Source: Bacteroidales bacterium
GTDB lineage: Bacteria > Bacteroidota > Bacteroidia > Bacteroidales > UBA932
Length of the DNA stretch: 54,450 bases
Direction of reading: 5' to 3'
NCBI GenBank assembly: GCA_017554305.1
Contig: JAFZIN010000020.1
Location: 1 to 54,450 of the forward strand
Positions 1 through 54,450 of the stretch are shown one piece after another. A program made the translations under genes and the position numbers. The notes below the pieces were generated by a model. That model was not told where the DNA came from. It searched no databases and worked only from the letters and a program-made list of their open reading frames with translations. Numbering within the stretch: position 1 is the stretch's first letter; the number at the start of each line of letters is the position of its first letter.

Positions 1-563
1 ACGGAGGAGAAAATGTTGAGCGGGTCTTTGCCAATGTTGGAGGAGATGAAACCGGTGGAGGGGAGCATCATCATTGTAACATCCTGGGAGAGTTGCTCTT
101 CCACGCCCTGAGGGGTTGAGATTATCTGCTCAATGTGAGTGTAGTCTGAATCTGAGAGCATAAGAGGAATGTTGCCGTAGATGAAGTCTGTTATGCCGGA
201 GAGTTCTTCAAAATCTATCTGGGACATCACCTCACTTATATGTTTTGTGTGGGAGGAGGTGATTATGTTGGCAAAGGTCTCTACGGCCTGGGTGATTTGC
301 TCTTCTGCGTTTGCAGGCGCGGCGGTGGCGGATGGGTTTGCGGAGAAGAGAGCTATAACCCGCTGGCCGCCTGTAATATCCTGGTAGAGAGCCATTGCCC
401 TCTGCTGTTTGCCGCTTATGGGGAGGAAATCGTAGATGTTCTCATTGTACTTGAGTGCGGCGGTCATAACAATGAGAAGTATGGTTATGCCGGCCAGAAG
501 ACCAAAGCAGAGGCTCCGTTTTCTCTTAAGGTAATCGTAGATATTCAAGAAGAATTGCACCAT
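1..563 (-). CDS. RND/MMPL-type exporter, N-terminal part (cut by window edge)
   Basis: The minus-strand frame from ATG at 563 stays open to the left edge (187 codons). It begins with a short basic stretch (YLKRKR) and one hydrophobic segment at about residues 18-36. A long extracytoplasmic region follows, beginning KYNENIYDFLP, and this is how MMPL/RND transporters of aryl polyene and flexirubin clusters start. The gene begins four bases after the stop of the BtrH-like gene, so it is in the same operon. In related clusters such proteins are proposed to move the lipid or pigment product towards the outer membrane. That role is inference here, because the transmembrane core and motifs lie outside the window. 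Confidence 0.7.
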   Translation of the reverse strand, partial: MVQFFLNIYDYLKRKRSLCFGLLAGITILLIVMTAALKYNENIYDFLPISGKQQRAMALYQDITGGQRVIALFSANPSATAAPANAEEQITQAVETFANIITSSHTKHISEVMSQIDFEELSGITDFIYGNIPLMLSDSDYTHIEQIISTPQGVEEQLSQDVTMMMLPSTGFISSNIGKDPLNIFSS

Positions 564-567
564 CTTC

Positions 568-1596
568 TTATCTCAGGTATTGTTTTGAAACGGCGTAAAG
601 TTCCTTAAAGAAAGAGAGCTCTTTCTCTCCAATGGCCTGCAGCATATCTCCCAACTGGTCAAAGGTGTAGTTCTCCTCCGTGCTTCTCTTTTTAAACATT
701 CTGGAGATTTTGTAGGCAAAATCTCTCCACATATCTCCAATCTCAGTTATCCTTTGAGAGTAAGCGTTAAACTCCTCAATGCCTGTCTTTTGCGCGGCCT
801 CCTGCAGGAAGGCACCGTAAATGAATCGGAACCCTGCGCCGCCTGTTCCAATCTCCTCAAGCATACGAACAATCTGCGCAAGGTTCAGCAGTGCACGGCG
901 GCGCCCCATCTTCTTTTCCCATTTGCGGATTCTCTTGGAGAGATAGATAATGCCTTTGGCTCCCACAATGTGAACCGGGGTATAGGCCATAAGTTTGGAG
1001 GTCTTGCGTATAGATTTGAGAATGAGGAGCTTCATATTAGGAAGTTCCTTAGGTACCTCCTCAATCCAATACATCTGACCCATAAGCGGGTAGGTGCCTC
1101 CCTTTGCAAACCTCACGGTCTGAAGATCTTTTGCGGAGATGGTAACTTTCTGTGTAATGTTGGAATCTAAAACTGTATAGTCTCCGCTCTTTTCATCCTT
1201 TCCTATTACGCAGATATTGTGGCCGTTAAAGTGGAATCGGTACTCTATTGGAACGTAAGGCAGGTAGTACATTCCAACTACGCAGCCTACGGGGATGCCT
1301 CTCTTTAAGAGTTCATCAAGCTTACTCATTGCCTTCTCCTGATTGAAGAAGCGCTTGGTTTTTCTTCTGATTCCCAGCAGTTTGGTAATGCGGCTGAAGA
1401 AGACGCCCGGGAAGGTGCGGAATGATGTTACCGGCATTCCGCTAAGTTTTACAAATGGAAGATGGGTAAAGAACAATCCGCTTGAAAGGCCAAACACCAT
1501 TGGCTCAGAGAGGTTTATGCCGTAGTATCTGAGCAGGGCAGATACCGTTCCGTTCTCACAGTGGGCGGCCTGTTTATGTTCCAGTTTCAGTTCCAT
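568..1596 (-). CDS. BtrH N-terminal domain protein (C39-like fold)
   Basis: 342 residues. The first 40 residues (HKQAAHCENGTVSALLRYYG, Cys13) match the BtrH N-terminal domain, a papain/C39-like fold. BtrH itself transfers an acyl group from an acyl carrier protein in butirosin synthesis. The His expected to partner Cys13 is probably the one in FNGHNICVIGKD, near residue 125, followed by TVLDS. The C-terminal half is helical and resembles the DUF4872-type extension. Proteins like this recur in Bacteroidetes dialkylresorcinol/flexirubin clusters, and it sits here between the exporter and an HTH gene. An acyltransferase acting on carrier-bound acyl groups is plausible, but the substrate is unknown. 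A peptidase is less likely because no peptide precursor is visible. Confidence 0.75.
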   Translation of the reverse strand: MELKLEHKQAAHCENGTVSALLRYYGINLSEPMVFGLSSGLFFTHLPFVKLSGMPVTSFRTFPGVFFSRITKLLGIRRKTKRFFNQEKAMSKLDELLKRGIPVGCVVGMYYLPYVPIEYRFHFNGHNICVIGKDEKSGDYTVLDSNITQKVTISAKDLQTVRFAKGGTYPLMGQMYWIEEVPKELPNMKLLILKSIRKTSKLMAYTPVHIVGAKGIIYLSKRIRKWEKKMGRRRALLNLAQIVRMLEEIGTGGAGFRFIYGAFLQEAAQKTGIEEFNAYSQRITEIGDMWRDFAYKISRMFKKRSTEENYTFDQLGDMLQAIGEKELSFFKELYAVSKQYLR

Positions 1597-1605
1597 CTTT
1601 TCTAT

Positions 1606-2028
1606 TTAGGACTCTGTTTTGGTGTCTATCTGGGGAAGGCTTTTTAACTCCTCAACTGAGATTCTAAGAGCTTTGGCGTAGGTCTCCAGAGTTGCATCAT
1701 CCAGCTGGTTGAAATACTTGGGCTTAAGGTGTTTGCGAATGGTGTGCCTTCTCAGTCCTGTATATTTTGCCATGAGTTTTACGCTCATAATGTGCCTTGC
1801 AAGATGATACTCCAGAGGTGAACTCTCTCCCCTTTTTACTCTCTCTGCAATCTCACGGCACTTTTCTTTTATCTCATCCCAAGCCATATCAAGCGCCTCT
1901 GTTTTAGGGTCCCACCCGCCGCTGAGAACAGCCTTGTACTCACCGTTTTCATCCACCGCATAGTTTACATCTCTTACGATGGTATCTTTGTAGTACTTTA
2001 AATCCTGTGGAACGTCCTTAACCTTCAT
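1606..2028 (-). CDS. Small helix-turn-helix protein inside the resorcinol/polyene operon
   Basis: 140 residues. The first 65 residues are mixed and acidic. From about residue 75 (LEYHLARHIMSVKLMAKYTG, then LRRHTIRKHLKP) there is an HTH-like arrangement of the Cro/XRE sort with a basic second helix, followed by LDDATLETYAKALRISVEEL, which reads like the last helices of an XRE domain. It lies 12 bases after darB and ahead of the BtrH-like gene. It is probably a DNA-binding regulator of this cluster, but no operator could be assigned. A non-regulatory role cannot be excluded. Confidence 0.6.
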   Translation of the reverse strand: MKVKDVPQDLKYYKDTIVRDVNYAVDENGEYKAVLSGGWDPKTEALDMAWDEIKEKCREIAERVKRGESSPLEYHLARHIMSVKLMAKYTGLRRHTIRKHLKPKYFNQLDDATLETYAKALRISVEELKSLPQIDTKTES

Positions 2029-2040
2029 AGCGCCTTATAT

Positions 2041-3177
2041 TCAGCAGACTGTGAGCATGCAATAGCAGTAGGAGAAGCGGGCGCTCTCCGGTATCATAAC
2101 AAGAATCTTCTCTCCCTTCTTAAGTTTTCCGGAGTAGAGCAGTTCCTCTATCATTGCGTATGCGGAGGCGGATGCAATGTTGCCAACCTTTGGAAGATTA
2201 ACAAACCACTTCTCTTCATCAATGTAGAATCCGCGCTTTTTGGTCTCGCTTAAAATCTTCTCTTTAAAGAACATAGATGAGAGGTGAGGGAGGAACCAGT
2301 TTACACTGTCGGGAGTAAAATTATGCTTTTTGGCAAGCTGAAGGAGGAAGTCTATTCCTAAGCTCACAATGTGCTCAGAGAGCATGCGGGTATCCTGCTT
2401 AACTGCAAAGAGAGATTTTGTAAGCCACTCCTGCTCAGGGTATTCCGCCCATCCTTTGAGTTCTCCCTCCTCAGTTTTGTCTGCTCCGGCATACATGCAG
2501 GTAGGCTTGGTGTTGGCAAAGGAGGTAATCTCAATCCAATCTATCTTAAGTGAGAGTTGCTCTTTATTTGGCTGAGGTTCAAGTAGAAGCGCAAAGGCTC
2601 CGTCTGAGAGCATCCATCGTAGAAACTCCTTTTCAAAGGCCAGAATAGGCTGGTTTTCCAAAGAGGAGAGGTGCTCAGATTCCTTCTGAAAATAGGAGGC
2701 TTTCATCCAGGATGAGAGTCTCTCGGAGGCAGAGGCCACAGCCTTTTTTGCCTCTCCGGTCTTAACGGCCATGTAGGCGTATTTAAGAGCGTCTGCACCG
2801 GTGCAGCAGGAGCCGGAGAAGGAGACAACTTCTGTATTGCGGCTGCCGCCAAGAAGACCGTGAACCATAATTCCGTGGGATGGAACCAGTTGCTCCGGTG
2901 AGGAGGTTCCGCAGGAGAGAAGGTCTATGTCATCTATGGTGAAATTCTTGTCTAACAGACCCTTAACCGCATTGGCCGCCATCTGGGCGTTGGTGTGGGT
3001 AACGTTGCCGTTCTTATCCAGGGCATAGTATCTCTGCTTAATGCCGTTACGCATTAAGACAATCCTGCGCGCCTTGGACGGCTTACCGTTAACCATACCC
3101 AGATAACTCTCCATATCATCATTAGATACGGGGCTGTTAGGGAAGAACTTGGCCGCTTTGTTTATATATACTTCCAT
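2041..3177 (-). CDS. darB: DarB-like beta-ketoacyl synthase (KAS III fold)
   Basis: 378 residues, normal for the StlD/DarB family. The active-site nucleophile lies in SGSCCTGADAL (Cys124/Cys125). The other two members of the Cys-His-Asn set are visible as His298 in WFLPHLSS and Asn333 in VGNIASASAY. In characterised systems DarB condenses two acyl-derived chains into a cyclohexanedione, which becomes a 2,5-dialkylresorcinol. The next gene downstream in transcription is the HTH gene, and darA lies just upstream with a 15-base gap. It is probably cytosolic, since no signal or membrane segment is seen. Housekeeping FabH is a weaker alternative, because the long 200-260 insertion and the darA neighbour favour DarB. 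Confidence 0.85.
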   Translation of the reverse strand: MEVYINKAAKFFPNSPVSNDDMESYLGMVNGKPSKARRIVLMRNGIKQRYYALDKNGNVTHTNAQMAANAVKGLLDKNFTIDDIDLLSCGTSSPEQLVPSHGIMVHGLLGGSRNTEVVSFSGSCCTGADALKYAYMAVKTGEAKKAVASASERLSSWMKASYFQKESEHLSSLENQPILAFEKEFLRWMLSDGAFALLLEPQPNKEQLSLKIDWIEITSFANTKPTCMYAGADKTEEGELKGWAEYPEQEWLTKSLFAVKQDTRMLSEHIVSLGIDFLLQLAKKHNFTPDSVNWFLPHLSSMFFKEKILSETKKRGFYIDEEKWFVNLPKVGNIASASAYAMIEELLYSGKLKKGEKILVMIPESARFSYCYCMLTVC

Positions 3178-3192
3178 TAAAGGTATCTTGTT

Positions 3193-4086
3193 TTATAATT
3201 TACAGTCTCTTAGTTTATTACTCTTTATGTTGCGCAGCGGGCGGGTCAAATGGAAGACCAGTTGCGCAAACGGGGAGAGCACAAACAGCACAAACAGAAG
3301 GTAAAAATAGAAAAGATTTACTCTAAATTGTCGTTTAGGCTCCCTGTATCCCCCTTTTTTCCGTATGAACTTTGCCCATCTGCCAAAAATAGGGTAGGCG
3401 GTTTTCTCTAAAGAGAGTACGGATGGGCGGTATTTTATGGCCCCCTCCTTTAAGAGTTCATTCTGGAGCGTGGCGGTATTACCGCTTAATAATGAGTTCT
3501 CTATAACCTTTCCAAACTTGGCGGCGGCAGCAAGTTCACCTTCAGAAACTCCCGCCTCCGGCAGAATTTTGGTTGCCTGTTTCTTGCCGTGAAGAAGCCA
3601 ACGCACTATGGTTATGGCACTTACGTAGTTGGACGCAGAGTCCTGCAGAATGATCTGACCTCTGAAGTTGGCTCCTATCTCTTTGAATTTCAGCTTTAAA
3701 GCCTCCGATGTCTTAAGCCACATATTGCGGCAGACGTTCACAAAAACAACATCTCTGCCTTTGAGGAAATTCTTAACATTTTCATTGCAGAGGAAAGAGA
3801 GGAGCGGAAGTGACGGGGAAAGGAACCAGGATTGGGCTGCAATAATCACAATATCAGCATCCTGAGCATCTGTAAGGTTCAAGGGAGCAATGCCGGAAGT
3901 ACAGATTCCCAGACGGGTCTCCGGAAAGACCTCAAAGAACTCTCTTCTGCTCCACGGAAAAGGGTAGTGCTCCAGGGGTACAATCTCCTTGCAGATAACA
4001 TCTGTCTTTTCAAATCCTTTGCAGATGTTTTCCGCTGCCCTTAAAGCCTGGCCGCTCTGTGAATAGTAGAAGAGAACCGCTTTCAT
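3193..4086 (-). CDS. darA: DarA-like dialkylresorcinol condensing/aromatising enzyme
   Basis: 297 residues. The start MKAVLFYYSQSGQALRAAEN is a flavodoxin-type phosphate-binding loop. This matches the flavodoxin-fold DarA proteins annotated beside darB in Bacteroidetes. The region DIVIIAAQSWFLSPSLPL fits the second flavin-binding edge of that fold. A hydrophobic stretch near residues 255-280 (FYFYLLFVLFVLSPFAQLVF) suggests membrane attachment near the C terminus. In known pathways DarA acts with DarB to turn the dione into the aromatic resorcinol. The gene is separated by one base from the hotdog gene upstream. The family assignment is strong, the exact chemistry is inferred. Confidence 0.8.
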   Translation of the reverse strand: MKAVLFYYSQSGQALRAAENICKGFEKTDVICKEIVPLEHYPFPWSRREFFEVFPETRLGICTSGIAPLNLTDAQDADIVIIAAQSWFLSPSLPLLSFLCNENVKNFLKGRDVVFVNVCRNMWLKTSEALKLKFKEIGANFRGQIILQDSASNYVSAITIVRWLLHGKKQATKILPEAGVSEGELAAAAKFGKVIENSLLSGNTATLQNELLKEGAIKYRPSVLSLEKTAYPIFGRWAKFIRKKGGYREPKRQFRVNLFYFYLLFVLFVLSPFAQLVFHLTRPLRNIKSNKLRDCKL

Positions 4087-4087
4087 A

Positions 4088-4456
4088 TTACTCAGAGAAT
4101 CTGAATTTTAGAGTCATTACAACAAACAGGTTCTCTGCATCCTCAATGCTTACATTTGTTGTAAGACAGTCCTCTTCCTCCACCGTTTTGTTGAATACAA
4201 CGGAGTGCTCTCCGGTTGGAACAACGGGGAGTTTGAACTTCATGTTGCGGGCCTTGTAAAGCTCCAGCTTTCTGCCCAGATGTCTCTGCAAAATCTCCTG
4301 AGCAATCTGCACCAGACAAACGCCCGGCGTAACCGGATTCCCCGGAAAATGAACGCTGTAGAGATTGTGATTTGGGTTTAGCCTAATCACGCATCTGTAT
4401 TCACTTTCCAACTGAACCTCGGAAACTATGTGAAAAAAATCATCAATCAGTTTCAT
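4088..4456 (-). CDS. FabZ/ApeI-like hotdog dehydratase
   Basis: 122 residues, one hotdog domain. The segment YSVHFPGNPVTPGVCLVQ is the FabZ/FabA signature, with the conserved His in HFPGNPVTPG. In aryl polyene loci this protein (ApeI) removes water from 3-hydroxyacyl carrier-protein intermediates, building conjugated double bonds. It overlaps the preceding exported-protein gene by 14 bases, which indicates translational coupling. Because a second dehydratase-like gene (7668-8111) is also in the operon, the two may form a heterodimer, as ApeI and ApeP do. Confidence 0.8.
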   Translation of the reverse strand: MKLIDDFFHIVSEVQLESEYRCVIRLNPNHNLYSVHFPGNPVTPGVCLVQIAQEILQRHLGRKLELYKARNMKFKLPVVPTGEHSVVFNKTVEEEDCLTTNVSIEDAENLFVVMTLKFRFSE

Positions 4457-4892
4457 ACTGCCCTTTTAGCGGTGAAAATCTGTATTCTATTTTATGGCGG
4501 CCGGAAAAACAGATATCATCCTCCTCAAACCACATTTTCCGCCTCCCAGTTTTAATCTCATCTTTCTCAAACAGATGGGCAAGGATAAAGTTGAAATCCT
4601 TTCTTAGAGCCCTTCTTATAAACCACCTGTTTGCAGGGCCAATCACGTTGAGAATCCGGGCCTTGCCGTTCTCAAAGGTAAAATCAAACACCTTAACTCC
4701 CATCTCGTTTATTACCGTTCCCACAACAGAACCCTGCTCCCGGCTCTCCATAACGCATATTCCTGTAATTTGCTGCCCTCTTACAAAGATACGCAAATTA
4801 TACTCTTTGCAGAGCGAATCACTTTGCAAGGACTCCCCGCTGAGCGGAGAAAGTGAGAGAAGCAATATGTTAATCAACAGCAAAAATCTCAT
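4443..4892 (-). CDS. Small exported protein of the polyene/resorcinol cluster
   Basis: 149 residues with a clear N-terminal signal sequence (MRFLLLINILLLSLSPLSG). The rest is predicted beta-rich with alternating charged and hydrophobic residues and no cysteine lipobox. Size and place beside a LolA-like gene resemble the DUF3261-type lipoproteins of aryl polyene clusters, but the sequence alone does not prove this. It overlaps the LolA-like gene by 23 bases and the hotdog gene by 14 bases, so it is firmly part of the operon. It probably works in the periplasm on transfer of the lipid product. Confidence 0.55.
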   Translation of the reverse strand: MRFLLLINILLLSLSPLSGESLQSDSLCKEYNLRIFVRGQQITGICVMESREQGSVVGTVINEMGVKVFDFTFENGKARILNVIGPANRWFIRRALRKDFNFILAHLFEKDEIKTGRRKMWFEEDDICFSGRHKIEYRFSPLKGQYETD

Positions 4893-5496
4893 CCTTAAGT
4901 GGGGCGTTAATCTTTGTCTTATTGAGTTTTACAAGGGTCTCATCTCCGCTTTTTTCCACCATACGTACGCTGCTTACCATAGTGAAAGAGGGGTTGAAGA
5001 ATATTTCCACCACCTCATATATCTGTTTGAGTTCCTTCTTTTTAGGGTAGAGGCGGGCAAAGTAGGCCCCATCTTTCTCCCAAATCTCTGCACTGAAATC
5101 GGGAGAGTTTTTAAGCCCGGCACCCGTAATGCAGTCTACAATTATTCCTGTTATGCGGCGGAAAATCTTGTTCTCCTGAACGTTAATGTTCTGGGTTGAT
5201 TTTGAGGTCTTTATCTGCACATTGTCTCCGTTGAGAAGAAAGGTATAATCGTATGGAGAACTGTACTGCCAGAGTAGTCTGTTGGGCTTTTTAAAGTACA
5301 TCTTACCCTGTGAAACCATCTGACGGCTAAGCATTTTCATGCTCTTTGTCTGGGTAAATTCACACTGCATGGAGCTCATCTTTGCTCCCTCTGCATCTAT
5401 CTTTTCCAGTATCTCCTTCTGCTTCTCCGCCGTAAGTTTGTTCTGACCGGAGAGGGTAAGAGGAATGAGCAGTAATATAATGGCTAATAATCTCAT
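4870..5496 (-). CDS. LolA-like periplasmic lipid carrier
   Basis: 208 residues with a signal peptide (about residues 1-17, ending LTLSGQ). The pattern MQCEFTQTKSMKMLSRQMVSQGKMYFKKP then LLWQYSSPYDYTFLLNGD is typical of LolA: an early aromatic-Thr motif, GKMYFKKPNRLLW and a strand with the NGD turn. LolA family members bind acyl chains in a half-barrel. In aryl polyene and flexirubin clusters a dedicated copy probably carries the product, not lipoproteins, across the periplasm. It overlaps the upstream ketosynthase gene by four bases (ATGA). Confidence 0.8.
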   Translation of the reverse strand: MRLLAIILLLIPLTLSGQNKLTAEKQKEILEKIDAEGAKMSSMQCEFTQTKSMKMLSRQMVSQGKMYFKKPNRLLWQYSSPYDYTFLLNGDNVQIKTSKSTQNINVQENKIFRRITGIIVDCITGAGLKNSPDFSAEIWEKDGAYFARLYPKKKELKQIYEVVEIFFNPSFTMVSSVRMVEKSGDETLVKLNKTKINAPLKDEIFAVD

Positions 5497-6476
5497 AATC
5501 TTTTCAGTATGGTAAGTGAAACTTCATTCTTTTCCGTTCTGTTTATAACTATTATACTCCCGATAGTTTCTCTTTTCACTATATGTGCTGCAGCATAAAC
5601 ACCTGCCGCCGATGCTGCAAAATTCTCCCCGAACAAATTTTTGTAGGTAAGCAGAGGTTTGTTTTTAAAGAGCCTCTTTGCCATCTCAAAGTAAGGAGTG
5701 TCATTAGACGGGTTGCCGTTTGCTCCCGTCATAACGGCATCTATGTTCTTTACTTGTGCATCCTGCAACATCTTGTCTGCCACCTCTTTAACTCTCTCTA
5801 AAGAAGGGTTGTTCAGAAGGCGTACTCCTGCAAGTTCACATAGATTTTCATCAGACTCTTTGGTGTTAAGCATCATTGCAACGGAGATATCTGAGTAAGG
5901 AACCATACCTTCAACTCCAACATATCCTACCTTTTTTAAAAGTTCAAAGTGGATGGCGCTTGTTTCCTCATGCCCTCCAACAAGAGCGTTGGAGATATTT
6001 CCAAGCTGCATCTGCATAAAGCCGTCTGAAAGAGCGGCGTCAAAACTCATATTTGCGTGAGAGTATGTGGTGTTGTAACCCTTTGTTTCTGTTGCTATTG
6101 CAATGGTTGTGCTTACGGCGTTGTGGATGGCCTGCATAAAGAACATTGGGCTGAGTGCCTCCTCTTTGTTGCCGCAAAGTTCTTTGAGGAATCCGTTGGT
6201 TCTCTCCAAACTTCCAAAGCAGGTGCCGGAGATAATTGCATCCGGATGTTCAACGTTGCACCTCTTTAATACTTCTAATGAGACGGCCAGCGCACGCTTC
6301 AGATAGGCAGAGGAGCGGCGCATCTGGTTTGGCGCAAAGTACTGGCCCCAAGGGGGATCAACCGCCTTGGCAAAAGGCTCCTGGCACACAACGGGAGCCT
6401 TCATCCAGTTCTCTGAGAGAGGTTCCTGAATGGAGATCTGTGATGCGGCCTCTATGTAAACTCTTCCTGCTGTCAT
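5493..6476 (-). CDS. Ketosynthase-like chain-length factor, active-site Cys absent
   Basis: 327 residues, shorter than a normal KAS I/II (about 410). The fold is recognisable from IISGTCFGSLERT, MQAIHNAVSTTIAI, ALVGGHEETSA and VMTGANGNPSNDT. Where a ketosynthase has TACSS, this protein has YNTTYSHANMSF (residues 134-145) with no cysteine. It is therefore probably the non-catalytic partner (chain-length-factor type) of the ketosynthase encoded just upstream at 6473-7666, with which it overlaps by four bases. ApeC and related proteins in aryl polyene loci play this role. Confidence 0.75.
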   Translation of the reverse strand: MTAGRVYIEAASQISIQEPLSENWMKAPVVCQEPFAKAVDPPWGQYFAPNQMRRSSAYLKRALAVSLEVLKRCNVEHPDAIISGTCFGSLERTNGFLKELCGNKEEALSPMFFMQAIHNAVSTTIAIATETKGYNTTYSHANMSFDAALSDGFMQMQLGNISNALVGGHEETSAIHFELLKKVGYVGVEGMVPYSDISVAMMLNTKESDENLCELAGVRLLNNPSLERVKEVADKMLQDAQVKNIDAVMTGANGNPSNDTPYFEMAKRLFKNKPLLTYKNLFGENFAASAAGVYAAAHIVKRETIGSIIVINRTEKNEVSLTILKRL

Positions 6477-7666
6477 ACCTTTGAGAGAATAATTGAAGAG
6501 TCGTTTCCGCCAAAGCCAAAGGCGTTGCTCATTATGTTTTTAATCTCACCTTTTGGGTGAATATCTGTTACCGGAACAATGCCGTTCTCCATTGGGGTCC
6601 TAAAGTTGAGGCTTGCAGGAAGGAACTGTTTTTCAAGGACAAGCAGGGAGATGACCGCCTCAACTGCCCCGGAAGCTCCCGTTGTGTGCCCGGTGTAGGA
6701 CTTTGTGGAGGAGACCTCCGGAATCCTCTCTCCAAAGAGGCGTTTTATGGCACAGCTCTCGCTCTCGTCATTGTTCAAGGTGGCCGTTCCGTGTGCGTTT
6801 ATGTAGTCTATCTCCACCGGAGAAAGCTCCGCTTTCTCAAGAGCCTTTTGCATTGCCTGAAAGGCACCCTCTCCTGTAGGAGAGGAGGCGGTTTGATGGA
6901 ACGCGTCACAGGCGTTTCCGTACCCCGCAAGGCGGCATAACGGCCTCACCCCGCGCCTTTTAATGGAGGATTCACTCTCCAGCACAAGGTATGCGGCGCC
7001 CTCTCCCAGGTTAAGGCCTGCCCTCTCTTTGTCAAACGGACGGCAAGGGTGGGAATCCAAAATCATAAGGGAGTTGAATCCGTTAAGATGAAAGAGTGAA
7101 AGGCACTCCGCACCTCCCGCAACAACAATATCTGCCATATTGCTCTCAATCATAAAGGCTGCGGAAATAATAGCGTTGGTTGCAGAACTGCAGGCCGTAG
7201 AAACTGTTGATAAAGAGGCAAATGAGCCAAAGTAACCCGCAATCTCCTCAGTAGAGGTTCCGCAGTTGTGAATGGCTGCCGCGGCGTGCTCTCTGTCACA
7301 GTTGCTCTCATTTTCAAAGAAGAGTTCCCTACGGTCCATTCCGCCAACTATGGTAGATGAAACAAGGTGAACGCTACCAATATTTTCACTTTTAAGATTT
7401 GCCTCAGAGAGGGCCTCCCTTAAAGCAACAATTCCCATAAGAACGGTGCGGGATGTTAGCGGATTCTCCTTAATGCCAACCATTTGCATTAGCTCCGCAT
7501 TGCTCCTTTTAACCTCCCCCACAGGAATCTCCACGTGTTTGCTGGTAAGGTATTTCATACTCCCCACGCCGCTCCTTTTTTCAAGTAGGGCGGAGAGGGT
7601 CTCATCCTTTCCAACACCAATGGCGGAGATAACTCCGGCTCCCGATATGTAAACCGGTTTTCTCAT
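6473..7666 (-). CDS. Beta-ketoacyl-ACP synthase (FabF-like)
   Basis: 397 residues from ATG at 7666, which lies one base after the stop of the dehydratase gene; the longer frame to 7708 is rejected. The KAS I/II catalytic set is complete: Cys159 in STACSSATNAI, His292 in NAHGTAT and His327 in YTGHTTGASGA. The glycine-rich C terminus NAFGFGGNDS is typical. It elongates acyl chains on an acyl carrier protein by Claisen condensation with malonyl units. Its tight coupling to a Cys-less partner and two dehydratases points to polyene chain synthesis, not housekeeping fatty acid synthesis. Confidence 0.85.
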   Translation of the reverse strand: MRKPVYISGAGVISAIGVGKDETLSALLEKRSGVGSMKYLTSKHVEIPVGEVKRSNAELMQMVGIKENPLTSRTVLMGIVALREALSEANLKSENIGSVHLVSSTIVGGMDRRELFFENESNCDREHAAAAIHNCGTSTEEIAGYFGSFASLSTVSTACSSATNAIISAAFMIESNMADIVVAGGAECLSLFHLNGFNSLMILDSHPCRPFDKERAGLNLGEGAAYLVLESESSIKRRGVRPLCRLAGYGNACDAFHQTASSPTGEGAFQAMQKALEKAELSPVEIDYINAHGTATLNNDESESCAIKRLFGERIPEVSSTKSYTGHTTGASGAVEAVISLLVLEKQFLPASLNFRTPMENGIVPVTDIHPKGEIKNIMSNAFGFGGNDSSIILSKV

Positions 7667-7667
7667 C

Positions 7668-8111
7668 TTAAGCCTTATTCTCTCCTGCTTCTTTATCTGT
7701 AAGCACAATCTTTACATTTGCCTGAGCAACAAGCGTATCTCCCACCTTAACCGTAATATCTGCAAGGGTCAGATGAAAGACCTCCTCCAGAATGTGAACG
7801 TGAGTTGTAAGAACATCATTGCACTTAGGGCTGTAGAAAAACTCGCACTCCTTAACCGCACCAATGTATCCAATCTTTATAGACTCGTTTCTCCCTCTGT
7901 TTATGCAACCCATTCTGGCCGCACAGGACTGCATCATATTCTCCATAATTCCTGCAGTGGAGAGGGTGTTGTCATCTAAAAAAATATTATCCTCACGTAT
8001 TGTAAGTTCCGTGTAAGTGTCTGTACGGTCACTGCTTAAAACCTTGTCTACCATAACAATAGGCGGACGCTGAGGAATCAGTTTGGTTATTTCAATATCT
8101 ATGGGATTCAT
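7668..8111 (-). CDS. ApeP-like hotdog dehydratase
   Basis: 147 residues. The opening LIPQRPPIVMVDKVLSSD and the central helix AGIMENMMQSCAARMG match the ApeP branch of hotdog dehydratases found in aryl polyene clusters. A FabZ-type HFPG motif is missing, so it may be the partner of the HFPG-bearing protein at 4088-4456. It is the first gene of the cluster in reading direction and starts nine bases after thiN ends, so transcription may run through from the housekeeping genes upstream. Confidence 0.7.
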   Translation of the reverse strand: MNPIDIEITKLIPQRPPIVMVDKVLSSDRTDTYTELTIREDNIFLDDNTLSTAGIMENMMQSCAARMGCINRGRNESIKIGYIGAVKECEFFYSPKCNDVLTTHVHILEEVFHLTLADITVKVGDTLVAQANVKIVLTDKEAGENKA

Positions 8112-8120
8112 ACTGTATCT

Positions 8121-8810
8121 TTAAAAAGGAAAATAGAGAAGTGCCTTAGCAGGGTGGTTGAAAATAAGTTTGACCGTAGCAGATGAGAAGGTATTTAAAG
8201 TTGCCTTCCACCAGAGGTCAAAGGTTACATCATCTGTCTTGTACTTAAGCCCTTCAGATTTGATTTTGAGCGTGTTGTCAAAGGAGAAAATGGAGATGCG
8301 GTCTCCCTTTTCTCCCTTAAGATAAACGGTGTTAAGAACAGGAATGAATACTCCGTAATCTGAAACCATGCAGAGAGAAATTTTTTCATCAGGGAATTTT
8401 TCTCTTAGCACTTCTGCATACTGCGGAAGGTAGGAGATATTTCCCAGTGTGTGGTCTTCTCTCTTTCCGGTAGCTCCCAAAATGGTAATCTCAAACTCCT
8501 TTTTGCCCTCAGAGACAGCCTTCTCTATAAGCTTGAGAGTAAGGCGGAAAGCCTTGGTCTGGTCATTGTAGTCCTGCTCACTCTCTTTGTGGATTTTGCT
8601 CCTAAGTTTTTTCTGCATAGATGGAGAGAGAGTATCCATATCTCCCACAATGTACTCTGCATCCAACCCGTTTCTCTTAAGGTTCAGATATGCTCCGTCA
8701 CAGGCAATAACGGTGGAGCGGGAAAGGAGTTTTAACGCATCCTTTCTGGTTGGAAAATTGCCGTCACAGAGAATTACAAAACTCTCTCTACTCAAAGCGG
8801 AGTTCTTCAT
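8121..8810 (-). CDS. thiN: Thiamine pyrophosphokinase
   Basis: 229 residues, usual for the family. The N-terminal catalytic part contains FVILCDGNFP, VIACDGAYLNL and YIVGDMDTLS, the Asp-rich nucleotide- and metal-binding motifs. KESEQDYNDQTKAF and ILGATGKREDHTLGNI are the conserved thiamine pyrophosphokinase signatures; the C-terminal beta domain binds thiamine. It converts thiamine and ATP to thiamine diphosphate and AMP. It overlaps the end of fmt by 23 bases. Confidence 0.9.
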   Translation of the reverse strand: MKNSALSRESFVILCDGNFPTRKDALKLLSRSTVIACDGAYLNLKRNGLDAEYIVGDMDTLSPSMQKKLRSKIHKESEQDYNDQTKAFRLTLKLIEKAVSEGKKEFEITILGATGKREDHTLGNISYLPQYAEVLREKFPDEKISLCMVSDYGVFIPVLNTVYLKGEKGDRISIFSFDNTLKIKSEGLKYKTDDVTFDLWWKATLNTFSSATVKLIFNHPAKALLYFPF

Positions 8811-9774
8811 CTTCTACTAGATTTTTATGTCCGTTAATGAAATCCTTTGCTCCCATCCTTTTGCTTCCCGATGGCTGCAAAGAGGTAATCTCCAAACACT
8901 TATCTGAGCACATAACATATATGCCGCCACCCTTTATCATAACCTTTCCGCACTCTTTTCCTTTAAGATCTGAAGGTGCGGTCATAAAGATTTTCATATC
9001 CAGCCTCTCACCCTTTCCGCTTACAAGAGTAGTAATTGCAGCAGGGTAAGGAGAGAGTCCTCTTACCAGAGCATCCACTTCATCTGCTCTCTTCTTCCAG
9101 GAGATTCTGCAGTTCTCCTTGTTGAGTTTTGGTGCAGCCGCATTCAACTCAGTAAGTCCCTCCTCATTTTGAGGAATTGTTGTAACATCTCCGTTATCAA
9201 CCGCTTGCACGGTTTTAACTACAAGACCGGCGCCCATCTCCATAAGTCTGTCATAAAGAGATTCTACAGTTTCTCTCTCTCCAACAGGGCACCTTTCCTG
9301 AAAGATAATTCTTCCGGTATCTATCTTCTCGTCTATAAAAAACGTGGTAACTCCGCTCTCTTTCTCCTGCTGAATTATTGCCCAGTTGATAGGGGCGGCG
9401 CCTCTGAATTTAGGAAGCAGAGAGGCGTGCAGATTGAAAGTTCCTTCCTTAGGCATCTTCCATACGCACTCAGGCAACATTCTGAAAGCCACCACAATGA
9501 AAAGGTCTGCACTGTAACTCTTAAGAGCATTTAAAAACTCCTCGTCACGCAGTTTAACCGGTTGGAGAATATCTATTTTTTTCTCTGCCGCAGCATTATA
9601 TTCCAGCACAAATTTCTTTACATCACTCTGTGCAATCTGCAATCCTCTTCCTTTGGGTTTATCCGGAACGGTAACAACTGCGGGAATCTCATATCCGGCA
9701 TTCAGCAGCGCCTTTAAAGGTGCAACAGCAAACTCCGGAGTTCCCATATATATGATTCTGCTCTTGTGAGTCAT
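8788..9774 (-). CDS. fmt: Methionyl-tRNA formyltransferase
   Basis: 328 residues, about the normal length. YMGTPEFAVAPLKAL opens the formyltransferase domain. FNLHASLLPKFRGAAPINWA holds the catalytic Asn and His of the family (the conserved Asp lies in the ITTFF-IDEKIDTGRI region). The C-terminal tRNA-binding domain starts near residue 205 (NCRISWKK). It formylates initiator Met-tRNA with 10-formyltetrahydrofolate. It is followed by thiN with overlap and preceded by the permease gene after 25 bases. Confidence 0.93.
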   Translation of the reverse strand: MTHKSRIIYMGTPEFAVAPLKALLNAGYEIPAVVTVPDKPKGRGLQIAQSDVKKFVLEYNAAAEKKIDILQPVKLRDEEFLNALKSYSADLFIVVAFRMLPECVWKMPKEGTFNLHASLLPKFRGAAPINWAIIQQEKESGVTTFFIDEKIDTGRIIFQERCPVGERETVESLYDRLMEMGAGLVVKTVQAVDNGDVTTIPQNEEGLTELNAAAPKLNKENCRISWKKRADEVDALVRGLSPYPAAITTLVSGKGERLDMKIFMTAPSDLKGKECGKVMIKGGGIYVMCSDKCLEITSLQPSGSKRMGAKDFINGHKNLVEDEELRFE

Positions 9775-9799
9775 AAGTCTGATATTGTGAGCTAAAGCA

Positions 9800-11398
9800 T
9801 TACTGCTGAATGCTTTGGCGTTGTGATTCTTCTTCCTGTGCGGCCTTAAGTTCCTCCTCCTTCTTTATGCGGTGCTGGATTCTCTTGGCCTTGCTGAAGA
9901 GTCTTTGGAAGAAACTCTTAATGTTCTTTACAAAGACCTCAGGGTTGAACATTGTGGAGTCCTGAGTAGATTTCCAGGTTAGGAAGGCTGCAAGCGGTGC
10001 CAGAACTATCGTTGAAATAAATGCTCCAATAAATGGAGAAATTGCACCGTCATTTGCAAGCTTCTTTCCGCTAATATCCACAACCCAGTAGAGAACAAAG
10101 AAGAGTATGGATATAATGGCAGGAGTTCCCAATCCTCCCTTCCTCACAATGGCTCCGATTGGGGCGCCAATAAAGAAGAAAATAAGGCAGGCCAGAGAGA
10201 GCGTGAATTTTCTGTAAGTCTCTATTATTGTTCTTCTTAGAGGGTATGCGGTCTGGTAAATCTGGGCGTTGTAAAAACTGTAGTTTACAAGTTCTGTGTT
10301 GAGTGCACCGTATGCAGAAGACCAGGCCTGAACCTTATCTTCATGGTTCTTCCATTTGTAGAGTTCCTTAGCCTTAAAGGCCTTGCGGAATCCCTTGTTG
10401 CGGGCGGTGTCCAACTGATCCTGGTGGCCCAGCCAGTCTCCGTGCAGTGCGTGATGGGTGTGGAAGGCTATTGATGAGTCATTTGCGTGGGTGAGGGAGT
10501 CTCTGTCCTTACGCAGCTGAACAATGTTTTTTGCCATAACCTCGTTGCCGTACTTGCCCTTGTCAGACTTGCTGAAGGCGTAGTTCTGAAGCGGTACGGT
10601 TATCTGCTGGTATGCAAATTTTATCTGCTGCATAGAGAGGGCGGTATCCTGGTAAGTCCTCTTGTTGTCCTCCTTATAATTTACACCGTTATAGAGAGTT
10701 ATGAGAAGTCCCTGCTTATCCGGAGTAATGGAGATTCTGCCGGAATCTGCAAGGGTGAGATCATTGTTTCCGCCCTCTTTGGTATGGTTGTAAATCATAA
10801 TGTTGTGCATGAGCTTGCTGTCATCTCTGCTTCCAATGCGCAGAGTATAACCGTCAATGCCGTCATAGAAAATACCCACCGGAATCTTTATCTCCTCTTT
10901 GGTGTTGGTGATATCCTCCCTTAAAGTGTAGATGTTGTTGTATGCAATAGGGATAAGGTTGTTGGAGGCAAAGAAGGCTGCAACTACAATAACCACAGCA
11001 ATATAGCTGAGCGGACGAATAATTCTCTGAAGTGAGATTCCCGCCGCTTTCATTGAGAGAAGTTCACTGTTTTCTCCCAACGTTCCCATTGTCATAATGG
11101 AGGCCAGAAGGGTAGCAAGCGGAAGGGCGTAAGGTATAAGAGTGCAGGAGCCCCAGGCCATAAACTGAGCAATGATGCTAAAGGTAAGTCCCTTATTTAC
11201 AAGCTCGTCTATGTAGAGCCACAAGAACTGCATCATAAGAATGAAGGTTACAATGGCAAAGGTCATAATGAAAGGACCCAGGAAAGACTTGAACATATAA
11301 AGGTCCAAAGTCTTAACCCCGAGTTTCTTCAGAAACCCCTCCACTGCTTCAGAAACCCTTCTTAGAAGCGGTTGTTTTGACTCCTGTTTTTCAGCCAT
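9800..11398 (-). CDS. LptF/LptG-family permease (LPS export)
   Basis: 532 residues, longer than enterobacterial LptF or LptG (about 360), as in Bacteroidetes. Three membrane segments lie at the N terminus (from FLGPFIMTFAIVTFILMMQF) and three at the C terminus (LACLIFFFIGAPIGAIVRKG, IISILFFVLYWVVD, then FIGAFISTIVLAP). A large periplasmic beta-jellyroll-type domain lies between them. GAIVRKGGLG is the conserved loop of the YjgP/YjgQ family. With the LptB ATPase it would extract lipopolysaccharide from the inner membrane. An OstA/LptA-like gene lies at 48218, far away. The C-terminal tail is charged (KKEEELKAAQEEE). Confidence 0.88.
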   Translation of the reverse strand: MAEKQESKQPLLRRVSEAVEGFLKKLGVKTLDLYMFKSFLGPFIMTFAIVTFILMMQFLWLYIDELVNKGLTFSIIAQFMAWGSCTLIPYALPLATLLASIMTMGTLGENSELLSMKAAGISLQRIIRPLSYIAVVIVVAAFFASNNLIPIAYNNIYTLREDITNTKEEIKIPVGIFYDGIDGYTLRIGSRDDSKLMHNIMIYNHTKEGGNNDLTLADSGRISITPDKQGLLITLYNGVNYKEDNKRTYQDTALSMQQIKFAYQQITVPLQNYAFSKSDKGKYGNEVMAKNIVQLRKDRDSLTHANDSSIAFHTHHALHGDWLGHQDQLDTARNKGFRKAFKAKELYKWKNHEDKVQAWSSAYGALNTELVNYSFYNAQIYQTAYPLRRTIIETYRKFTLSLACLIFFFIGAPIGAIVRKGGLGTPAIISILFFVLYWVVDISGKKLANDGAISPFIGAFISTIVLAPLAAFLTWKSTQDSTMFNPEVFVKNIKSFFQRLFSKAKRIQHRIKKEEELKAAQEEESQRQSIQQ

Positions 11399-11403
11399 TT
11401 ATA

Positions 11404-14022
11404 TTAGTTGCTGATTTTGTTCTTAATAAATTCTACTGCCTCAGTAAGTCCGTCTGCCTTCTTTCCTCCGGCACTTGCAAAGAACGGCTGTCCTCCTCCG
11501 CCTCCCTGTATGAATTTGGCCGCCTCACGTATATCCTTTCCGGCATTCATTCCCTTGGCTACCAGATCCTCCGTGTACATCAGAGTGAGAGAAGGTTTGC
11601 TCTCATCTGTACAAGCACCAACAAAGACCGTGCTGCTGCACTCCGCCTTGAGCATAAATGCAACAGTCTTGAACACTTCTGCAATGAACGGACCCCTTAG
11701 GAGCATAAAGTCCACACCGTTAATGTTTTCTGCGCTCTCCTTTGCCTTCTCCTTAAGCTGTGCGGCTCTCTCTTTAAGTGCCTGCTCTGCCTGTTTCCTG
11801 AAGCCGTCATTCTCCTGCAGAAGTTTCTTGGCACTCTCAACAACGTTAGGTGCGTTCTTAAAGAGTTCCTTCATTGTAATCATGGTATCTTCCATTGTGT
11901 AGATGAGGTTCTCCACATTCTCTCCGGTTGTTGCCTCAATTCTTCTGATACCCGCTGCTATTGCGCTCTCTGAGAGTATCTTAAAGATACCGATTCTTCC
12001 GGTAGATTCAATATGTGTTCCGCCGCAGAGTTCTACGCTCTCACCAAAACGGATAACGCGCACTTTGTCTCCGTACTTCTCTCCAAAGAGTGCAATTGCT
12101 CCGCTCTTTCTTGCCTCATCAATAGGAACATCTCTCATCTCCTCTCTCTTAAAATCTTCTCTTATGAGGGAGTTAACCAGCCTCTCAACCTCTCTGAGTT
12201 TTTCCGGTGCAACCTTCTCAAAATGAGAGAAGTCAAACCTAAGAACCTGAGGGCTTACAAAGGAACCTTTCTGCTCTATGTGAGTTCCCAGAATCTTTCT
12301 TAAGGCATAATCCAGAAGGTGAGTTGCGCTGTGGTTGGCAGCGGCACTGAGTCTCTTCTTTACATTGATGGCTGCGGTAAAGAGAGCGGTTGGCTCTGCC
12401 GGCATCTTCTCCGTAATGTGAATAGGAAGGCCGTTCTCCTTAACGGTGTTAATCACAGTTATCTTCTCTGCACCGCACTCCAGAGTTCCGGTATCTCCAA
12501 CCTGTCCGCCGCTTTCCGCATAGAACGGAGTTCTGTCCAACACAATGTGATAGAGCGTTTTGCCTTTTGTTTTTACTTCACGATAGCGAAGTATCTTAAC
12601 ATCTTTCTCCGTGTAGTTGTCATACCCGGTAAAAAGAGTTTCACCCTCTGAGAGTACAATCCAGTCTCCCTCTTTCTTTGCATCTGCGTTGCGGCTTCTC
12701 TCCTTCTGCTTGCCCAGTTCCACCTCAAATGCAGGAATGTCTACTGTAAGGCCGTTCTCTTTGGCAATCAGTTCAGTAAGATCTATAGGGAAGCCGAATG
12801 TATCATAGAGAAGGAAGGCATCTTTTCCCTCAATAGCCTTTCCGCCCTCCTGTTTGCACTTGGCAACCAGCTCATCCATAAGGCGTATGCCTCTTTCCAG
12901 TGTGCGGAGGAAGGTCTCCTCCTCTTCCTTTATCACTTTCTCAATAAGCTGCTGCTGGCTGCGGATCTCCGGATAAGAATCTCCCATCTGCTCCACCAGC
13001 GTTGCAACCAACTTATAAAGAAGCGGTTCCTTGGTCTGAAGGAAGGTGTAGGCGTAACGTACGGCACGCCTTAAAATTCTTCTTATAACGTAGCCCGCCT
13101 TAACGTTGGACGGAAGCTGACCGTCTGCAATTGAGAAGGTGATGGCTCTTATGTGGTCTGAAATTACGCGGATTGCAACACGGGTGTTCTCATCCTCCTT
13201 TGCGTAATCTTTGCCCGTAAGTTCAGAAACTCTGGAAATAAGCGGAGTGAAGACATCTGTATCATAGTTGCTCTTTACTCCCTGCAGCGCCATGCAGAGC
13301 CTCTCAAAGCCCATTCCCGTATCTACATTATTGTGAGGGAGTTTCTCCAGTGTGCCGTCTGCCCTGCGGTTGAACTGCATAAAGACAAGGTTCCAAATCT
13401 CAATAACCAGAGGGTCTGATTTGTTCACCAGCTCCCTTCCGGGAACCTTTGCACGCTCGGCGTCATCTCTTAAATCTATGTGAATCTCACTGCAAGGTCC
13501 GCAAGGTCCCATCTCTCCCATCTCCCAGAAGTTGTCTTTGCGGCTTCCGTTAAGCACCCTGTCCTCCGGAAGGAAGCGGAGCCAGTTCTCCCTTGCCTCC
13601 TCATCCAGCGGCAGGTTGTCCGGTGCATAGCCCTCAAATACTGTGGCGTACAGGCGGTTAGGATCTATCTTGTAAACCTTGGTGAGAAGTTCCCAACTCC
13701 ACTCAATGGCCTCTTTCTTAAAGTAATCTCCAAAACTCCAGTTTCCCAGCATCTCAAACATAGTGTGGTGGTAGGTGTCATGTCCAACCTCCTCCAGATC
13801 GTTATGCTTTCCGCTCACTCTGAGGCACTTCTGTGTGTCTGCAGCTCTCTTGGCAAATGCCGCCTTGTTCCCCAGGAAAATATCTTTGAACTGATTCATA
13901 CCCGCGTTGGTGAACATCAGCGTAGGGTCATTCTTTACAACCATAGGCGCAGACGGCACTATTGTATGCTCTTTTTCCCTGAAAAAATTCAGGAACGCTT
14001 CTCTAACCTCTTTTGAATTCAT
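11404..14022 (-). CDS. alaS: Alanyl-tRNA synthetase
   Basis: 872 residues, the standard length. [15 protein letters not shown] belongs to the class II catalytic domain. The editing domain carries the zinc ligands [11 protein letters not shown] and CGGTHIEST. The C-terminal DHHA1 region ends [20 protein letters not shown], typical of AlaRS. It attaches alanine to tRNA-Ala and hydrolyses Ser/Gly mischarges. It heads a minus-strand series alaS, lptF/G, fmt, thiN with gaps of 5 and 25 bases and one overlap, and is divergent from the M23 genes. Confidence 0.97.
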
Positions 14023-14040
14023 ATCAACTTATTACATTTG
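14012..14040 (+). promoter_or_regulatory. Bacteroidetes-type promoter of the M23 peptidase pair
   Basis: TTTG at 14012-14015, 17 bases, then TACATTTG at 14033-14040, matching the -33/-7 consensus TTTG ... TAnnTTTG. The first downstream start codon is at 14087. The -33 part lies inside the first codons of divergent alaS. Confidence 0.6.
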
Positions 14041-14061
14041 TACGGTTTTTGCAGATGACTG

Positions 14062-14077
14062 CAAACGTACAAAAATA
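14062..14077 (-). promoter_or_regulatory. Candidate -7 boxes of the alaS operon
   Basis: On the minus strand two overlapping-type -7 elements are visible, TATTTTTG (14070-14077) and TACGTTTG (14062-14069), 40-55 bases upstream of the alaS ATG at 14022. No clear -33 TTTG at the ideal distance was found, so the choice between them is open. Confidence 0.4.
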
Positions 14078-14086
14078 GTAAAAGAA

Positions 14087-14938
14087 ATGTTAAGTTGGGA
14101 GAGGTTAAGGTATAAACTCTCGTTGCAGAAGATGTTAGGCAAGGGTTTCAGGCTCTTTTTATTGAGCCTTGCCGCCTTTGTGCTCTATTACCTTCTATAT
14201 ACGGAGGTCTTTGGCTTTAAGACTCCCCGCCGTATTCAGCTGGAGCAGCGCAGCGCTTTGCTTGATGCCCGCCAGGCCCTTGCCGGAGACAAAATGGAGC
14301 GCGCCTACTCTGCCCTGCAGGAACTCAGCCAGAGAGACAACAACATCTACCGCCCCTCCTTTGGAATGGATACCGTTGCTTTTCCCGCTTATGACTATCT
14401 CACTATAGAGAATCTCAACAACCTCATAAACAGGCAGCAGAAGAGCTACAACGAGTTGGACCCCGTGGCGGAGAGCTTTGGAAAGATTGCTCTCTGCGTG
14501 CCTTCCATTCCGCCTCTCTATCTTAATCACATAACCCTTACCAGCCGCTTTGGCTACCGTGCAGATCCTATGAGCGGATACATTAAGGGGCATACGGGAG
14601 TGGATTTGGCCGGAAGACCCGGAGAGCCTATTTACGCCACCGGAGACGGAAAGGTTGAGAAGGTAGATGTAAAGTTTACAGGTTACGGAGTAGAGGTTGT
14701 CATAAACCACGGGTTCGGATACAAGACCCGTTACGCCCACCTTAAGGAGACATTTGTTCACGTAGGAGACTTTGTTAAGCGCGGAGATAAAATTGCTCTT
14801 ATGGGCTCTACCGGAAAGAGTACCGGACCTCACCTCCACTATGAGGTTGAGTATATGGGTTATAAGGTTAACCCGCTCATTTACTTTGACAGCAATATGA
14901 CTCCGGAGGAGTATGACAGACTTATAAGCGGAAAGTAG
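14087..14938 (+). CDS. M23 family metallopeptidase (first of a pair)
   Basis: 283 residues from ATG 14087; the frame further upstream runs into alaS antisense and is rejected. One membrane anchor near residues 20-40 (FRLFLLSLAAFVLYYLLY) is followed by a helical linker and a C-terminal LytM/M23 domain. The zinc ligands are visible as His and Asp in KGHTGVDLAG and His in GPHLHYEV. Enzymes of this type cut peptidoglycan cross-links or act as activators in cell division. The same architecture is repeated in the next gene, one base after the stop, which suggests duplication. Confidence 0.88.
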   Translation: MLSWERLRYKLSLQKMLGKGFRLFLLSLAAFVLYYLLYTEVFGFKTPRRIQLEQRSALLDARQALAGDKMERAYSALQELSQRDNNIYRPSFGMDTVAFPAYDYLTIENLNNLINRQQKSYNELDPVAESFGKIALCVPSIPPLYLNHITLTSRFGYRADPMSGYIKGHTGVDLAGRPGEPIYATGDGKVEKVDVKFTGYGVEVVINHGFGYKTRYAHLKETFVHVGDFVKRGDKIALMGSTGKSTGPHLHYEVEYMGYKVNPLIYFDSNMTPEEYDRLISGK

Positions 14939-14939
14939 T

Positions 14940-15791
14940 ATGAAAGAGAAGAATAAGAAGATATTGAAATATATTCTGGCCAGCATTCCGCTTGCTGTCA
15001 TCTATTACATACTGCTTGCCAACATACTCTATTTTGGAAAGGATGCACAGCTTCTGAAGGCCAACCGTATGCGTGCCAAAATTCTGGATTCCATAGAGTT
15101 AAACTACACCTCCATAGACAGTTCAATAAAAGCGTTGCAGGGGCGTGACGGAGAAATTTACAGAATGATATTTGGAGCGGAGCCTCTGGAGACCCTTTAT
15201 GATGAGGAGAGCGGAGAGGAGATTTCCATTGAGAGGGCAACCGCCCTGGCCGCAGATGTTCAGTTCTGCATAGATTCCATAAAGGGGAACCTTGCATACC
15301 TGGGCTCCAGTGCCCGTAACATTCCTTCCATTGTTCCGCTGGAGAATTTCCATCTGAAAAAACTGGGCGCCTCAATGGGCAAAAAGGTGAATCCGTTCCT
15401 TAAGAGCGTTATCTGGCATCCGGGGCTTGATATTTACGGAGAGATAGGAGATATGGTATTGGCGGCGGGAGACGGCGTGGTTGAGAAGGCCTCAACGTAT
15501 GAGGACAAAAATGAGGGTAGGGTTCTGATTATCAATCACCTGAATGGTTACCGGACAAAGTATGCCCACCTGGATGAGATACTTGTTAAGGTAAATGATA
15601 CCGTAAAGGTTTCCCAGAGGGTTGCAACGGTAGGAAGCACCGGAAGGTCACTCACTCCGCACCTGCACTATGAGGTCATACTGGGTGAGAGGCACCTCAA
15701 TCCATCGGGATACTTCTTTGGCTCACTCTCACCGGCGGATTACAGCCGCGCAATTCACATTAGCGAAAATTCCGGTCAGTCTTTGGATTAG
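14940..15791 (+). CDS. M23 family metallopeptidase (second of a pair)
   Basis: 283 residues, exactly the same length as its neighbour. Residues 8-28 (KILKYILASIPLAVIYYILL) form a membrane anchor. The M23 domain keeps HPGLDIYG and TPHLHYEV, so the zinc site is complete (H-x3-D and HxH). The region before it carries the same motif of a short helix (SIKALQGRDGEIYRMIFG) and a Ser/Leu-rich linker as the first copy. It is probably anchored in the inner membrane and acts in the periplasm on peptidoglycan. Confidence 0.88.
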   Translation: MKEKNKKILKYILASIPLAVIYYILLANILYFGKDAQLLKANRMRAKILDSIELNYTSIDSSIKALQGRDGEIYRMIFGAEPLETLYDEESGEEISIERATALAADVQFCIDSIKGNLAYLGSSARNIPSIVPLENFHLKKLGASMGKKVNPFLKSVIWHPGLDIYGEIGDMVLAAGDGVVEKASTYEDKNEGRVLIINHLNGYRTKYAHLDEILVKVNDTVKVSQRVATVGSTGRSLTPHLHYEVILGERHLNPSGYFFGSLSPADYSRAIHISENSGQSLD

Positions 15792-15813
15792 TCTTCTCTC
15801 TTGACTATTTTTG
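15782..15813 (+). promoter_or_regulatory. Promoter of the MerR gene, giving an almost leaderless mRNA
   Basis: TTTG at 15782-15785, 20 bases, then TATTTTTG at 15806-15813, a full match to the Bacteroidetes consensus. The ATG of the MerR gene begins at 15820, only six bases after the -7 box, so the transcript should start at or next to the start codon. The -33 box overlaps the last codons of the M23 gene. Confidence 0.65.
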
Positions 15814-15819
15814 CAGGGT

Positions 15820-16209
15820 ATGGAAGAAGGTCAGAAATTATACTATACAATTGGAGAGGTTTCTACGCTTCTCTCTGAGAACACCTCTCTGGTCAGGTTC
15901 TGGTCAGACACCTTTTCCGCCTTCATTAAACCGGTGCGTAACAAAAAGGGTAACAGGCTCTTTACGGCAAAGGACGTGGAGAACTTCAAACTCATTCACC
16001 ACTTTGTGAAGGATTTGGGAATGACTCTGGACGGGGCAAAACTGAGAATGAAGCAGAACGCCACCGGAGAAGACAAGCGTCTGGAAGTTATCAGCCGTCT
16101 TAAACAGATAAGAGCCAAGCTGTTGGCTGTAACTGACGAGGCTGATGAGAACCCCGATGACGAATTTGAAATTCTAACAGATTTGGAAGATGGAGCGGAA
16201 GAGAACTAG
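15820..16209 (+). CDS. MerR-family transcriptional regulator
   Basis: 129 residues from ATG 15820; a TTG nine bases earlier is possible but lies inside the -7 region. The N terminus YYTIGEVSTLLSENTSLVRFWSD is the MerR winged-helix recognition region, and NRLFTAKDVENFKLIHHFVK is the wing with the second helix. A short coiled coil follows (LEVISRLKQIRAKLLA) and an acidic tail. No effector-binding domain or cysteine cluster is present. The ligand is unknown. It overlaps the Nif3-like gene by 20 bases. Confidence 0.85.
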   Translation: MEEGQKLYYTIGEVSTLLSENTSLVRFWSDTFSAFIKPVRNKKGNRLFTAKDVENFKLIHHFVKDLGMTLDGAKLRMKQNATGEDKRLEVISRLKQIRAKLLAVTDEADENPDDEFEILTDLEDGAEEN

Positions 16210-16975
16210 CATTCTGGCAAAGGACATTTCCTCAGCGATAGAGAAATTTGCACCGCTCTCCACTCAGGAAGAGTGGGATAACAGCGGCTTTACCGTTGGC
16301 AACCCCAATGCAAAAGTGAGCAGTGCCCTTATTGCTCTTAACTGCACTTTAGATGTTGTGCGTGAGGCTGTTAGCAAGGGGTGTGATATGATAATAACGC
16401 ACCATCCGCTTATTGTTCATGATCCTTGCCTGAACATTCTTAAGGGAGATCCCCGCAGTGATGCCATTATGCTGGCAATTCAGAAGGGAATTACGGTTTA
16501 CTCTTCACACACTCCGCTTGATAAGGCAAAGGGAGGACTCAACTGTCAGATGGCTTTAAAACTCTCACTTTCAGATATTGAGCCGCTGGCAGAAGGTGGG
16601 TTCGGCTGCGTAGGAAACCTAAAAAAGCCGCTGGAGGCAAAGAGTTTCCTTTTAAAGGTTAAAAGGGCGTTTAAAGCACCGGTGGTCAGGTGCTCAAAAC
16701 CTATCGGGAGTAAAATAAGCAGAGTGGCGGTAAGCAGCGGAGGCGGACAGGGCTCAATAGGTGACGCACTTCAGAAGGGGGCGCAAGTGCTTGTTACTGG
16801 TGATGTTACGCACCATCACTTCTACTGTCCGGAGGGTTTTATGGTTGTGGACGTGGGGCACCACTTTAGCGAACTTGCTGCAATCAAAGTTCTTGAAGAG
16901 CTTGTTAAGAAAAATTTTCCTACATTTGCACTCCATTTGAGCGAGGCAGATTTAAGCCCGATATTTTATTATTAA
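16190..16975 (+). CDS. Nif3-like dinuclear metal centre protein
   Basis: 261 residues, close to the compact Nif3/YbgI form (about 250-260; the long form with an inserted domain is about 370). Metal-binding motifs are MIITHHPLIVHD, VYSSHTPLDKAKGG and VVDVGHHFSELAAIKVLEE. These proteins form hexamers with a two-metal site; YbgI/Nif3 function is still unsettled (GTP cyclohydrolase I type 2-like and other proposals). The gene starts inside the end of the MerR gene. Confidence 0.9.
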   Translation: MERKRTSILAKDISSAIEKFAPLSTQEEWDNSGFTVGNPNAKVSSALIALNCTLDVVREAVSKGCDMIITHHPLIVHDPCLNILKGDPRSDAIMLAIQKGITVYSSHTPLDKAKGGLNCQMALKLSLSDIEPLAEGGFGCVGNLKKPLEAKSFLLKVKRAFKAPVVRCSKPIGSKISRVAVSSGGGQGSIGDALQKGAQVLVTGDVTHHHFYCPEGFMVVDVGHHFSELAAIKVLEELVKKNFPTFALHLSEADLSPIFYY

Positions 16976-16977
16976 CT

Positions 16978-17844
16978 ATGGCAACAAAGAAAACAAAAGC
17001 AACACCTGCAGTTGGCGGTGAGACCTTTACCTCTTTACAGATCTCCACAAAGAATGCAGACGCAATGGAGATGGAGAGAAAGCTGAATCTCCTTTACAAG
17101 CTTCAGCAGACAGATTCCAAGATAGACAGCATTCACATGTTGAGAGGAGAGCTTCCTTTGGAGGTTCAGGATCTGGAGGATGAGGTAGCCGGCCTTAAGA
17201 CTAAGCAGGCTTCTATTCAGAAAGAAATTAAGGAGATAGAGCAGTTCATTTCAGACAAGAAACATGAGATGGAAGAGTGCCGTGCTACAATTAAAAAGTA
17301 CGAGCAGCAGCGTAATAACGTAAGAAACAACCGTGAGTTTGAGTCTATTTCCAAAGAGATAGAGTTCCAGGAGCTTGAGAGTCAGCTTGCAGAGAAGAGA
17401 GCAAACGAGGGAACCAAAAACCTGGTTACAAAGAAAGAGGAGCTGGCCCTTGTAGGTGAGGAACTTAAGGGACGTCAGGCAGATCTTGAGGCAAGACAGG
17501 AAGAGCTTGAGAATATAGATAAAGAGACACAGAAAGAGGTTGAGTCTCTGGAGGCAGAGAGCAAGACATATCAGGAGCAGATAGATCCAAGAATGTTGGC
17601 CGCTTACCAGAAAGTGCGCGGAAACGTTCGCAACAAAATGGCCGTAGTTACCGTAGTCAGAGGTGCTTGCGGCGGTTGCTTCAACAAGATACCTCCTCAG
17701 AGACAGTTGGATATTGATGAGAGCAGAAAGATTGTAGTTTGCGAATACTGCGGCAGAATCCTGGTTAGTTCAAGATTCCAGGATGAAGAGTCTCAGCCTG
17801 TTGAAGAGACAAAGACAGTTAAGAAAGCTGCAAAGAAGAAGTAG
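16978..17844 (+). CDS. Zinc-ribbon coiled-coil protein (C4-type, CdsZ-like)
   Basis: 288 residues. A long charged coiled coil runs from about residue 45 to 210 (EVAGLKTKQASIQKEIKEIE and similar). A C-terminal zinc ribbon follows with four cysteines, CGGCFNKIPP and VVCEYCGRILV, ending in a Lys-rich tail. This is the PF02591-type architecture, always beside Nif3-like genes in Bacteroidetes, and may bind nucleic acid or a protein partner. It starts two bases after the Nif3-like gene. Confidence 0.85.
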   Translation: MATKKTKATPAVGGETFTSLQISTKNADAMEMERKLNLLYKLQQTDSKIDSIHMLRGELPLEVQDLEDEVAGLKTKQASIQKEIKEIEQFISDKKHEMEECRATIKKYEQQRNNVRNNREFESISKEIEFQELESQLAEKRANEGTKNLVTKKEELALVGEELKGRQADLEARQEELENIDKETQKEVESLEAESKTYQEQIDPRMLAAYQKVRGNVRNKMAVVTVVRGACGGCFNKIPPQRQLDIDESRKIVVCEYCGRILVSSRFQDEESQPVEETKTVKKAAKKK

Positions 17845-17849
17845 TTGTT

Positions 17850-19052
17850 ATGAAGCAAGAACCCTATATTCTGAGGGATCTCTTCTTCAAACACGTAGGA
17901 CAGACATCCTCTAACCCACTAGGTTTAAGCATAGTGAAGGCGGAGGGTGTTTTTTTGTACTCAGATACAAAGAGATATTTGGATTTTATTTCCGGAGTAT
18001 CTGTAAGTAACGTAGGTCACGGAAGGAGGGAGGTGATAGAGGCCGTTAAGGAGCAGATGGAAAATTATGCTCACCTGATGGTTTACGGAGAGATGATTGA
18101 GTCTCCGCAAGTTCTTCACGCACAGCTTCTTGCATCTATACTTCCAAACAATCTCCAGAGCGTTTATTACGTTAACAGCGGAAGCGAGGCCAACGAGGCT
18201 GCTATTAAGCTGGCAAAGAGAGTAACAGGCAGAAGAAAAATTGTCTCCTGCCGTAACTGCTACCACGGCAGCACCCAGGGTGCTATGAGTCTGATGAGCA
18301 GTGAGAATTTTAAAAACGCCTTCCGTCCGCTGCTTCCTCTGGTAGATCACATTACTTTCAACGATATTGATTCTCTGAATGTTATAACGGAGGAGACTGC
18401 CGCTGTTATAATTGAGCCTGTGCAGGGTGAGGGTGGAGTTCAGATTCCTCACGATGGTTTCCTGGAGGCTTTAAGGGAGCGCTGTAATCAAACCGGTGCG
18501 CTGCTGATTTTTGATGAGATACAGACCGGCTTTGGCCGTACGGGCAGGATGTTTGCCTTTGAAAAGTATGGCGTAGTGCCTGATATTCTTACACTTGCAA
18601 AGGCGCTGGGCGGAGGCCTTCCGCTTGGAGCAATGGTTACCTCCAATGAACTTATGAAGGCCTGGCAGACAGATCCGCCGCTGGGACACATTACAACGTT
18701 CGGAGGTCACCCGGTTTGCTGCGCCGCAGCACTGGCCTCTTTGAAACTTCTGCTGAGCGAGCCATGGATTGGAGAGGTGGAGAGAAAATCATTGTTGATA
18801 AAAAATCTTCTCTCATCCCATCCTCTTGTAAAAGAGATAAGAGCCGCCGGACTGCTCATTGCCGTAGATTTGAAGGATGAAAAACTTGCAGAAAAAGTGC
18901 TATATTTACTCCTGAATGAGGGTGTGATTACGGACTGGTTCCTCTTCCAACCAACTTCCTTTAGGATTGCTCCTCCGCTCTGTATAACAGATGAGGAGAT
19001 AATGATTGGAATTGAGGCGGTTGTCCGTGCACTGGACAAGTTAACACTTTAG
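17850..19052 (+). CDS. Class III aminotransferase (aspartate aminotransferase family)
   Basis: 400 residues. The fold type I PLP enzyme signature is present: VNSGSEANEAAIKLAKR, DEIQTGFGRTGRMFAFE and LAKALGGGLPLGAMV, the last containing the Schiff-base lysine. Most similar by pattern to acetylornithine/succinyldiaminopimelate aminotransferase or the uncharacterised Bacteroidetes branch. It sits beside dnaB, not beside arginine genes, so a link to arginine synthesis cannot be claimed. The substrate stays open. Confidence 0.8.
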   Translation: MKQEPYILRDLFFKHVGQTSSNPLGLSIVKAEGVFLYSDTKRYLDFISGVSVSNVGHGRREVIEAVKEQMENYAHLMVYGEMIESPQVLHAQLLASILPNNLQSVYYVNSGSEANEAAIKLAKRVTGRRKIVSCRNCYHGSTQGAMSLMSSENFKNAFRPLLPLVDHITFNDIDSLNVITEETAAVIIEPVQGEGGVQIPHDGFLEALRERCNQTGALLIFDEIQTGFGRTGRMFAFEKYGVVPDILTLAKALGGGLPLGAMVTSNELMKAWQTDPPLGHITTFGGHPVCCAAALASLKLLLSEPWIGEVERKSLLIKNLLSSHPLVKEIRAAGLLIAVDLKDEKLAEKVLYLLLNEGVITDWFLFQPTSFRIAPPLCITDEEIMIGIEAVVRALDKLTL

Positions 19053-19055
19053 ATT

Positions 19056-20561
19056 ATGGCAAAGAGAGACAGAAGAAACAGTGGCGAGATAGACTTAGAG
19101 GTATCCGCTTTGGAACACGGAGTTAAGGTTCCGCAGGCAATTGAGGTTGAGGCATCCGTTCTTGGTGCAATGATGTTGGACCAGGATATTGTGGAGGAAC
19201 TTATGACCTCGCTTAGTGAGGAGTGTTTTTACAAGCAGGAGAACCGTTTAATTTTCAAAGCCATATATCAGCTTTCCAACGCCAACTCTCCAATAGATAT
19301 GATGACCGTTGCAGACCGTCTTAAGTTTAACGGAGACTTTGATGCGGTTGGCGGACTGCAGTATCTTACGGAACTCACATCAGACATTGGTGCTGCGGTT
19401 CACGTTAACTACTACGCTAAAATCCTTGTAGATAAATATATACAGAGGCAGATGATCTCCATCACCACAGACTCTCTGCGTAAGTCATACGATGAGAGCG
19501 AACCTGTGGATGACCTTCTCAACACCCTGCAGCAGAAACTGTTTGACCTCTCAGAGAAGAACATGAGCCGCAAGGAGCAGAGCATCAGTGAGATTATTTC
19601 AAACAAACTCAAAAGCCTGGAAGAGCTTCAGAGTAAGGAGGGTGGACAGACCGGACTTCAGAGCGGATATGTTGCTCTGGATAAAGTTACCTTTGGCTGG
19701 CACCCTTCAGATCTGGTAATTATTGCAGGACGTCCGGGAATGGGAAAGACCGCATTTGTGCTCACAATGGCAAGAAATATGGCGGTGGAGTTCAACATTC
19801 CTGTGGCATTCTTCTCTTTGGAGCAGGCTCCTACTCAGTTGATTGAGAGATTGCTGGTTGCAGAAACCGGACTTCCTTCAGAGAAGATCAAGGGAAGCGT
19901 AAAGATGGCGCAGGCAGACTGGGTTCAGCTGGATGACAGCGTACGCCGTTTGGTTGAGGCTCCAATTTACATAGATGATACTCCTTCACTCTCCATCATA
20001 GACCTTAGGGCAAAGGCCCGCCGTCTGGTTAAGACCAACGGAGTGAAAATCATAATAATAGACTACCTCCAGCTTATGACCGGTTCCAAGGAACTGAAGG
20101 GAAACAGAGAGCAGGAGGTTGCAGAGATTTCACGTTCGCTTAAGGCAATAGCAAAGGAACTGGATGTTCCGGTTATTGCGCTGGCTCAGCTTTCACGTGC
20201 CGCCGAGGCTTCTACCGGAGGCTTGAAAAAGCCTCAGCTTACGCACCTTAGAGAGTCCGGAGCAATTGAGCAGGATGCAGATATAGTACTATTTATCCAC
20301 CGCCCGGAGTATTACGGCATAGAAGATGTAAAGATGATGGAAGAGGGTATTACGGAGGTTATTATTGCAAAGCACCGTAACGGCCCAACGGGTGAGGTGG
20401 AACTTAAGTTCATCAAGTCTCAGATGAAGTTTGTAGACCGCAATGATTCTTACGGCAGAAGCAGAGGCGGAGACTTTGGTGCAATAACTTTTGAATCCAA
20501 AATTAACGGCCCGCAAATTTACCAGACTACTCAGGAAGATGAGTACGACAGTGACATTTAG
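19056..20561 (+). CDS. dnaB: Replicative DNA helicase DnaB
   Basis: 501 residues, normal. The N-terminal domain (residues about 25-130) contains ASVLGAMMLDQDIVEELM. The RecA-like domain holds Walker A AGRPGMGKTAF near residue 225 and Walker B VKIIIIDYLQLM near residue 335, with the downstream LRESGAIEQDADIVLFIHR. It is the ring helicase unwinding DNA at the replication fork. The C-terminal tail is acidic and Tyr/Asp-rich. It starts three bases after the aminotransferase stop. Confidence 0.97.
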   Translation: MAKRDRRNSGEIDLEVSALEHGVKVPQAIEVEASVLGAMMLDQDIVEELMTSLSEECFYKQENRLIFKAIYQLSNANSPIDMMTVADRLKFNGDFDAVGGLQYLTELTSDIGAAVHVNYYAKILVDKYIQRQMISITTDSLRKSYDESEPVDDLLNTLQQKLFDLSEKNMSRKEQSISEIISNKLKSLEELQSKEGGQTGLQSGYVALDKVTFGWHPSDLVIIAGRPGMGKTAFVLTMARNMAVEFNIPVAFFSLEQAPTQLIERLLVAETGLPSEKIKGSVKMAQADWVQLDDSVRRLVEAPIYIDDTPSLSIIDLRAKARRLVKTNGVKIIIIDYLQLMTGSKELKGNREQEVAEISRSLKAIAKELDVPVIALAQLSRAAEASTGGLKKPQLTHLRESGAIEQDADIVLFIHRPEYYGIEDVKMMEEGITEVIIAKHRNGPTGEVELKFIKSQMKFVDRNDSYGRSRGGDFGAITFESKINGPQIYQTTQEDEYDSDI

Positions 20562-20573
20562 GACTTTAGATAA

Positions 20574-21368
20574 ATGAAAAGGATTCTTACTCTTTCACTT
20601 CTTATGCTTGTTTCTCTTGGTGCCGTTAAGGCTCAGGAGAAAAACAGTTATCCGTTTCAAAACGGAGAACGCGTAGATTTTGTAATCAGTTACGCCTGGG
20701 GCGGAGTGATTACAGACGTGGCAAGTATGAATCTTAAGACGCTCTATGAAAACGGTGTGTACAAGGTAACTATGACGGCCGGCACCTACCGTTTCTTTGA
20801 TCTCTTCTTTAAGGTAAGAGAGTCTTTGGAGACCAAATTTTCTGAAGAGACTTTGCGTCCTTCATTCTTCCACAGAGAGGCTCTGGAGGGAAAGTATAGA
20901 ATGAAGAACACGCTCACTTTCAACCCTTCAGATTTTACCATAAAGAGCCGCACCCAAAAGTATGACAGAGTTCCGTATGATACTCTGTTAAGAGGAACGG
21001 AGAAAACCAAAGATCTGCTTACGCTCTTTTACTACTACCGCACGGTGGATTTCACAAATGCTCCCGTTGGTGAGAAGGTTCCTATGGAATTTGTTGTAGA
21101 TAAGGAAATTTACTCACTCTACTTTATCTTTAAGGGGAGAGAGAAAAAGCATATTCCGGGTGTAGGCACCTTCAATACAATGAAGTTTATGGTAAAGGTT
21201 GTACTGGGCAATGTCTTTGACGGTAAGGAGGATATGACACTTTGGGTATCTGATGATAATAATAAAGTGCCGCTCTATTTTGAGGCTCAGTTAAGGTTTG
21301 GAAAGGTACAGGGTCATGCCACAAAACTATCGGGGACAAAATATCCTCTTACCTCAAAAATCAAATGA
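20574..21368 (+). CDS. DUF3108 periplasmic protein
   Basis: 264 residues with a signal peptide (MKRILTLSLLMLVSLGAVKAQ). The beta-rich remainder (FQNGERVDFVISYAWGGVI, then the Thr/Tyr-rich strands around residues 100-140) fits the DUF3108 family of periplasmic proteins, common in Bacteroidetes. Function is unknown. Its stop overlaps the start of rseC by four bases, which suggests co-translation and an envelope role. Confidence 0.8.
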   Translation: MKRILTLSLLMLVSLGAVKAQEKNSYPFQNGERVDFVISYAWGGVITDVASMNLKTLYENGVYKVTMTAGTYRFFDLFFKVRESLETKFSEETLRPSFFHREALEGKYRMKNTLTFNPSDFTIKSRTQKYDRVPYDTLLRGTEKTKDLLTLFYYYRTVDFTNAPVGEKVPMEFVVDKEIYSLYFIFKGREKKHIPGVGTFNTMKFMVKVVLGNVFDGKEDMTLWVSDDNNKVPLYFEAQLRFGKVQGHATKLSGTKYPLTSKIK

Positions 21369-21805
21369 AAAAGGGAATAATTGCACACGAGGGAGTTATT
21401 TCATCTGAGACCGAGAGCCATTACAAGGTCTCAATCACATCCCGCTCCGCCTGTGCCGCCTGCCACGCTAAGGGGCTCTGCAGCGCCTCTGAGATGGCAA
21501 ATAAAGTTATTGACGTGGAGAAAAGTCGCGCCGATGGCCTCTACAAGGTGGGAGACAGGGTAAATGTGAATCTGGAAGAGTCTATGGGTATGAAGGCGGT
21601 ATGGATTGTTTATGCTCTTCCGGCCATCATTTTAGTAACCTTTTTGTTATATTTGCAGCGCCTGACTCTGAGTGAATTGGTGGTGGGACTTAGCGTTTTG
21701 GGGGCTGTTGCAATATACTTCATTGTGCTCTATCTGTTGCGAGGCCGCATTGGACGCAGTTTCCACTTTTCTATCAGCGGTTTGGAAGAAACAACTAACA
21801 AATAA
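21365..21805 (+). CDS. rseC: RseC/MucC-family SoxR reducing system protein
   Basis: 146 residues. The cytosolic N-terminal cysteine cluster ACAACHAKGLCSASEM and two membrane segments (from AVWIVYALPAIILVTFLLYL and VGLSVLGAVAIYFIVLYLL) match RseC. In Proteobacteria RseC is linked to the RseA/RseB sigma-E circuit and, in the Rsx/Rnf system, to keeping SoxR reduced. Here it directly precedes rnfB by four bases, as in many Bacteroidetes, which supports a function with the Rnf complex. No sigma-E cluster is in view. Confidence 0.88.
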   Translation: MKKGIIAHEGVISSETESHYKVSITSRSACAACHAKGLCSASEMANKVIDVEKSRADGLYKVGDRVNVNLEESMGMKAVWIVYALPAIILVTFLLYLQRLTLSELVVGLSVLGAVAIYFIVLYLLRGRIGRSFHFSISGLEETTNK

Positions 21806-21809
21806 ATAA

Positions 21810-22700
21810 ATGACTAATACCATTATTTTTACCATCGCCACGCTGGCAGTTCTAGGACTGTTGTTGGCGATTGTGCTCTACATTGTAGCCCAGAAGTTCA
21901 AGGTAGAGGAGGACCCAAGGATAGATATTGTTGAGTCCAAACTCCCGGGAGCTAATTGCGGCGGATGCGGTAAAGCAGGTTGTAGAGCTTTTGCTGAGGC
22001 AGCCGTTAAGGAGGGGCTTGACAAATGCTTCTGCCCGGTGGGCGGTAATCCTACCATGCAGAAAATTGCCGAGGCTCTGGGTCTTACGGTAGAGGCTAAG
22101 GAACCTCAGGTTGCCGTTGTAAGGTGTTCTGGCTCTTGTGATAAGAGAAAGAAGACCACTGTTTATGACGGCCTTGCTACCTGTTCAACTATTGCCTCTC
22201 TCTACTCTGGAGATACAGACTGTAAGTTTGGATGTCTTGGAAGAGGAGACTGCGAGGCTGCTTGTAAATTTGATGCAATTAAGGTTAACCCAGAGACCGG
22301 ACTTCCGGAGGTTGACGAGGAGAAGTGCACCGCTTGCGGCTCCTGCGTAAAGGCTTGTCCTAAAGGCATTATTGAGCTCCGCAACAAGGGTCCTAAGAGC
22401 CGCCGTCTCTATGTTGCCTGCCGTAATCAGGATAAGGGTGCCGTTGCAAGAAAGGCTTGTCTTGCTGCCTGCATAGGTTGCGGTAAGTGCCAGAAAGTAT
22501 GTGCGTTTGAGGCTATTACGGTTGAGAACAATCTGGCTTACATAGATTACACCAAGTGCCGTATGTGCCGTAAGTGTGCTGCCGAGTGTCCTACCGGAGC
22601 AATTCATGAGGTTAATTTCCCTCCGCGCCCTGCAGCTGTAAAACCTGCAGCACCTGCACAACCTGCAGCGCCTAAACAAGAAGTTCCACTTAATAAATAA
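21810..22700 (+). CDS. rnfB: Rnf complex subunit RnfB (ferredoxin-type iron-sulfur protein)
   Basis: 296 residues. A membrane helix (residues about 5-27) is followed by the Fe-S domain with GANCGGCGKAGCRAFAEAAV, then CSGSCDKRKKTT. Three ferredoxin-like clusters are visible: CTACGSCVKACPKGI, CIGCGKCQKVCAFEAI and CRMCRKCAAECPTGAI. The tail is Pro/Ala-rich (about residues 270-296). RnfB accepts electrons from reduced ferredoxin and feeds the RnfC side. It starts the rnfBCDGEA order that is usual for Bacteroidetes. Confidence 0.95.
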   Translation: MTNTIIFTIATLAVLGLLLAIVLYIVAQKFKVEEDPRIDIVESKLPGANCGGCGKAGCRAFAEAAVKEGLDKCFCPVGGNPTMQKIAEALGLTVEAKEPQVAVVRCSGSCDKRKKTTVYDGLATCSTIASLYSGDTDCKFGCLGRGDCEAACKFDAIKVNPETGLPEVDEEKCTACGSCVKACPKGIIELRNKGPKSRRLYVACRNQDKGAVARKACLAACIGCGKCQKVCAFEAITVENNLAYIDYTKCRMCRKCAAECPTGAIHEVNFPPRPAAVKPAAPAQPAAPKQEVPLNK

Positions 22701-22709
22701 AGAGTGACT

Positions 22710-24041
22710 ATGAGAACATTCAAAATGGGAGGAGTTCATCCTGCAGACAAAAAGATCTCAAAGGATGCAGCCATAGAGAAACTGCCTATTCCTAAGACAG
22801 TGTATATCTCAATGGGTCAGCACCTTGGCGCTCCAGCAGAGCCTTGCGTGGCTCCCGGAGACAAGGTAAAGGTGGGCCAGTTGATTGCAAATGCAACGGG
22901 CTTTGTTTCTGCTCCGGTACACTCTTCTGTAAGTGGTACCGTTAAATCTATAGAGATGGTTAAAGATCTTGCCGGCAAACCTGGTAAGGCTGTTGTTATT
23001 GATGTTGAGGGAGATGAGTGGGTAGATACAATAGACAGATCTGAGACTGTTGTTAAAGAGATTACTCTTGATAAAAAACAGATAGTTGAAAGAATTAAGG
23101 AGTGCGGAGTTGTAGGTTTGGGAGGTGCTACTTTCCCAACCAACGTTAAACTCTCTCCTCCTCCAACGGCAACTCCTACCTGCGTGATTATCAACGGCGC
23201 AGAGTGTGAGCCGTATCTGACTTCAGACTACCGCGTTATGATAGAGAAGCCGGATCAGCTGCTCATTGGAGGTACAATTCTTATGAAGGCTCTGGGTGTA
23301 GACAAGTGCTATATTGGTATTGAGGAGAATAAGCCTGAGGCAATAAAACTTCTTACGGAAAAGGCAAAGGAATACCCAGGAGTTGAGGTTGTAAAACTTA
23401 AAAAGAAATATCCGCAAGGCGGTGAGAAACAGCTTATTGACGCTGTTATTGGAAAGAAGGTTCCATCTATGGGACTTCCTGTAGATACCGGCGCTGTTGT
23501 TCAGAATGTGGGAACCGCATTTGCAGTTTACGAGGCCGTTCAGAAGAACAAACCTCTCTTTGAGGGCATTATGACGGTTACCGGAGATTGCTCAAAAGAG
23601 CAGCGCAACTTTGTTCACAGAGTTGGTACTCCGCTGAGTTTCATTATGGAGCATTGCGGCGGCGTTCCTGAGGATGCAGCCAAGATAATAAGCGGCGGTC
23701 CTATGATGGGTAAAGCCATTGTGAATATAGACGCTCCAACTCTCAAGGGTACTTCTTCTATCCTCTATCTTACTGAGGCTCAGACAAAGAGAAAGCCGGA
23801 GAGCAACTGTATCCGTTGCGGAAAATGCGTAGGTGCCTGCCCTATGGGACTTGAACCTTATCTGCTCAACAAACTCGGACGCAACAATATGTTTGACGAG
23901 TTGGAAGCACATAAAGTTTATGACTGTATTGAGTGCGGCTGCTGTTCATTCAGTTGTCCGGCATACATTCCTCTGCTGGATACCATCCGTCAGAGCAAGG
24001 CAGCAGTTATGAAGATTATGAAGAGCCGTCCGAAGAAATAG
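22710..24041 (+). CDS. rnfC: Rnf complex subunit RnfC (flavin/Fe-S, NADH side)
   Basis: 443 residues from ATG 22710; a GTG two codons upstream is not needed. The N terminus binds Fe-S through CVAPGDKVKVGQLIANATG-type lipoyl/RnfC_N folds (PCVAPGDKVKVGQLIANATG). GVVGLGGATFPTNVKL is the flavin/NAD-binding SLBB region. Two C-terminal clusters are CIRCGKCVGACPMG and CIECGCCSFSCPAYIP. It transfers electrons to NAD+ on the cytoplasmic face and forms the peripheral arm with RnfB. Confidence 0.95.
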   Translation: MRTFKMGGVHPADKKISKDAAIEKLPIPKTVYISMGQHLGAPAEPCVAPGDKVKVGQLIANATGFVSAPVHSSVSGTVKSIEMVKDLAGKPGKAVVIDVEGDEWVDTIDRSETVVKEITLDKKQIVERIKECGVVGLGGATFPTNVKLSPPPTATPTCVIINGAECEPYLTSDYRVMIEKPDQLLIGGTILMKALGVDKCYIGIEENKPEAIKLLTEKAKEYPGVEVVKLKKKYPQGGEKQLIDAVIGKKVPSMGLPVDTGAVVQNVGTAFAVYEAVQKNKPLFEGIMTVTGDCSKEQRNFVHRVGTPLSFIMEHCGGVPEDAAKIISGGPMMGKAIVNIDAPTLKGTSSILYLTEAQTKRKPESNCIRCGKCVGACPMGLEPYLLNKLGRNNMFDELEAHKVYDCIECGCCSFSCPAYIPLLDTIRQSKAAVMKIMKSRPKK

Positions 24042-24078
24042 GGGCGGGTAATTAGTGAAATTTAAAAGTTTAAGAACA

Positions 24079-25098
24079 ATGAATAAACTGATTGTATCTC
24101 CTTCTCCTCACGTTCACGGGAAGGATAATACCAGGAGGCTGATGGGCGATGTAATAATTGCACTTCTGCCTGCCGTTCTGGTATCAATCTATTTCTTCGG
24201 GCTCTCTGCAATTCACCTGGTAGCTGTCAGTGTAGTTGCCTGTGTTGCAATAGAGTACCTTATCCAGAAGCTGTTCTTCAAAGGCAAGAGCACAATAGGT
24301 GATCTCTCCGCAATAGTTACGGGAGTTCTGCTGGCTCTGAACCTTCCGGTATGTTCACCGTGGTGGCTTATTCTTATAGGTGCCGTTGTTGCTATCGGAA
24401 TTGCAAAGATGACCTTTGGAGGATTGGGACAGAACCTCTTTAACCCGGCTTTGGTAGCCCGCGTAGTTCTGCTGGTTTCTTTCCCAATTCTTATGACAGG
24501 TTCTGCATTCCACGCTCCTGAAAGCGGTTACCTCTTTGGCAACGCTCCCGAGGTTGTGGACGCAACTTCCGGTGCAACTCCGCTGGCTCTTGTAAAAGAG
24601 CAGCTTGCAAAGGGTGTTGCAATGGATGAGATTATGAAGGATCCTAACCTTTCTTACTCTCAGATGCTGTTTGCGAGAATGGGCGGTAGTGCCGGTGAGC
24701 TCTCTGCAATTGCTCTTCTTTTGGGCTTTATCTATCTGCTTGTAAGAAGGGTTATCAAACCTTACATCTCACTCTCAATTCTTATTACGGTCTTTGTCTT
24801 CTCCGGCCTGCTCTATCTGGGCAATCCGGCAAAGTTTGTAGACCCTGTATTTAACTTGCTTACAGGAGGTTTGCTGCTTGGAGCCTTCTTTATGGCTACG
24901 GATTACGTAACCAGCCCAATGACAACCAAGGGACAGATTATCTTTGGTGTGGGCATTGGTGTAATTACCGTACTCATAAGAACCTTTGGCGCATACCCTG
25001 AGGGAGTTTCATTTGCAATACTTATTATGAACTCTACGGTTCCTCTTCTGAACAAGATTCAACCTAAGAGATTTGCGAAGGAGGCGCAGAAAAAGTAA
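24079..25098 (+). CDS. rnfD: Rnf complex subunit RnfD (membrane, covalent FMN)
   Basis: 339 residues from ATG 24079; the frame opens at a GTG 24 bases earlier, but MNKLIVSPSPHVHGKD is the conserved start. Several membrane helices are visible. The covalent-flavin motif SGATPLALV places the FMN-bearing Thr near residue 167, in a periplasmic loop after DATSG. RnfD with RnfG passes electrons across the membrane and is part of the ion-pumping core. Its TAA overlaps the rnfG ATG (taATG). Confidence 0.95.
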   Translation: MNKLIVSPSPHVHGKDNTRRLMGDVIIALLPAVLVSIYFFGLSAIHLVAVSVVACVAIEYLIQKLFFKGKSTIGDLSAIVTGVLLALNLPVCSPWWLILIGAVVAIGIAKMTFGGLGQNLFNPALVARVVLLVSFPILMTGSAFHAPESGYLFGNAPEVVDATSGATPLALVKEQLAKGVAMDEIMKDPNLSYSQMLFARMGGSAGELSAIALLLGFIYLLVRRVIKPYISLSILITVFVFSGLLYLGNPAKFVDPVFNLLTGGLLLGAFFMATDYVTSPMTTKGQIIFGVGIGVITVLIRTFGAYPEGVSFAILIMNSTVPLLNKIQPKRFAKEAQKK

Positions 25099-25691
25099 TG
25101 GCTATCAAATCTTCACTCAGAAACATGGCGCTTGTGCTTACGCTGGTGTGCTTAGGTGCATCCGCCGCTGTAGCAGTCATTTACGCTGTTACTAAAGATC
25201 CTATTGCTGTTGCAAAGGCAGACAAAACCAACAAGGCTATCAAGCAGGTGGTTCCTACTTTTGACAATAACCCTTCAGAGGAGATTCTCAACGTTCCTGC
25301 AGACCTTTCAAAACCTAACGAAACCAACAAGGTTTACGTTGCAAAGAAGGGAGATGAGGTTGTAGGTTACGCTGTGGAAAGTACTACAGGTAAGGGATTT
25401 GGAGGCGCCTTCACTATTATGGTGGGCTTTACTCCGAACGGTGAGGTTTACAACACTTCCGTTATTTCTCACTCAGAGACTCCTGGTCTGGGTGCAAAAA
25501 TTACAGACGGACAAAGTCACTTCATCACTCAGTGGAACGGTAAAAATCTTGTAGACGGTTCCGTTAAAATTGCAGTAACAAAAGACGGCGGAGATATAGA
25601 TGCAATTACTGCATCTACCATCACCTCAAGAGCTTACTGTGATGCTATGGAGATTGCCGCCAACGTATTCAACAATATTAACAACCAATAA
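25098..25691 (+). CDS. rnfG: Rnf complex subunit RnfG (periplasmic flavoprotein)
   Basis: 197 residues. One N-terminal membrane helix (about 9-29) anchors a periplasmic FMN domain: GYAVESTTGKGFGGAFTIMV, then the Thr-containing site DAITASTITSRAYCDAM near the C terminus. This is a relaxed form of the S/T-G-A-T-x-S/T flavinylation motif, but the Thr is kept. An ApbE-type flavin transferase is needed and was not seen in this window. RnfG accepts electrons from RnfD. Confidence 0.93.
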   Translation: MAIKSSLRNMALVLTLVCLGASAAVAVIYAVTKDPIAVAKADKTNKAIKQVVPTFDNNPSEEILNVPADLSKPNETNKVYVAKKGDEVVGYAVESTTGKGFGGAFTIMVGFTPNGEVYNTSVISHSETPGLGAKITDGQSHFITQWNGKNLVDGSVKIAVTKDGGDIDAITASTITSRAYCDAMEIAANVFNNINNQ

Positions 25692-25701
25692 ACTAAAGGT
25701 T

Positions 25702-26292
25702 ATGAGTAAGTTTAAATATCTAATTGAAGGTATAGTAAAGAACAACCCAACCTTTGTATTGGTTTTGGGTATGTGTCCTACACTTGCAACAACCACCTCC
25801 GCAATGAACGGTATGGGTATGGGTGCTGCAACTATGGCGGTTTTGATCTGCTCAAACATGGTGATTTCTCTCCTTGCTCCTATTATTCCGGACAAGGTCA
25901 GAATCCCTTGCTATATTGTTGTGATTGCCGCATTTGTAACTGTGGTTCAGTTTGTTATGCAGGCCTTCACTCCGGCTCTCTATGAGACGCTGGGAATCTT
26001 CATCCCTCTGATTGTGGTTAACTGTATTGTGCTTGGAAGAGCCGAGGCCTTTGCCAACAAACACTCCGTATTGGAGAGTGCTTTGGACGGAATAGGAATC
26101 GGAATAGGATTCACCATTGCACTTACCTGCATCGGACTCGTCAGAGAAGTTCTGGGTAACCTCTCAGTATTCGATCACAAGTTTGCCTCATCTGACGGAA
26201 TGCTTGTATTCGTCCTTGCTCCGGGAGCCTTCCTGGTACTTGGTTATCTGATGGTTATCTTCAATAAAATTAAAGGTAAAAAGAACGCATAA
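25702..26292 (+). CDS. rnfE: Rnf complex subunit RnfE (membrane)
   Basis: 196 residues from ATG 25702 (MSKFKYLIEGIVKNNPTFVL); the longer frame running back into rnfG is rejected. Six membrane helices are expected. NNPTFVLVLGMCPTLATTTS and LGIFIPLIVVNCIVLGRAEAF carry the paired conserved Cys residues (in GMCPT and VNCIV) that bind the membrane-embedded 2Fe-2S cluster with RnfA. It is homologous to RnfA and NqrD. Confidence 0.95.
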   Translation: MSKFKYLIEGIVKNNPTFVLVLGMCPTLATTTSAMNGMGMGAATMAVLICSNMVISLLAPIIPDKVRIPCYIVVIAAFVTVVQFVMQAFTPALYETLGIFIPLIVVNCIVLGRAEAFANKHSVLESALDGIGIGIGFTIALTCIGLVREVLGNLSVFDHKFASSDGMLVFVLAPGAFLVLGYLMVIFNKIKGKKNA

Positions 26293-26304
26293 AACGGAAA
26301 GAGT

Positions 26305-26922
26305 ATGGAATATATCATTATCATAATAACGGCCGTATTCGTAAATAACGTAGTACTCAGCCAGTTCCTTGGAATCTGTCCGTTTTTGGGCGTATCCAAG
26401 AAGATTTCCACCGCATTCGGAATGTCACTTGCGCTGGTTCTGGTTATGGGACTTGCAACCCTGGTTACATATCTCATTCAGAACTATGTACTTATCAATA
26501 CCTGGTTTGGAGAGAAGATGGATATCACCTTTATGCAGACCATTGTCTTCATACTTGTGATTGCCGCTCTGGTTCAGATGGTTGAGATTATCCTCAAGAA
26601 GATAAACCCAACACTCTATCAGGCACTCGGAATCTTCCTTCCTCTTATTACCACCAACTGCGCCGTTTTGGGTGCCGCTCTCATTGTGGTAACCAAGCAG
26701 TTCTCATTTGGCGCTGAGCCTCACATGCTTAACCTTGCAGAGAGCGTTGTTTACTCAATGTCTCTTGCTGTAGGTTTTGGCGTTGCAATCATTCTCTTTG
26801 CCGGAATGAGAGAGCAGATGGAGCTCAGCAACGTTCCTAAGTCACTCAAAGGCACCCCAATAGCCCTCATCACAGCAGGTCTGTTGGCTCTTGCCTTTAT
26901 GGGATTCCAGGGTATTGTATAA
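26305..26922 (+). CDS. rnfA: Rnf complex subunit RnfA (membrane)
   Basis: 205 residues, slightly longer than the usual 190. Cys residues of the shared cluster lie in QFLGICPFLG and LPLITTNCAVLG. The rest is six hydrophobic helices with VVYSMSLAVGFGVAIILFAG near the end. It is the RnfE partner and closes the operon. The downstream TPR gene begins at its stop codon region, so transcription may continue. Confidence 0.95.
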   Translation: MEYIIIIITAVFVNNVVLSQFLGICPFLGVSKKISTAFGMSLALVLVMGLATLVTYLIQNYVLINTWFGEKMDITFMQTIVFILVIAALVQMVEIILKKINPTLYQALGIFLPLITTNCAVLGAALIVVTKQFSFGAEPHMLNLAESVVYSMSLAVGFGVAIILFAGMREQMELSNVPKSLKGTPIALITAGLLALAFMGFQGIV

Positions 26923-26935
26923 TCATCGCGATAGA

Positions 26936-27223
26936 TTGGAAGAGAAGAAGAAAATACTCTCCAGGTTAATAACCGCAGTTGAGATAGAAGCTCTTATGAG
27001 GGAGGGCCGCAATGAAGAGGCCAGAGAGAGCCTTATGGCCCTCCTCAATAAGGAGCCTAATAACGATTATGCCTGGTTTCTGCTGGGCAACCTCTATTGC
27101 CGCGGGCAGCTCTACAGAGAGGCGCTGGAGTCCTACAACAAAGCCAAACTTTTGGCTCCCGATGGCCCTGCCGCTGCAGCAGTAGACTGGGTGGTTGAAC
27201 AACTCACCCCGGAAAATATCTAA
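26936..27223 (+). CDS. Small TPR-repeat protein after rnfA
   Basis: About 95 residues. Two degenerate tetratricopeptide repeats: AVEIEALMREGRNEEARESLMALLNKEP and, better formed, DYAWFLLGNLYCRGQLYREALESYNKAKLLAP. The start is uncertain: no ATG precedes the first repeat, so TTG at 26936 (LEEKKK) is used, while TTG 26915 (overlapping the rnfA stop) and ATG 26996 (cutting the first repeat) are alternatives. It could be an assembly helper for Rnf, but only position supports this. Confidence 0.6.
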   Translation: MEEKKKILSRLITAVEIEALMREGRNEEARESLMALLNKEPNNDYAWFLLGNLYCRGQLYREALESYNKAKLLAPDGPAAAAVDWVVEQLTPENI

Positions 27224-27225
27224 AG

Positions 27226-27825
27226 ATGAAAAAGCTTTTACTTATCTCACTTTGCGCTGTTGCCTTAATGGTGGCAAACAGTGCTAATGCTCAGTCTGAC
27301 AACACTTTCCCAAAGAATGAGTTTTCCGTTTCTTACGGAGCTGCATCCAACTCCCAATGGATAGATTTCTATTCAGATGTAATAAGTACCGCCTTGGGAG
27401 TTACTACCAAAGACAAGTTCAGTTTTGGTCCTATCTCTGCTGAATATTTCCGCAGACTCTCTCCGGTAATTGCAGTTGGTGCAGTCGGTGTTATTACTTC
27501 AGAAAAGAGAGACCTCCTCTACAAAGATGAAAAGTATGCAGACTATACAAGCTCATACTACACTCTTATGCCGGCAGTTAAGTTCAACTGGCTGAGAAAG
27601 GAGAAGGTAGGCCTCTACTCCAAACTTGCTGCAGGTGTGACCTTTACCTCCAACAACATCAAAGATGCAGACAAGACCGTCTCTTCAGACAAGGATAAAG
27701 ATCTGATGTTCAACTTCCAGGCCTCCATGATTGGCGTAGAGGTAGGAACCACCCTCAGAGGTTTTGCAGAGATTGGCGTAGGCGAACAGGGCCTCATCCT
27801 CCTCGGCCTCCGTTACCGTTTCTAA
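27226..27825 (+). CDS. Small outer-membrane beta-barrel protein
   Basis: 199 residues. A signal peptide (MKKLLLISLCAVALMVANSANAQ) precedes alternating beta strands, ending LGLRYRF with the C-terminal Phe typical of outer-membrane barrels recognised by BamA. Aromatic girdles appear in EYFRRL, YYTLMPAVKFNWL and LLGLRYRF. It starts three bases after the TPR gene stop. It is likely a small porin-like or stabilising barrel of unknown role. Confidence 0.7.
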   Translation: MKKLLLISLCAVALMVANSANAQSDNTFPKNEFSVSYGAASNSQWIDFYSDVISTALGVTTKDKFSFGPISAEYFRRLSPVIAVGAVGVITSEKRDLLYKDEKYADYTSSYYTLMPAVKFNWLRKEKVGLYSKLAAGVTFTSNNIKDADKTVSSDKDKDLMFNFQASMIGVEVGTTLRGFAEIGVGEQGLILLGLRYRF

Positions 27826-27828
27826 AAA

Positions 27829-29130
27829 TTATCCTGATATGGCAGATAGGTATGCCATATATTTATGAATCAGGTCTAAGGAAGATATACTACCTGATTC
27901 ATACTGCTCAAAGTCAAGATCGGATATCCGTTCCCGAACCTCGGTGCCATCGTATGTGGCGGCGAGATAATGGCCTCTTTCTCCCGGTTCAACGTGAACG
28001 TCCAGAAAATGCTCCAGGAATTCATCGGCCTTCACATAATTGATGGCATATTCTACCTTTCGCCTCTTGCCGGGATAGGCTGACAAGATGCCCTTTTTTA
28101 CAAGGTCGTCGATGTCCCTTAAAGCGGTATCAAGGGAGACGCTCCCTAAGCGGGACCAGTTTTGTGCAGTGAGTTTTGCCTCCTTTCCATCCAGAAAGAT
28201 GTTCAATACCTTTTTCTGCCTTTTGGATAGATCCACCTCGGAGAACTCGCGCCAAAATACAGACTTATTCAGAATCCCGCTCAACGTTTCCAGAGAGCTG
28301 TCCACGGCTCTGCCAAGGCAGGCGATATACCATTCCAGCCAAGGTGTTATATCCCCATTATAGCAGAAACGCTGCGTTTTCTCCAGAATAGAATAATACT
28401 CTTTCTTCTCTTTCTCAATTTCCCGGGACATGCTGAAGAAACGTCCTTTCCCTCCGTCTATTGCCGCTAAAGCCATATCTGCAATGGCTCGCCCAATACG
28501 GCCGTTGCCATCATCAAATGGATGTATGCTTACAAAAATAAGATGTGCTATGGCAGACCTGATAATGTGGGAGATTCCATTTTCACTGTTAAACCAGTAC
28601 ATGAATTCTTCCATGTAGTCGTTCACGTCGGAGGCCGGCGGTGCCATGTAATGGACTATTTCACGCCCCATGGAACCGGATATTACCTGAACGTCTCCAT
28701 TTCTGTAGTTTCCTACGGTAATTGGATATGATCCACTCTTCCCTGTGGGGAATAGAGCGCTATGCCACCCAAAGATGCGTTCTCTGTCCAGAGGTGCGTT
28801 GCAGTTGCGCGTTGCATCCAGCATCATATCTACGACACCTTCCATAAAATGGGTAAAAGTGCCTGTGGTTTCAATATGGGTGACACCCAGGCGCCGAACG
28901 ATAGAAGAACGCACATCGTCTGTATTGAGACTGATGCCTTCAATGCGGAAGGAGGACACTATGTCCTGGGTGAGAATCTCCACGGACGCTCCAGACCTGT
29001 CATCATCAGCAAGAGAGGCAATTCGACCATGAAGAAAACCGATACTGGCGCTGACCTTTTCTGCAAGCGCTGCAATCTTGTCTTTGTCCCAGTTAAAGTG
29101 CATCCAGTCATATCTTTCGTATATCCACAT
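27829..29130 (-). CDS. Fic-family AMP-transferase with N-terminal DUF4172 and C-terminal winged helix
   Basis: 433 residues. N-terminal DUF4172-like region (WIYERYDWMHFNWDKDKI) includes the inhibitory-helix motif SFRIEG (residues 60-65, S-x3-E-G), so it is a class II, self-inhibited Fic. The catalytic loop HPFDDGNGRIGR is intact at residues 203-214. From about residue 310 (RQKKVLNIFLDGKEAKLT then SLDTALRDIDDLVKKGIL) there is a winged-helix-like domain that could bind DNA. Such enzymes AMPylate host-type or self proteins. No antitoxin gene is adjacent. It faces the plus-strand rnf-end gene convergently. Confidence 0.9.
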   Translation of the reverse strand: MWIYERYDWMHFNWDKDKIAALAEKVSASIGFLHGRIASLADDDRSGASVEILTQDIVSSFRIEGISLNTDDVRSSIVRRLGVTHIETTGTFTHFMEGVVDMMLDATRNCNAPLDRERIFGWHSALFPTGKSGSYPITVGNYRNGDVQVISGSMGREIVHYMAPPASDVNDYMEEFMYWFNSENGISHIIRSAIAHLIFVSIHPFDDGNGRIGRAIADMALAAIDGGKGRFFSMSREIEKEKKEYYSILEKTQRFCYNGDITPWLEWYIACLGRAVDSSLETLSGILNKSVFWREFSEVDLSKRQKKVLNIFLDGKEAKLTAQNWSRLGSVSLDTALRDIDDLVKKGILSAYPGKRRKVEYAINYVKADEFLEHFLDVHVEPGERGHYLAATYDGTEVRERISDLDFEQYESGSISSLDLIHKYMAYLSAISG

Positions 29131-29147
29131 AGTTTGTGCGGTTTATA

Positions 29148-29219
29148 ATTCGCAGCAAATATAGATACTTGCGAATAAATATCAAAATTAATTCGCATAT
29201 TCTACGAATTAAATTTGCG
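29148..29219. promoter_or_regulatory. Operator-like array of TTGCGAAT half-sites at the fic promoter
   Basis: Five related half-sites: ATTCGCA 29148-29154, TTGCGAAT 29169-29176 (inverted), ATTCGCA 29191-29197, ACGAATT 29204-29210 and TTTGCG 29214-29219. The second one lies between the -33 and -7 boxes and the first one at the predicted start of transcription, a layout expected for repression. The regulator could be the Fic protein's own winged helix or a factor encoded elsewhere. Confidence 0.5.
29156..29186 (-). promoter_or_regulatory. Promoter of the fic gene
   Basis: On the minus strand TTTG (29183-29186), 19 bases, then TATATTTG (29156-29163): a full match to the Bacteroidetes -33/-7 consensus, about 25 bases upstream of the ATG at 29130. 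Confidence 0.65.
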
Positions 29220-29220
29220 T

Positions 29221-29453
29221 TTATATGTCCTGTATTTCATTAGTAGGCAACTCCAGAAACTACTATGGTAGAAATTGTAGCACCATTCATTGCTGATATT
29301 GCCAGAGACTTCCGAACTGGACAGCCCGTTCATTGTTAACTTTAAAGCCTACAGCGATAATCATTATGATCATTAACTGTTCGGGGGTCTACCCCATATA
29401 GTTTGGCCATCAATCACAGCAAATTATCCGAACTAAACCTTCGTTAGATAACA
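29221..29453. other. Intergenic stretch without a clear gene
   Basis: From 29221 to 29453 there is no convincing gene. On the plus strand 30 codons between two stops (containing PFIADIARDFRTGQPVH) look protein-like and may be a decayed remnant, but no family is recognisable. A small GGGGT/ACCCC hairpin lies within it. Base composition is AT-richer than the flanking operons. Confidence 0.3.
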
Positions 29454-29483
29454 GCAAAAGCGGCCCGGGAAGGACCGCTTTGC
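29454..29483 (-). terminator. Rho-independent terminator after the fimbrillin-like gene
   Basis: GC-rich inverted repeat (AAAGCGG 29457-29463 with CCGCTTT 29475-29481) about 24 bases beyond the stop at 29507. On the minus strand the stem is followed by TTTTGCTGTT. The U run is short but present. Confidence 0.6.
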
Positions 29484-29506
29484 GTTAGAATTATCTGGAT
29501 GCCAGG

Positions 29507-29974
29507 TCAAAAAGCGAGGCAGGCACGGACACTGCGGGTATTCATGGTCTTATAGCTGGTGGTAATATCGCCGTTGGTGAAGATTACATAATACGCTAAG
29601 CTGGCAGTGGATTCAGTAGACGTCCAATAGCGGGTCTGTTGCATGTTCGTACCGCCGACACTGGAGAAACCATCACGCAGGGTAGCGTAGCCGCCTGCTG
29701 CGTTAATCATCTTCTCCCACTGATCCTTGCTGGCCAGCAGCCATGTTGCACCCGTTACAGGATTGGACGTGTTCTTTGCTGAGCAAGCGTCTATTGCAGA
29801 TTCCCAATTCATCGTGTTGGCTTCATCGGTCAGCGCCAGTGCCAAGCCGTGGCTGTAGGTGGCATGGCCCGTGGTACCCACATAGACAATCTTGGCCACG
29901 GCTGGATGGCCGGCAGAGGTGGCAGCGGCAGCAGTAGCGTAGTTCTTGCCGTCGTCACCGATGACCTGTCCCAC
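29507..29974 (-). CDS. C-terminal half of a frameshifted fimbrillin-like lipoprotein
   Basis: 155 codons from a GTG with no good start context. The end (ATWLLASKDQWEKMINAAGG, VGGTNMQQTRYWTSTEST, MNTRSVRACLAF) is the DUF1566/Lcl-like C-terminal domain normally fused to Bacteroidetes fimbrillin-like proteins. The part before GQVIGDDGKNY joins, in another frame, to the end of the 29983-30825 reading frame. It is therefore most likely the rest of the same gene after a one-base loss, not an independent gene. Confidence 0.6.
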   Translation of the reverse strand: MGQVIGDDGKNYATAAAATSAGHPAVAKIVYVGTTGHATYSHGLALALTDEANTMNWESAIDACSAKNTSNPVTGATWLLASKDQWEKMINAAGGYATLRDGFSSVGGTNMQQTRYWTSTESTASLAYYVIFTNGDITTSYKTMNTRSVRACLAF

Positions 29975-29982
29975 AGCGGGGC

Positions 29983-30825
29983 TTACGGAGCACTCCTGGT
30001 GATGTTGTAAATCTTGCCTGTTGCGAGCGCTGTGCCGCCGGGAAGGGTGAATTTACTACTACCCACGGTCAGGTTATTAGCCACATTTTTAATTACTAAA
30101 TTATTGGATACGCCTATGGCAAATGTGGCAACGCCCGAAGCATTGGGAGTCACGCTTCCTGATATAGTCTGATCATAATCCATCCCAGAATACTTTGTAA
30201 TTAATGTCACGGCCTTTTCGCCAGCCTCCAAACCGGAGATGGTGAAGTTGAGAACGGCATTCGCGGGCGCCAGAGCAAAACCGCTGCTGTAAGTATATGC
30301 TTGCTCCCAACTTAACTGCTCTACGCCTGTTTTCTTTGCAGTCTCTGAGGCAACAAAAGCATTCGCAATAGAACCTGATACTACATCGTCATATGCAACA
30401 TCTGGAGTATTATTATTTCTAATAGATAAAAAGTTATAGCTATCGTAGCCGGCAGGCAGCAGGTTGGCTCTAACACTCCAGGCAGCCGAGAAAAGGGCAT
30501 CGGCAGTTCCATCATAGTCATTCTGGGTATAAATGGTGCCGCTGAATTTTCCGGTAGCAGGAACATAATCTAGCGCACCGGCAAACTTGCCTACTCCGGT
30601 AGCCGAACCACTCACAAACAGCTTGTCGCCTACGCTGAATTCCAGTTTCCTGGTAGATTCGTTATACGTGGCCTTGGTGGCATCGTCACCCCCACGGGTT
30701 GCGTTGACGGTTACGGGAAGGGCATAGCCTTTCTCGTTTTTAATAATGACATCGTCGTTTTTACTGCAAGCGGCGGTCAGAAGCATGGCTAATGCCAGTG
30801 CCATGAAGATATTAATTGTTTTCAT
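29983..30825 (-). CDS. Fimbrillin-like surface lipoprotein, N-terminal part (frameshifted)
   Basis: 280 residues with a lipoprotein signal: MKTINIFMALALAMLLTAAC, Cys20 followed by SKNDD, which favours surface export in Bacteroidetes. The body resembles fimbrillin/Mfa-type beta domains (TRGGDDATKATYN, FSVGDKLFVSGSATG, GKIYNITRSAP at the end). In complete relatives the protein continues after such an ITR segment into the DUF1566-like domain found in the other frame at 29507-29974. The TAA occurs at 29983-29985. It is preceded by the 44-residue peptide gene after 45 bases. Confidence 0.7.
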   Translation of the reverse strand: MKTINIFMALALAMLLTAACSKNDDVIIKNEKGYALPVTVNATRGGDDATKATYNESTRKLEFSVGDKLFVSGSATGVGKFAGALDYVPATGKFSGTIYTQNDYDGTADALFSAAWSVRANLLPAGYDSYNFLSIRNNNTPDVAYDDVVSGSIANAFVASETAKKTGVEQLSWEQAYTYSSGFALAPANAVLNFTISGLEAGEKAVTLITKYSGMDYDQTISGSVTPNASGVATFAIGVSNNLVIKNVANNLTVGSSKFTLPGGTALATGKIYNITRSAP

Positions 30826-30870
30826 TCTTCTTCAGTTCTTGTTGTTAATACTCAGATTGTTGTGGGTACA

Positions 30871-31005
30871 TTAGATAGTTTCTTCAGTCCAAGTTCCATC
30901 CATTGTGGCATCCACATCGCCACTTACGCAGATGATGCCCTCAGTTTTGACCTCCACAATCAGAATTGTGGGAGCATCATAAAGGTCTTTTTTCTTCATG
31001 TTCAT
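30871..31005 (-). CDS. 44-residue Bacteroidales peptide upstream of the fimbrillin-like gene
   Basis: The frame codes MNMKKKDLYDAPTILIVEVK and then TEGIICVSGDVDATMDGTW, TEETI. It has a basic start, a central amphipathic VEVKTEG motif and a Gly/Asp/Trp tail. Very short peptides with a KxEVVEVxTEGVI-like motif and a polar tail often sit directly before fimbrillin-type genes in this order, but their role is unknown. ATG 31005 or the internal ATG 30999 could be the start. It lies 45 bases before the lipoprotein gene, on the same strand. Confidence 0.6.
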   Translation of the reverse strand: MNMKKKDLYDAPTILIVEVKTEGIICVSGDVDATMDGTWTEETI

Positions 31006-31254
31006 ATAGTTTGTATTTGTTGATAATTGGTATGCAGGGAAACGCAAACTTCTTATGAAGCCCGCGTGTTGTGTAGCTATGTAACTCGTTGATTAAAAGC
31101 TTGTTAAATGCCCCCCCCCATGAACTTAGAAAGAGCAACAGAAATAAATCTATCTGACGTGAAGAATCTCACTGTTAACGCTTTTATTAAATGCAAGTTA
31201 CATTTTTCCTCCCAAAATAGCAACATAAATAGCACTTTGCCCCAAAAGTTTCCT
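31006..31254. other. Intergenic region with a nine-C tract between the peptide gene and the metalloprotease gene
   Basis: It separates divergent genes. A run of nine C (31111-31119, G in the peptide-gene reading direction) lies about 106 bases upstream of the peptide gene. No -7 box of the TAnnTTTG type was found on the minus strand close to the peptide gene. The promoter for the metalloprotease is at its right end. Confidence 0.5.
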
Positions 31255-31262
31255 TAACTTTG
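31236..31262 (+). promoter_or_regulatory. Promoter of the HEVGH metalloprotease gene
   Basis: TAACTTTG (31255-31262) fits the -7 box; TTTG at 31236-31239 is present with a spacer of 15, a little short. The start codon is at 31296. Confidence 0.5.
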
Positions 31263-31295
31263 TCTCAAAGTAATTTTATAAATAACCGTTCTATT

Positions 31296-33917
31296 ATGTT
31301 TTCTACCAAAAAAATGAGACTGACAACCTTATTGTCAGCTGTTTGCATTGCCTCAGTTCTGTTTTTGAGCACAGAGCAGGCCTCTGCACAGAACAGAGAA
31401 TTTCCTACACCGCCTCAGGGAATGCAAGGTCCGGGCGGAACTCCTCAACCTGGTGGTCAGGCTAAGAAGAAGGCTCCTGAATCACTGGAGAAATTCGTTA
31501 AGAAAGATGCAAAGGTTATGAAAGGTTTAACAACCGTTTATAATCAGGATGATAAGTTCTACATCACAATCAATGACTCCATTATTGGAAGAGATATTGA
31601 GCTGGTTTCCAGAATAGCAAAGAGTGCCGAGGGTGCACGCAGAAGTTTCAACGGTTATGCCGGAGACGCTGTTGCAGAGAGCATGGTAAGATTCTCCAAA
31701 GGCCCGGGCAACAAGATTTTCCTGCATCAGGTTCTCCTTAGAGAGAGGGCTACAGGTGAAATGGCTCAGAACGTAAAGAACTCAAATACAGCGGCTATTG
31801 TTGCTTCATTTGATATTGTTGCACAGAATGAGAATAAGACGGAGAACGTTATTGACGTAACCAACTTCCTGCTTACGGAGAACTCACTTCTGCACTACAA
31901 CAAGTACATTAAACGTACCTTCTCTCTGCAGGGAATTATGAAAGACCGTTCATACGTTGCAGGTATTAAGACATTCCCTATAAACACTGAGTTTAAGAGC
32001 GTTATAACTTACGGCAAAGAGAACGGCCAGTCTGCAACCTACGAGTACAACGCCTCTATGGTTCTCCTTCCAAAGGAACCTATGAAGGCTCGTATTGTAG
32101 ATCCAAGAGTTGGTTACTTTACCGTTAGATATACAGACTTTGATATGAACCCTCAGGGAGTGGAGAGAGTTTCCATTGTAGCACGCTGGCGTCTGGAGCC
32201 AAAACCGGAAGATCTGCAGAAGTATCTGAACGGAGAACTGGTTGAGCCTCAGAAACCTATCGTGATATATATAGACCCTTCTACTCCAAAGGAGTGGGTG
32301 CCTTATCTGATTCAGGGTGTTAACGATTGGCAGCCTGCATTTGAAAAGGCCGGCTTCAAAAATGCAATTATGGCAAAGGTTGCTCCTACTCCAAAAGAGG
32401 ATCCTACCTGGTCTTTGGAGGATGCAACTCACTCAGCTATAGTCTATAAGCCATCTGACGTTGCAAACGCAAGCGGTCCTCACGTATCTGACCCAAGAAG
32501 CGGTGAGGTTATTGAAACTCACATCAACTGGTATCACAACGTGATGAACCTTTTGAGAAACTGGTACTTTGTACAGTGCTCACCTTCAGACCCTATGGCA
32601 AGAAATATGAAACTCCCTACAGAACTTATGGGAGAGCTTATCCGCTTTGTTTCTTCTCACGAGGTTGGTCACACTCTTGGCTTGCGTCACAATTTTACCG
32701 GCAGCAACTGTCCTATCTATACAGTTCAGAACCTTAAGGATGTTGAGTTCTTAAAGAAGTACGGACATGCTTCATCCATAATGGATTACGCACGCTTCCT
32801 CTATCTTGCGGAGGAGAAGGACAACATTCCTCAGAACCTTCTTTTCCCTTGCATTGGTCCTTACGATATGTGGGCAATTGAGTGGGGTTACAGATACTAT
32901 CCTCAGTTCAATGATCCTAAGAGCGAGAGCGAGTTCTTGAAGAAGATGGTTACAGAGAAGCTGAAAGATCCTACCGGAATCTACAAGTTCGGAACGGAGA
33001 GTGATCCTAGTGACCCTCGCTATCAGAGTGAAGATCTGGGAGTTAACCAGATGGAGAGCAATGAGGTTGGTATGAACAACCTTAAGGTTATAATGAACAA
33101 CATAGAGACCTGGACTGCAACTCCTAACGAGCCATACACCAACCTGTCAGACATTTATGACCAGGTTGTAAGCCAGTACAAGAGATATGTGAACCACGTT
33201 GCAAAATATATTGGCGGTATCTACTCTGAGGAGAAACTCTCAGACGAGCCAGGAGATATTCGTACGTTCGTGCCTAAGGCAAAACAGCAGGAGGCTCTCA
33301 ATTTCCTTAAGAAACACTTCTTTACAACTCCTAAGTGGTTGCTTAAAGATGAGATCTTTAAGAAGACCAAGAAGAACAAACTGGATGTAATGAGCGGCAT
33401 CTACAAGGGAACTATCGGGAAACTGATGGACAACAGAGTTCTTGACAATATGTGCAAGGCAGAGGTTGCAAACGGCAAGAGCGCTTACACCATTGAGAAC
33501 TACTTCAATGATATGAACGCTATCATCTTCTCTCCAATTCCTGCAGACCCTCAGGAGGCTGCTTACAAGAGACTGCTGCAAAAGATTTATGTTCAGACAC
33601 TTTGCAACATGTACACCGGCAGCGGCAACGGAAATTCTACCGGCGGAATGATGGTTATTTACACTCCGGAAGAGAGCGGTAACAGTGATGTTTCCTCTAT
33701 GCTGCTTGGTCAGTTGGAGATGCTGCAGAACAAGTTCAAGGCTGCTGCAACCTCTGCAACTACCTTAAACGGAGCACATAACAAGTTCCTCTATGAGAGA
33801 GTAAGACGTGCAATAACAGACCAGAGACAGAAGAGTTCAACTCCATCTAACAACAATCCTATGCCTTTCATAGATGAGGCAGAAGAAATCTTTGGTTGCT
33901 GCAATCTCTTTGAATAA
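31296..33917 (+). CDS. Exported zinc-dependent metalloprotease (DUF5117/DUF4953 type)
   Basis: 873 residues from ATG 31296 (the frame runs further up to TTG 31260). Signal peptide MRLTTLLSAVCIASVLFLST and a Gln/Gly/Pro-rich linker follow. The catalytic motif HEVGHTLGLRHNFTGS has its first His near residue 455, with a third His in the GLRHNF segment, typical of metzincin-like Bacteroidetes enzymes. The N-terminal half (LEKFVKKDAKVMKGLTTVYN) corresponds to the DUF5118/DUF5117 region. It probably acts in the periplasm or on the cell surface; the target is unknown. Confidence 0.85.
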   Translation: MFSTKKMRLTTLLSAVCIASVLFLSTEQASAQNREFPTPPQGMQGPGGTPQPGGQAKKKAPESLEKFVKKDAKVMKGLTTVYNQDDKFYITINDSIIGRDIELVSRIAKSAEGARRSFNGYAGDAVAESMVRFSKGPGNKIFLHQVLLRERATGEMAQNVKNSNTAAIVASFDIVAQNENKTENVIDVTNFLLTENSLLHYNKYIKRTFSLQGIMKDRSYVAGIKTFPINTEFKSVITYGKENGQSATYEYNASMVLLPKEPMKARIVDPRVGYFTVRYTDFDMNPQGVERVSIVARWRLEPKPEDLQKYLNGELVEPQKPIVIYIDPSTPKEWVPYLIQGVNDWQPAFEKAGFKNAIMAKVAPTPKEDPTWSLEDATHSAIVYKPSDVANASGPHVSDPRSGEVIETHINWYHNVMNLLRNWYFVQCSPSDPMARNMKLPTELMGELIRFVSSHEVGHTLGLRHNFTGSNCPIYTVQNLKDVEFLKKYGHASSIMDYARFLYLAEEKDNIPQNLLFPCIGPYDMWAIEWGYRYYPQFNDPKSESEFLKKMVTEKLKDPTGIYKFGTESDPSDPRYQSEDLGVNQMESNEVGMNNLKVIMNNIETWTATPNEPYTNLSDIYDQVVSQYKRYVNHVAKYIGGIYSEEKLSDEPGDIRTFVPKAKQQEALNFLKKHFFTTPKWLLKDEIFKKTKKNKLDVMSGIYKGTIGKLMDNRVLDNMCKAEVANGKSAYTIENYFNDMNAIIFSPIPADPQEAAYKRLLQKIYVQTLCNMYTGSGNGNSTGGMMVIYTPEESGNSDVSSMLLGQLEMLQNKFKAAATSATTLNGAHNKFLYERVRRAITDQRQKSSTPSNNNPMPFIDEAEEIFGCCNLFE

Positions 33918-33941
33918 TCAAAAAAAAGAAATAGTTTTAAT

Positions 33942-33976
33942 AAAATAATGGCCAAAAATTTTTTGGCCATTATTTT
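33942..33976. terminator. Bidirectional terminator between metalloprotease and DUF4923 genes
   Basis: Inverted repeat AAAATAATGGCC ... GGCCATTATTTT with an AAAAATTTTTT loop region, flanked by A/T runs. It includes the TAA of the minus-strand gene (33970-33972) and can stop transcription from both sides. Confidence 0.8.
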
Positions 33977-34566
33977 GTCAATTCAAAACCTATGCGGAGG
34001 CCTTTGTAGTTTTTGCTGAGTTTACCTAAAGTCTGAATCTTGGAATCTCCGGAGAGTGCTGCCGCAGACTGAAGGATTGTCAGAAGTTTCTGGGATTCAA
34101 AGTTTAAACTGATGCCTTTTGTGGTGCGTGTTATGTAAGCGGTGCTTGTCATAAGAAGACTTTTTAGCTTGATGGCACCAGTTTTAGGATCATATTTATA
34201 TGTACCGCTCCAGGGGAAACCGTCTATGTTGGCCTTGAATTTATTGTCTGCGGTAAAGGTGAAGGTGGTGTTGGAAGAGCTGACTCCCACCATTGCGTAA
34301 TACTCTTTAAGTCTGTCTTTTACCTCTGCGGCAGCAACGCTTCCTCCGGCCTCTGCAAAGAAGCTCTCACTTGTAAAGGCGCAGCCCGGAGAGGAGTATT
34401 TCCAGGTTCCAATAATCTGAGCCTGAGTTACCTTTATCTTGCCCGCAACAAAGTTGGCAATGCCGGAAATGGTGTTGCCCAGGCTCTGTGCCGGCGCCTG
34501 AAAAGTGCTGAATACCAGCAGAAAGGCTATAGCTATCGCTGAGAAAGAAATAGAAAATCTTTTCAT
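33970..34566 (-). CDS. DUF4923 family exported protein
   Basis: 198 residues with a signal peptide (ISFSAIAIAFLLVFSTFQAPAQ). The beta-rich rest (QIIGTWKYSSPGCAFTSESF, FTFTADNKFKANIDGFPWSG, TYKYDPKTGAIKLKS) is lipocalin-like and matches DUF4923 proteins common in Bacteroidetes. No lipobox. It lies 18 bases downstream of the YpfJ-like gene. Confidence 0.8.
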   Translation of the reverse strand: MKRFSISFSAIAIAFLLVFSTFQAPAQSLGNTISGIANFVAGKIKVTQAQIIGTWKYSSPGCAFTSESFFAEAGGSVAAAEVKDRLKEYYAMVGVSSSNTTFTFTADNKFKANIDGFPWSGTYKYDPKTGAIKLKSLLMTSTAYITRTTKGISLNFESQKLLTILQSAAALSGDSKIQTLGKLSKNYKGLRIGFELTK

Positions 34567-34584
34567 TGATGTAAGGTTAAAAGA

Positions 34585-35460
34585 TTACAACTGGCTCTCA
34601 CTTACAGAGTAGGTGTCTCCCTGGCGGAGGTCTCCGGTGCTGAGTCCCTTCTTGAGCCATCTCTCTCTCTGAGCGGAAGTTCCGTGAGTGAAGGCATCCG
34701 GAACTGTGTAGCCCTGAGCCTTCTTCTGCAGGTAGTCATCTCCAATCACCTTTGAACAGTTGATGGCGTTCTGAATATCCTGCTCGTCTATGGAGTTGAA
34801 CATTTTGTTCTCATGGTGTCCCCAAACTCCGGCAAGGAAATCTGCCTGAAGCTCAAGCCTTACGCTCCACTTGTTGGCGGTAGTTTTGTCTGCCTGCTGC
34901 ATCTTCTGATGAACCTGGCCAAGCACACCCAGAAGGTTTTCTACGTGGTGTCCAACCTCGTGAGCAATAACGTAAGCGTAAGCAAATTCACCGTCTGCAC
35001 CCAGTTGCTGCTTCATTGAACTGAAGAAGGAGAGGTCTATGTAAAGTGCCTTATCTGCAGAGCAATAGAACGGTCCCACGGAACTTGTAGCACCGCCGCA
35101 TCCTGTCTGAACGGAGTTGGTGAAGAGAACCATCTTAGGAGGCTCGTACTCTGCTCCAACCTGCTCTCTGAAAATCTTTGTCCATACATCCTCTGTACTT
35201 GCAAGAATCTTCTTTGAGAACTCTGCAAGTTCCTCTTCTTCTGCAGTTGGCGTGTAGTTCTGTGAAGTCTGTGTTCCGCCGCTGAGAAGTCCTCCCTCCC
35301 CTCCTGCTTCCTGCAGAACGCTAAGTGGGTTGCCGCCTAAAATCCAGGTAATCAGACCAATGATTATAAGTCCTCCAATTCCCATTCCGGCCTTCTGTCC
35401 GGCAGACATACCTCTGCGGTCATCTACGTTGGAACTGGTTCTTCTTCCTTCTAGTCTCAT
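34585..35460 (-). CDS. Neutral zinc metallopeptidase (YpfJ/KPN_02809 family)
   Basis: 291 residues from ATG 35460 (MRLEGRRTSSNVDDRRGMSA), the conserved start; the ATG-less extension to 35544 is rejected. One membrane segment (GIGGLIIIGLITWILGG) then an extracytoplasmic domain with VIAHEVGHHVENLLGV as zinc site. LELQADFLAGVWGH provides the downstream Glu. Family members have no settled substrate. A Bacteroidetes-type promoter is just upstream, within the end of the methyltransferase gene. Confidence 0.88.
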   Translation of the reverse strand: MRLEGRRTSSNVDDRRGMSAGQKAGMGIGGLIIIGLITWILGGNPLSVLQEAGGEGGLLSGGTQTSQNYTPTAEEEELAEFSKKILASTEDVWTKIFREQVGAEYEPPKMVLFTNSVQTGCGGATSSVGPFYCSADKALYIDLSFFSSMKQQLGADGEFAYAYVIAHEVGHHVENLLGVLGQVHQKMQQADKTTANKWSVRLELQADFLAGVWGHHENKMFNSIDEQDIQNAINCSKVIGDDYLQKKAQGYTVPDAFTHGTSAQRERWLKKGLSTGDLRQGDTYSVSESQL

Positions 35461-35489
35461 AGTTATATTTTTTAAAGATTTGTCTAGTA

Positions 35490-35520
35490 CAAATTTAAAC
35501 AATTTTGAGTTTGCGAACAA
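35490..35520 (-). promoter_or_regulatory. Promoter of the YpfJ-like gene
   Basis: Minus strand: TTG at 35518-35520, 20 bases, TAAATTTG at 35490-35497. It overlaps the last codons of the methyltransferase gene and lies about 30 bases upstream of the start codon. Confidence 0.55.
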
Positions 35521-36031
35521 CCTCCCAAAGCACAACTCCCACACATACGGAAACGTTCAGAGAGTGCTTTGTTCCAAACTGCGGAACCTCCACTGAGAGG
35601 TCACTCATATCCACCACCTCCTGCTGCACCCCGTGAACCTCATTTCCAAAAACAAAGGCATACCTCTCTCCCTCTTTTGGCGTAAACTCCGAAAGTGTCA
35701 CAGAATTCTCCGTCTGCTCAACACTTACAATGGTGTAACCCTCTTTCTTTAGCTCCGCGATAGCTTCTTTACTCTCATCATAGTGCTTCCACTGCATAGA
35801 GAGTTCCGCTCCCAGGGCAGATTTGTGAATCTCCGCACTGGGCGGGGTGGCGGAGATACCGCAAAGAATGACCCTCTCTACCGCAAAAGCGTCACTGCTG
35901 CGGAAGACGGAGCCTATGTTAAACTGGCTGCGAACGTTGTCCAGGACAACCGTAACCGGAATCTTACGGCTTTTGGAGAATTCCTCAACGGTCAATCTCC
36001 CCAGTTCGCTGTTCAGAAGTTTTCTGTTCAT
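35495..36031 (-). CDS. TrmH/SpoU-family RNA 2'-O-ribose methyltransferase
   Basis: 178 residues, short SpoU form without N-terminal domain. Motif 1 VVLDNVRSQFNIGSVFRSSD, motif 2 YAFVFGNEVHGVQQEVVDMS, motif 3 VEVPQFGTKHSLNVSVCVGV form the knotted AdoMet-binding domain. The Arg in FRSSD and Ser/Asn in SLNVS are catalytic or binding residues. The RNA target (tRNA position or rRNA) cannot be read from sequence. Confidence 0.88.
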   Translation of the reverse strand: MNRKLLNSELGRLTVEEFSKSRKIPVTVVLDNVRSQFNIGSVFRSSDAFAVERVILCGISATPPSAEIHKSALGAELSMQWKHYDESKEAIAELKKEGYTIVSVEQTENSVTLSEFTPKEGERYAFVFGNEVHGVQQEVVDMSDLSVEVPQFGTKHSLNVSVCVGVVLWEVVRKLKIV

Positions 36032-36065
36032 AACAATTTATTTTCCGTAAAGGTAATTAAATTAC

Positions 36066-36073
36066 TATATTTG
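36066..36073 (+). promoter_or_regulatory. Candidate -7 box of the glyA-pnp operon
   Basis: TATATTTG matches the Bacteroidetes -7 consensus, 47 bases upstream of the glyA ATG. A -33 TTTG at the right distance was not evident. The leader is AT-rich. Confidence 0.45.
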
Positions 36074-36120
36074 CTCACTTTGTTTAGTTTAAAAATTAAA
36101 AATGATAAAAATTTAAATAT

Positions 36121-37401
36121 ATGAAACAAGACCTTGAGATATCCGAACTTATAAAAAGAGAAGAAAACCGTCAGAGCAGAGGCGTGGAACTTATTGCTTC
36201 TGAGAACTTTGTAAGCAACCAGGTTCTGGCCGCACTGGGAAGCGTCTGCACAAACAAGTATGCAGAGGGTTATCCCGGCCACAGATATTACGGTGGCTGC
36301 CAGGAAGTTGACAAGATTGAGCAGGTTGCTATAGACCGTATCTGCCAGCTTTTTGACGCAGAATATGCAAATGTACAGCCTCACTCAGGCGCACAGGCAA
36401 ACATGGCCGTTATGATGGCCTGCATCAACCCTGGAGATACCTTCATGGGTCTTAACCTTGATATGGGAGGACACCTCACTCACGGTTCCCCTGTAAACGT
36501 ATCGGGCAAAATGTACAACGCCGTAGCTTACGGTTTGGATAAGGAGACCGGCCTCATTGACTACGATGATATGGAGAAGAAGGCTCTGGAGAATAAGCCA
36601 AAGCTTATAATTGGCGGAGCATCTGCATATTCCAGAGAGTGGGACTGGGAGAGAATGAGAGCCATTGCAGATAAGGTTGGAGCAATTCTCTGGGTAGATA
36701 TGGCTCACCCTGCAGGACTTATTGCAAAGGGTCTTTTGAAGAACCCTGTAAAATACGCACACATAGTAACTTCCACAACTCATAAGACACTCAGAGGTCC
36801 GCGTGGAGGTATCATCCTCGTTGGTAAGGACTTTGAAAATCCTTGGGGAATTAAGACTCCTAAGGGAGAGGTTAAGATGATGAGCGCCATTCTGAACTCA
36901 TCCGTATTCCCTGGTATTCAGGGCGGTCCGCTTGAGCACTGTATTGCTGCAAAGGCAGTTGCATTCTTTGAGGCGCTGCAGCCTGAGTTCAAGACTTACG
37001 TTGAGCAGGTACACCGCAACGCAGTAGTTATGGCAGAGGAGTTTATGGCAAGAGGTTACAAGGTTGTAAGCGGCGGAACAGACAACCACATGATGTTGAT
37101 AGACCTCAGAACCAAGTTCCCGGATCTTACCGGTAAGGTAGTGGAGAACACTCTGGTTCAGGCAGATATAACCGTCAACAAGAACATGGTTCCGTTTGAT
37201 ACCCGCTCACCGTTCCAGACTTCAGGTATAAGAGTAGGTACTCCTGCAGTTACTACAAGAGGTCTTAAGGAGAACGATATCAAATTGGTTGTCAATTTGA
37301 TAGACAAGGTGCTCAACAATATCTCAGATGAGAAGACACTTGGTGAGGTTCGTCATCAGGTAGAGCAGCTCATGAGCGGCAGACCGTTGAACATCTGGTA
37401 A
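36121..37401 (+). CDS. glyA: Serine hydroxymethyltransferase
   Basis: 426 residues, as usual. PLP-binding lysine is in [14 protein letters not shown] near residue 225. [20 protein letters not shown] and [15 protein letters not shown] are conserved. It interconverts serine and glycine with tetrahydrofolate, supplying one-carbon units. Followed by pnp after 21 bases. Confidence 0.97.
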
Positions 37402-37422
37402 AGAGAACATTTAGACGAGATT

Positions 37423-39699
37423 ATGAATATTATTAAGAAAACAATCCAGCTCGCAGACGGTAGAACAATTGAAATTGAGACTGGAAAACTGGCCAAGCAG
37501 GCAGATGGCTCGGCCGTTGTAAAGATGGGTGGCACTATGCTTCTTGCCACGGTTACTTGTGCTAAGGAAGCGGAAGAGGATGTTGATTTTCTCCCTCTTC
37601 AGGTAGATTACAAAGAGAAATTTTATTCAGCAGGCCGTTTCCCTGGCGGATTTATGAAGAGAGAGGGAAAGGCCAGTGATTATGAGATTCTTATTGCACG
37701 TCTTATAGACCGTGCTCTGAGACCTCTCTTTCCGGAAGATTTCCACGCAGCCGTATTTGTAACGGTTAATCTTATATCTGCAGAGGCTGATACTCAGCCC
37801 GATGCACTTGCAGGATTGGCAGCAGCTGCTGCACTTGCAGTTTCAGATATTCCTTTCAACGGACCAATTTCCGAGGTCAGAGTTGCAAGAATCAACGGTG
37901 AGTATTGCATTAACCCTGGCTTTAAGGCTTTGGAGAATGCAGACCTTGAACTGATGGTAGGTGCTACTGCTAAGAACATTATGATGGTTGAGGGTGAGAT
38001 GAAGGAGGTTAGTGAGGAGGTTATGCTTGGCGCCATTATGTTTGCCCATCAGGAGATTAAGAAGCACTGTGCTGTTCTTGAGGAACTTACAGACGCTGTT
38101 GGAAAGAGAGAGAAGAGAACTTATTGCCACGAGGTTAATGATGAGGCAATTAGAGAGGCCTGCTCAAAGTTCTGTTATGACCGCTGCTATGAGATAGCAA
38201 AGAGTGCTATGCCAAAGCAGGAGCGCACAGATGCCTTTGAGGCTCTGAAAGAGGAGTTTATGCAAACTATCGCGGAGGAAGAGAGAGAAGAGAAGACTGC
38301 AATGGTTAACAGATATTACTCTGCAGTTGAGAAGAAGGCAATGAGAGATCTTATCATCAATGAGGGCCGCCGTTTGGATGGCAGAAAGACCACTGAGGTC
38401 CGCCCAATCTGGTGTGAGGTAGATTATCTGCCTTGCGCTCACGGAAGTGCAATATTCACAAGAGGAGAGACTCAGTCACTTGCTACTGTTACCCTTGGTA
38501 CCAAGTTGGATATGAAGGAGATGGACGAGGTGCTCATTCAGTCTACAGAGCCTTTCGTTCTCCATTACAACTTCCCTTCATTTGCAACGGGAGAGGCAAG
38601 AGCCTCAAGAGGAACTTCACGCAGAGAGATTGGTCACGGTAACCTTGCAATGCGCGCTCTTAAGCCTATGATTCCAACAGGAGAGGAGAATCCTTACGCA
38701 ATAAGAGTTGTTTCAGATATTCTTGAGAGTAACGGATCTTCTTCAATGGCAAGCGTTTGCGCAGGCTGCCTTGCTCTTATGGATGCAGGTATTCAGATTA
38801 AGAAACCGGTAGCCGGTGTTGCAATGGGACTCATTGAGCAGGACGGTAAGTTTGCTATCCTTTCAGATATTCTGGGAGACGAGGATCACCTTGGTGATAT
38901 GGACTTCAAAGTGGCCGGAACCAAAGACGGTATTACTGCAACCCAGATGGATATTAAGTGTGACGGTCTTTCAGAAGAGATTATGGCTAAGGCACTTGCA
39001 CAGGCAAATCAGGCACGCCAGCACATTATGGGTGAGATGATGAAGACCATTAGCGAGCCACGTCCTGAGCTTAAGCCTTACGCTCCTAGAATTGTTCAGA
39101 TCAGAATTCCTGGTGAGTTCATTGGCGCCGTTATAGGCAAGGGCGGTGAGGTCATTCAGAAGATTCAGAAAGAGACCGGTACAACGGTTACTATTACTGA
39201 GGAGAAACAGGATGACGGAACCAGCATCGGAGCAGTTGATATCTTTGGAACCAACAAGGAGAGTATGGATAAGGCTCTTAACTGGATTAAGGGTATTACC
39301 ACAGTTCCGGAGGTTGGTCAGGTTTACCACGGAAAGATTACCTCAATTCTGGACTTTGGAGCATTCGTAGAGATACTCCCCGGCAAAGAGGGACTCCTTC
39401 ACATCTCTGAGATTGCCTGGAAGAAGACAGAGAAGGTTGAGGATGTATACAAGGTTGGTGATGAGGTAGATGTAAAGCTTCTGGAGATTGATGAGAAGAC
39501 AGGAAAGATGCGTCTTTCTGTAAAGGCTCTTCTTCCAAAACCGGAGGGTTACGTTGAGCCTCAGAGAAGACCTCGTCCGGAGGGAAACCGTTCTTCACGT
39601 ACAGGTAACTCAAGAGGTCCTCAGAGAGGAAACAACCACAGCCGTGCTCCAAGAAGGGAGAACGGTGAGCGTCCTGCTGAGAACCCTTCAGAAGAGTAA
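37423..39699 (+). CDS. pnp: Polynucleotide phosphorylase
   Basis: 758 residues. Two RNase PH core domains with an alpha-helical linker; [20 protein letters not shown] is the second-core active-site region. KH domain at about residues 565-625 ([20 protein letters not shown]) and S1 domain ([19 protein letters not shown]) follow. The C-terminal tail is rich in Arg, Pro and Gly (from about residue 705). It degrades RNA from the 3' end with phosphate in the cytoplasm. No promoter was seen between glyA and pnp. Confidence 0.97.
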
Positions 39700-39727
39700 A
39701 AACCTGTAGTTTATATAATAGAAAAGA

Positions 39728-39848
39728 TTGGATGCCTAACTCCTTTCGCCTTCCGCTCCGCTAACGCGTCGCTTCATCCCGTCCGGCAAGCCGGACACCC
39801 GTTCATGAGGCCACGGGCGGCCACAGGCTCTGAGGAGTAGGCATCCAA
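39728..39848. repeat. GC-rich palindromic element with inner hairpins between pnp and pnuC
   Basis: Ends TTGGATGCCTA (39728-39738) and TAGGCATCCAA (39838-39848) are exact inverted repeats, extended by CTCC/GGAG with one bulged base to a 15-pair stem. Inside, GTCCGGC AA GCCGGAC (39781-39796) is a perfect hairpin and CCCGT/ACGGG (39798-39802 with 39813-39817) a second one. The right end is followed by CTTTT. GC content is higher than in neighbouring spacers. It could be a terminator-like structure, a structured RNA or a small mobile repeat. Confidence 0.6.
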
Positions 39849-39898
39849 CTTTTACATAAAAAAGCTATCAATAGGTCAAACAAATAGAGATTACTGAG

Positions 39899-40684
39899 AT
39901 GAAAATCAGTGAGAAGAAGTTCAACTTCTGGTTCAATATGTTCATCCTTGTGGGGATGATAACCGCCATTGTTGTTGTCAACTTCCTAAAGATCAGCTCT
40001 TCCGGAGCATTAACCGTTAAGCATATAGTTGTGGTTGTGGGCGCACTGATGGGCGTAATCAACACTGTATTAAGCGCTAACGGCAACATCTGGACATTCC
40101 TCTTTGGCCTTTTGGATGTGGGAATAGGGGCATACGCCAACTATGACAGCGGCAACATGGGACAGTTTGCCCAGCACGCCTTCTATTTTCTCCCAATGCA
40201 GTTCATTGGATTCTACCAGTGGAGAAAGAGAGGTGCCGGAAAGAGAGAGGAGAGCGGAGAAATCTCCAAGGTGAAGGCCCGCCGCCTAACCGGAAGGCAG
40301 TGGATTTATGTAACTTTAATACTGATTGCAGGAACCGCAATTGCCTACGGCATTCTCTATTGGGTAGATCTTCAGCAACTTAACGCAGGTAAGATTCAGG
40401 AGATAGACAAATCAAAACTCTTTCTGGATGCCTTTATCCTTATGCTCAACTTTATGGGTCAGATACTTATGTCCTGGGCATATATGGATCAGTGGTATCT
40501 GTGGAACCTTGTAAACGTCTTCTCCATAATGCTTTGGACCAACCGTCTTATGAGCGCTCAGAGTGACAGTTACACCATTGTGATGGTAATCAAGTACTCA
40601 TTCTATCTGCTCAACAGCCTCAACGGTCTTCGCATCTGGCTCCGCCTCTCCCGTTCAACCAACACCCCGGAACCTGCACAATAA
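39899..40684 (+). CDS. pnuC: PnuC-family nicotinamide riboside-type transporter
   Basis: 261 residues with about seven hydrophobic helices. The C-terminal signature with YMDQWYLWNLVNVFSIMLW carries the W-x2-W-N pattern of PnuC, and FAQHAFYFLPMQFIGFYQWR is another conserved segment. Likely a facilitative importer of nicotinamide riboside; family relatives carry thiamine or riboflavin, and no thiN or TPP riboswitch is adjacent here. A terminator follows. Confidence 0.85.
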   Translation: MKISEKKFNFWFNMFILVGMITAIVVVNFLKISSSGALTVKHIVVVVGALMGVINTVLSANGNIWTFLFGLLDVGIGAYANYDSGNMGQFAQHAFYFLPMQFIGFYQWRKRGAGKREESGEISKVKARRLTGRQWIYVTLILIAGTAIAYGILYWVDLQQLNAGKIQEIDKSKLFLDAFILMLNFMGQILMSWAYMDQWYLWNLVNVFSIMLWTNRLMSAQSDSYTIVMVIKYSFYLLNSLNGLRIWLRLSRSTNTPEPAQ

Positions 40685-40708
40685 GAGGCGCCTAAAAAGG
40701 AACAAAAG

Positions 40709-40745
40709 AAAAGGGGAACGGCCAATTGGTCATTCCCCTTTCTGT
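40709..40745. terminator. Bidirectional terminator between pnuC and rpsO
   Basis: AAAGGGGAA ... TTCCCCTTT with inner GGCCAATTGGTC forms a long stem, with A's on one side and T's on the other. Located 25 bases after pnuC and 18 bases after rpsO, between convergent genes. Confidence 0.85.
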
Positions 40746-40762
40746 TTCCTATTAGGTTACCG

Positions 40763-41038
40763 TTATTTACGGAGGTTAAGCTCCTTAACGATATTTCTGT
40801 ATCTCTCAATGTCTACCTCCTTGAGATAGTCAAGGAAACGGCGTCTCTTACCAACAAGCATCAGAAGTGCGCGCTGTGTGGAGTGATCCTTCTTGTTGCG
40901 CTTCATGTGCTCAGTAAGGTGAGCGATACGGTAGGAAAATAAAGCAATCTGACTTTCAGCAGAACCAGTGTCTTTATTAGACTTTCCGTACTTACCAAAG
41001 ATCTCTTGCTTTTTGTCTGAATTTAAATACTCAGCCAT
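40763..41038 (-). CDS. rpsO: 30S ribosomal protein S15
   Basis: 91 residues. SAESQIALFSYRIAHLTEHM and HSTQRALLMLVGKRRRFLDY are the conserved S15 helices contacting 16S rRNA. It helps assemble the 30S platform. It is transcribed alone from a strong consensus promoter, with a leader of about 55 bases that starts with a small hairpin. Confidence 0.97.
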   Translation of the reverse strand: MAEYLNSDKKQEIFGKYGKSNKDTGSAESQIALFSYRIAHLTEHMKRNKKDHSTQRALLMLVGKRRRFLDYLKEVDIERYRNIVKELNLRK

Positions 41039-41075
41039 CTGCTTAAGATTTTAATTGTTATTATTAATTTTGTTG

Positions 41076-41091
41076 CCCGATTTGGTTCGGG
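41076..41091 (-). promoter_or_regulatory. Short hairpin at the 5' end of the rpsO leader
   Basis: CCCGA (41087-41091 on the transcript side) pairs with TCGGG (41076-41080) around a loop of six. It begins right after the predicted transcription start. In other bacteria S15 binds its own leader; whether this hairpin does is not known. Confidence 0.45.
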
Positions 41092-41095
41092 GGTG

Positions 41096-41126
41096 CAAAT
41101 GTATGACTTTTTTCCTCTTTTGCAAA
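41096..41126 (-). promoter_or_regulatory. Promoter of rpsO
   Basis: Minus strand: TTTG (41123-41126), 19 bases, TACATTTG (41096-41103), a full consensus match. The -33 box is five bases from the start of the divergent YgjP-like gene. Confidence 0.7.
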
Positions 41127-41130
41127 ATCA

Positions 41131-41559
41131 ATGACAATAAAGTGTCCAAAATACTATGATGTGATTGCCGATACGGAGCAGGAGATGACTCCCTACAGGG
41201 TAAACAAACTGGCCCACCAGGTACTTCCGGAGAGGACCAGGCAGATGTACCTGCTGCTCTCCGCCAAGGTGAAGATCAAAAACGCCAAGGGTGAGATAGT
41301 TGAGGACCCGTTCCGTTACAAGAGGGTGGCAATAAAAAACAACCGCACCAACTGGGGCAGCTGTTCAACTCTGCGTAACATAAATCTGAATATGTATCTG
41401 GTACTGCTCCCTACGGAACTGATGGACTACGTAATAGCCCATGAGCTTTGCCACCTTGTTTATCCTAACCACTCTGACCGCTTTCACGCACTGCTTAACG
41501 CAGTGACGGACGGCAGAGAGAGATTTCTTGCCGCCCGTCTAAACCGTTACAGGTTGTAA
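41131..41559 (+). CDS. YgjP-like metallopeptidase domain protein
   Basis: 142 residues, shorter than YgjP (about 170-240). The zinc motif AHELCHLVYPNHSDRFH and the preceding NNRTNWGSCSTLRNINLNMY are diagnostic for this SprT/DUF45-like family. It is probably cytosolic, with no signal or membrane segment. Substrate unknown. It shares its upstream region with rpsO and is convergent with the small 41562-41840 gene. Confidence 0.85.
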   Translation: MTIKCPKYYDVIADTEQEMTPYRVNKLAHQVLPERTRQMYLLLSAKVKIKNAKGEIVEDPFRYKRVAIKNNRTNWGSCSTLRNINLNMYLVLLPTELMDYVIAHELCHLVYPNHSDRFHALLNAVTDGRERFLAARLNRYRL

Positions 41560-41561
41560 TC

Positions 41562-41840
41562 CTACTTTTTGCTGAGTGCGCTAAGACGCTCATAGAGAGC
41601 ATCTATGCCCTCAACGAGTTCCTTGGAAACTCCCCTGTAGTATTTGTCCGCCTTAATCTCCTCCGGGCGATGGTTAATCTTGTCAAACAAATCATCCTGA
41701 AGGTCTAGAGCGTCGCCAATAATCTCACCAACTTTGTCTACATCTGCCTCTGCGTTGAGTTCCAGGTAGATAAAGCAATCATCAACAACCTCTCCAATAA
41801 GGAATTCTACATCCTTCTTTATTGTTCTTAAGTTTCTCAT
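41562..41840 (-). CDS. Small conserved hypothetical protein
   Basis: 92 residues, helical and acidic: IGEVVDDCFIYLELNAEADV and LQDDLFDKINHRP are notable. It has no signal, no metal motif and no family I can name with certainty. The stop is two bases after the convergent metallopeptidase stop. It is read as a real gene because of its length, clean start MRNLRTIKKDVEF and the same codon use as neighbours, 25 bases downstream of the epimerase gene start side. Confidence 0.65.
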   Translation of the reverse strand: MRNLRTIKKDVEFLIGEVVDDCFIYLELNAEADVDKVGEIIGDALDLQDDLFDKINHRPEEIKADKYYRGVSKELVEGIDALYERLSALSKK

Positions 41841-41864
41841 ATTTGATTCAATTTAAATTTCTGT

Positions 41865-43052
41865 TTAGTCTTCCTGAGCGGCAAACTTGAGGTCTACGCC
41901 CTTGTTGATGCTGAGGCCCAATCCAGGTTTGGATGACGGAACAATGCGGCCGTCCTCAACGGTTGAGGAGTGGAAGCAGTCATTGGCAATGAGCCAGTTA
42001 CCGTCCAAATCCGTCCACTCGCATACAGGGGCAATCTGTGCGCCTGCTGCAATTGCAACAGAAGTCTCAGTCATACAGCCAATCATAAGCTTCATACCCA
42101 AAGCCTGAGCCAGAGATACCATCTCTCTTGCCTCATGCAATCCGGTACACTTCATAAGTTTGATGTTGATTCCTGAGTAGTAACCGTGAAGTTTCTTTAC
42201 GTCTGTAAGTCTCTGGCAAGCCTCATCTGCCATAATTGGAAGAGGTGAACGCTCTGTAAGCCAGCCTGTTTCCTCAATCATAAGTTTTGGCATAGGCTGC
42301 TCAATCATATTTACATTCTTGGTAGCCAGCCAGTTAATCATATCAAGAGCATAGTGCTTGTCTTTCCATCCCTGGTTTGCATCAATACAGATGGTTGTAT
42401 CTGTTACCTCACGGATGGTGTTAATCATCATCTTGTCCTGCTCCTCTGTGCGGCCCAGTTTCACCTTAATTAGGTGACCCTCGCTTGCGGCCTCCTTTGC
42501 CTTCTGAAGAACCTCATCATGAGAAGCCAAACCAACTGTAAATGAGTTGTATGGGCAGTTCTTTGGGTTGAATCCCCAAATCTTCCACCAAGGCTGACCA
42601 ATCATATTTCCTACAAGGTCATGAAGAGCAATATCTATGGAAGCCTTTGCTGCACAGTTATATGTGGTAATGGCATCCATCTCCGCCATAATCTCTCCAA
42701 TCATAAACGGATCCTTAAATTTCTTAAGAACCGGTCTTGCCTTCTTGAGGTAATCAATTGCAGAGTTGGTAGTCTCTCCAAGATAAGGCGGCATAGCAGC
42801 CTCACCGTATCCAATGTATCCGTCATAAGAAATTCTGGTAAGTACAATAGGGGTTGTACTTCTGGATGAGTTGGAGATGGTGAAAACGTGTTTCATCTTT
42901 GCAGTGAACGGGCACCACTCAAGTTCCAACTCCTTGGTTCCCTTAGGTTTGGAGATACCCTTAGTGCGAGCGAAAATCTGTGAAGGACTCAGAAGGGCTG
43001 CTGCCGCTCCAATAAGTCCTGCGCTCTTTAGGAATGTTCGTCTACTGGTCAT
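41865..43052 (-). CDS. Dipeptide epimerase (enolase superfamily), Tat-exported
   Basis: 395 residues. The twin-arginine signal SRRTFLKSAG leads to export. Muconate-lactonizing-enzyme fold with catalytic Lys in KVK (residues 196-198), metal ligands Asp224, Glu251 and Asp276, and Lys298 in NIKLMKC. This set is typical of L-Ala-D/L-Glu epimerases, which convert L-Ala-D-Glu from peptidoglycan to L-Ala-L-Glu. It is 24 bases downstream of an NlpC/P60 peptidase gene that would release such dipeptides. Confidence 0.85.
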   Translation of the reverse strand: MTSRRTFLKSAGLIGAAAALLSPSQIFARTKGISKPKGTKELELEWCPFTAKMKHVFTISNSSRSTTPIVLTRISYDGYIGYGEAAMPPYLGETTNSAIDYLKKARPVLKKFKDPFMIGEIMAEMDAITTYNCAAKASIDIALHDLVGNMIGQPWWKIWGFNPKNCPYNSFTVGLASHDEVLQKAKEAASEGHLIKVKLGRTEEQDKMMINTIREVTDTTICIDANQGWKDKHYALDMINWLATKNVNMIEQPMPKLMIEETGWLTERSPLPIMADEACQRLTDVKKLHGYYSGINIKLMKCTGLHEAREMVSLAQALGMKLMIGCMTETSVAIAAGAQIAPVCEWTDLDGNWLIANDCFHSSTVEDGRIVPSSKPGLGLSINKGVDLKFAAQED

Positions 43053-43075
43053 CTTTAACTGGTTTTATTTGATTA

Positions 43076-44287
43076 TTACTTTGTTAATCCTGCTTTAGAT
43101 ACGCTCATCACACCCTTGCCCTGGTCTGCAGTTCCAATTATGCGGCGGGCTTTGAGCAGTCTCTTTGCTCCTGCATAGTAATCCTTTTCTCCAGGAATCA
43201 ATGAGTTGATTCTCACAACGTTGGAAGAGTGAATGATCATACCGTCACCCATATAGATTGCAACGTGGGTAACTCTCTCCCTTCTGCCGTTCTCTGCCTT
43301 GCGTCCAAAGAAGAGAAGGTCTCCCGGACGGAGGTTGCCCAGAGCCTCTTTTGTGAAATCTCCCTCCACAAATTTGTGAACGTCTACGCTGTCTCCGGTC
43401 TTAACCTGCTGGGATGCGTCTCTTCTTAAAACATATCCGTTAAGGAAGTAAGCCGTCTTGCTTAAACCGCTGCAGTCTACGCCCTTTACGGAGGTTCCGC
43501 CCCATACGTAAGGGAATCCGCAGAACTGCTTTGCAGTCTCAATAATGTTCTTCTCCGTTGGCTGTGCGTTCTTCATCCAAACATTGAGGTCAATAACGTC
43601 ACCTGCCGGAACGTAACCGGTTCTTCCGTCTGTAACGGATACCTTTCTCCAGGAGCCGCTCTTACCCTCGTCTATAAGTATGCAACCCCATACCAAATCA
43701 CTAACAGGCAGTGAGTTAACATTCTTCTCAGAGTACAGTGTAGAGTATTTCTTTGTTACAAAAACTTTTGGTTTTGCAAGGTATGCGTCATACTCCTCCT
43801 CTGTCATCTCTGCAATGCTGCGGGTAATAACCCAGGCGGTGTAACCCTCCATATTTACGCAGCGGTACCAGTCATCATTCTCCTCAAGTATTCTTACAGG
43901 CATTCCCATAAGTGCCTGAGTACCACTTTCTGCGCTGAAACCCGGGTCACTGTTGAAACTAGCGGTAGACATGCAGACAACTCCGTAAGTCTTGCCCTTC
44001 AGATGTTTGGAAGGAAGAAGATCTATTCTGTTTAATGGGTTTATGCCCGCATCTGCAAGCCTTGCAACCAGTTCCTCAACAGCCTCTTTCTCTGTGGTAG
44101 AGCCAATTAGAAGAAGTTTGCCCTCTTTCTCAATGAGAGAAACATTGTAGGTTTTGTCTCTGGAATCGGGAGCATATTTAGCTTTAACCTCTGTGTTGAT
44201 TTTGTTAAAGAGCATACCCGCACCCTGAGCGGAGAGGGTAATGCTCCAAAGAAGTGCTACGGAGAGTAGCAAGAGAAATTTTTTCAT
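43076..44287 (-). CDS. Exported NlpC/P60 (C40) peptidase with SH3-like domains
   Basis: 403 residues from ATG 44287 (MKKFLLLLSVALLWSITLSA signal); ATG 44293 and a TTG further up are alternatives. Bacterial SH3-like segments at about residues 105-240 (MPVRILEENDDWYRCVNMEG, YSTLYSEKNV) precede the catalytic domain with Cys near residue 272 in VWGGTSVKGVDCSGLSKTAY and the His in THVAIYMGDGMIIHSS. It would cut the D-Glu to diamino acid bond of peptidoglycan peptides. Pairs with the epimerase gene. Confidence 0.9.
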   Translation of the reverse strand: MKKFLLLLSVALLWSITLSAQGAGMLFNKINTEVKAKYAPDSRDKTYNVSLIEKEGKLLLIGSTTEKEAVEELVARLADAGINPLNRIDLLPSKHLKGKTYGVVCMSTASFNSDPGFSAESGTQALMGMPVRILEENDDWYRCVNMEGYTAWVITRSIAEMTEEEYDAYLAKPKVFVTKKYSTLYSEKNVNSLPVSDLVWGCILIDEGKSGSWRKVSVTDGRTGYVPAGDVIDLNVWMKNAQPTEKNIIETAKQFCGFPYVWGGTSVKGVDCSGLSKTAYFLNGYVLRRDASQQVKTGDSVDVHKFVEGDFTKEALGNLRPGDLLFFGRKAENGRRERVTHVAIYMGDGMIIHSSNVVRINSLIPGEKDYYAGAKRLLKARRIIGTADQGKGVMSVSKAGLTK

Positions 44288-44307
44288 CGTCATAATTCTT
44301 AACAAGA

Positions 44308-44315
44308 CAAATGTA
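44308..44315 (-). promoter_or_regulatory. Candidate -7 box for the C40 peptidase-epimerase operon
   Basis: TACATTTG on the minus strand, 20 bases upstream of the start codon at 44287. No ideal -33 box. Divergent from the box at 44331. Confidence 0.45.
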
Positions 44316-44330
44316 CAAAAATTAAACGAC

Positions 44331-44338
44331 TATATTTG
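44331..44338 (+). promoter_or_regulatory. Candidate -7 box for the radical SAM gene
   Basis: TATATTTG, 21 bases upstream of the ATG at 44360. The 70-base divergent spacer holds both -7 boxes. Confidence 0.45.
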
Positions 44339-44359
44339 TATTAAAGAGTCAGACATTTT

Positions 44360-45259
44360 ATGGAATTAAACTCCTTTGTAGATTACTTCAGACAAAAGTA
44401 CGGAGCCAGGCTTCAGAAAGTGGTTGTAGATGCGGGCTTTACCTGTCCCAACCGCGATGGAAGCAAGGGTCTGGGCGGCTGTTCTTTCTGTGACAACAAC
44501 GCCTTTCACCCCAACTACTGTACCCCGGATAAACCTCTGTTTCAGCAGATTGAAGGGGGCATAGAGTTCCATAAGGTGCGCTACCGCCACGCTCAGAGAT
44601 ACATAGCCTATTTCCAGCCCTACAGCAATACCTACGCTCCATTGGAGAGGCTTAAAGAGCTCTATGAGACAGCCCTTTCGCACCCCCTTATTGAGGGTAT
44701 TGTGGTGGGCACACGGCCGGACTGCATAGATGAGCAGAAGTTGGATTACCTGGCGGAGCTTTCCCAAAAATCTATCGTGATAATAGAGTATGGCATAGAG
44801 AGTTGCTATGACAAGACGCTGGAAAGGATAGGGCGCGGCCACAACTTTGAGTGCGCAAAAAGGGCGGTGGAGCAGACGGCAGAAAGGGGGCTTACGCAGT
44901 GCGGCCACTTCATATTCGGCCTGCCCGGGGAGAGCCTCAAGATGATGGAAGATGAGGCAGAAATTATCTCCTCTCTTCCGCTTACCGCCGTTAAATTCCA
45001 CCAACTTCAGATAATTAAAGGTACCCGCATGGAGAAGGAGTATCTTCTTCATCCCGATGAATTCCATTACTTCACCCTCAGTGAGTATTTGGACTTTATC
45101 TCTTCATTCATCCGCCGGCTGCCTTCTACCCTTTATATAGACCGCTTTGCATCTGAGGTGCCGCCCCGTTATCTCTCTCCGCTTCAGAAGAGTTGGGGGC
45201 TTATACGTTATCAGGAACTGCTCTCAATGCTCAGAGAGAGGATGGAGAGGGCAAAATAG
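44360..45259 (+). CDS. Radical SAM protein, TIGR01212/YhcC family
   Basis: 299 residues. The cluster motif is FTCPNRDGSKGLGGCSFCDN, of the C-x10-11-C-x2-C type characteristic of YhcC. GIVVGTRPDCIDEQKLDYL and FGLPGESLKMMEDEAEII are further SAM-barrel elements. The reaction is uncharacterised for this family. It stands alone with its own promoter, followed by guaB. Confidence 0.9.
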   Translation: MELNSFVDYFRQKYGARLQKVVVDAGFTCPNRDGSKGLGGCSFCDNNAFHPNYCTPDKPLFQQIEGGIEFHKVRYRHAQRYIAYFQPYSNTYAPLERLKELYETALSHPLIEGIVVGTRPDCIDEQKLDYLAELSQKSIVIIEYGIESCYDKTLERIGRGHNFECAKRAVEQTAERGLTQCGHFIFGLPGESLKMMEDEAEIISSLPLTAVKFHQLQIIKGTRMEKEYLLHPDEFHYFTLSEYLDFISSFIRRLPSTLYIDRFASEVPPRYLSPLQKSWGLIRYQELLSMLRERMERAK

Positions 45260-45261
45260 GT

Positions 45262-45293
45262 TTTGCTGCTTTGGGCGGAATTGAGTATATTCG
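45262..45293 (+). promoter_or_regulatory. Promoter of guaB
   Basis: TTTG (45262-45265), 20 bases, TATATTCG (45286-45293), one mismatch to TAnnTTTG. Start codon at 45329. Confidence 0.5.
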
Positions 45294-45328
45294 CCAAATT
45301 ATTGTAACGCAACTCAAATACATCCGCC

Positions 45329-46816
45329 ATGCAGCAGAAAACTAACAAAACGGACTTTGACCAGATAGTTCTGGAGGGTCTCACATTCGATGACGTTCTT
45401 CTTGTTCCGGCTAAATCCGGAGTGCTTCCAAGAGAGGTAAACATCTCCTCAAAATTTACCAGAGATATAACCTTGCAGGTTCCAATAGTATCTGCTGCAA
45501 TGGATACCGTAACAGACTTCAATATGGCAATAGCCATTGCAAGAGAGGGAGGTATAGGTGTCATTCACAAGAATATGCCTATTGAGATGCAGGCAGACCA
45601 GGTAAGAAAGGTTAAGAGGGCAGAGAACGGAATGATCTTTGACCCAATCACAATTTCTCCCGATGCCGTTGTGGCAGATGCACTTAGAATGATGGCAGAG
45701 AACCACATTGGCGGAATTCCGGTTGTGGACAAGAACAATAAACTCATTGGAATAGTTACTAACAGAGACCTCCGCTTTGTTTCCAACAAGAGGACTCCTA
45801 TTTCCACAATAATGACCAGTGAGAACCTGGTAACCACCACAAAGACAGATCTTAAGGAGGCTACCCGCCTGCTTCAGAAATACAGAATTGAGAAACTGCC
45901 TGTAGTAAACAAGCAGGGTGAACTGGTGGGACTCATTACCTATAAGGACATTACAAAGATTAAGGATAATCCTAACGCAAGCAAGGATGCTATGGGCCGT
46001 TTGATGACGGCTGCTGCTGTTGGCGTTACCGCAGATGTTATAAACAGAGTTGAGATGCTCTCAGAGGCGGGAGTTGATGCAATAGTTATAGATACCGCTC
46101 ACGGTCACTCAATGGGCGTTATGGAAACTATCAAGAAGGTAAGAAAGCAGTTTAAGAACCTTCAGATTGTTGCAGGAAACATTGCTACAGCAGAGGGCGC
46201 TAAAGCACTGGCGGAGTGCGGAGTAGACGGAGTGAAGGTGGGAATAGGACCTGGCTCCATCTGCACAACCAGAGTTGTTGCAGGAGTGGGCGTTCCTCAA
46301 CTCTCTGCAATTATGCTTGCAAGCAAGGCACTTAAGGGAACCGGCATTCCAATCATAGGAGACGGCGGAATCCGTTACTCAGGAGATATAGTAAAGGCTT
46401 TGGCCGCAGGTGCAAGTACCATTATGGCAGGGTCTTTGTTTGCAGGTGTGGAGGAGTCTCCGGGAGAGACCATCATCCTCAACGGAAGAAAGTTCAAATC
46501 TTACAGAGGAATGGGTTCTTTGGAGGCAATGCAGCAGGGCTCAAAAGACAGATACTTCCAGGATATGGAAGACGATGTAAAGAAACTTGTACCGGAGGGA
46601 ATTGTAGCACAGGTTCCTTACAAGGGAAGTCTGAACGAGGTTATCTACCAGATGGCAGGTGGACTCAGAGCCGGAATGGGATACTGCGGCGCTCCTGATA
46701 TTGAGACTCTTAGAAAGGCTAAGTTTGTAAGGATAACAGCTGCGGGTGTAAGAGAGAACCACCCTCATGATGTAACAATCACACGTGAGGCTCCTAACTA
46801 CAGCCGCGGGCTTTAA
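45329..46816 (+). CDS. guaB: IMP dehydrogenase
   Basis: 495 residues. TIM barrel interrupted by two CBS domains (about residues 100-220; [20 protein letters not shown] is the first). The catalytic Cys is near residue 312 in [30 protein letters not shown] is the flap start. It oxidises IMP to XMP with NAD+, first step to GMP. Confidence 0.97.
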
Positions 46817-46841
46817 TTGATAAAAAGTAAAACAGATAAAG

Positions 46842-48215
46842 ATGTCTTTAAGAAAGATTACCATTGTTGCCGCTTCATTGGTTTTGATGCTGAGCGCATC
46901 ACAGGCCAATGCTCAGATTTATAAGAACGGGCTCATAGACAAGACAATAGCACTCATAGGAAACGAGTCTATATACCTCTCTCAGTTGGAGGAGCAGGTT
47001 CAGCTTATGATGGCAAACGGAACTGCAACCCAGGATGAGAAACTTATGAGATGTCAGATTCTGGAGAACACTCTTCAGCAGAAACTCTTCCTTAATCAGG
47101 CAAAGATGGACTCTCTTTCCATCTCTTCAGATATGGTAGAGAGCGAGCTGGCACAGAGAGTGGATCAGGTGATGTATCGTCTTGGAGGTCAGAAAGAAGT
47201 GGAGGAATACTTCCACAAACCTCTCTTCCGTCTTAAGGAGGATTGGAGAAACGTTTTGGGAGAGCAGAACCTTATTGGACAGGAGCAGCGTCAGATAGTT
47301 TCCGCAGTTCCTAATCCTACACCAAGTGAGGTGCGCAGATTCTACAAGAGAGTAGACAAAGATTCTCTACCGGAGATTTCTACACAGTACCGTCTGCGTC
47401 ATATAGTTCTCTATCCTGCTAAGGAAGACGCAGTTATGAACGTTAAGGAGAGGCTTCTGGAGTTCCGTCAGAGAGTTGTAAGCGGAGAGAGATTCTCCTC
47501 ACTTGCCGCCCTCTATTCAGATGACAAAGAGTCTGCACTCAGAGGCGGAGAACTTGGAATGGCTCCAAGAAATATGTTCTGGCCTGCATTCTCAGACGCC
47601 GCTATGAGTCTGAAAGAGGGGCAGATATCTCAGATTGTTGAGACGCCGGACGGATTCCACCTCATTCAGATGATTGAGAAGAACGGAGATATGTTCAACG
47701 CACGCCATCTTCTTCTCAAACCAAAATACTCAACAGAGAATAAAGAGCAGTGTTTTAAGAGATTGGATTCACTCAAGCAGGCAATACTCATAGACAGTAT
47801 CACCTTTGAGAAGGCAGCCCTTATGTATTCCAAAGATCCAAAGACCTTCCTTAACGGAGGCCAGATGGTAGATGAGAATACAGGTGCTATCTACTTTGAG
47901 AAAGACCAGCTCAATCCTGCTGATTATAACATGATTAAAGATCTCAAGATTGGTGAGATAAGCGTACCGTTTGAGTCTCAGGACAACGAGGGCAGAGGCA
48001 ACACCATCTACAAGATTATCCGTCTGGAGGAGATTGTTCCTTCTCACCGTGCAGATGTAGATAAGGACTTTGTTGCAGTTCAGAACTTTGCACACTCCGT
48101 TGAACAGGAGAAGGCCATTAAGAGATTTATAGAGGAGAAACAGAAGAGCACCTTCATCAGAATAGATGAGATGTTCAGAGATTGTCCGTTCCAAAGTAAG
48201 GGATGGGTTAAATAA
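46842..48215 (+). CDS. SurA-like periplasmic peptidyl-prolyl isomerase
   Basis: 457 residues with signal peptide (MSLRKITIVAASLVLMLSAS then QANAQ). An N-terminal SurA_N-like helical region (DKTIALIGNESIYLSQLEEQ) precedes two parvulin/PpiC domains, from QYRLRHIVLYPAKED and NARHLLLKPKYS; the first carries the best conserved core (LGMAPRNMFWPAF). It likely helps fold outer-membrane proteins. OstA gene follows after two bases. Confidence 0.88.
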   Translation: MSLRKITIVAASLVLMLSASQANAQIYKNGLIDKTIALIGNESIYLSQLEEQVQLMMANGTATQDEKLMRCQILENTLQQKLFLNQAKMDSLSISSDMVESELAQRVDQVMYRLGGQKEVEEYFHKPLFRLKEDWRNVLGEQNLIGQEQRQIVSAVPNPTPSEVRRFYKRVDKDSLPEISTQYRLRHIVLYPAKEDAVMNVKERLLEFRQRVVSGERFSSLAALYSDDKESALRGGELGMAPRNMFWPAFSDAAMSLKEGQISQIVETPDGFHLIQMIEKNGDMFNARHLLLKPKYSTENKEQCFKRLDSLKQAILIDSITFEKAALMYSKDPKTFLNGGQMVDENTGAIYFEKDQLNPADYNMIKDLKIGEISVPFESQDNEGRGNTIYKIIRLEEIVPSHRADVDKDFVAVQNFAHSVEQEKAIKRFIEEKQKSTFIRIDEMFRDCPFQSKGWVK

Positions 48216-48217
48216 TT

Positions 48218-50467
48218 ATGCGCAGAGTTTCCATTCTGACATTACTGCTTTGTCTTGTCTTTGTCATAAAGGGCTATTCGCAAGCCTTTGAAAATGATAA
48301 AGATTCTCTGGTTCGTCTGGTTGAGGCAAAGGCTGTCAGACTGGTAGACAGAGGTGGGGCTCCTTTTAGAGAAGTTAAGGGTCCTGCCCGTTTTCTTCAC
48401 AACAACACTTACCTACTTTGTGACTCTGCTTCCTGGGATGTAAACGCCAACGTAATTGAGGCAATAGGTCACATTCAGATTATTCAGCAGGATACCTACC
48501 TGGAGAGTGATATTGTTACCTATCTTGCAGACGAGGGCATTGCACAGTTCAGGGGAACCACTGTAAAACTCTACAACAAAAAGGGAGACCAGCTCAAGAC
48601 CAAGTTCCTGGATTACAACACAAAAGACAGTATTGCCACCTTCTTTAACGGAGGTGCCATGCGCTCTTCAAAGGGAGATATTGTTGAGGGTGATGAGGGC
48701 CGTTACGTATCAGAAACACGCACATTCTCCTTTACAGACAATGTGCTTATGTACTCAGATTCCATCTTTGTAAGATCTTCATTTGCAGATTATCATTCAG
48801 ATCAGGAATTTGCAGACTTTGGTTTCAGAACCGTTGCCTGGAAGGGAAGAGATACTCTCTATTCCAACAGCGCCAGGTATGACGTAAGGCGTGAGACCCT
48901 CTCTCTTACAGAGGAGAACTATTTGGCTTCACAAAATCAGGAGTTGTGGGCCGGAATTATTGATTATCACCGCAATACCGGCAATGCAGAACTCTATAAC
49001 AATGTTCAGATAAGAGACAATGAGCAGTCTTCCATACTTATGGGAGACAAGGGAGTCATGGTTCAGAATCCGTTCCTTGCCTACCTTACAGATAAGGCTG
49101 CGGCCGCTATGTATTCAGAAGAGAAGACAGGAGTAGATTCACTAACGCAAGAACCTATCTACAAGAGAGATACACTCTTCCTGGGAGGGGATACGTTAAA
49201 GATGTGGATGGTTCCAATGTATCAGGTAGATTCCAATGAGGTTTCCAACGCTCTTCAAAGGCGCAAGTTAGCAGATACGGATCCTATCGTGGAAATAGAT
49301 AAGGCCAACCAGGCATATCTTGCAGCATATAAGAAGAACAAAGCTTTGATTGGAAAGGTTGTACCTCCGCCTCCTCAGCAACAGCCTAAGAACCAGGAGC
49401 CTGCAGAGGGTATGCAACTTTCTGACGGCCCGCAGAAACCAACATTCTTAGGAAAGGACAAGGGCATCTCTTCAGGAAAAGAGAATGCGATTGTTGGTAA
49501 AGATTCTTTAAAGACAGCTTTCTTAAGGGACAGCACAATGCTTGGAAGAGACTCTCTTTTAAAGGATTCTCTTGCAGTTCAGACAGACTCAGCAGAGGTG
49601 CAGAAAGATACTACAAAGATTACATTCATAAGCGTTTTCCACAATGTAAAACTCTTCAGAAGTGATCTTAGAGGCGTCTGTGACTCCCTCATTTACACCT
49701 CAATAGACAGCATTGCCCGTTTCTACAAGAACCCGGCTCTTTGGAATGAGGAGAAGACACAGTTTACCGCAGACAGCATCCAACTCTCCGTCAGAAACAA
49801 CGCCATCTATAAGGCCAACTTAATTGAGAACGCCTTCATCATATCGGAGGAAGACTCCATCCATTACAACCAGATTAAGAGTACGGAAATGGTTGCCTAC
49901 TTTAAGGATAATGATGTTTACAGATTTGATGCTCTGGGAGGTGTGCAGGCAATGATCTTCCTAAGGGAGAAAGACAGCAGCGTAACCCTTATGAACCACA
50001 AGGAGTGCCGCCTTCTAACTTCCAGAATGGCAAATAGTTCCATTGAGAGGGTGCGTTACATAGAGAATGTTAAGAGTGATATTCATCCTACATATCAGCT
50101 CCCAATAGAGAAGATGCGTCTGAGAGATTTCAAGTGGAGGGCAGACGAACTTCCAAAGAGCCGAAGCGTTGTTACAGACAGAGAGGTTCTTGCTTCCAGG
50201 AGAGGTTTCTTCAACGGCTTCATATTCCCTAAGTATCCTCTCACCAAAACCTTCTTCCCGGACTCCTACGAGACCATAACCAACCTTGCAAAAGAGATAA
50301 ATCAGAAGATTCAGGAGGAGGACCAGAGGAAAGAGGAGCAGGCCCGTAAAGAGCAGGAAGAGAAGCGTATAGAGCAGCACCGCAAGGCCCTGAGCCAGGA
50401 GGGTAAAGACCAGATGAAAACAGAGGAGATGGAACCCGCCGGCCAGCCAACCCCACAGGCAAACTAG
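48218..50467 (+). CDS. OstA/LptA-like LPS transport protein
   Basis: 749 residues with a signal peptide (RVSILTLLLCLVFVIKGYSQ). The N-terminal half repeats beta strands of the OstA/LptA jellyroll (LCDSASWDVNANVIEAIGHI, YLESDIVTYLADEGIAQFRG). From residue about 385 a Pro/Gln-rich linker and several DSL/DST repeats follow, and another beta section from about 465. The end is a charged coiled coil (EEDQRKEEQARKEQEEK). It is longer than enterobacterial LptA (185). Role in LPS transport is inferred from the domain. Confidence 0.8.
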   Translation: MRRVSILTLLLCLVFVIKGYSQAFENDKDSLVRLVEAKAVRLVDRGGAPFREVKGPARFLHNNTYLLCDSASWDVNANVIEAIGHIQIIQQDTYLESDIVTYLADEGIAQFRGTTVKLYNKKGDQLKTKFLDYNTKDSIATFFNGGAMRSSKGDIVEGDEGRYVSETRTFSFTDNVLMYSDSIFVRSSFADYHSDQEFADFGFRTVAWKGRDTLYSNSARYDVRRETLSLTEENYLASQNQELWAGIIDYHRNTGNAELYNNVQIRDNEQSSILMGDKGVMVQNPFLAYLTDKAAAAMYSEEKTGVDSLTQEPIYKRDTLFLGGDTLKMWMVPMYQVDSNEVSNALQRRKLADTDPIVEIDKANQAYLAAYKKNKALIGKVVPPPPQQQPKNQEPAEGMQLSDGPQKPTFLGKDKGISSGKENAIVGKDSLKTAFLRDSTMLGRDSLLKDSLAVQTDSAEVQKDTTKITFISVFHNVKLFRSDLRGVCDSLIYTSIDSIARFYKNPALWNEEKTQFTADSIQLSVRNNAIYKANLIENAFIISEEDSIHYNQIKSTEMVAYFKDNDVYRFDALGGVQAMIFLREKDSSVTLMNHKECRLLTSRMANSSIERVRYIENVKSDIHPTYQLPIEKMRLRDFKWRADELPKSRSVVTDREVLASRRGFFNGFIFPKYPLTKTFFPDSYETITNLAKEINQKIQEEDQRKEEQARKEQEEKRIEQHRKALSQEGKDQMKTEEMEPAGQPTPQAN

Positions 50468-50497
50468 ATAACATAACAAAACCGGGAGATTTCAAAA

Positions 50498-51370
50498 ATG
50501 AAACACATTGCAACAGCCATACTCCTTGCGCTTCTTCTTGCATTCGTTCCTCAAGTGGCACAGAGCCAGAACCACTCAGACAAGAAAAAGATTGAGCAGA
50601 TCAAACGCTCCAACCCTTTTAAAGAGAAGGCTGTAAAGCGCTATGTAAGAGACAGTCTGGATGTGCTGGTTGCAAGATGTGAGAATGTTCTCAAGGCCGC
50701 CTATATGGCTCAGGAGTATGTTGCAACTCATTATGATGTACCGGGTTGGGAAGGCTTCCCAGTTAAAGAGTATACCTACTACACAGGCAAAGATGCCAAA
50801 ACCGGCAGACCAAAGAAGGGCAGGGTATATCTCTTAATGCCTACAGCAAAGCAACTTGCATACTGGGTAATCTCTGCCTGCTGGAAATCTGTTCACTCGC
50901 TGAGTTTCTATCATACCAACCTCCTCTTAAAGCACATCAAATATCAGAGCGGTGCACAGTTTGCCGTAAGAGGTGTTGTTTATGAAGCCATGTATGAAAA
51001 AGATTATTACAAACCGTATATCTTTAAAGACGGCATAACCGTCTATGTGGCAGATTCTAAGATGGTTGCAACAGATGAGCAGCTGGCCGAATGTACAGAT
51101 GAACAGTTGGAGTTTTACCTCCACCTTACAGACAAGGATATCAAATCCTATACAGGCAGATATGCCAGAATCTGCTCCACCACAAGAGAGATGTATTACG
51201 CCTGGGGCGGAACTACAGAAGTTGGATCCAGTGAGTACCTTGATATGTGCAGCCTCTCTTTCCTCCCTGTAATCAGAGAGTTATACAAGAAGGCCTACAA
51301 GTCCAAAGACAATGAACTAATAGATGCCTGGTGCAATCTCCAAATGCCTAAATACGTACTCGGCAAATGA
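50498..51370 (+). CDS. Exported protein of unknown function
   Basis: 290 residues, signal peptide (IATAILLALLLAFVPQVAQS). The mature part is basic, Tyr- and Lys-rich and largely helical, with YYAWGGTTEVGSSEYLDMCS near the end. No catalytic motif or domain I recognise. Its start is 30 bases after OstA and its stop overlaps the DUF456 gene by four bases, so it belongs to the surA-like-ostA unit and probably acts at the envelope. Confidence 0.6.
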   Translation: MKHIATAILLALLLAFVPQVAQSQNHSDKKKIEQIKRSNPFKEKAVKRYVRDSLDVLVARCENVLKAAYMAQEYVATHYDVPGWEGFPVKEYTYYTGKDAKTGRPKKGRVYLLMPTAKQLAYWVISACWKSVHSLSFYHTNLLLKHIKYQSGAQFAVRGVVYEAMYEKDYYKPYIFKDGITVYVADSKMVATDEQLAECTDEQLEFYLHLTDKDIKSYTGRYARICSTTREMYYAWGGTTEVGSSEYLDMCSLSFLPVIRELYKKAYKSKDNELIDAWCNLQMPKYVLGK

Positions 51371-51861
51371 CAACACTCGTAATCATACTGGCTGTTATTC
51401 TGGGATTTGTAGGACTCATAGGCTGCGTGCTTCCCGTACTCCCCGGTCCTCCAATCAGTTGGATAGGTATGCTCCTTATCTACATCTTTAGCAACGGCAC
51501 CAATTCAGACGGTGAGCCAATGTCTACCCGCCTTTTGATAATTTGGCTTATCCTCACTGTGGTTGTCACTATAATGGACTACATTGTTCCCTCCTGGGTA
51601 ACAAGGAAAACCGGCGGCAGCGTCTATGCCTCCAGAGGAGCACTGGCCGGCCTTCTGCTAGGCCTTTTTGTTCCCCCTGTAGGCATCCTCATTGGCCCGG
51701 TAATAGGCGCTCTCCTTGCAGAACTCGCCCTTGCCGGCAAGAACCTCAACCAGTCCATCAAACCCGCACTTGGCGCCTTCCTTGGCGTTATGTGCGGCAC
51801 CGGCCTCAAGCTCATAGCCAGCGGCTTCATGCTCTACTACATCTTTGTCTACCTCCGCTAA
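51367..51861 (+). CDS. DUF456 membrane protein
   Basis: 164 residues, about four hydrophobic helices. GLIGCVLPVLPGPPISWIGM is the DUF456 signature near the N terminus, and LFVPPVGILIGPVIGALLAE the second Gly/Pro-rich repeat. Function is unknown. It starts four bases inside the end of the preceding gene. Confidence 0.85.
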   Translation: MTTLVIILAVILGFVGLIGCVLPVLPGPPISWIGMLLIYIFSNGTNSDGEPMSTRLLIIWLILTVVVTIMDYIVPSWVTRKTGGSVYASRGALAGLLLGLFVPPVGILIGPVIGALLAELALAGKNLNQSIKPALGAFLGVMCGTGLKLIASGFMLYYIFVYLR

Positions 51862-51890
51862 CCCTCAGGCACTTAGAGTTAAAGCAAAGG

Positions 51891-53018
51891 CTATAGTAGG
51901 CGGAGCCAATCACCAAAGAAGCGGTCATAGATCATGTAGCCGTCATCTGAGCGGTAGACTAACTCATTATCCATCAGTGTTTTAATAGCACTTTTTACAC
52001 TGCTTGTTGCTGAGAGGTTGTATTTGTTGAGAAAAGCTCCAGAAGTGATTTCTTTAACTCTCTTTTCTTTAGCAATGGCCTTTAGAAGATTTATTCTTCC
52101 TTTGGTATAGGCGTGAAGAATTGAGTGATAATAATATTCATTGTCATTTAGGATGTCTGATATAACTTCTCGTACCAAATCTTCATTTATCTCACTCTTT
52201 TTTCTCAGATACAGCTGATGCATAATCTTTTGGATGTACCAGGTGTGTCCTTCATATTTTTGGTAGATAAGGTCAAAGATTTCTTTGGAAAGGGTGCGGC
52301 GTTGTTTGTTGAAGAAGGCGGAGGCAAAGGCGTAGTACTTATCTTCCTTTATGGTGCCTATTGTTTTTTGAGAGGAACTGAGATAGAACGGACGTTTTGG
52401 AGAAAGGAACATCTCATTGAGCATGTGAGCCTGGCTGCCGGAAAAGATAAAGTGGACGTTGTGAATGTTCTGAATGTAAGTCCTGAGCAATGCTTCCAGA
52501 TTCTTTTCCGGGTAGTTGGCAATCTGTTGGAATTCATCAAAGGCTATGTAACACTCTTTCCCGCTATTTTTAAGATAGTTGAAGACCTGTTCAATGTTGT
52601 TGTTTTCTGTTCCTGGTACAAAATCCAAACCTATTTTTGGAGTTCCGGTCCTTTCATCTATAGTCATATTAGGACGGACTCCCTTGAGAAGGGAACCCAA
52701 TTTCTTCATTACCTTAACCGGGTTGGAGTCCAACTTTCCTAGAACGGCAGAAGCGAAGGCTTTAGTGAAATCCGTAATATCTGAAGTGGAGAAAAGGTCT
52801 ATGTAAATGGTTGTAATCTTGGGAGAGGTCTTCTGTAAATGGTGGAAAAGATGAAGAATCAGCCCTGTTTTTCCCATTCTCCTTGGTGATGTGAGGGTCA
52901 CATTACTGCCGTTACGTAAGGTGGTTAAGAGTTCAGAAGTCTCAGCTTCTCTGTCACAGAAGTACTTAGGAGACTCATATCCGGAGATGATGAAAGGGTT
53001 TTCAATTACAGTTGCCAT
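51891..53018 (-). CDS. AAA/archaeal-type ATPase with winged-helix C terminus
   Basis: 375 residues. Walker A SPRRMGKTGLI (residues about 44-54), Walker B CYIAFDEFQQIAN and sensor IFSGSQAHMLNEMF define the PF01637-like STAND ATPase family. The end (NLLKAIAKEKRVKEITSGAF to MIYDRFFGDWLRLL) is winged-helix-like. Such proteins in Bacteroidetes are of unknown function. It is a lone gene between the envelope genes and rfbB, and its promoter has TTGCGAA repeats like that of fic. Confidence 0.8.
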   Translation of the reverse strand: MATVIENPFIISGYESPKYFCDREAETSELLTTLRNGSNVTLTSPRRMGKTGLILHLFHHLQKTSPKITTIYIDLFSTSDITDFTKAFASAVLGKLDSNPVKVMKKLGSLLKGVRPNMTIDERTGTPKIGLDFVPGTENNNIEQVFNYLKNSGKECYIAFDEFQQIANYPEKNLEALLRTYIQNIHNVHFIFSGSQAHMLNEMFLSPKRPFYLSSSQKTIGTIKEDKYYAFASAFFNKQRRTLSKEIFDLIYQKYEGHTWYIQKIMHQLYLRKKSEINEDLVREVISDILNDNEYYYHSILHAYTKGRINLLKAIAKEKRVKEITSGAFLNKYNLSATSSVKSAIKTLMDNELVYRSDDGYMIYDRFFGDWLRLL

Positions 53019-53036
53019 AGTGATTGCGATTTTATA

Positions 53037-53067
53037 TTGCGAAATTTTCGCAACACAAATTTCGCAA
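53037..53067. promoter_or_regulatory. Palindromic TTGCGAA operator-like sites at the ATPase promoter
   Basis: Perfect palindrome TTGCGAAA T TTTCGCAA (53037-53053) and a further TTTCGCAA at 53060-53067; a related TTGCGAT lies at 53024-53030. They cover the predicted -7 box and start point of the ATPase gene. Confidence 0.55.
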
Positions 53068-53087
53068 CAAGAATCTTAAAATCCAAA
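53056..53087 (-). promoter_or_regulatory. Promoter of the ATPase gene
   Basis: Minus strand TTTG (53084-53087), 20 bases, then GAAATTTG (53056-53063), two mismatches in the TAnn half. About 38 bases upstream of the start codon. Confidence 0.4.
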
Positions 53088-53109
53088 TATTCCCCTTTAT
53101 TATTTTAGT

Positions 53110-53117
53110 TATCTTTG
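53110..53117 (+). promoter_or_regulatory. Candidate -7 box of rfbB
   Basis: TATCTTTG, matching TAnnTTTG, 27 bases before the ATG at 53145. No -33 TTTG is evident. It lies in the spacer shared with the ATPase gene. Confidence 0.5.
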
Positions 53118-53144
53118 CACAGATATGAAAGAATCAAAGTGATT

Positions 53145-54281
53145 ATGAGTTATAAGAGAGCTATTATTATTACGGGCGGTGCGGGCTTTATTGGAAGCCA
53201 TGTGGTACGTCTGTTCGTAAACAAGTATCCTGAGTATAGGATTATTAACCTGGATAAACTTACGTATGCAGGTAATCTTGCAAACCTTAAGGACATTGAG
53301 AACAAGCCTAACTACAGGTTTGTGAAGATGGATATCTGTGACTTTGAGGGCGTTCTGAATCTGATGAAGGAGGAGAACGTAGACGGTGTAATTCATCTTG
53401 CAGCAGAGAGCCACGTAGACAGAAGTATTAAAGACCCGTTCACTTTTGCTCAGACAAACGTTATGGGAACCCTCTCTATGCTTCAGGCGGCTAAGGCTTG
53501 CTGGGAGCCAAAAAACTATGAGGGCTGCCGGTTCTACCATATCTCTACGGATGAGGTTTACGGAGCACTTGAAATGACTAATCCAGAGGGAATTAAACCT
53601 CCGTTCACAACCAAGGCAAGCAGCGGCAAACACCATCTTGCATACGGAGAGAAGTTCTTTACGGAAGATTTGAAGTACCAGCCTCACTCTCCTTACAGTG
53701 CTGCAAAGGCTAGCAGTGACCACTTTGTTCGTGCCTTCCATGATACCTTTGGAATGCCTACAATTGTAACAAACTGCTCTAACAACTACGGACCTTACCA
53801 GTTCCCGGAGAAGCTGATACCTCTCTTTATTAACAATATACGTCACCGCAAACCGCTGCCTGTATACGGCAAGGGAGAGAACGTGAGAGACTGGCTCTAT
53901 GTTGAGGATCACGCACGTGCAATAGATTTGATTTTCCATAAGGGCAAGATTGCAGAGAACTACAACATTGGAGGATTCAACGAATGGAAGAACATAGATA
54001 TCATTAAGGTTGTAATTAATACCGTAGACCGTCTGCTTGGCAGACCTGAAGGTGCTGATATGGACCTTATTACATACGTTACAGACCGTGCCGGACATGA
54101 TTTGCGTTATGCAATAGACAGCAGCAAATTGCAGAAAGAGCTTGGTTGGGAACCATCTTTGCAGTTTGAAGAGGGAATTGAAAAGACAGTGAAATGGTAT
54201 CTGGAGAATCAGGCCTGGATGGACAACGTAACTTCCGGTGATTACCAGAAGTACTATGAAGAAATGTACAAAAACAGATAA
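53145..54281 (+). CDS. rfbB: dTDP-glucose 4,6-dehydratase
   Basis: 378 residues from ATG 53145 ([20 protein letters not shown]); the frame begins earlier but lacks a better start. The Rossmann loop is GGAGFIGS. The short-chain dehydrogenase active site has Thr-Asp-Glu in [10 protein letters not shown] and [11 protein letters not shown] with Tyr-x3-Lys. It oxidises and dehydrates dTDP-glucose to the 4-keto-6-deoxy sugar, the second step of dTDP-rhamnose synthesis for LPS or capsule. rfbA follows after two bases. Confidence 0.95.
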
Positions 54282-54283
54282 AG

Positions 54284-54450
54284 ATGAAAGGCATAGTTCT
54301 TGCAGGAGGCTCAGGCACAAGACTTTACCCAATTACAAAAGGCGTAAGCAAACAGCTCCTTCCAATTTATGACAAGCCTATGATTTACTATCCGGTGAGC
54401 GTTCTTATGCTGGCCGGCATACGTGATATCCTCATTATTAGCACTCCGCA
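54284..54450 (+). CDS. rfbA: Glucose-1-phosphate thymidylyltransferase, start (cut by window edge)
   Basis: 55 codons seen. [20 protein letters not shown] is the nucleotidyltransferase G-rich loop and [17 protein letters not shown] the conserved thymidylyltransferase segment. It makes dTDP-glucose from glucose-1-phosphate, the substrate for the rfbB product, two bases upstream. Remaining domains are outside the window. Confidence 0.93.

Follow-up and report, generated by a model that had tools for sequence, protein, structure and literature searches.

Flexirubins are known mainly from aerobic members of the Bacteroidetes. They are a chemotaxonomic marker of that group (PMC3992019), and in the part of the published account considered here, which deals with Chitinophaga pinensis and Flavobacterium johnsoniae, FlxW is proposed for the ester-forming step. 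The locus described below lies in the genome (G000) of an uncultured gut Bacteroidales bacterium, probably of rumen origin; the window, i. e. the whole stretch of DNA that was analysed, is 54,450 nucleotides long and is the entire contig G000:C18. As far as that part of PMC3992019 goes, this genome has in common with the two flexirubin producers DarA, DarB, several ketosynthases (KS), dehydratases, LolA, a glycosyltransferase, an acyltransferase and an exporter. In contrast to them, G000 yielded no TAL (FlxA) and no FlxY above cut-off, starter loading is probably the task of an ApeH-like ligase that has an acyl carrier protein (ACP) of its own, and the hotdog proteins sit with the dar genes and not with the native polyene block, the whole being distributed over four contigs. 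Since the locus numbers of the C. pinensis dar genes and flx cluster are also far apart in this account, a split pathway as such is not new.

The second parallel is arcuflavin from Azoarcus BH72 (PMC3949708). In the excerpt considered, the likeness concerns the product, a polyene-dialkylresorcinol (DAR) ester (predicted in our case), the unlinked polyene loci and dar locus, an AMP ligase activating a starter other than tyrosine (likewise predicted here) and a BtrH-like gene near darB, called darE in Azoarcus. There, 3-hydroxybenzoate is provided by a chorismatase, and the dar locus has ABC transporter and ACP genes, both of which are absent from the window. With the APE clusters of E. coli, Acinetobacter and Xenorhabdus, as covered by the sections used of PMC8253772 and PMC8041823, the genome shares KS-CLF, LolA, LolB-like and RND proteins. 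The ApeI/ApeP heterodimeric dehydratase with its single active site and the ApeH acyl-ACP ligase described in these sections have putative counterparts here, judged by sequence. None of DarA, DarB, DarG and DarH appears in the gene lists given there, and in E. coli the genes form one contiguous cluster.

On the minus strand, positions 1-8111 are occupied by a single densely packed operon, an island of 11 genes, in which all genes named in the original prediction are located:

3-563, minus strand: MMPL (RND-type) exporter, first 187 aa, truncated by the contig end (94% identity to the L040 MMPL, 178 aa)
568-1596, minus strand: DarH, BtrH-like acyltransferase, candidate ester-forming enzyme (NF053550, 398 bits, cut-off 300; PF14399, PF16169)
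1606-2028, minus strand: DarG family protein with HTH_26 match (NF053536, 142 bits, cut-off 70; PF13443)
2041-3177, minus strand: DarB, StlD/DarB-family ketosynthase (NF053539, 579 bits, cut-off 550)
3193-4086, minus strand: DarA, candidate aromatase, flavodoxin-like N-terminal part (adjoins DarB; weak flavodoxin signals)
4088-4456, minus strand: ApeI-like hotdog, putative dehydratase half, with the HFP His and without the FabZ Glu (PF07977, FabA-type)
4443-4892, minus strand: LolB-like protein (NF053540, LolB2_flexi, 30.9 bits, under the cut-off of 60)
4870-5496, minus strand: LolA2_flexi periplasmic carrier (NF053544, 196 bits, cut-off 125)
5493-6476, minus strand: chain-length factor (CLF), ApeC-like, Ketoacyl-synt_2 (PF13723, 48 bits; sequence by eye)
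6473-7666, minus strand: KS, ApeO-like, Cys-His-His present (family models, residues, tree)
7668-8111, minus strand: FabZ-like hotdog, putative ApeP-like dehydratase half, FabZ-type Glu present, GHFP motif absent (residue pattern, profile)
8121-8810, minus strand: neighbouring housekeeping gene, presumably tpk-like, outside the island, which lies behind its stop codon

The predicted tight operon was confirmed: intergenic distances range from -23 to +15 nt when the KS start is shifted from the first listed, upstream position 7708 to the likelier ATG at 7666. DarA, DarB, LolA and the BtrH-like protein were found where they had been placed, DarB, DarH and LolA with scores over their family cut-offs and DarA by position. 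Family matches also support the suggested link to flexirubins. The expected RND-type exporter is represented by an MMPL start, which is incomplete because the contig ends there. The remainder of this gene was not found on the other G000 contigs, which yielded two paralogues only; the full-length protein has 1037-1048 aa in L040 and L041 (PF03176 in L040). The LolB-like proteins form one cluster of 10 members including that of the window. The missing genes had been expected to the left of base 1. This idea was rejected, as the exporter is the last gene of the operon in two close relatives, where the operon has no carrier protein, lyase or ligase. A left flank devoid of ACP and polyene genes, which the original prediction would have counted against the cluster, is thus what was found, yet for the flank only, and the pathway is left standing because ACP, KR, KS-CLF, ligase and acyltransferase genes sit on other contigs. 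We consider it fairly probable that the product is a polyene-resorcinol ester of the flexirubin type, and that its pathway is scattered over the genome, includes an imported island and uses an ApeH-like system for the starter.

Both DAR-forming genes of flexirubin biosynthesis, darA and darB, are present. In profile searches DarB also exceeds the cut-off of NF005293 (567 against 450 bits), and its closest solved structure is StlD (5gk0, E 4e-116). Cys, His and Asn were recognised by eye, the same residues occurring in a Streptomyces homologue, so that both the curated cut-off and the Cys-His-Asn set place DarB among the StlD/DarB ketosynthases. No Pfam or NCBIfam model matched DarA at E 0.01. 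Its name follows from its position, because DarA adjoins DarB at 21 of the 25 DarB loci in the set (window included) and a DarA homologue adjoins the DarB homologue on a Streptomyces plasmid (a third match, H3, was left out of this comparison). For the narrower flexirubin_DarG model the cut-off is 170, which DarG does not reach. In the Prevotella-type loci L034, L036 and L037, unlike in the window, DarG is fused to DarH. From this fusion and from BtrH chemistry, DarH is a candidate for the ester synthase.

The KS groups with Prevotella-type KS and the dar-linked KS of G014 (support 93/96). It is 64-67% identical to the KS of L036/L037 and 46-47% identical to that of g13 dar operons; these identities and the tree rule out that the island KS-CLF is the KS/CLF pair of g13-type operons. 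The 'ketosynthase pair' of the original prediction holds for the KS, whereas its partner is a CLF in which the KS active-site Cys motif is missing (by eye). As KS-CLF is duplicated in G000, with one copy on the island and one on contig C3, the island copy may serve another role.

Judged by its site and its nearest relatives, the operon is an imported island. This reading is based on two observations: the island is missing from the tpk site in all five relatives whose site was read (G001, with a tpk site that was too short, was left out), and DarB and KS are nearest to Prevotella-type flexirubin clusters in trees and identities (L035 and L038 entered the DarB tree only). DarB is 71-77% identical to five loci, four of them labelled Prevotella or Prevotellaceae; AlaS identity, determined for three of these five source genomes, is 56%, 59% and, in two pieces, 54/64%. 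When the two ends of the L040 island were compared, no direct repeats of 10-18 bases were reported. In L036 and L037 the order of KS, CLF, LolA, LolB-like protein, ApeI-like protein, DarA, DarB, DarH and MMPL is the same as in the window. Unlike the window, however, L034, L036 and L037 form one stretch with genes for ACP, GT2/AT and acyltransferase; the contig of L036 (L137) adds a KR, a FlxJ-family methyltransferase and a ligase, and the MMPL of L037 retains an acyltransferase domain.

In G000, further polyene genes are spread over contigs C3 (KR, ACP, KS, CLF, LipA-type AT, GT2, MMPL-AT, AT2), C31 (KS, ACP, MMPL, FAD oxidoreductase, LolA) and C9 (a KS fusion, an ACP of 74 aa and, adjoining it, an AMP ligase). 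Judged from sequence alone, the polyene synthase set of KS, CLF, KR, DH and ACP is complete in the genome. Of the ACP, ligase and lyase genes that the original prediction had noted as absent from the window, ACP and ligase are present on the other contigs, accompanied by KR, KS-CLF and acyltransferases; a tyrosine-type lyase was not found. The best models for the C9 ligase are a fatty acyl-CoA ligase and MenE, both under their cut-offs. Strong orthologues occur in 18 of 39 genus members, namely in all ten Dar-positive ones and in none of the eight carriers of a TAL-type lyase (p 0.004 and 7e-5 for these associations, shared ancestry uncorrected), and the ligase adjoins polyene genes in G028, G003, G008, G014 and L137. 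Taken by itself, the tendency of Dar to occur where the TAL-type lyase is absent is weak (Fisher p 0.086, shared ancestry likewise uncorrected).

The two hotdog proteins had been predicted to be two dehydratases. Both exist, but they look like halves of one active site with one FabZ catalytic residue each. In the protein encoded at 7668-8111, for which Pfam was empty at E 0.001 and fabZ models matched weakly and under cut-off, Glu57 is invariant in 12/12 aligned sequences, while the GHFP motif occurs in 0/12; in two of the 12 (L042, L043) the loop at the GHFP position has a His at another place. In the protein encoded at 4088-4456, H36 is invariant (9/9) and the position of the FabZ Glu is Q in eight sequences and H in one. 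The profile of the latter matches 6qsr_A with E 3.5e-7 and that of the former 6qsr_B with E 1.1e-4. Other chains, and FabZ chains respectively, score better, so that 6qsr, which we take to be the ApeI:ApeP complex, ranks third and seventeenth and top in neither search. Only two FabA-model proteins exist in G000, the housekeeping FabZ and the one in the window. In all six Dar-positive species covered by HMM scans, the C3-type block is without both hotdogs (in G021 its upstream part was searched by BLAST only; G026 was left out), and an ApeI-like domain is present on the GT2 protein in 4/5 Dar-negative species having such a block. There are contrary cases: in G017, which has no Dar locus, the C3-type block is devoid of hotdogs, and by the FabA model an ApeI-type protein is absent genome-wide from G011 and G021.

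These data bear on the possibility that the product is a free dialkylresorcinol lipid, derived from fatty acid intermediates and exported by the operon, in which case KS-CLF and hotdogs would only feed acyl precursors and the polyene blocks would belong to an unrelated aryl polyene lipid. Such a lipid would agree with the operon itself having no ACP, ketoreductase or ligase, with the occurrence of C3-type blocks in Dar-negative species as well, and with clade 2, which has DarA, DarB, DarG, DarH, LolA and MMPL but no KS-CLF in the dar locus, and in which 4/5 species have the FabZ-like half only, the ApeI-like half being absent. Yet the hotdogs missing from Dar-positive C3-type blocks are present on the island, and the models matched by DarH and LolA2 were described for systems of the dialkylresorcinol or flexirubin type, which makes a free lipid unlikely in our view.

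The starter was approached through the lyases and FlxY. In G000 (89.5% complete) a second, tyrosine-type (FlxA/TAL) lyase was not found over cut-off, and FlxY had no match at E 0.001. The sole lyase was ruled out as the pigment lyase by its neighbours, ORFs of 671 and 409 aa, which by their size, not by family assignment, presumably belong to the histidine pathway. Each of the ten Dar-positive genus members has one lyase match, of the score class of G000 and G014, where the neighbours were read. Could this nevertheless be a classical flexirubin with a coumarate starter, its tyrosine lyase and FlxY hidden by incomplete assemblies? The Dar-positive assemblies of the genus are only 73-90% complete, so that either gene could be unassembled in some species, and outside the genus TAL-type lyase was found in 8/8 tested Dar-positive genomes (six more with strong DarB were left out) and FlxY in 3/3. 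However, TAL-type lyase and FlxY over cut-off are found in 0/10 Dar-positive genus members, all of which have the alternative ligase. The three Prevotella-type genomes (L034, L036, L037) have no lyase and no FlxY over cut-off; sub-cut-off FlxY matches occur in these three, G032 and G014. We therefore regard a classical pathway as improbable. Very improbable is a polyenyl resorcinol without an aryl head, with KS-CLF and dehydratase priming on fatty acyl and DarB condensing the polyene chain: searches for lyase and FlxY disclosed no dedicated source of an aryl acid and the C9 ligase is similar to fatty acyl ligases, but its position next to an ACP and a KS fusion, and in other species next to polyene genes, fits ApeH-type aryl loading.

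For the preferred flexirubin-type ester, starter, product and enzyme roles can be predicted as follows. The island would contribute the dialkylresorcinol half together with a dehydratase and an additional KS-CLF. The polyene acid would be made in trans from genes on the other contigs: the C9 AMP ligase would load an aromatic acid onto the small ACP, and the chain would be extended by KS-CLF (island and C3) and the C3 ketoreductase. The two island hotdogs, because their catalytic residues are complementary, would form one ApeI:ApeP-like dehydratase. By homology, DarB would convert two acyl thioesters to a cyclohexanedione, which DarA would aromatise. DarH with DarG would join acid and resorcinol, and transport of the product to the outer membrane would probably fall to LolA, the LolB-like protein and MMPL.

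Resorcinol, aryl polyene or flexirubin-like matches in gut genomes have already been published. In the parts of these reports considered, the present arrangement was not met. The arrangement is new; the kind of pathway is already known. Tentatively, it is possible that flexirubin-like DAR esters are formed by rumen-type Bacteroidales that have neither tyrosine lyase nor FlxY, an ApeH-like ligase loading another, perhaps plant-derived, aromatic acid, and that the pathway arose in this genus when a trimmed Prevotella-type island was imported, its dehydratase pair completing a native polyene synthase that has none of its own. A scattered, partly horizontally acquired flexirubin pathway with another starter in uncultured gut Bacteroidales would broaden the known chemistry and could help to account for bare 'resorcinol' matches in gut genome mining. 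It would also be a clean natural example of a native type II polyketide system that is complemented by an imported island.

The window spans contig C18 from end to end, in an assembly of 1.82 Mb that is 89.5% complete. Its operon comprises eleven genes separated by -23 to +15 nt, and DarB, DarH, LolA2 and the DarG family scored above the cut-offs of their curated models. The genes, together with the blocks on three other contigs of the same genome (G000), are in order:

8111 to 3, minus strand, window: FabZ-like hotdog protein, ketosynthase (KS), chain-length factor (CLF), LolA, LolB-like protein, ApeI-like hotdog protein, DarA, DarB, DarG, DarH and, last, an MMPL exporter of which 187 aa are present
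C3 block: KR, LipA-type acyltransferase, ACP, KS, CLF, small weakly ArnE/F-like protein, GT2, MMPL-acyltransferase, esterase-like protein, further acyltransferase-like protein
C31 block: KS, ACP, MMPL protein, FAD oxidoreductase, LolA
C9 block: KS fusion, 74-aa ACP, 446-aa AMP ligase

The C31 block may be part of the pathway. In the MMPL proteins of the C3 block and of the Prevotella-type cluster L037 an acyltransferase match follows the MMPL part; in the dar-linked exporter of a relative's locus, L040 (MMPL at 9083-12196), none does. Elsewhere in the window, the protein at 27829-29130 contains the stretch HPFDDGNGRIGR, read by eye, and is Fic-like by this motif.

The two complete loci closest by DarB identity, in G037 (98%) and G019 (96%), have an exporter of 1037-1048 aa followed within 20 nt by an opposite-strand gene. 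In all five relatives whose site was read (G021, G032, G014, G022, G010), the operon was absent and the order was alaS, yjgP, fmt, tpk, opposite-strand gene, tgt, yjgQ (putative assignments), with fmt and tpk inverted in G014 and with tpk in G021 and tgt in G032 left uncalled by the ORF picker. At the empty site of G032 the stop codons of tpk and the gene after it share a four-base overlap; the exporter stop of G037 occupies the position held there by the tpk stop. The operon is thus an island, roughly 10.6 kb long, that follows closely on tpk. In five other members of the genus (clade 2) the dar genes are located after uvrA and, in all four with a long enough stretch, are followed by an endonuclease/exonuclease-family gene.

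Window DarB is 71-77% identical to that of five loci (four carry a Prevotella or Prevotellaceae label), whereas AlaS compared with three of these genomes gave 56%, 59%, and 54% and 64% for one in two pieces. Comparisons inside the genus gave similar values for both proteins: 76-79% for DarB and 77-80% for AlaS in clade 2, and 67% and 74% in G014. The DarB tree joins the genus and these five loci in a single clade (100/97), outside which further genera of the family fall, and the KS tree places the window KS with the dar-linked KS of L036, L037 and G014 (93/96), apart from the second KS of G000 itself. DarH is present in 10 of the 39 genus members. As far as our literature search shows, an imported, trimmed island of this kind is new. 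One Prevotellaceae-labelled locus, L034, carries two DarG-DarH fusion genes in tandem (5705-6958 and 7015-8301).

The two hotdog proteins look like complementary halves in their catalytic positions. The ApeI-like protein keeps the HFP histidine in 9/9 aligned sequences and has Gln (8) or His (1) at the FabZ Glu position; the FabZ-like protein keeps the Glu in 12/12 and the GHFP motif in 0/12. At its His position stands an acidic residue by HMMER alignment or a hydrophobic one by ungapped count from the Glu; in the proteins of L042 and L043 the loop does contain a His, at a different place. Both catalytic residues are present in the housekeeping FabZ of G000. The ApeI-like profile matched 6qsr_A (E 3.5e-7, third among its matches), while 6qsr_B ranked seventeenth for the FabZ-like profile (E 1.1e-4); 6qsr is the ApeI:ApeP complex. 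ApeI and ApeP are described as a heterodimer with one shared active site (PMC8041823). In G000 the FabA model, which misses the FabZ-like hotdog, matched only the housekeeping FabZ and the ApeI-like protein. HMM scans of six Dar-positive species found neither hotdog in their C3-type blocks (G000, G037, G019, G021, G032, G011; the upstream part in G021 by BLAST only), and reading by BLAST only found none in those of G029 and G031. Among Dar-negative species in which this block was read, four of five (G028, G033, G003, G036) have an ApeI-like domain on a glycosyltransferase protein, G028 and G033 with a FabZ-like hotdog too in the stretch read; in G017 neither was found. Flexirubin genes split across a genome are already published (PMC3992019); hotdogs separated from the native polyene block appear new within our literature search.

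No family model matched DarA at E 0.01, and its name is taken from linkage to DarB, which it adjoins in 21 of the 25 DarB loci including the window. Thirteen of 21 DarA relatives gave a weak flavodoxin match (E up to 1), and the DarA profile matched the flavoprotein 2mwm (E 9e-6, some 100 residues aligned); these matches would fit an aromatisation step in which DarA has a redox role. On a Streptomyces plasmid (L144) a DarA homologue (31%), annotated as hypothetical, adjoins an ACP and a DarB homologue (39%, compared for L144 only), and a second plasmid (L145) has the identical order. Their operons (3556-10807 and 3553-10618) encode ACP, DarB homologue, DarA homologue, FAD oxidoreductase/monooxygenase, SCP2 protein, fabF and P450, and are likely to be a resorcinol pathway.

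For starter loading, a second class of lyase occurs in eight members of the genus, called TAL-type by score class and backed by polyene neighbours in the five read (G034, G022, G001, G010, G012). FlxY exceeded its cut-off in seven of these eight, the partial one of G038 falling below, and DarH occurs in none. All ten Dar-positive members have a single lyase of the score class of the G000 and G014 lyases, the two whose neighbours were read, and none has FlxY over cut-off. The C9-type ligase is present in 10/10 of them, in 18/39 members overall (in two pieces in G030) and in 0/8 TAL-type members (Fisher p 0.004, uncorrected for shared descent). Given these distributions, the two starter systems seem to exclude each other. 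Outside the genus, all eight Dar-positive relatives tested have a TAL-type lyase; in three Prevotella-type genomes no lyase of any class was found and no FlxY exceeded its cut-off. The C9-type ligase was found on a contig assigned by its length to L036. NRPS-like open reading frames, 2423-2981 aa long and matching AMP-binding models, occur in two genus members (G008:C99, G010:C21) and one Prevotella-labelled genome (G199:C147 and C136).

Polyene-DAR esters with a non-tyrosine starter are already published (PMC3949708); our search of the literature returned no earlier flexirubin-type set that does without a TAL-type lyase or FlxY. The best models for the C9 ligase, below cut-off, were fatty acyl-CoA ligases. 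The closest named relatives of the window genome originate from the rumen of water buffalo and yak, and we infer a rumen origin for this bacterium too. The ligase may load a chorismate-derived acid or, as a guess, a plant phenolic acid of the rumen.
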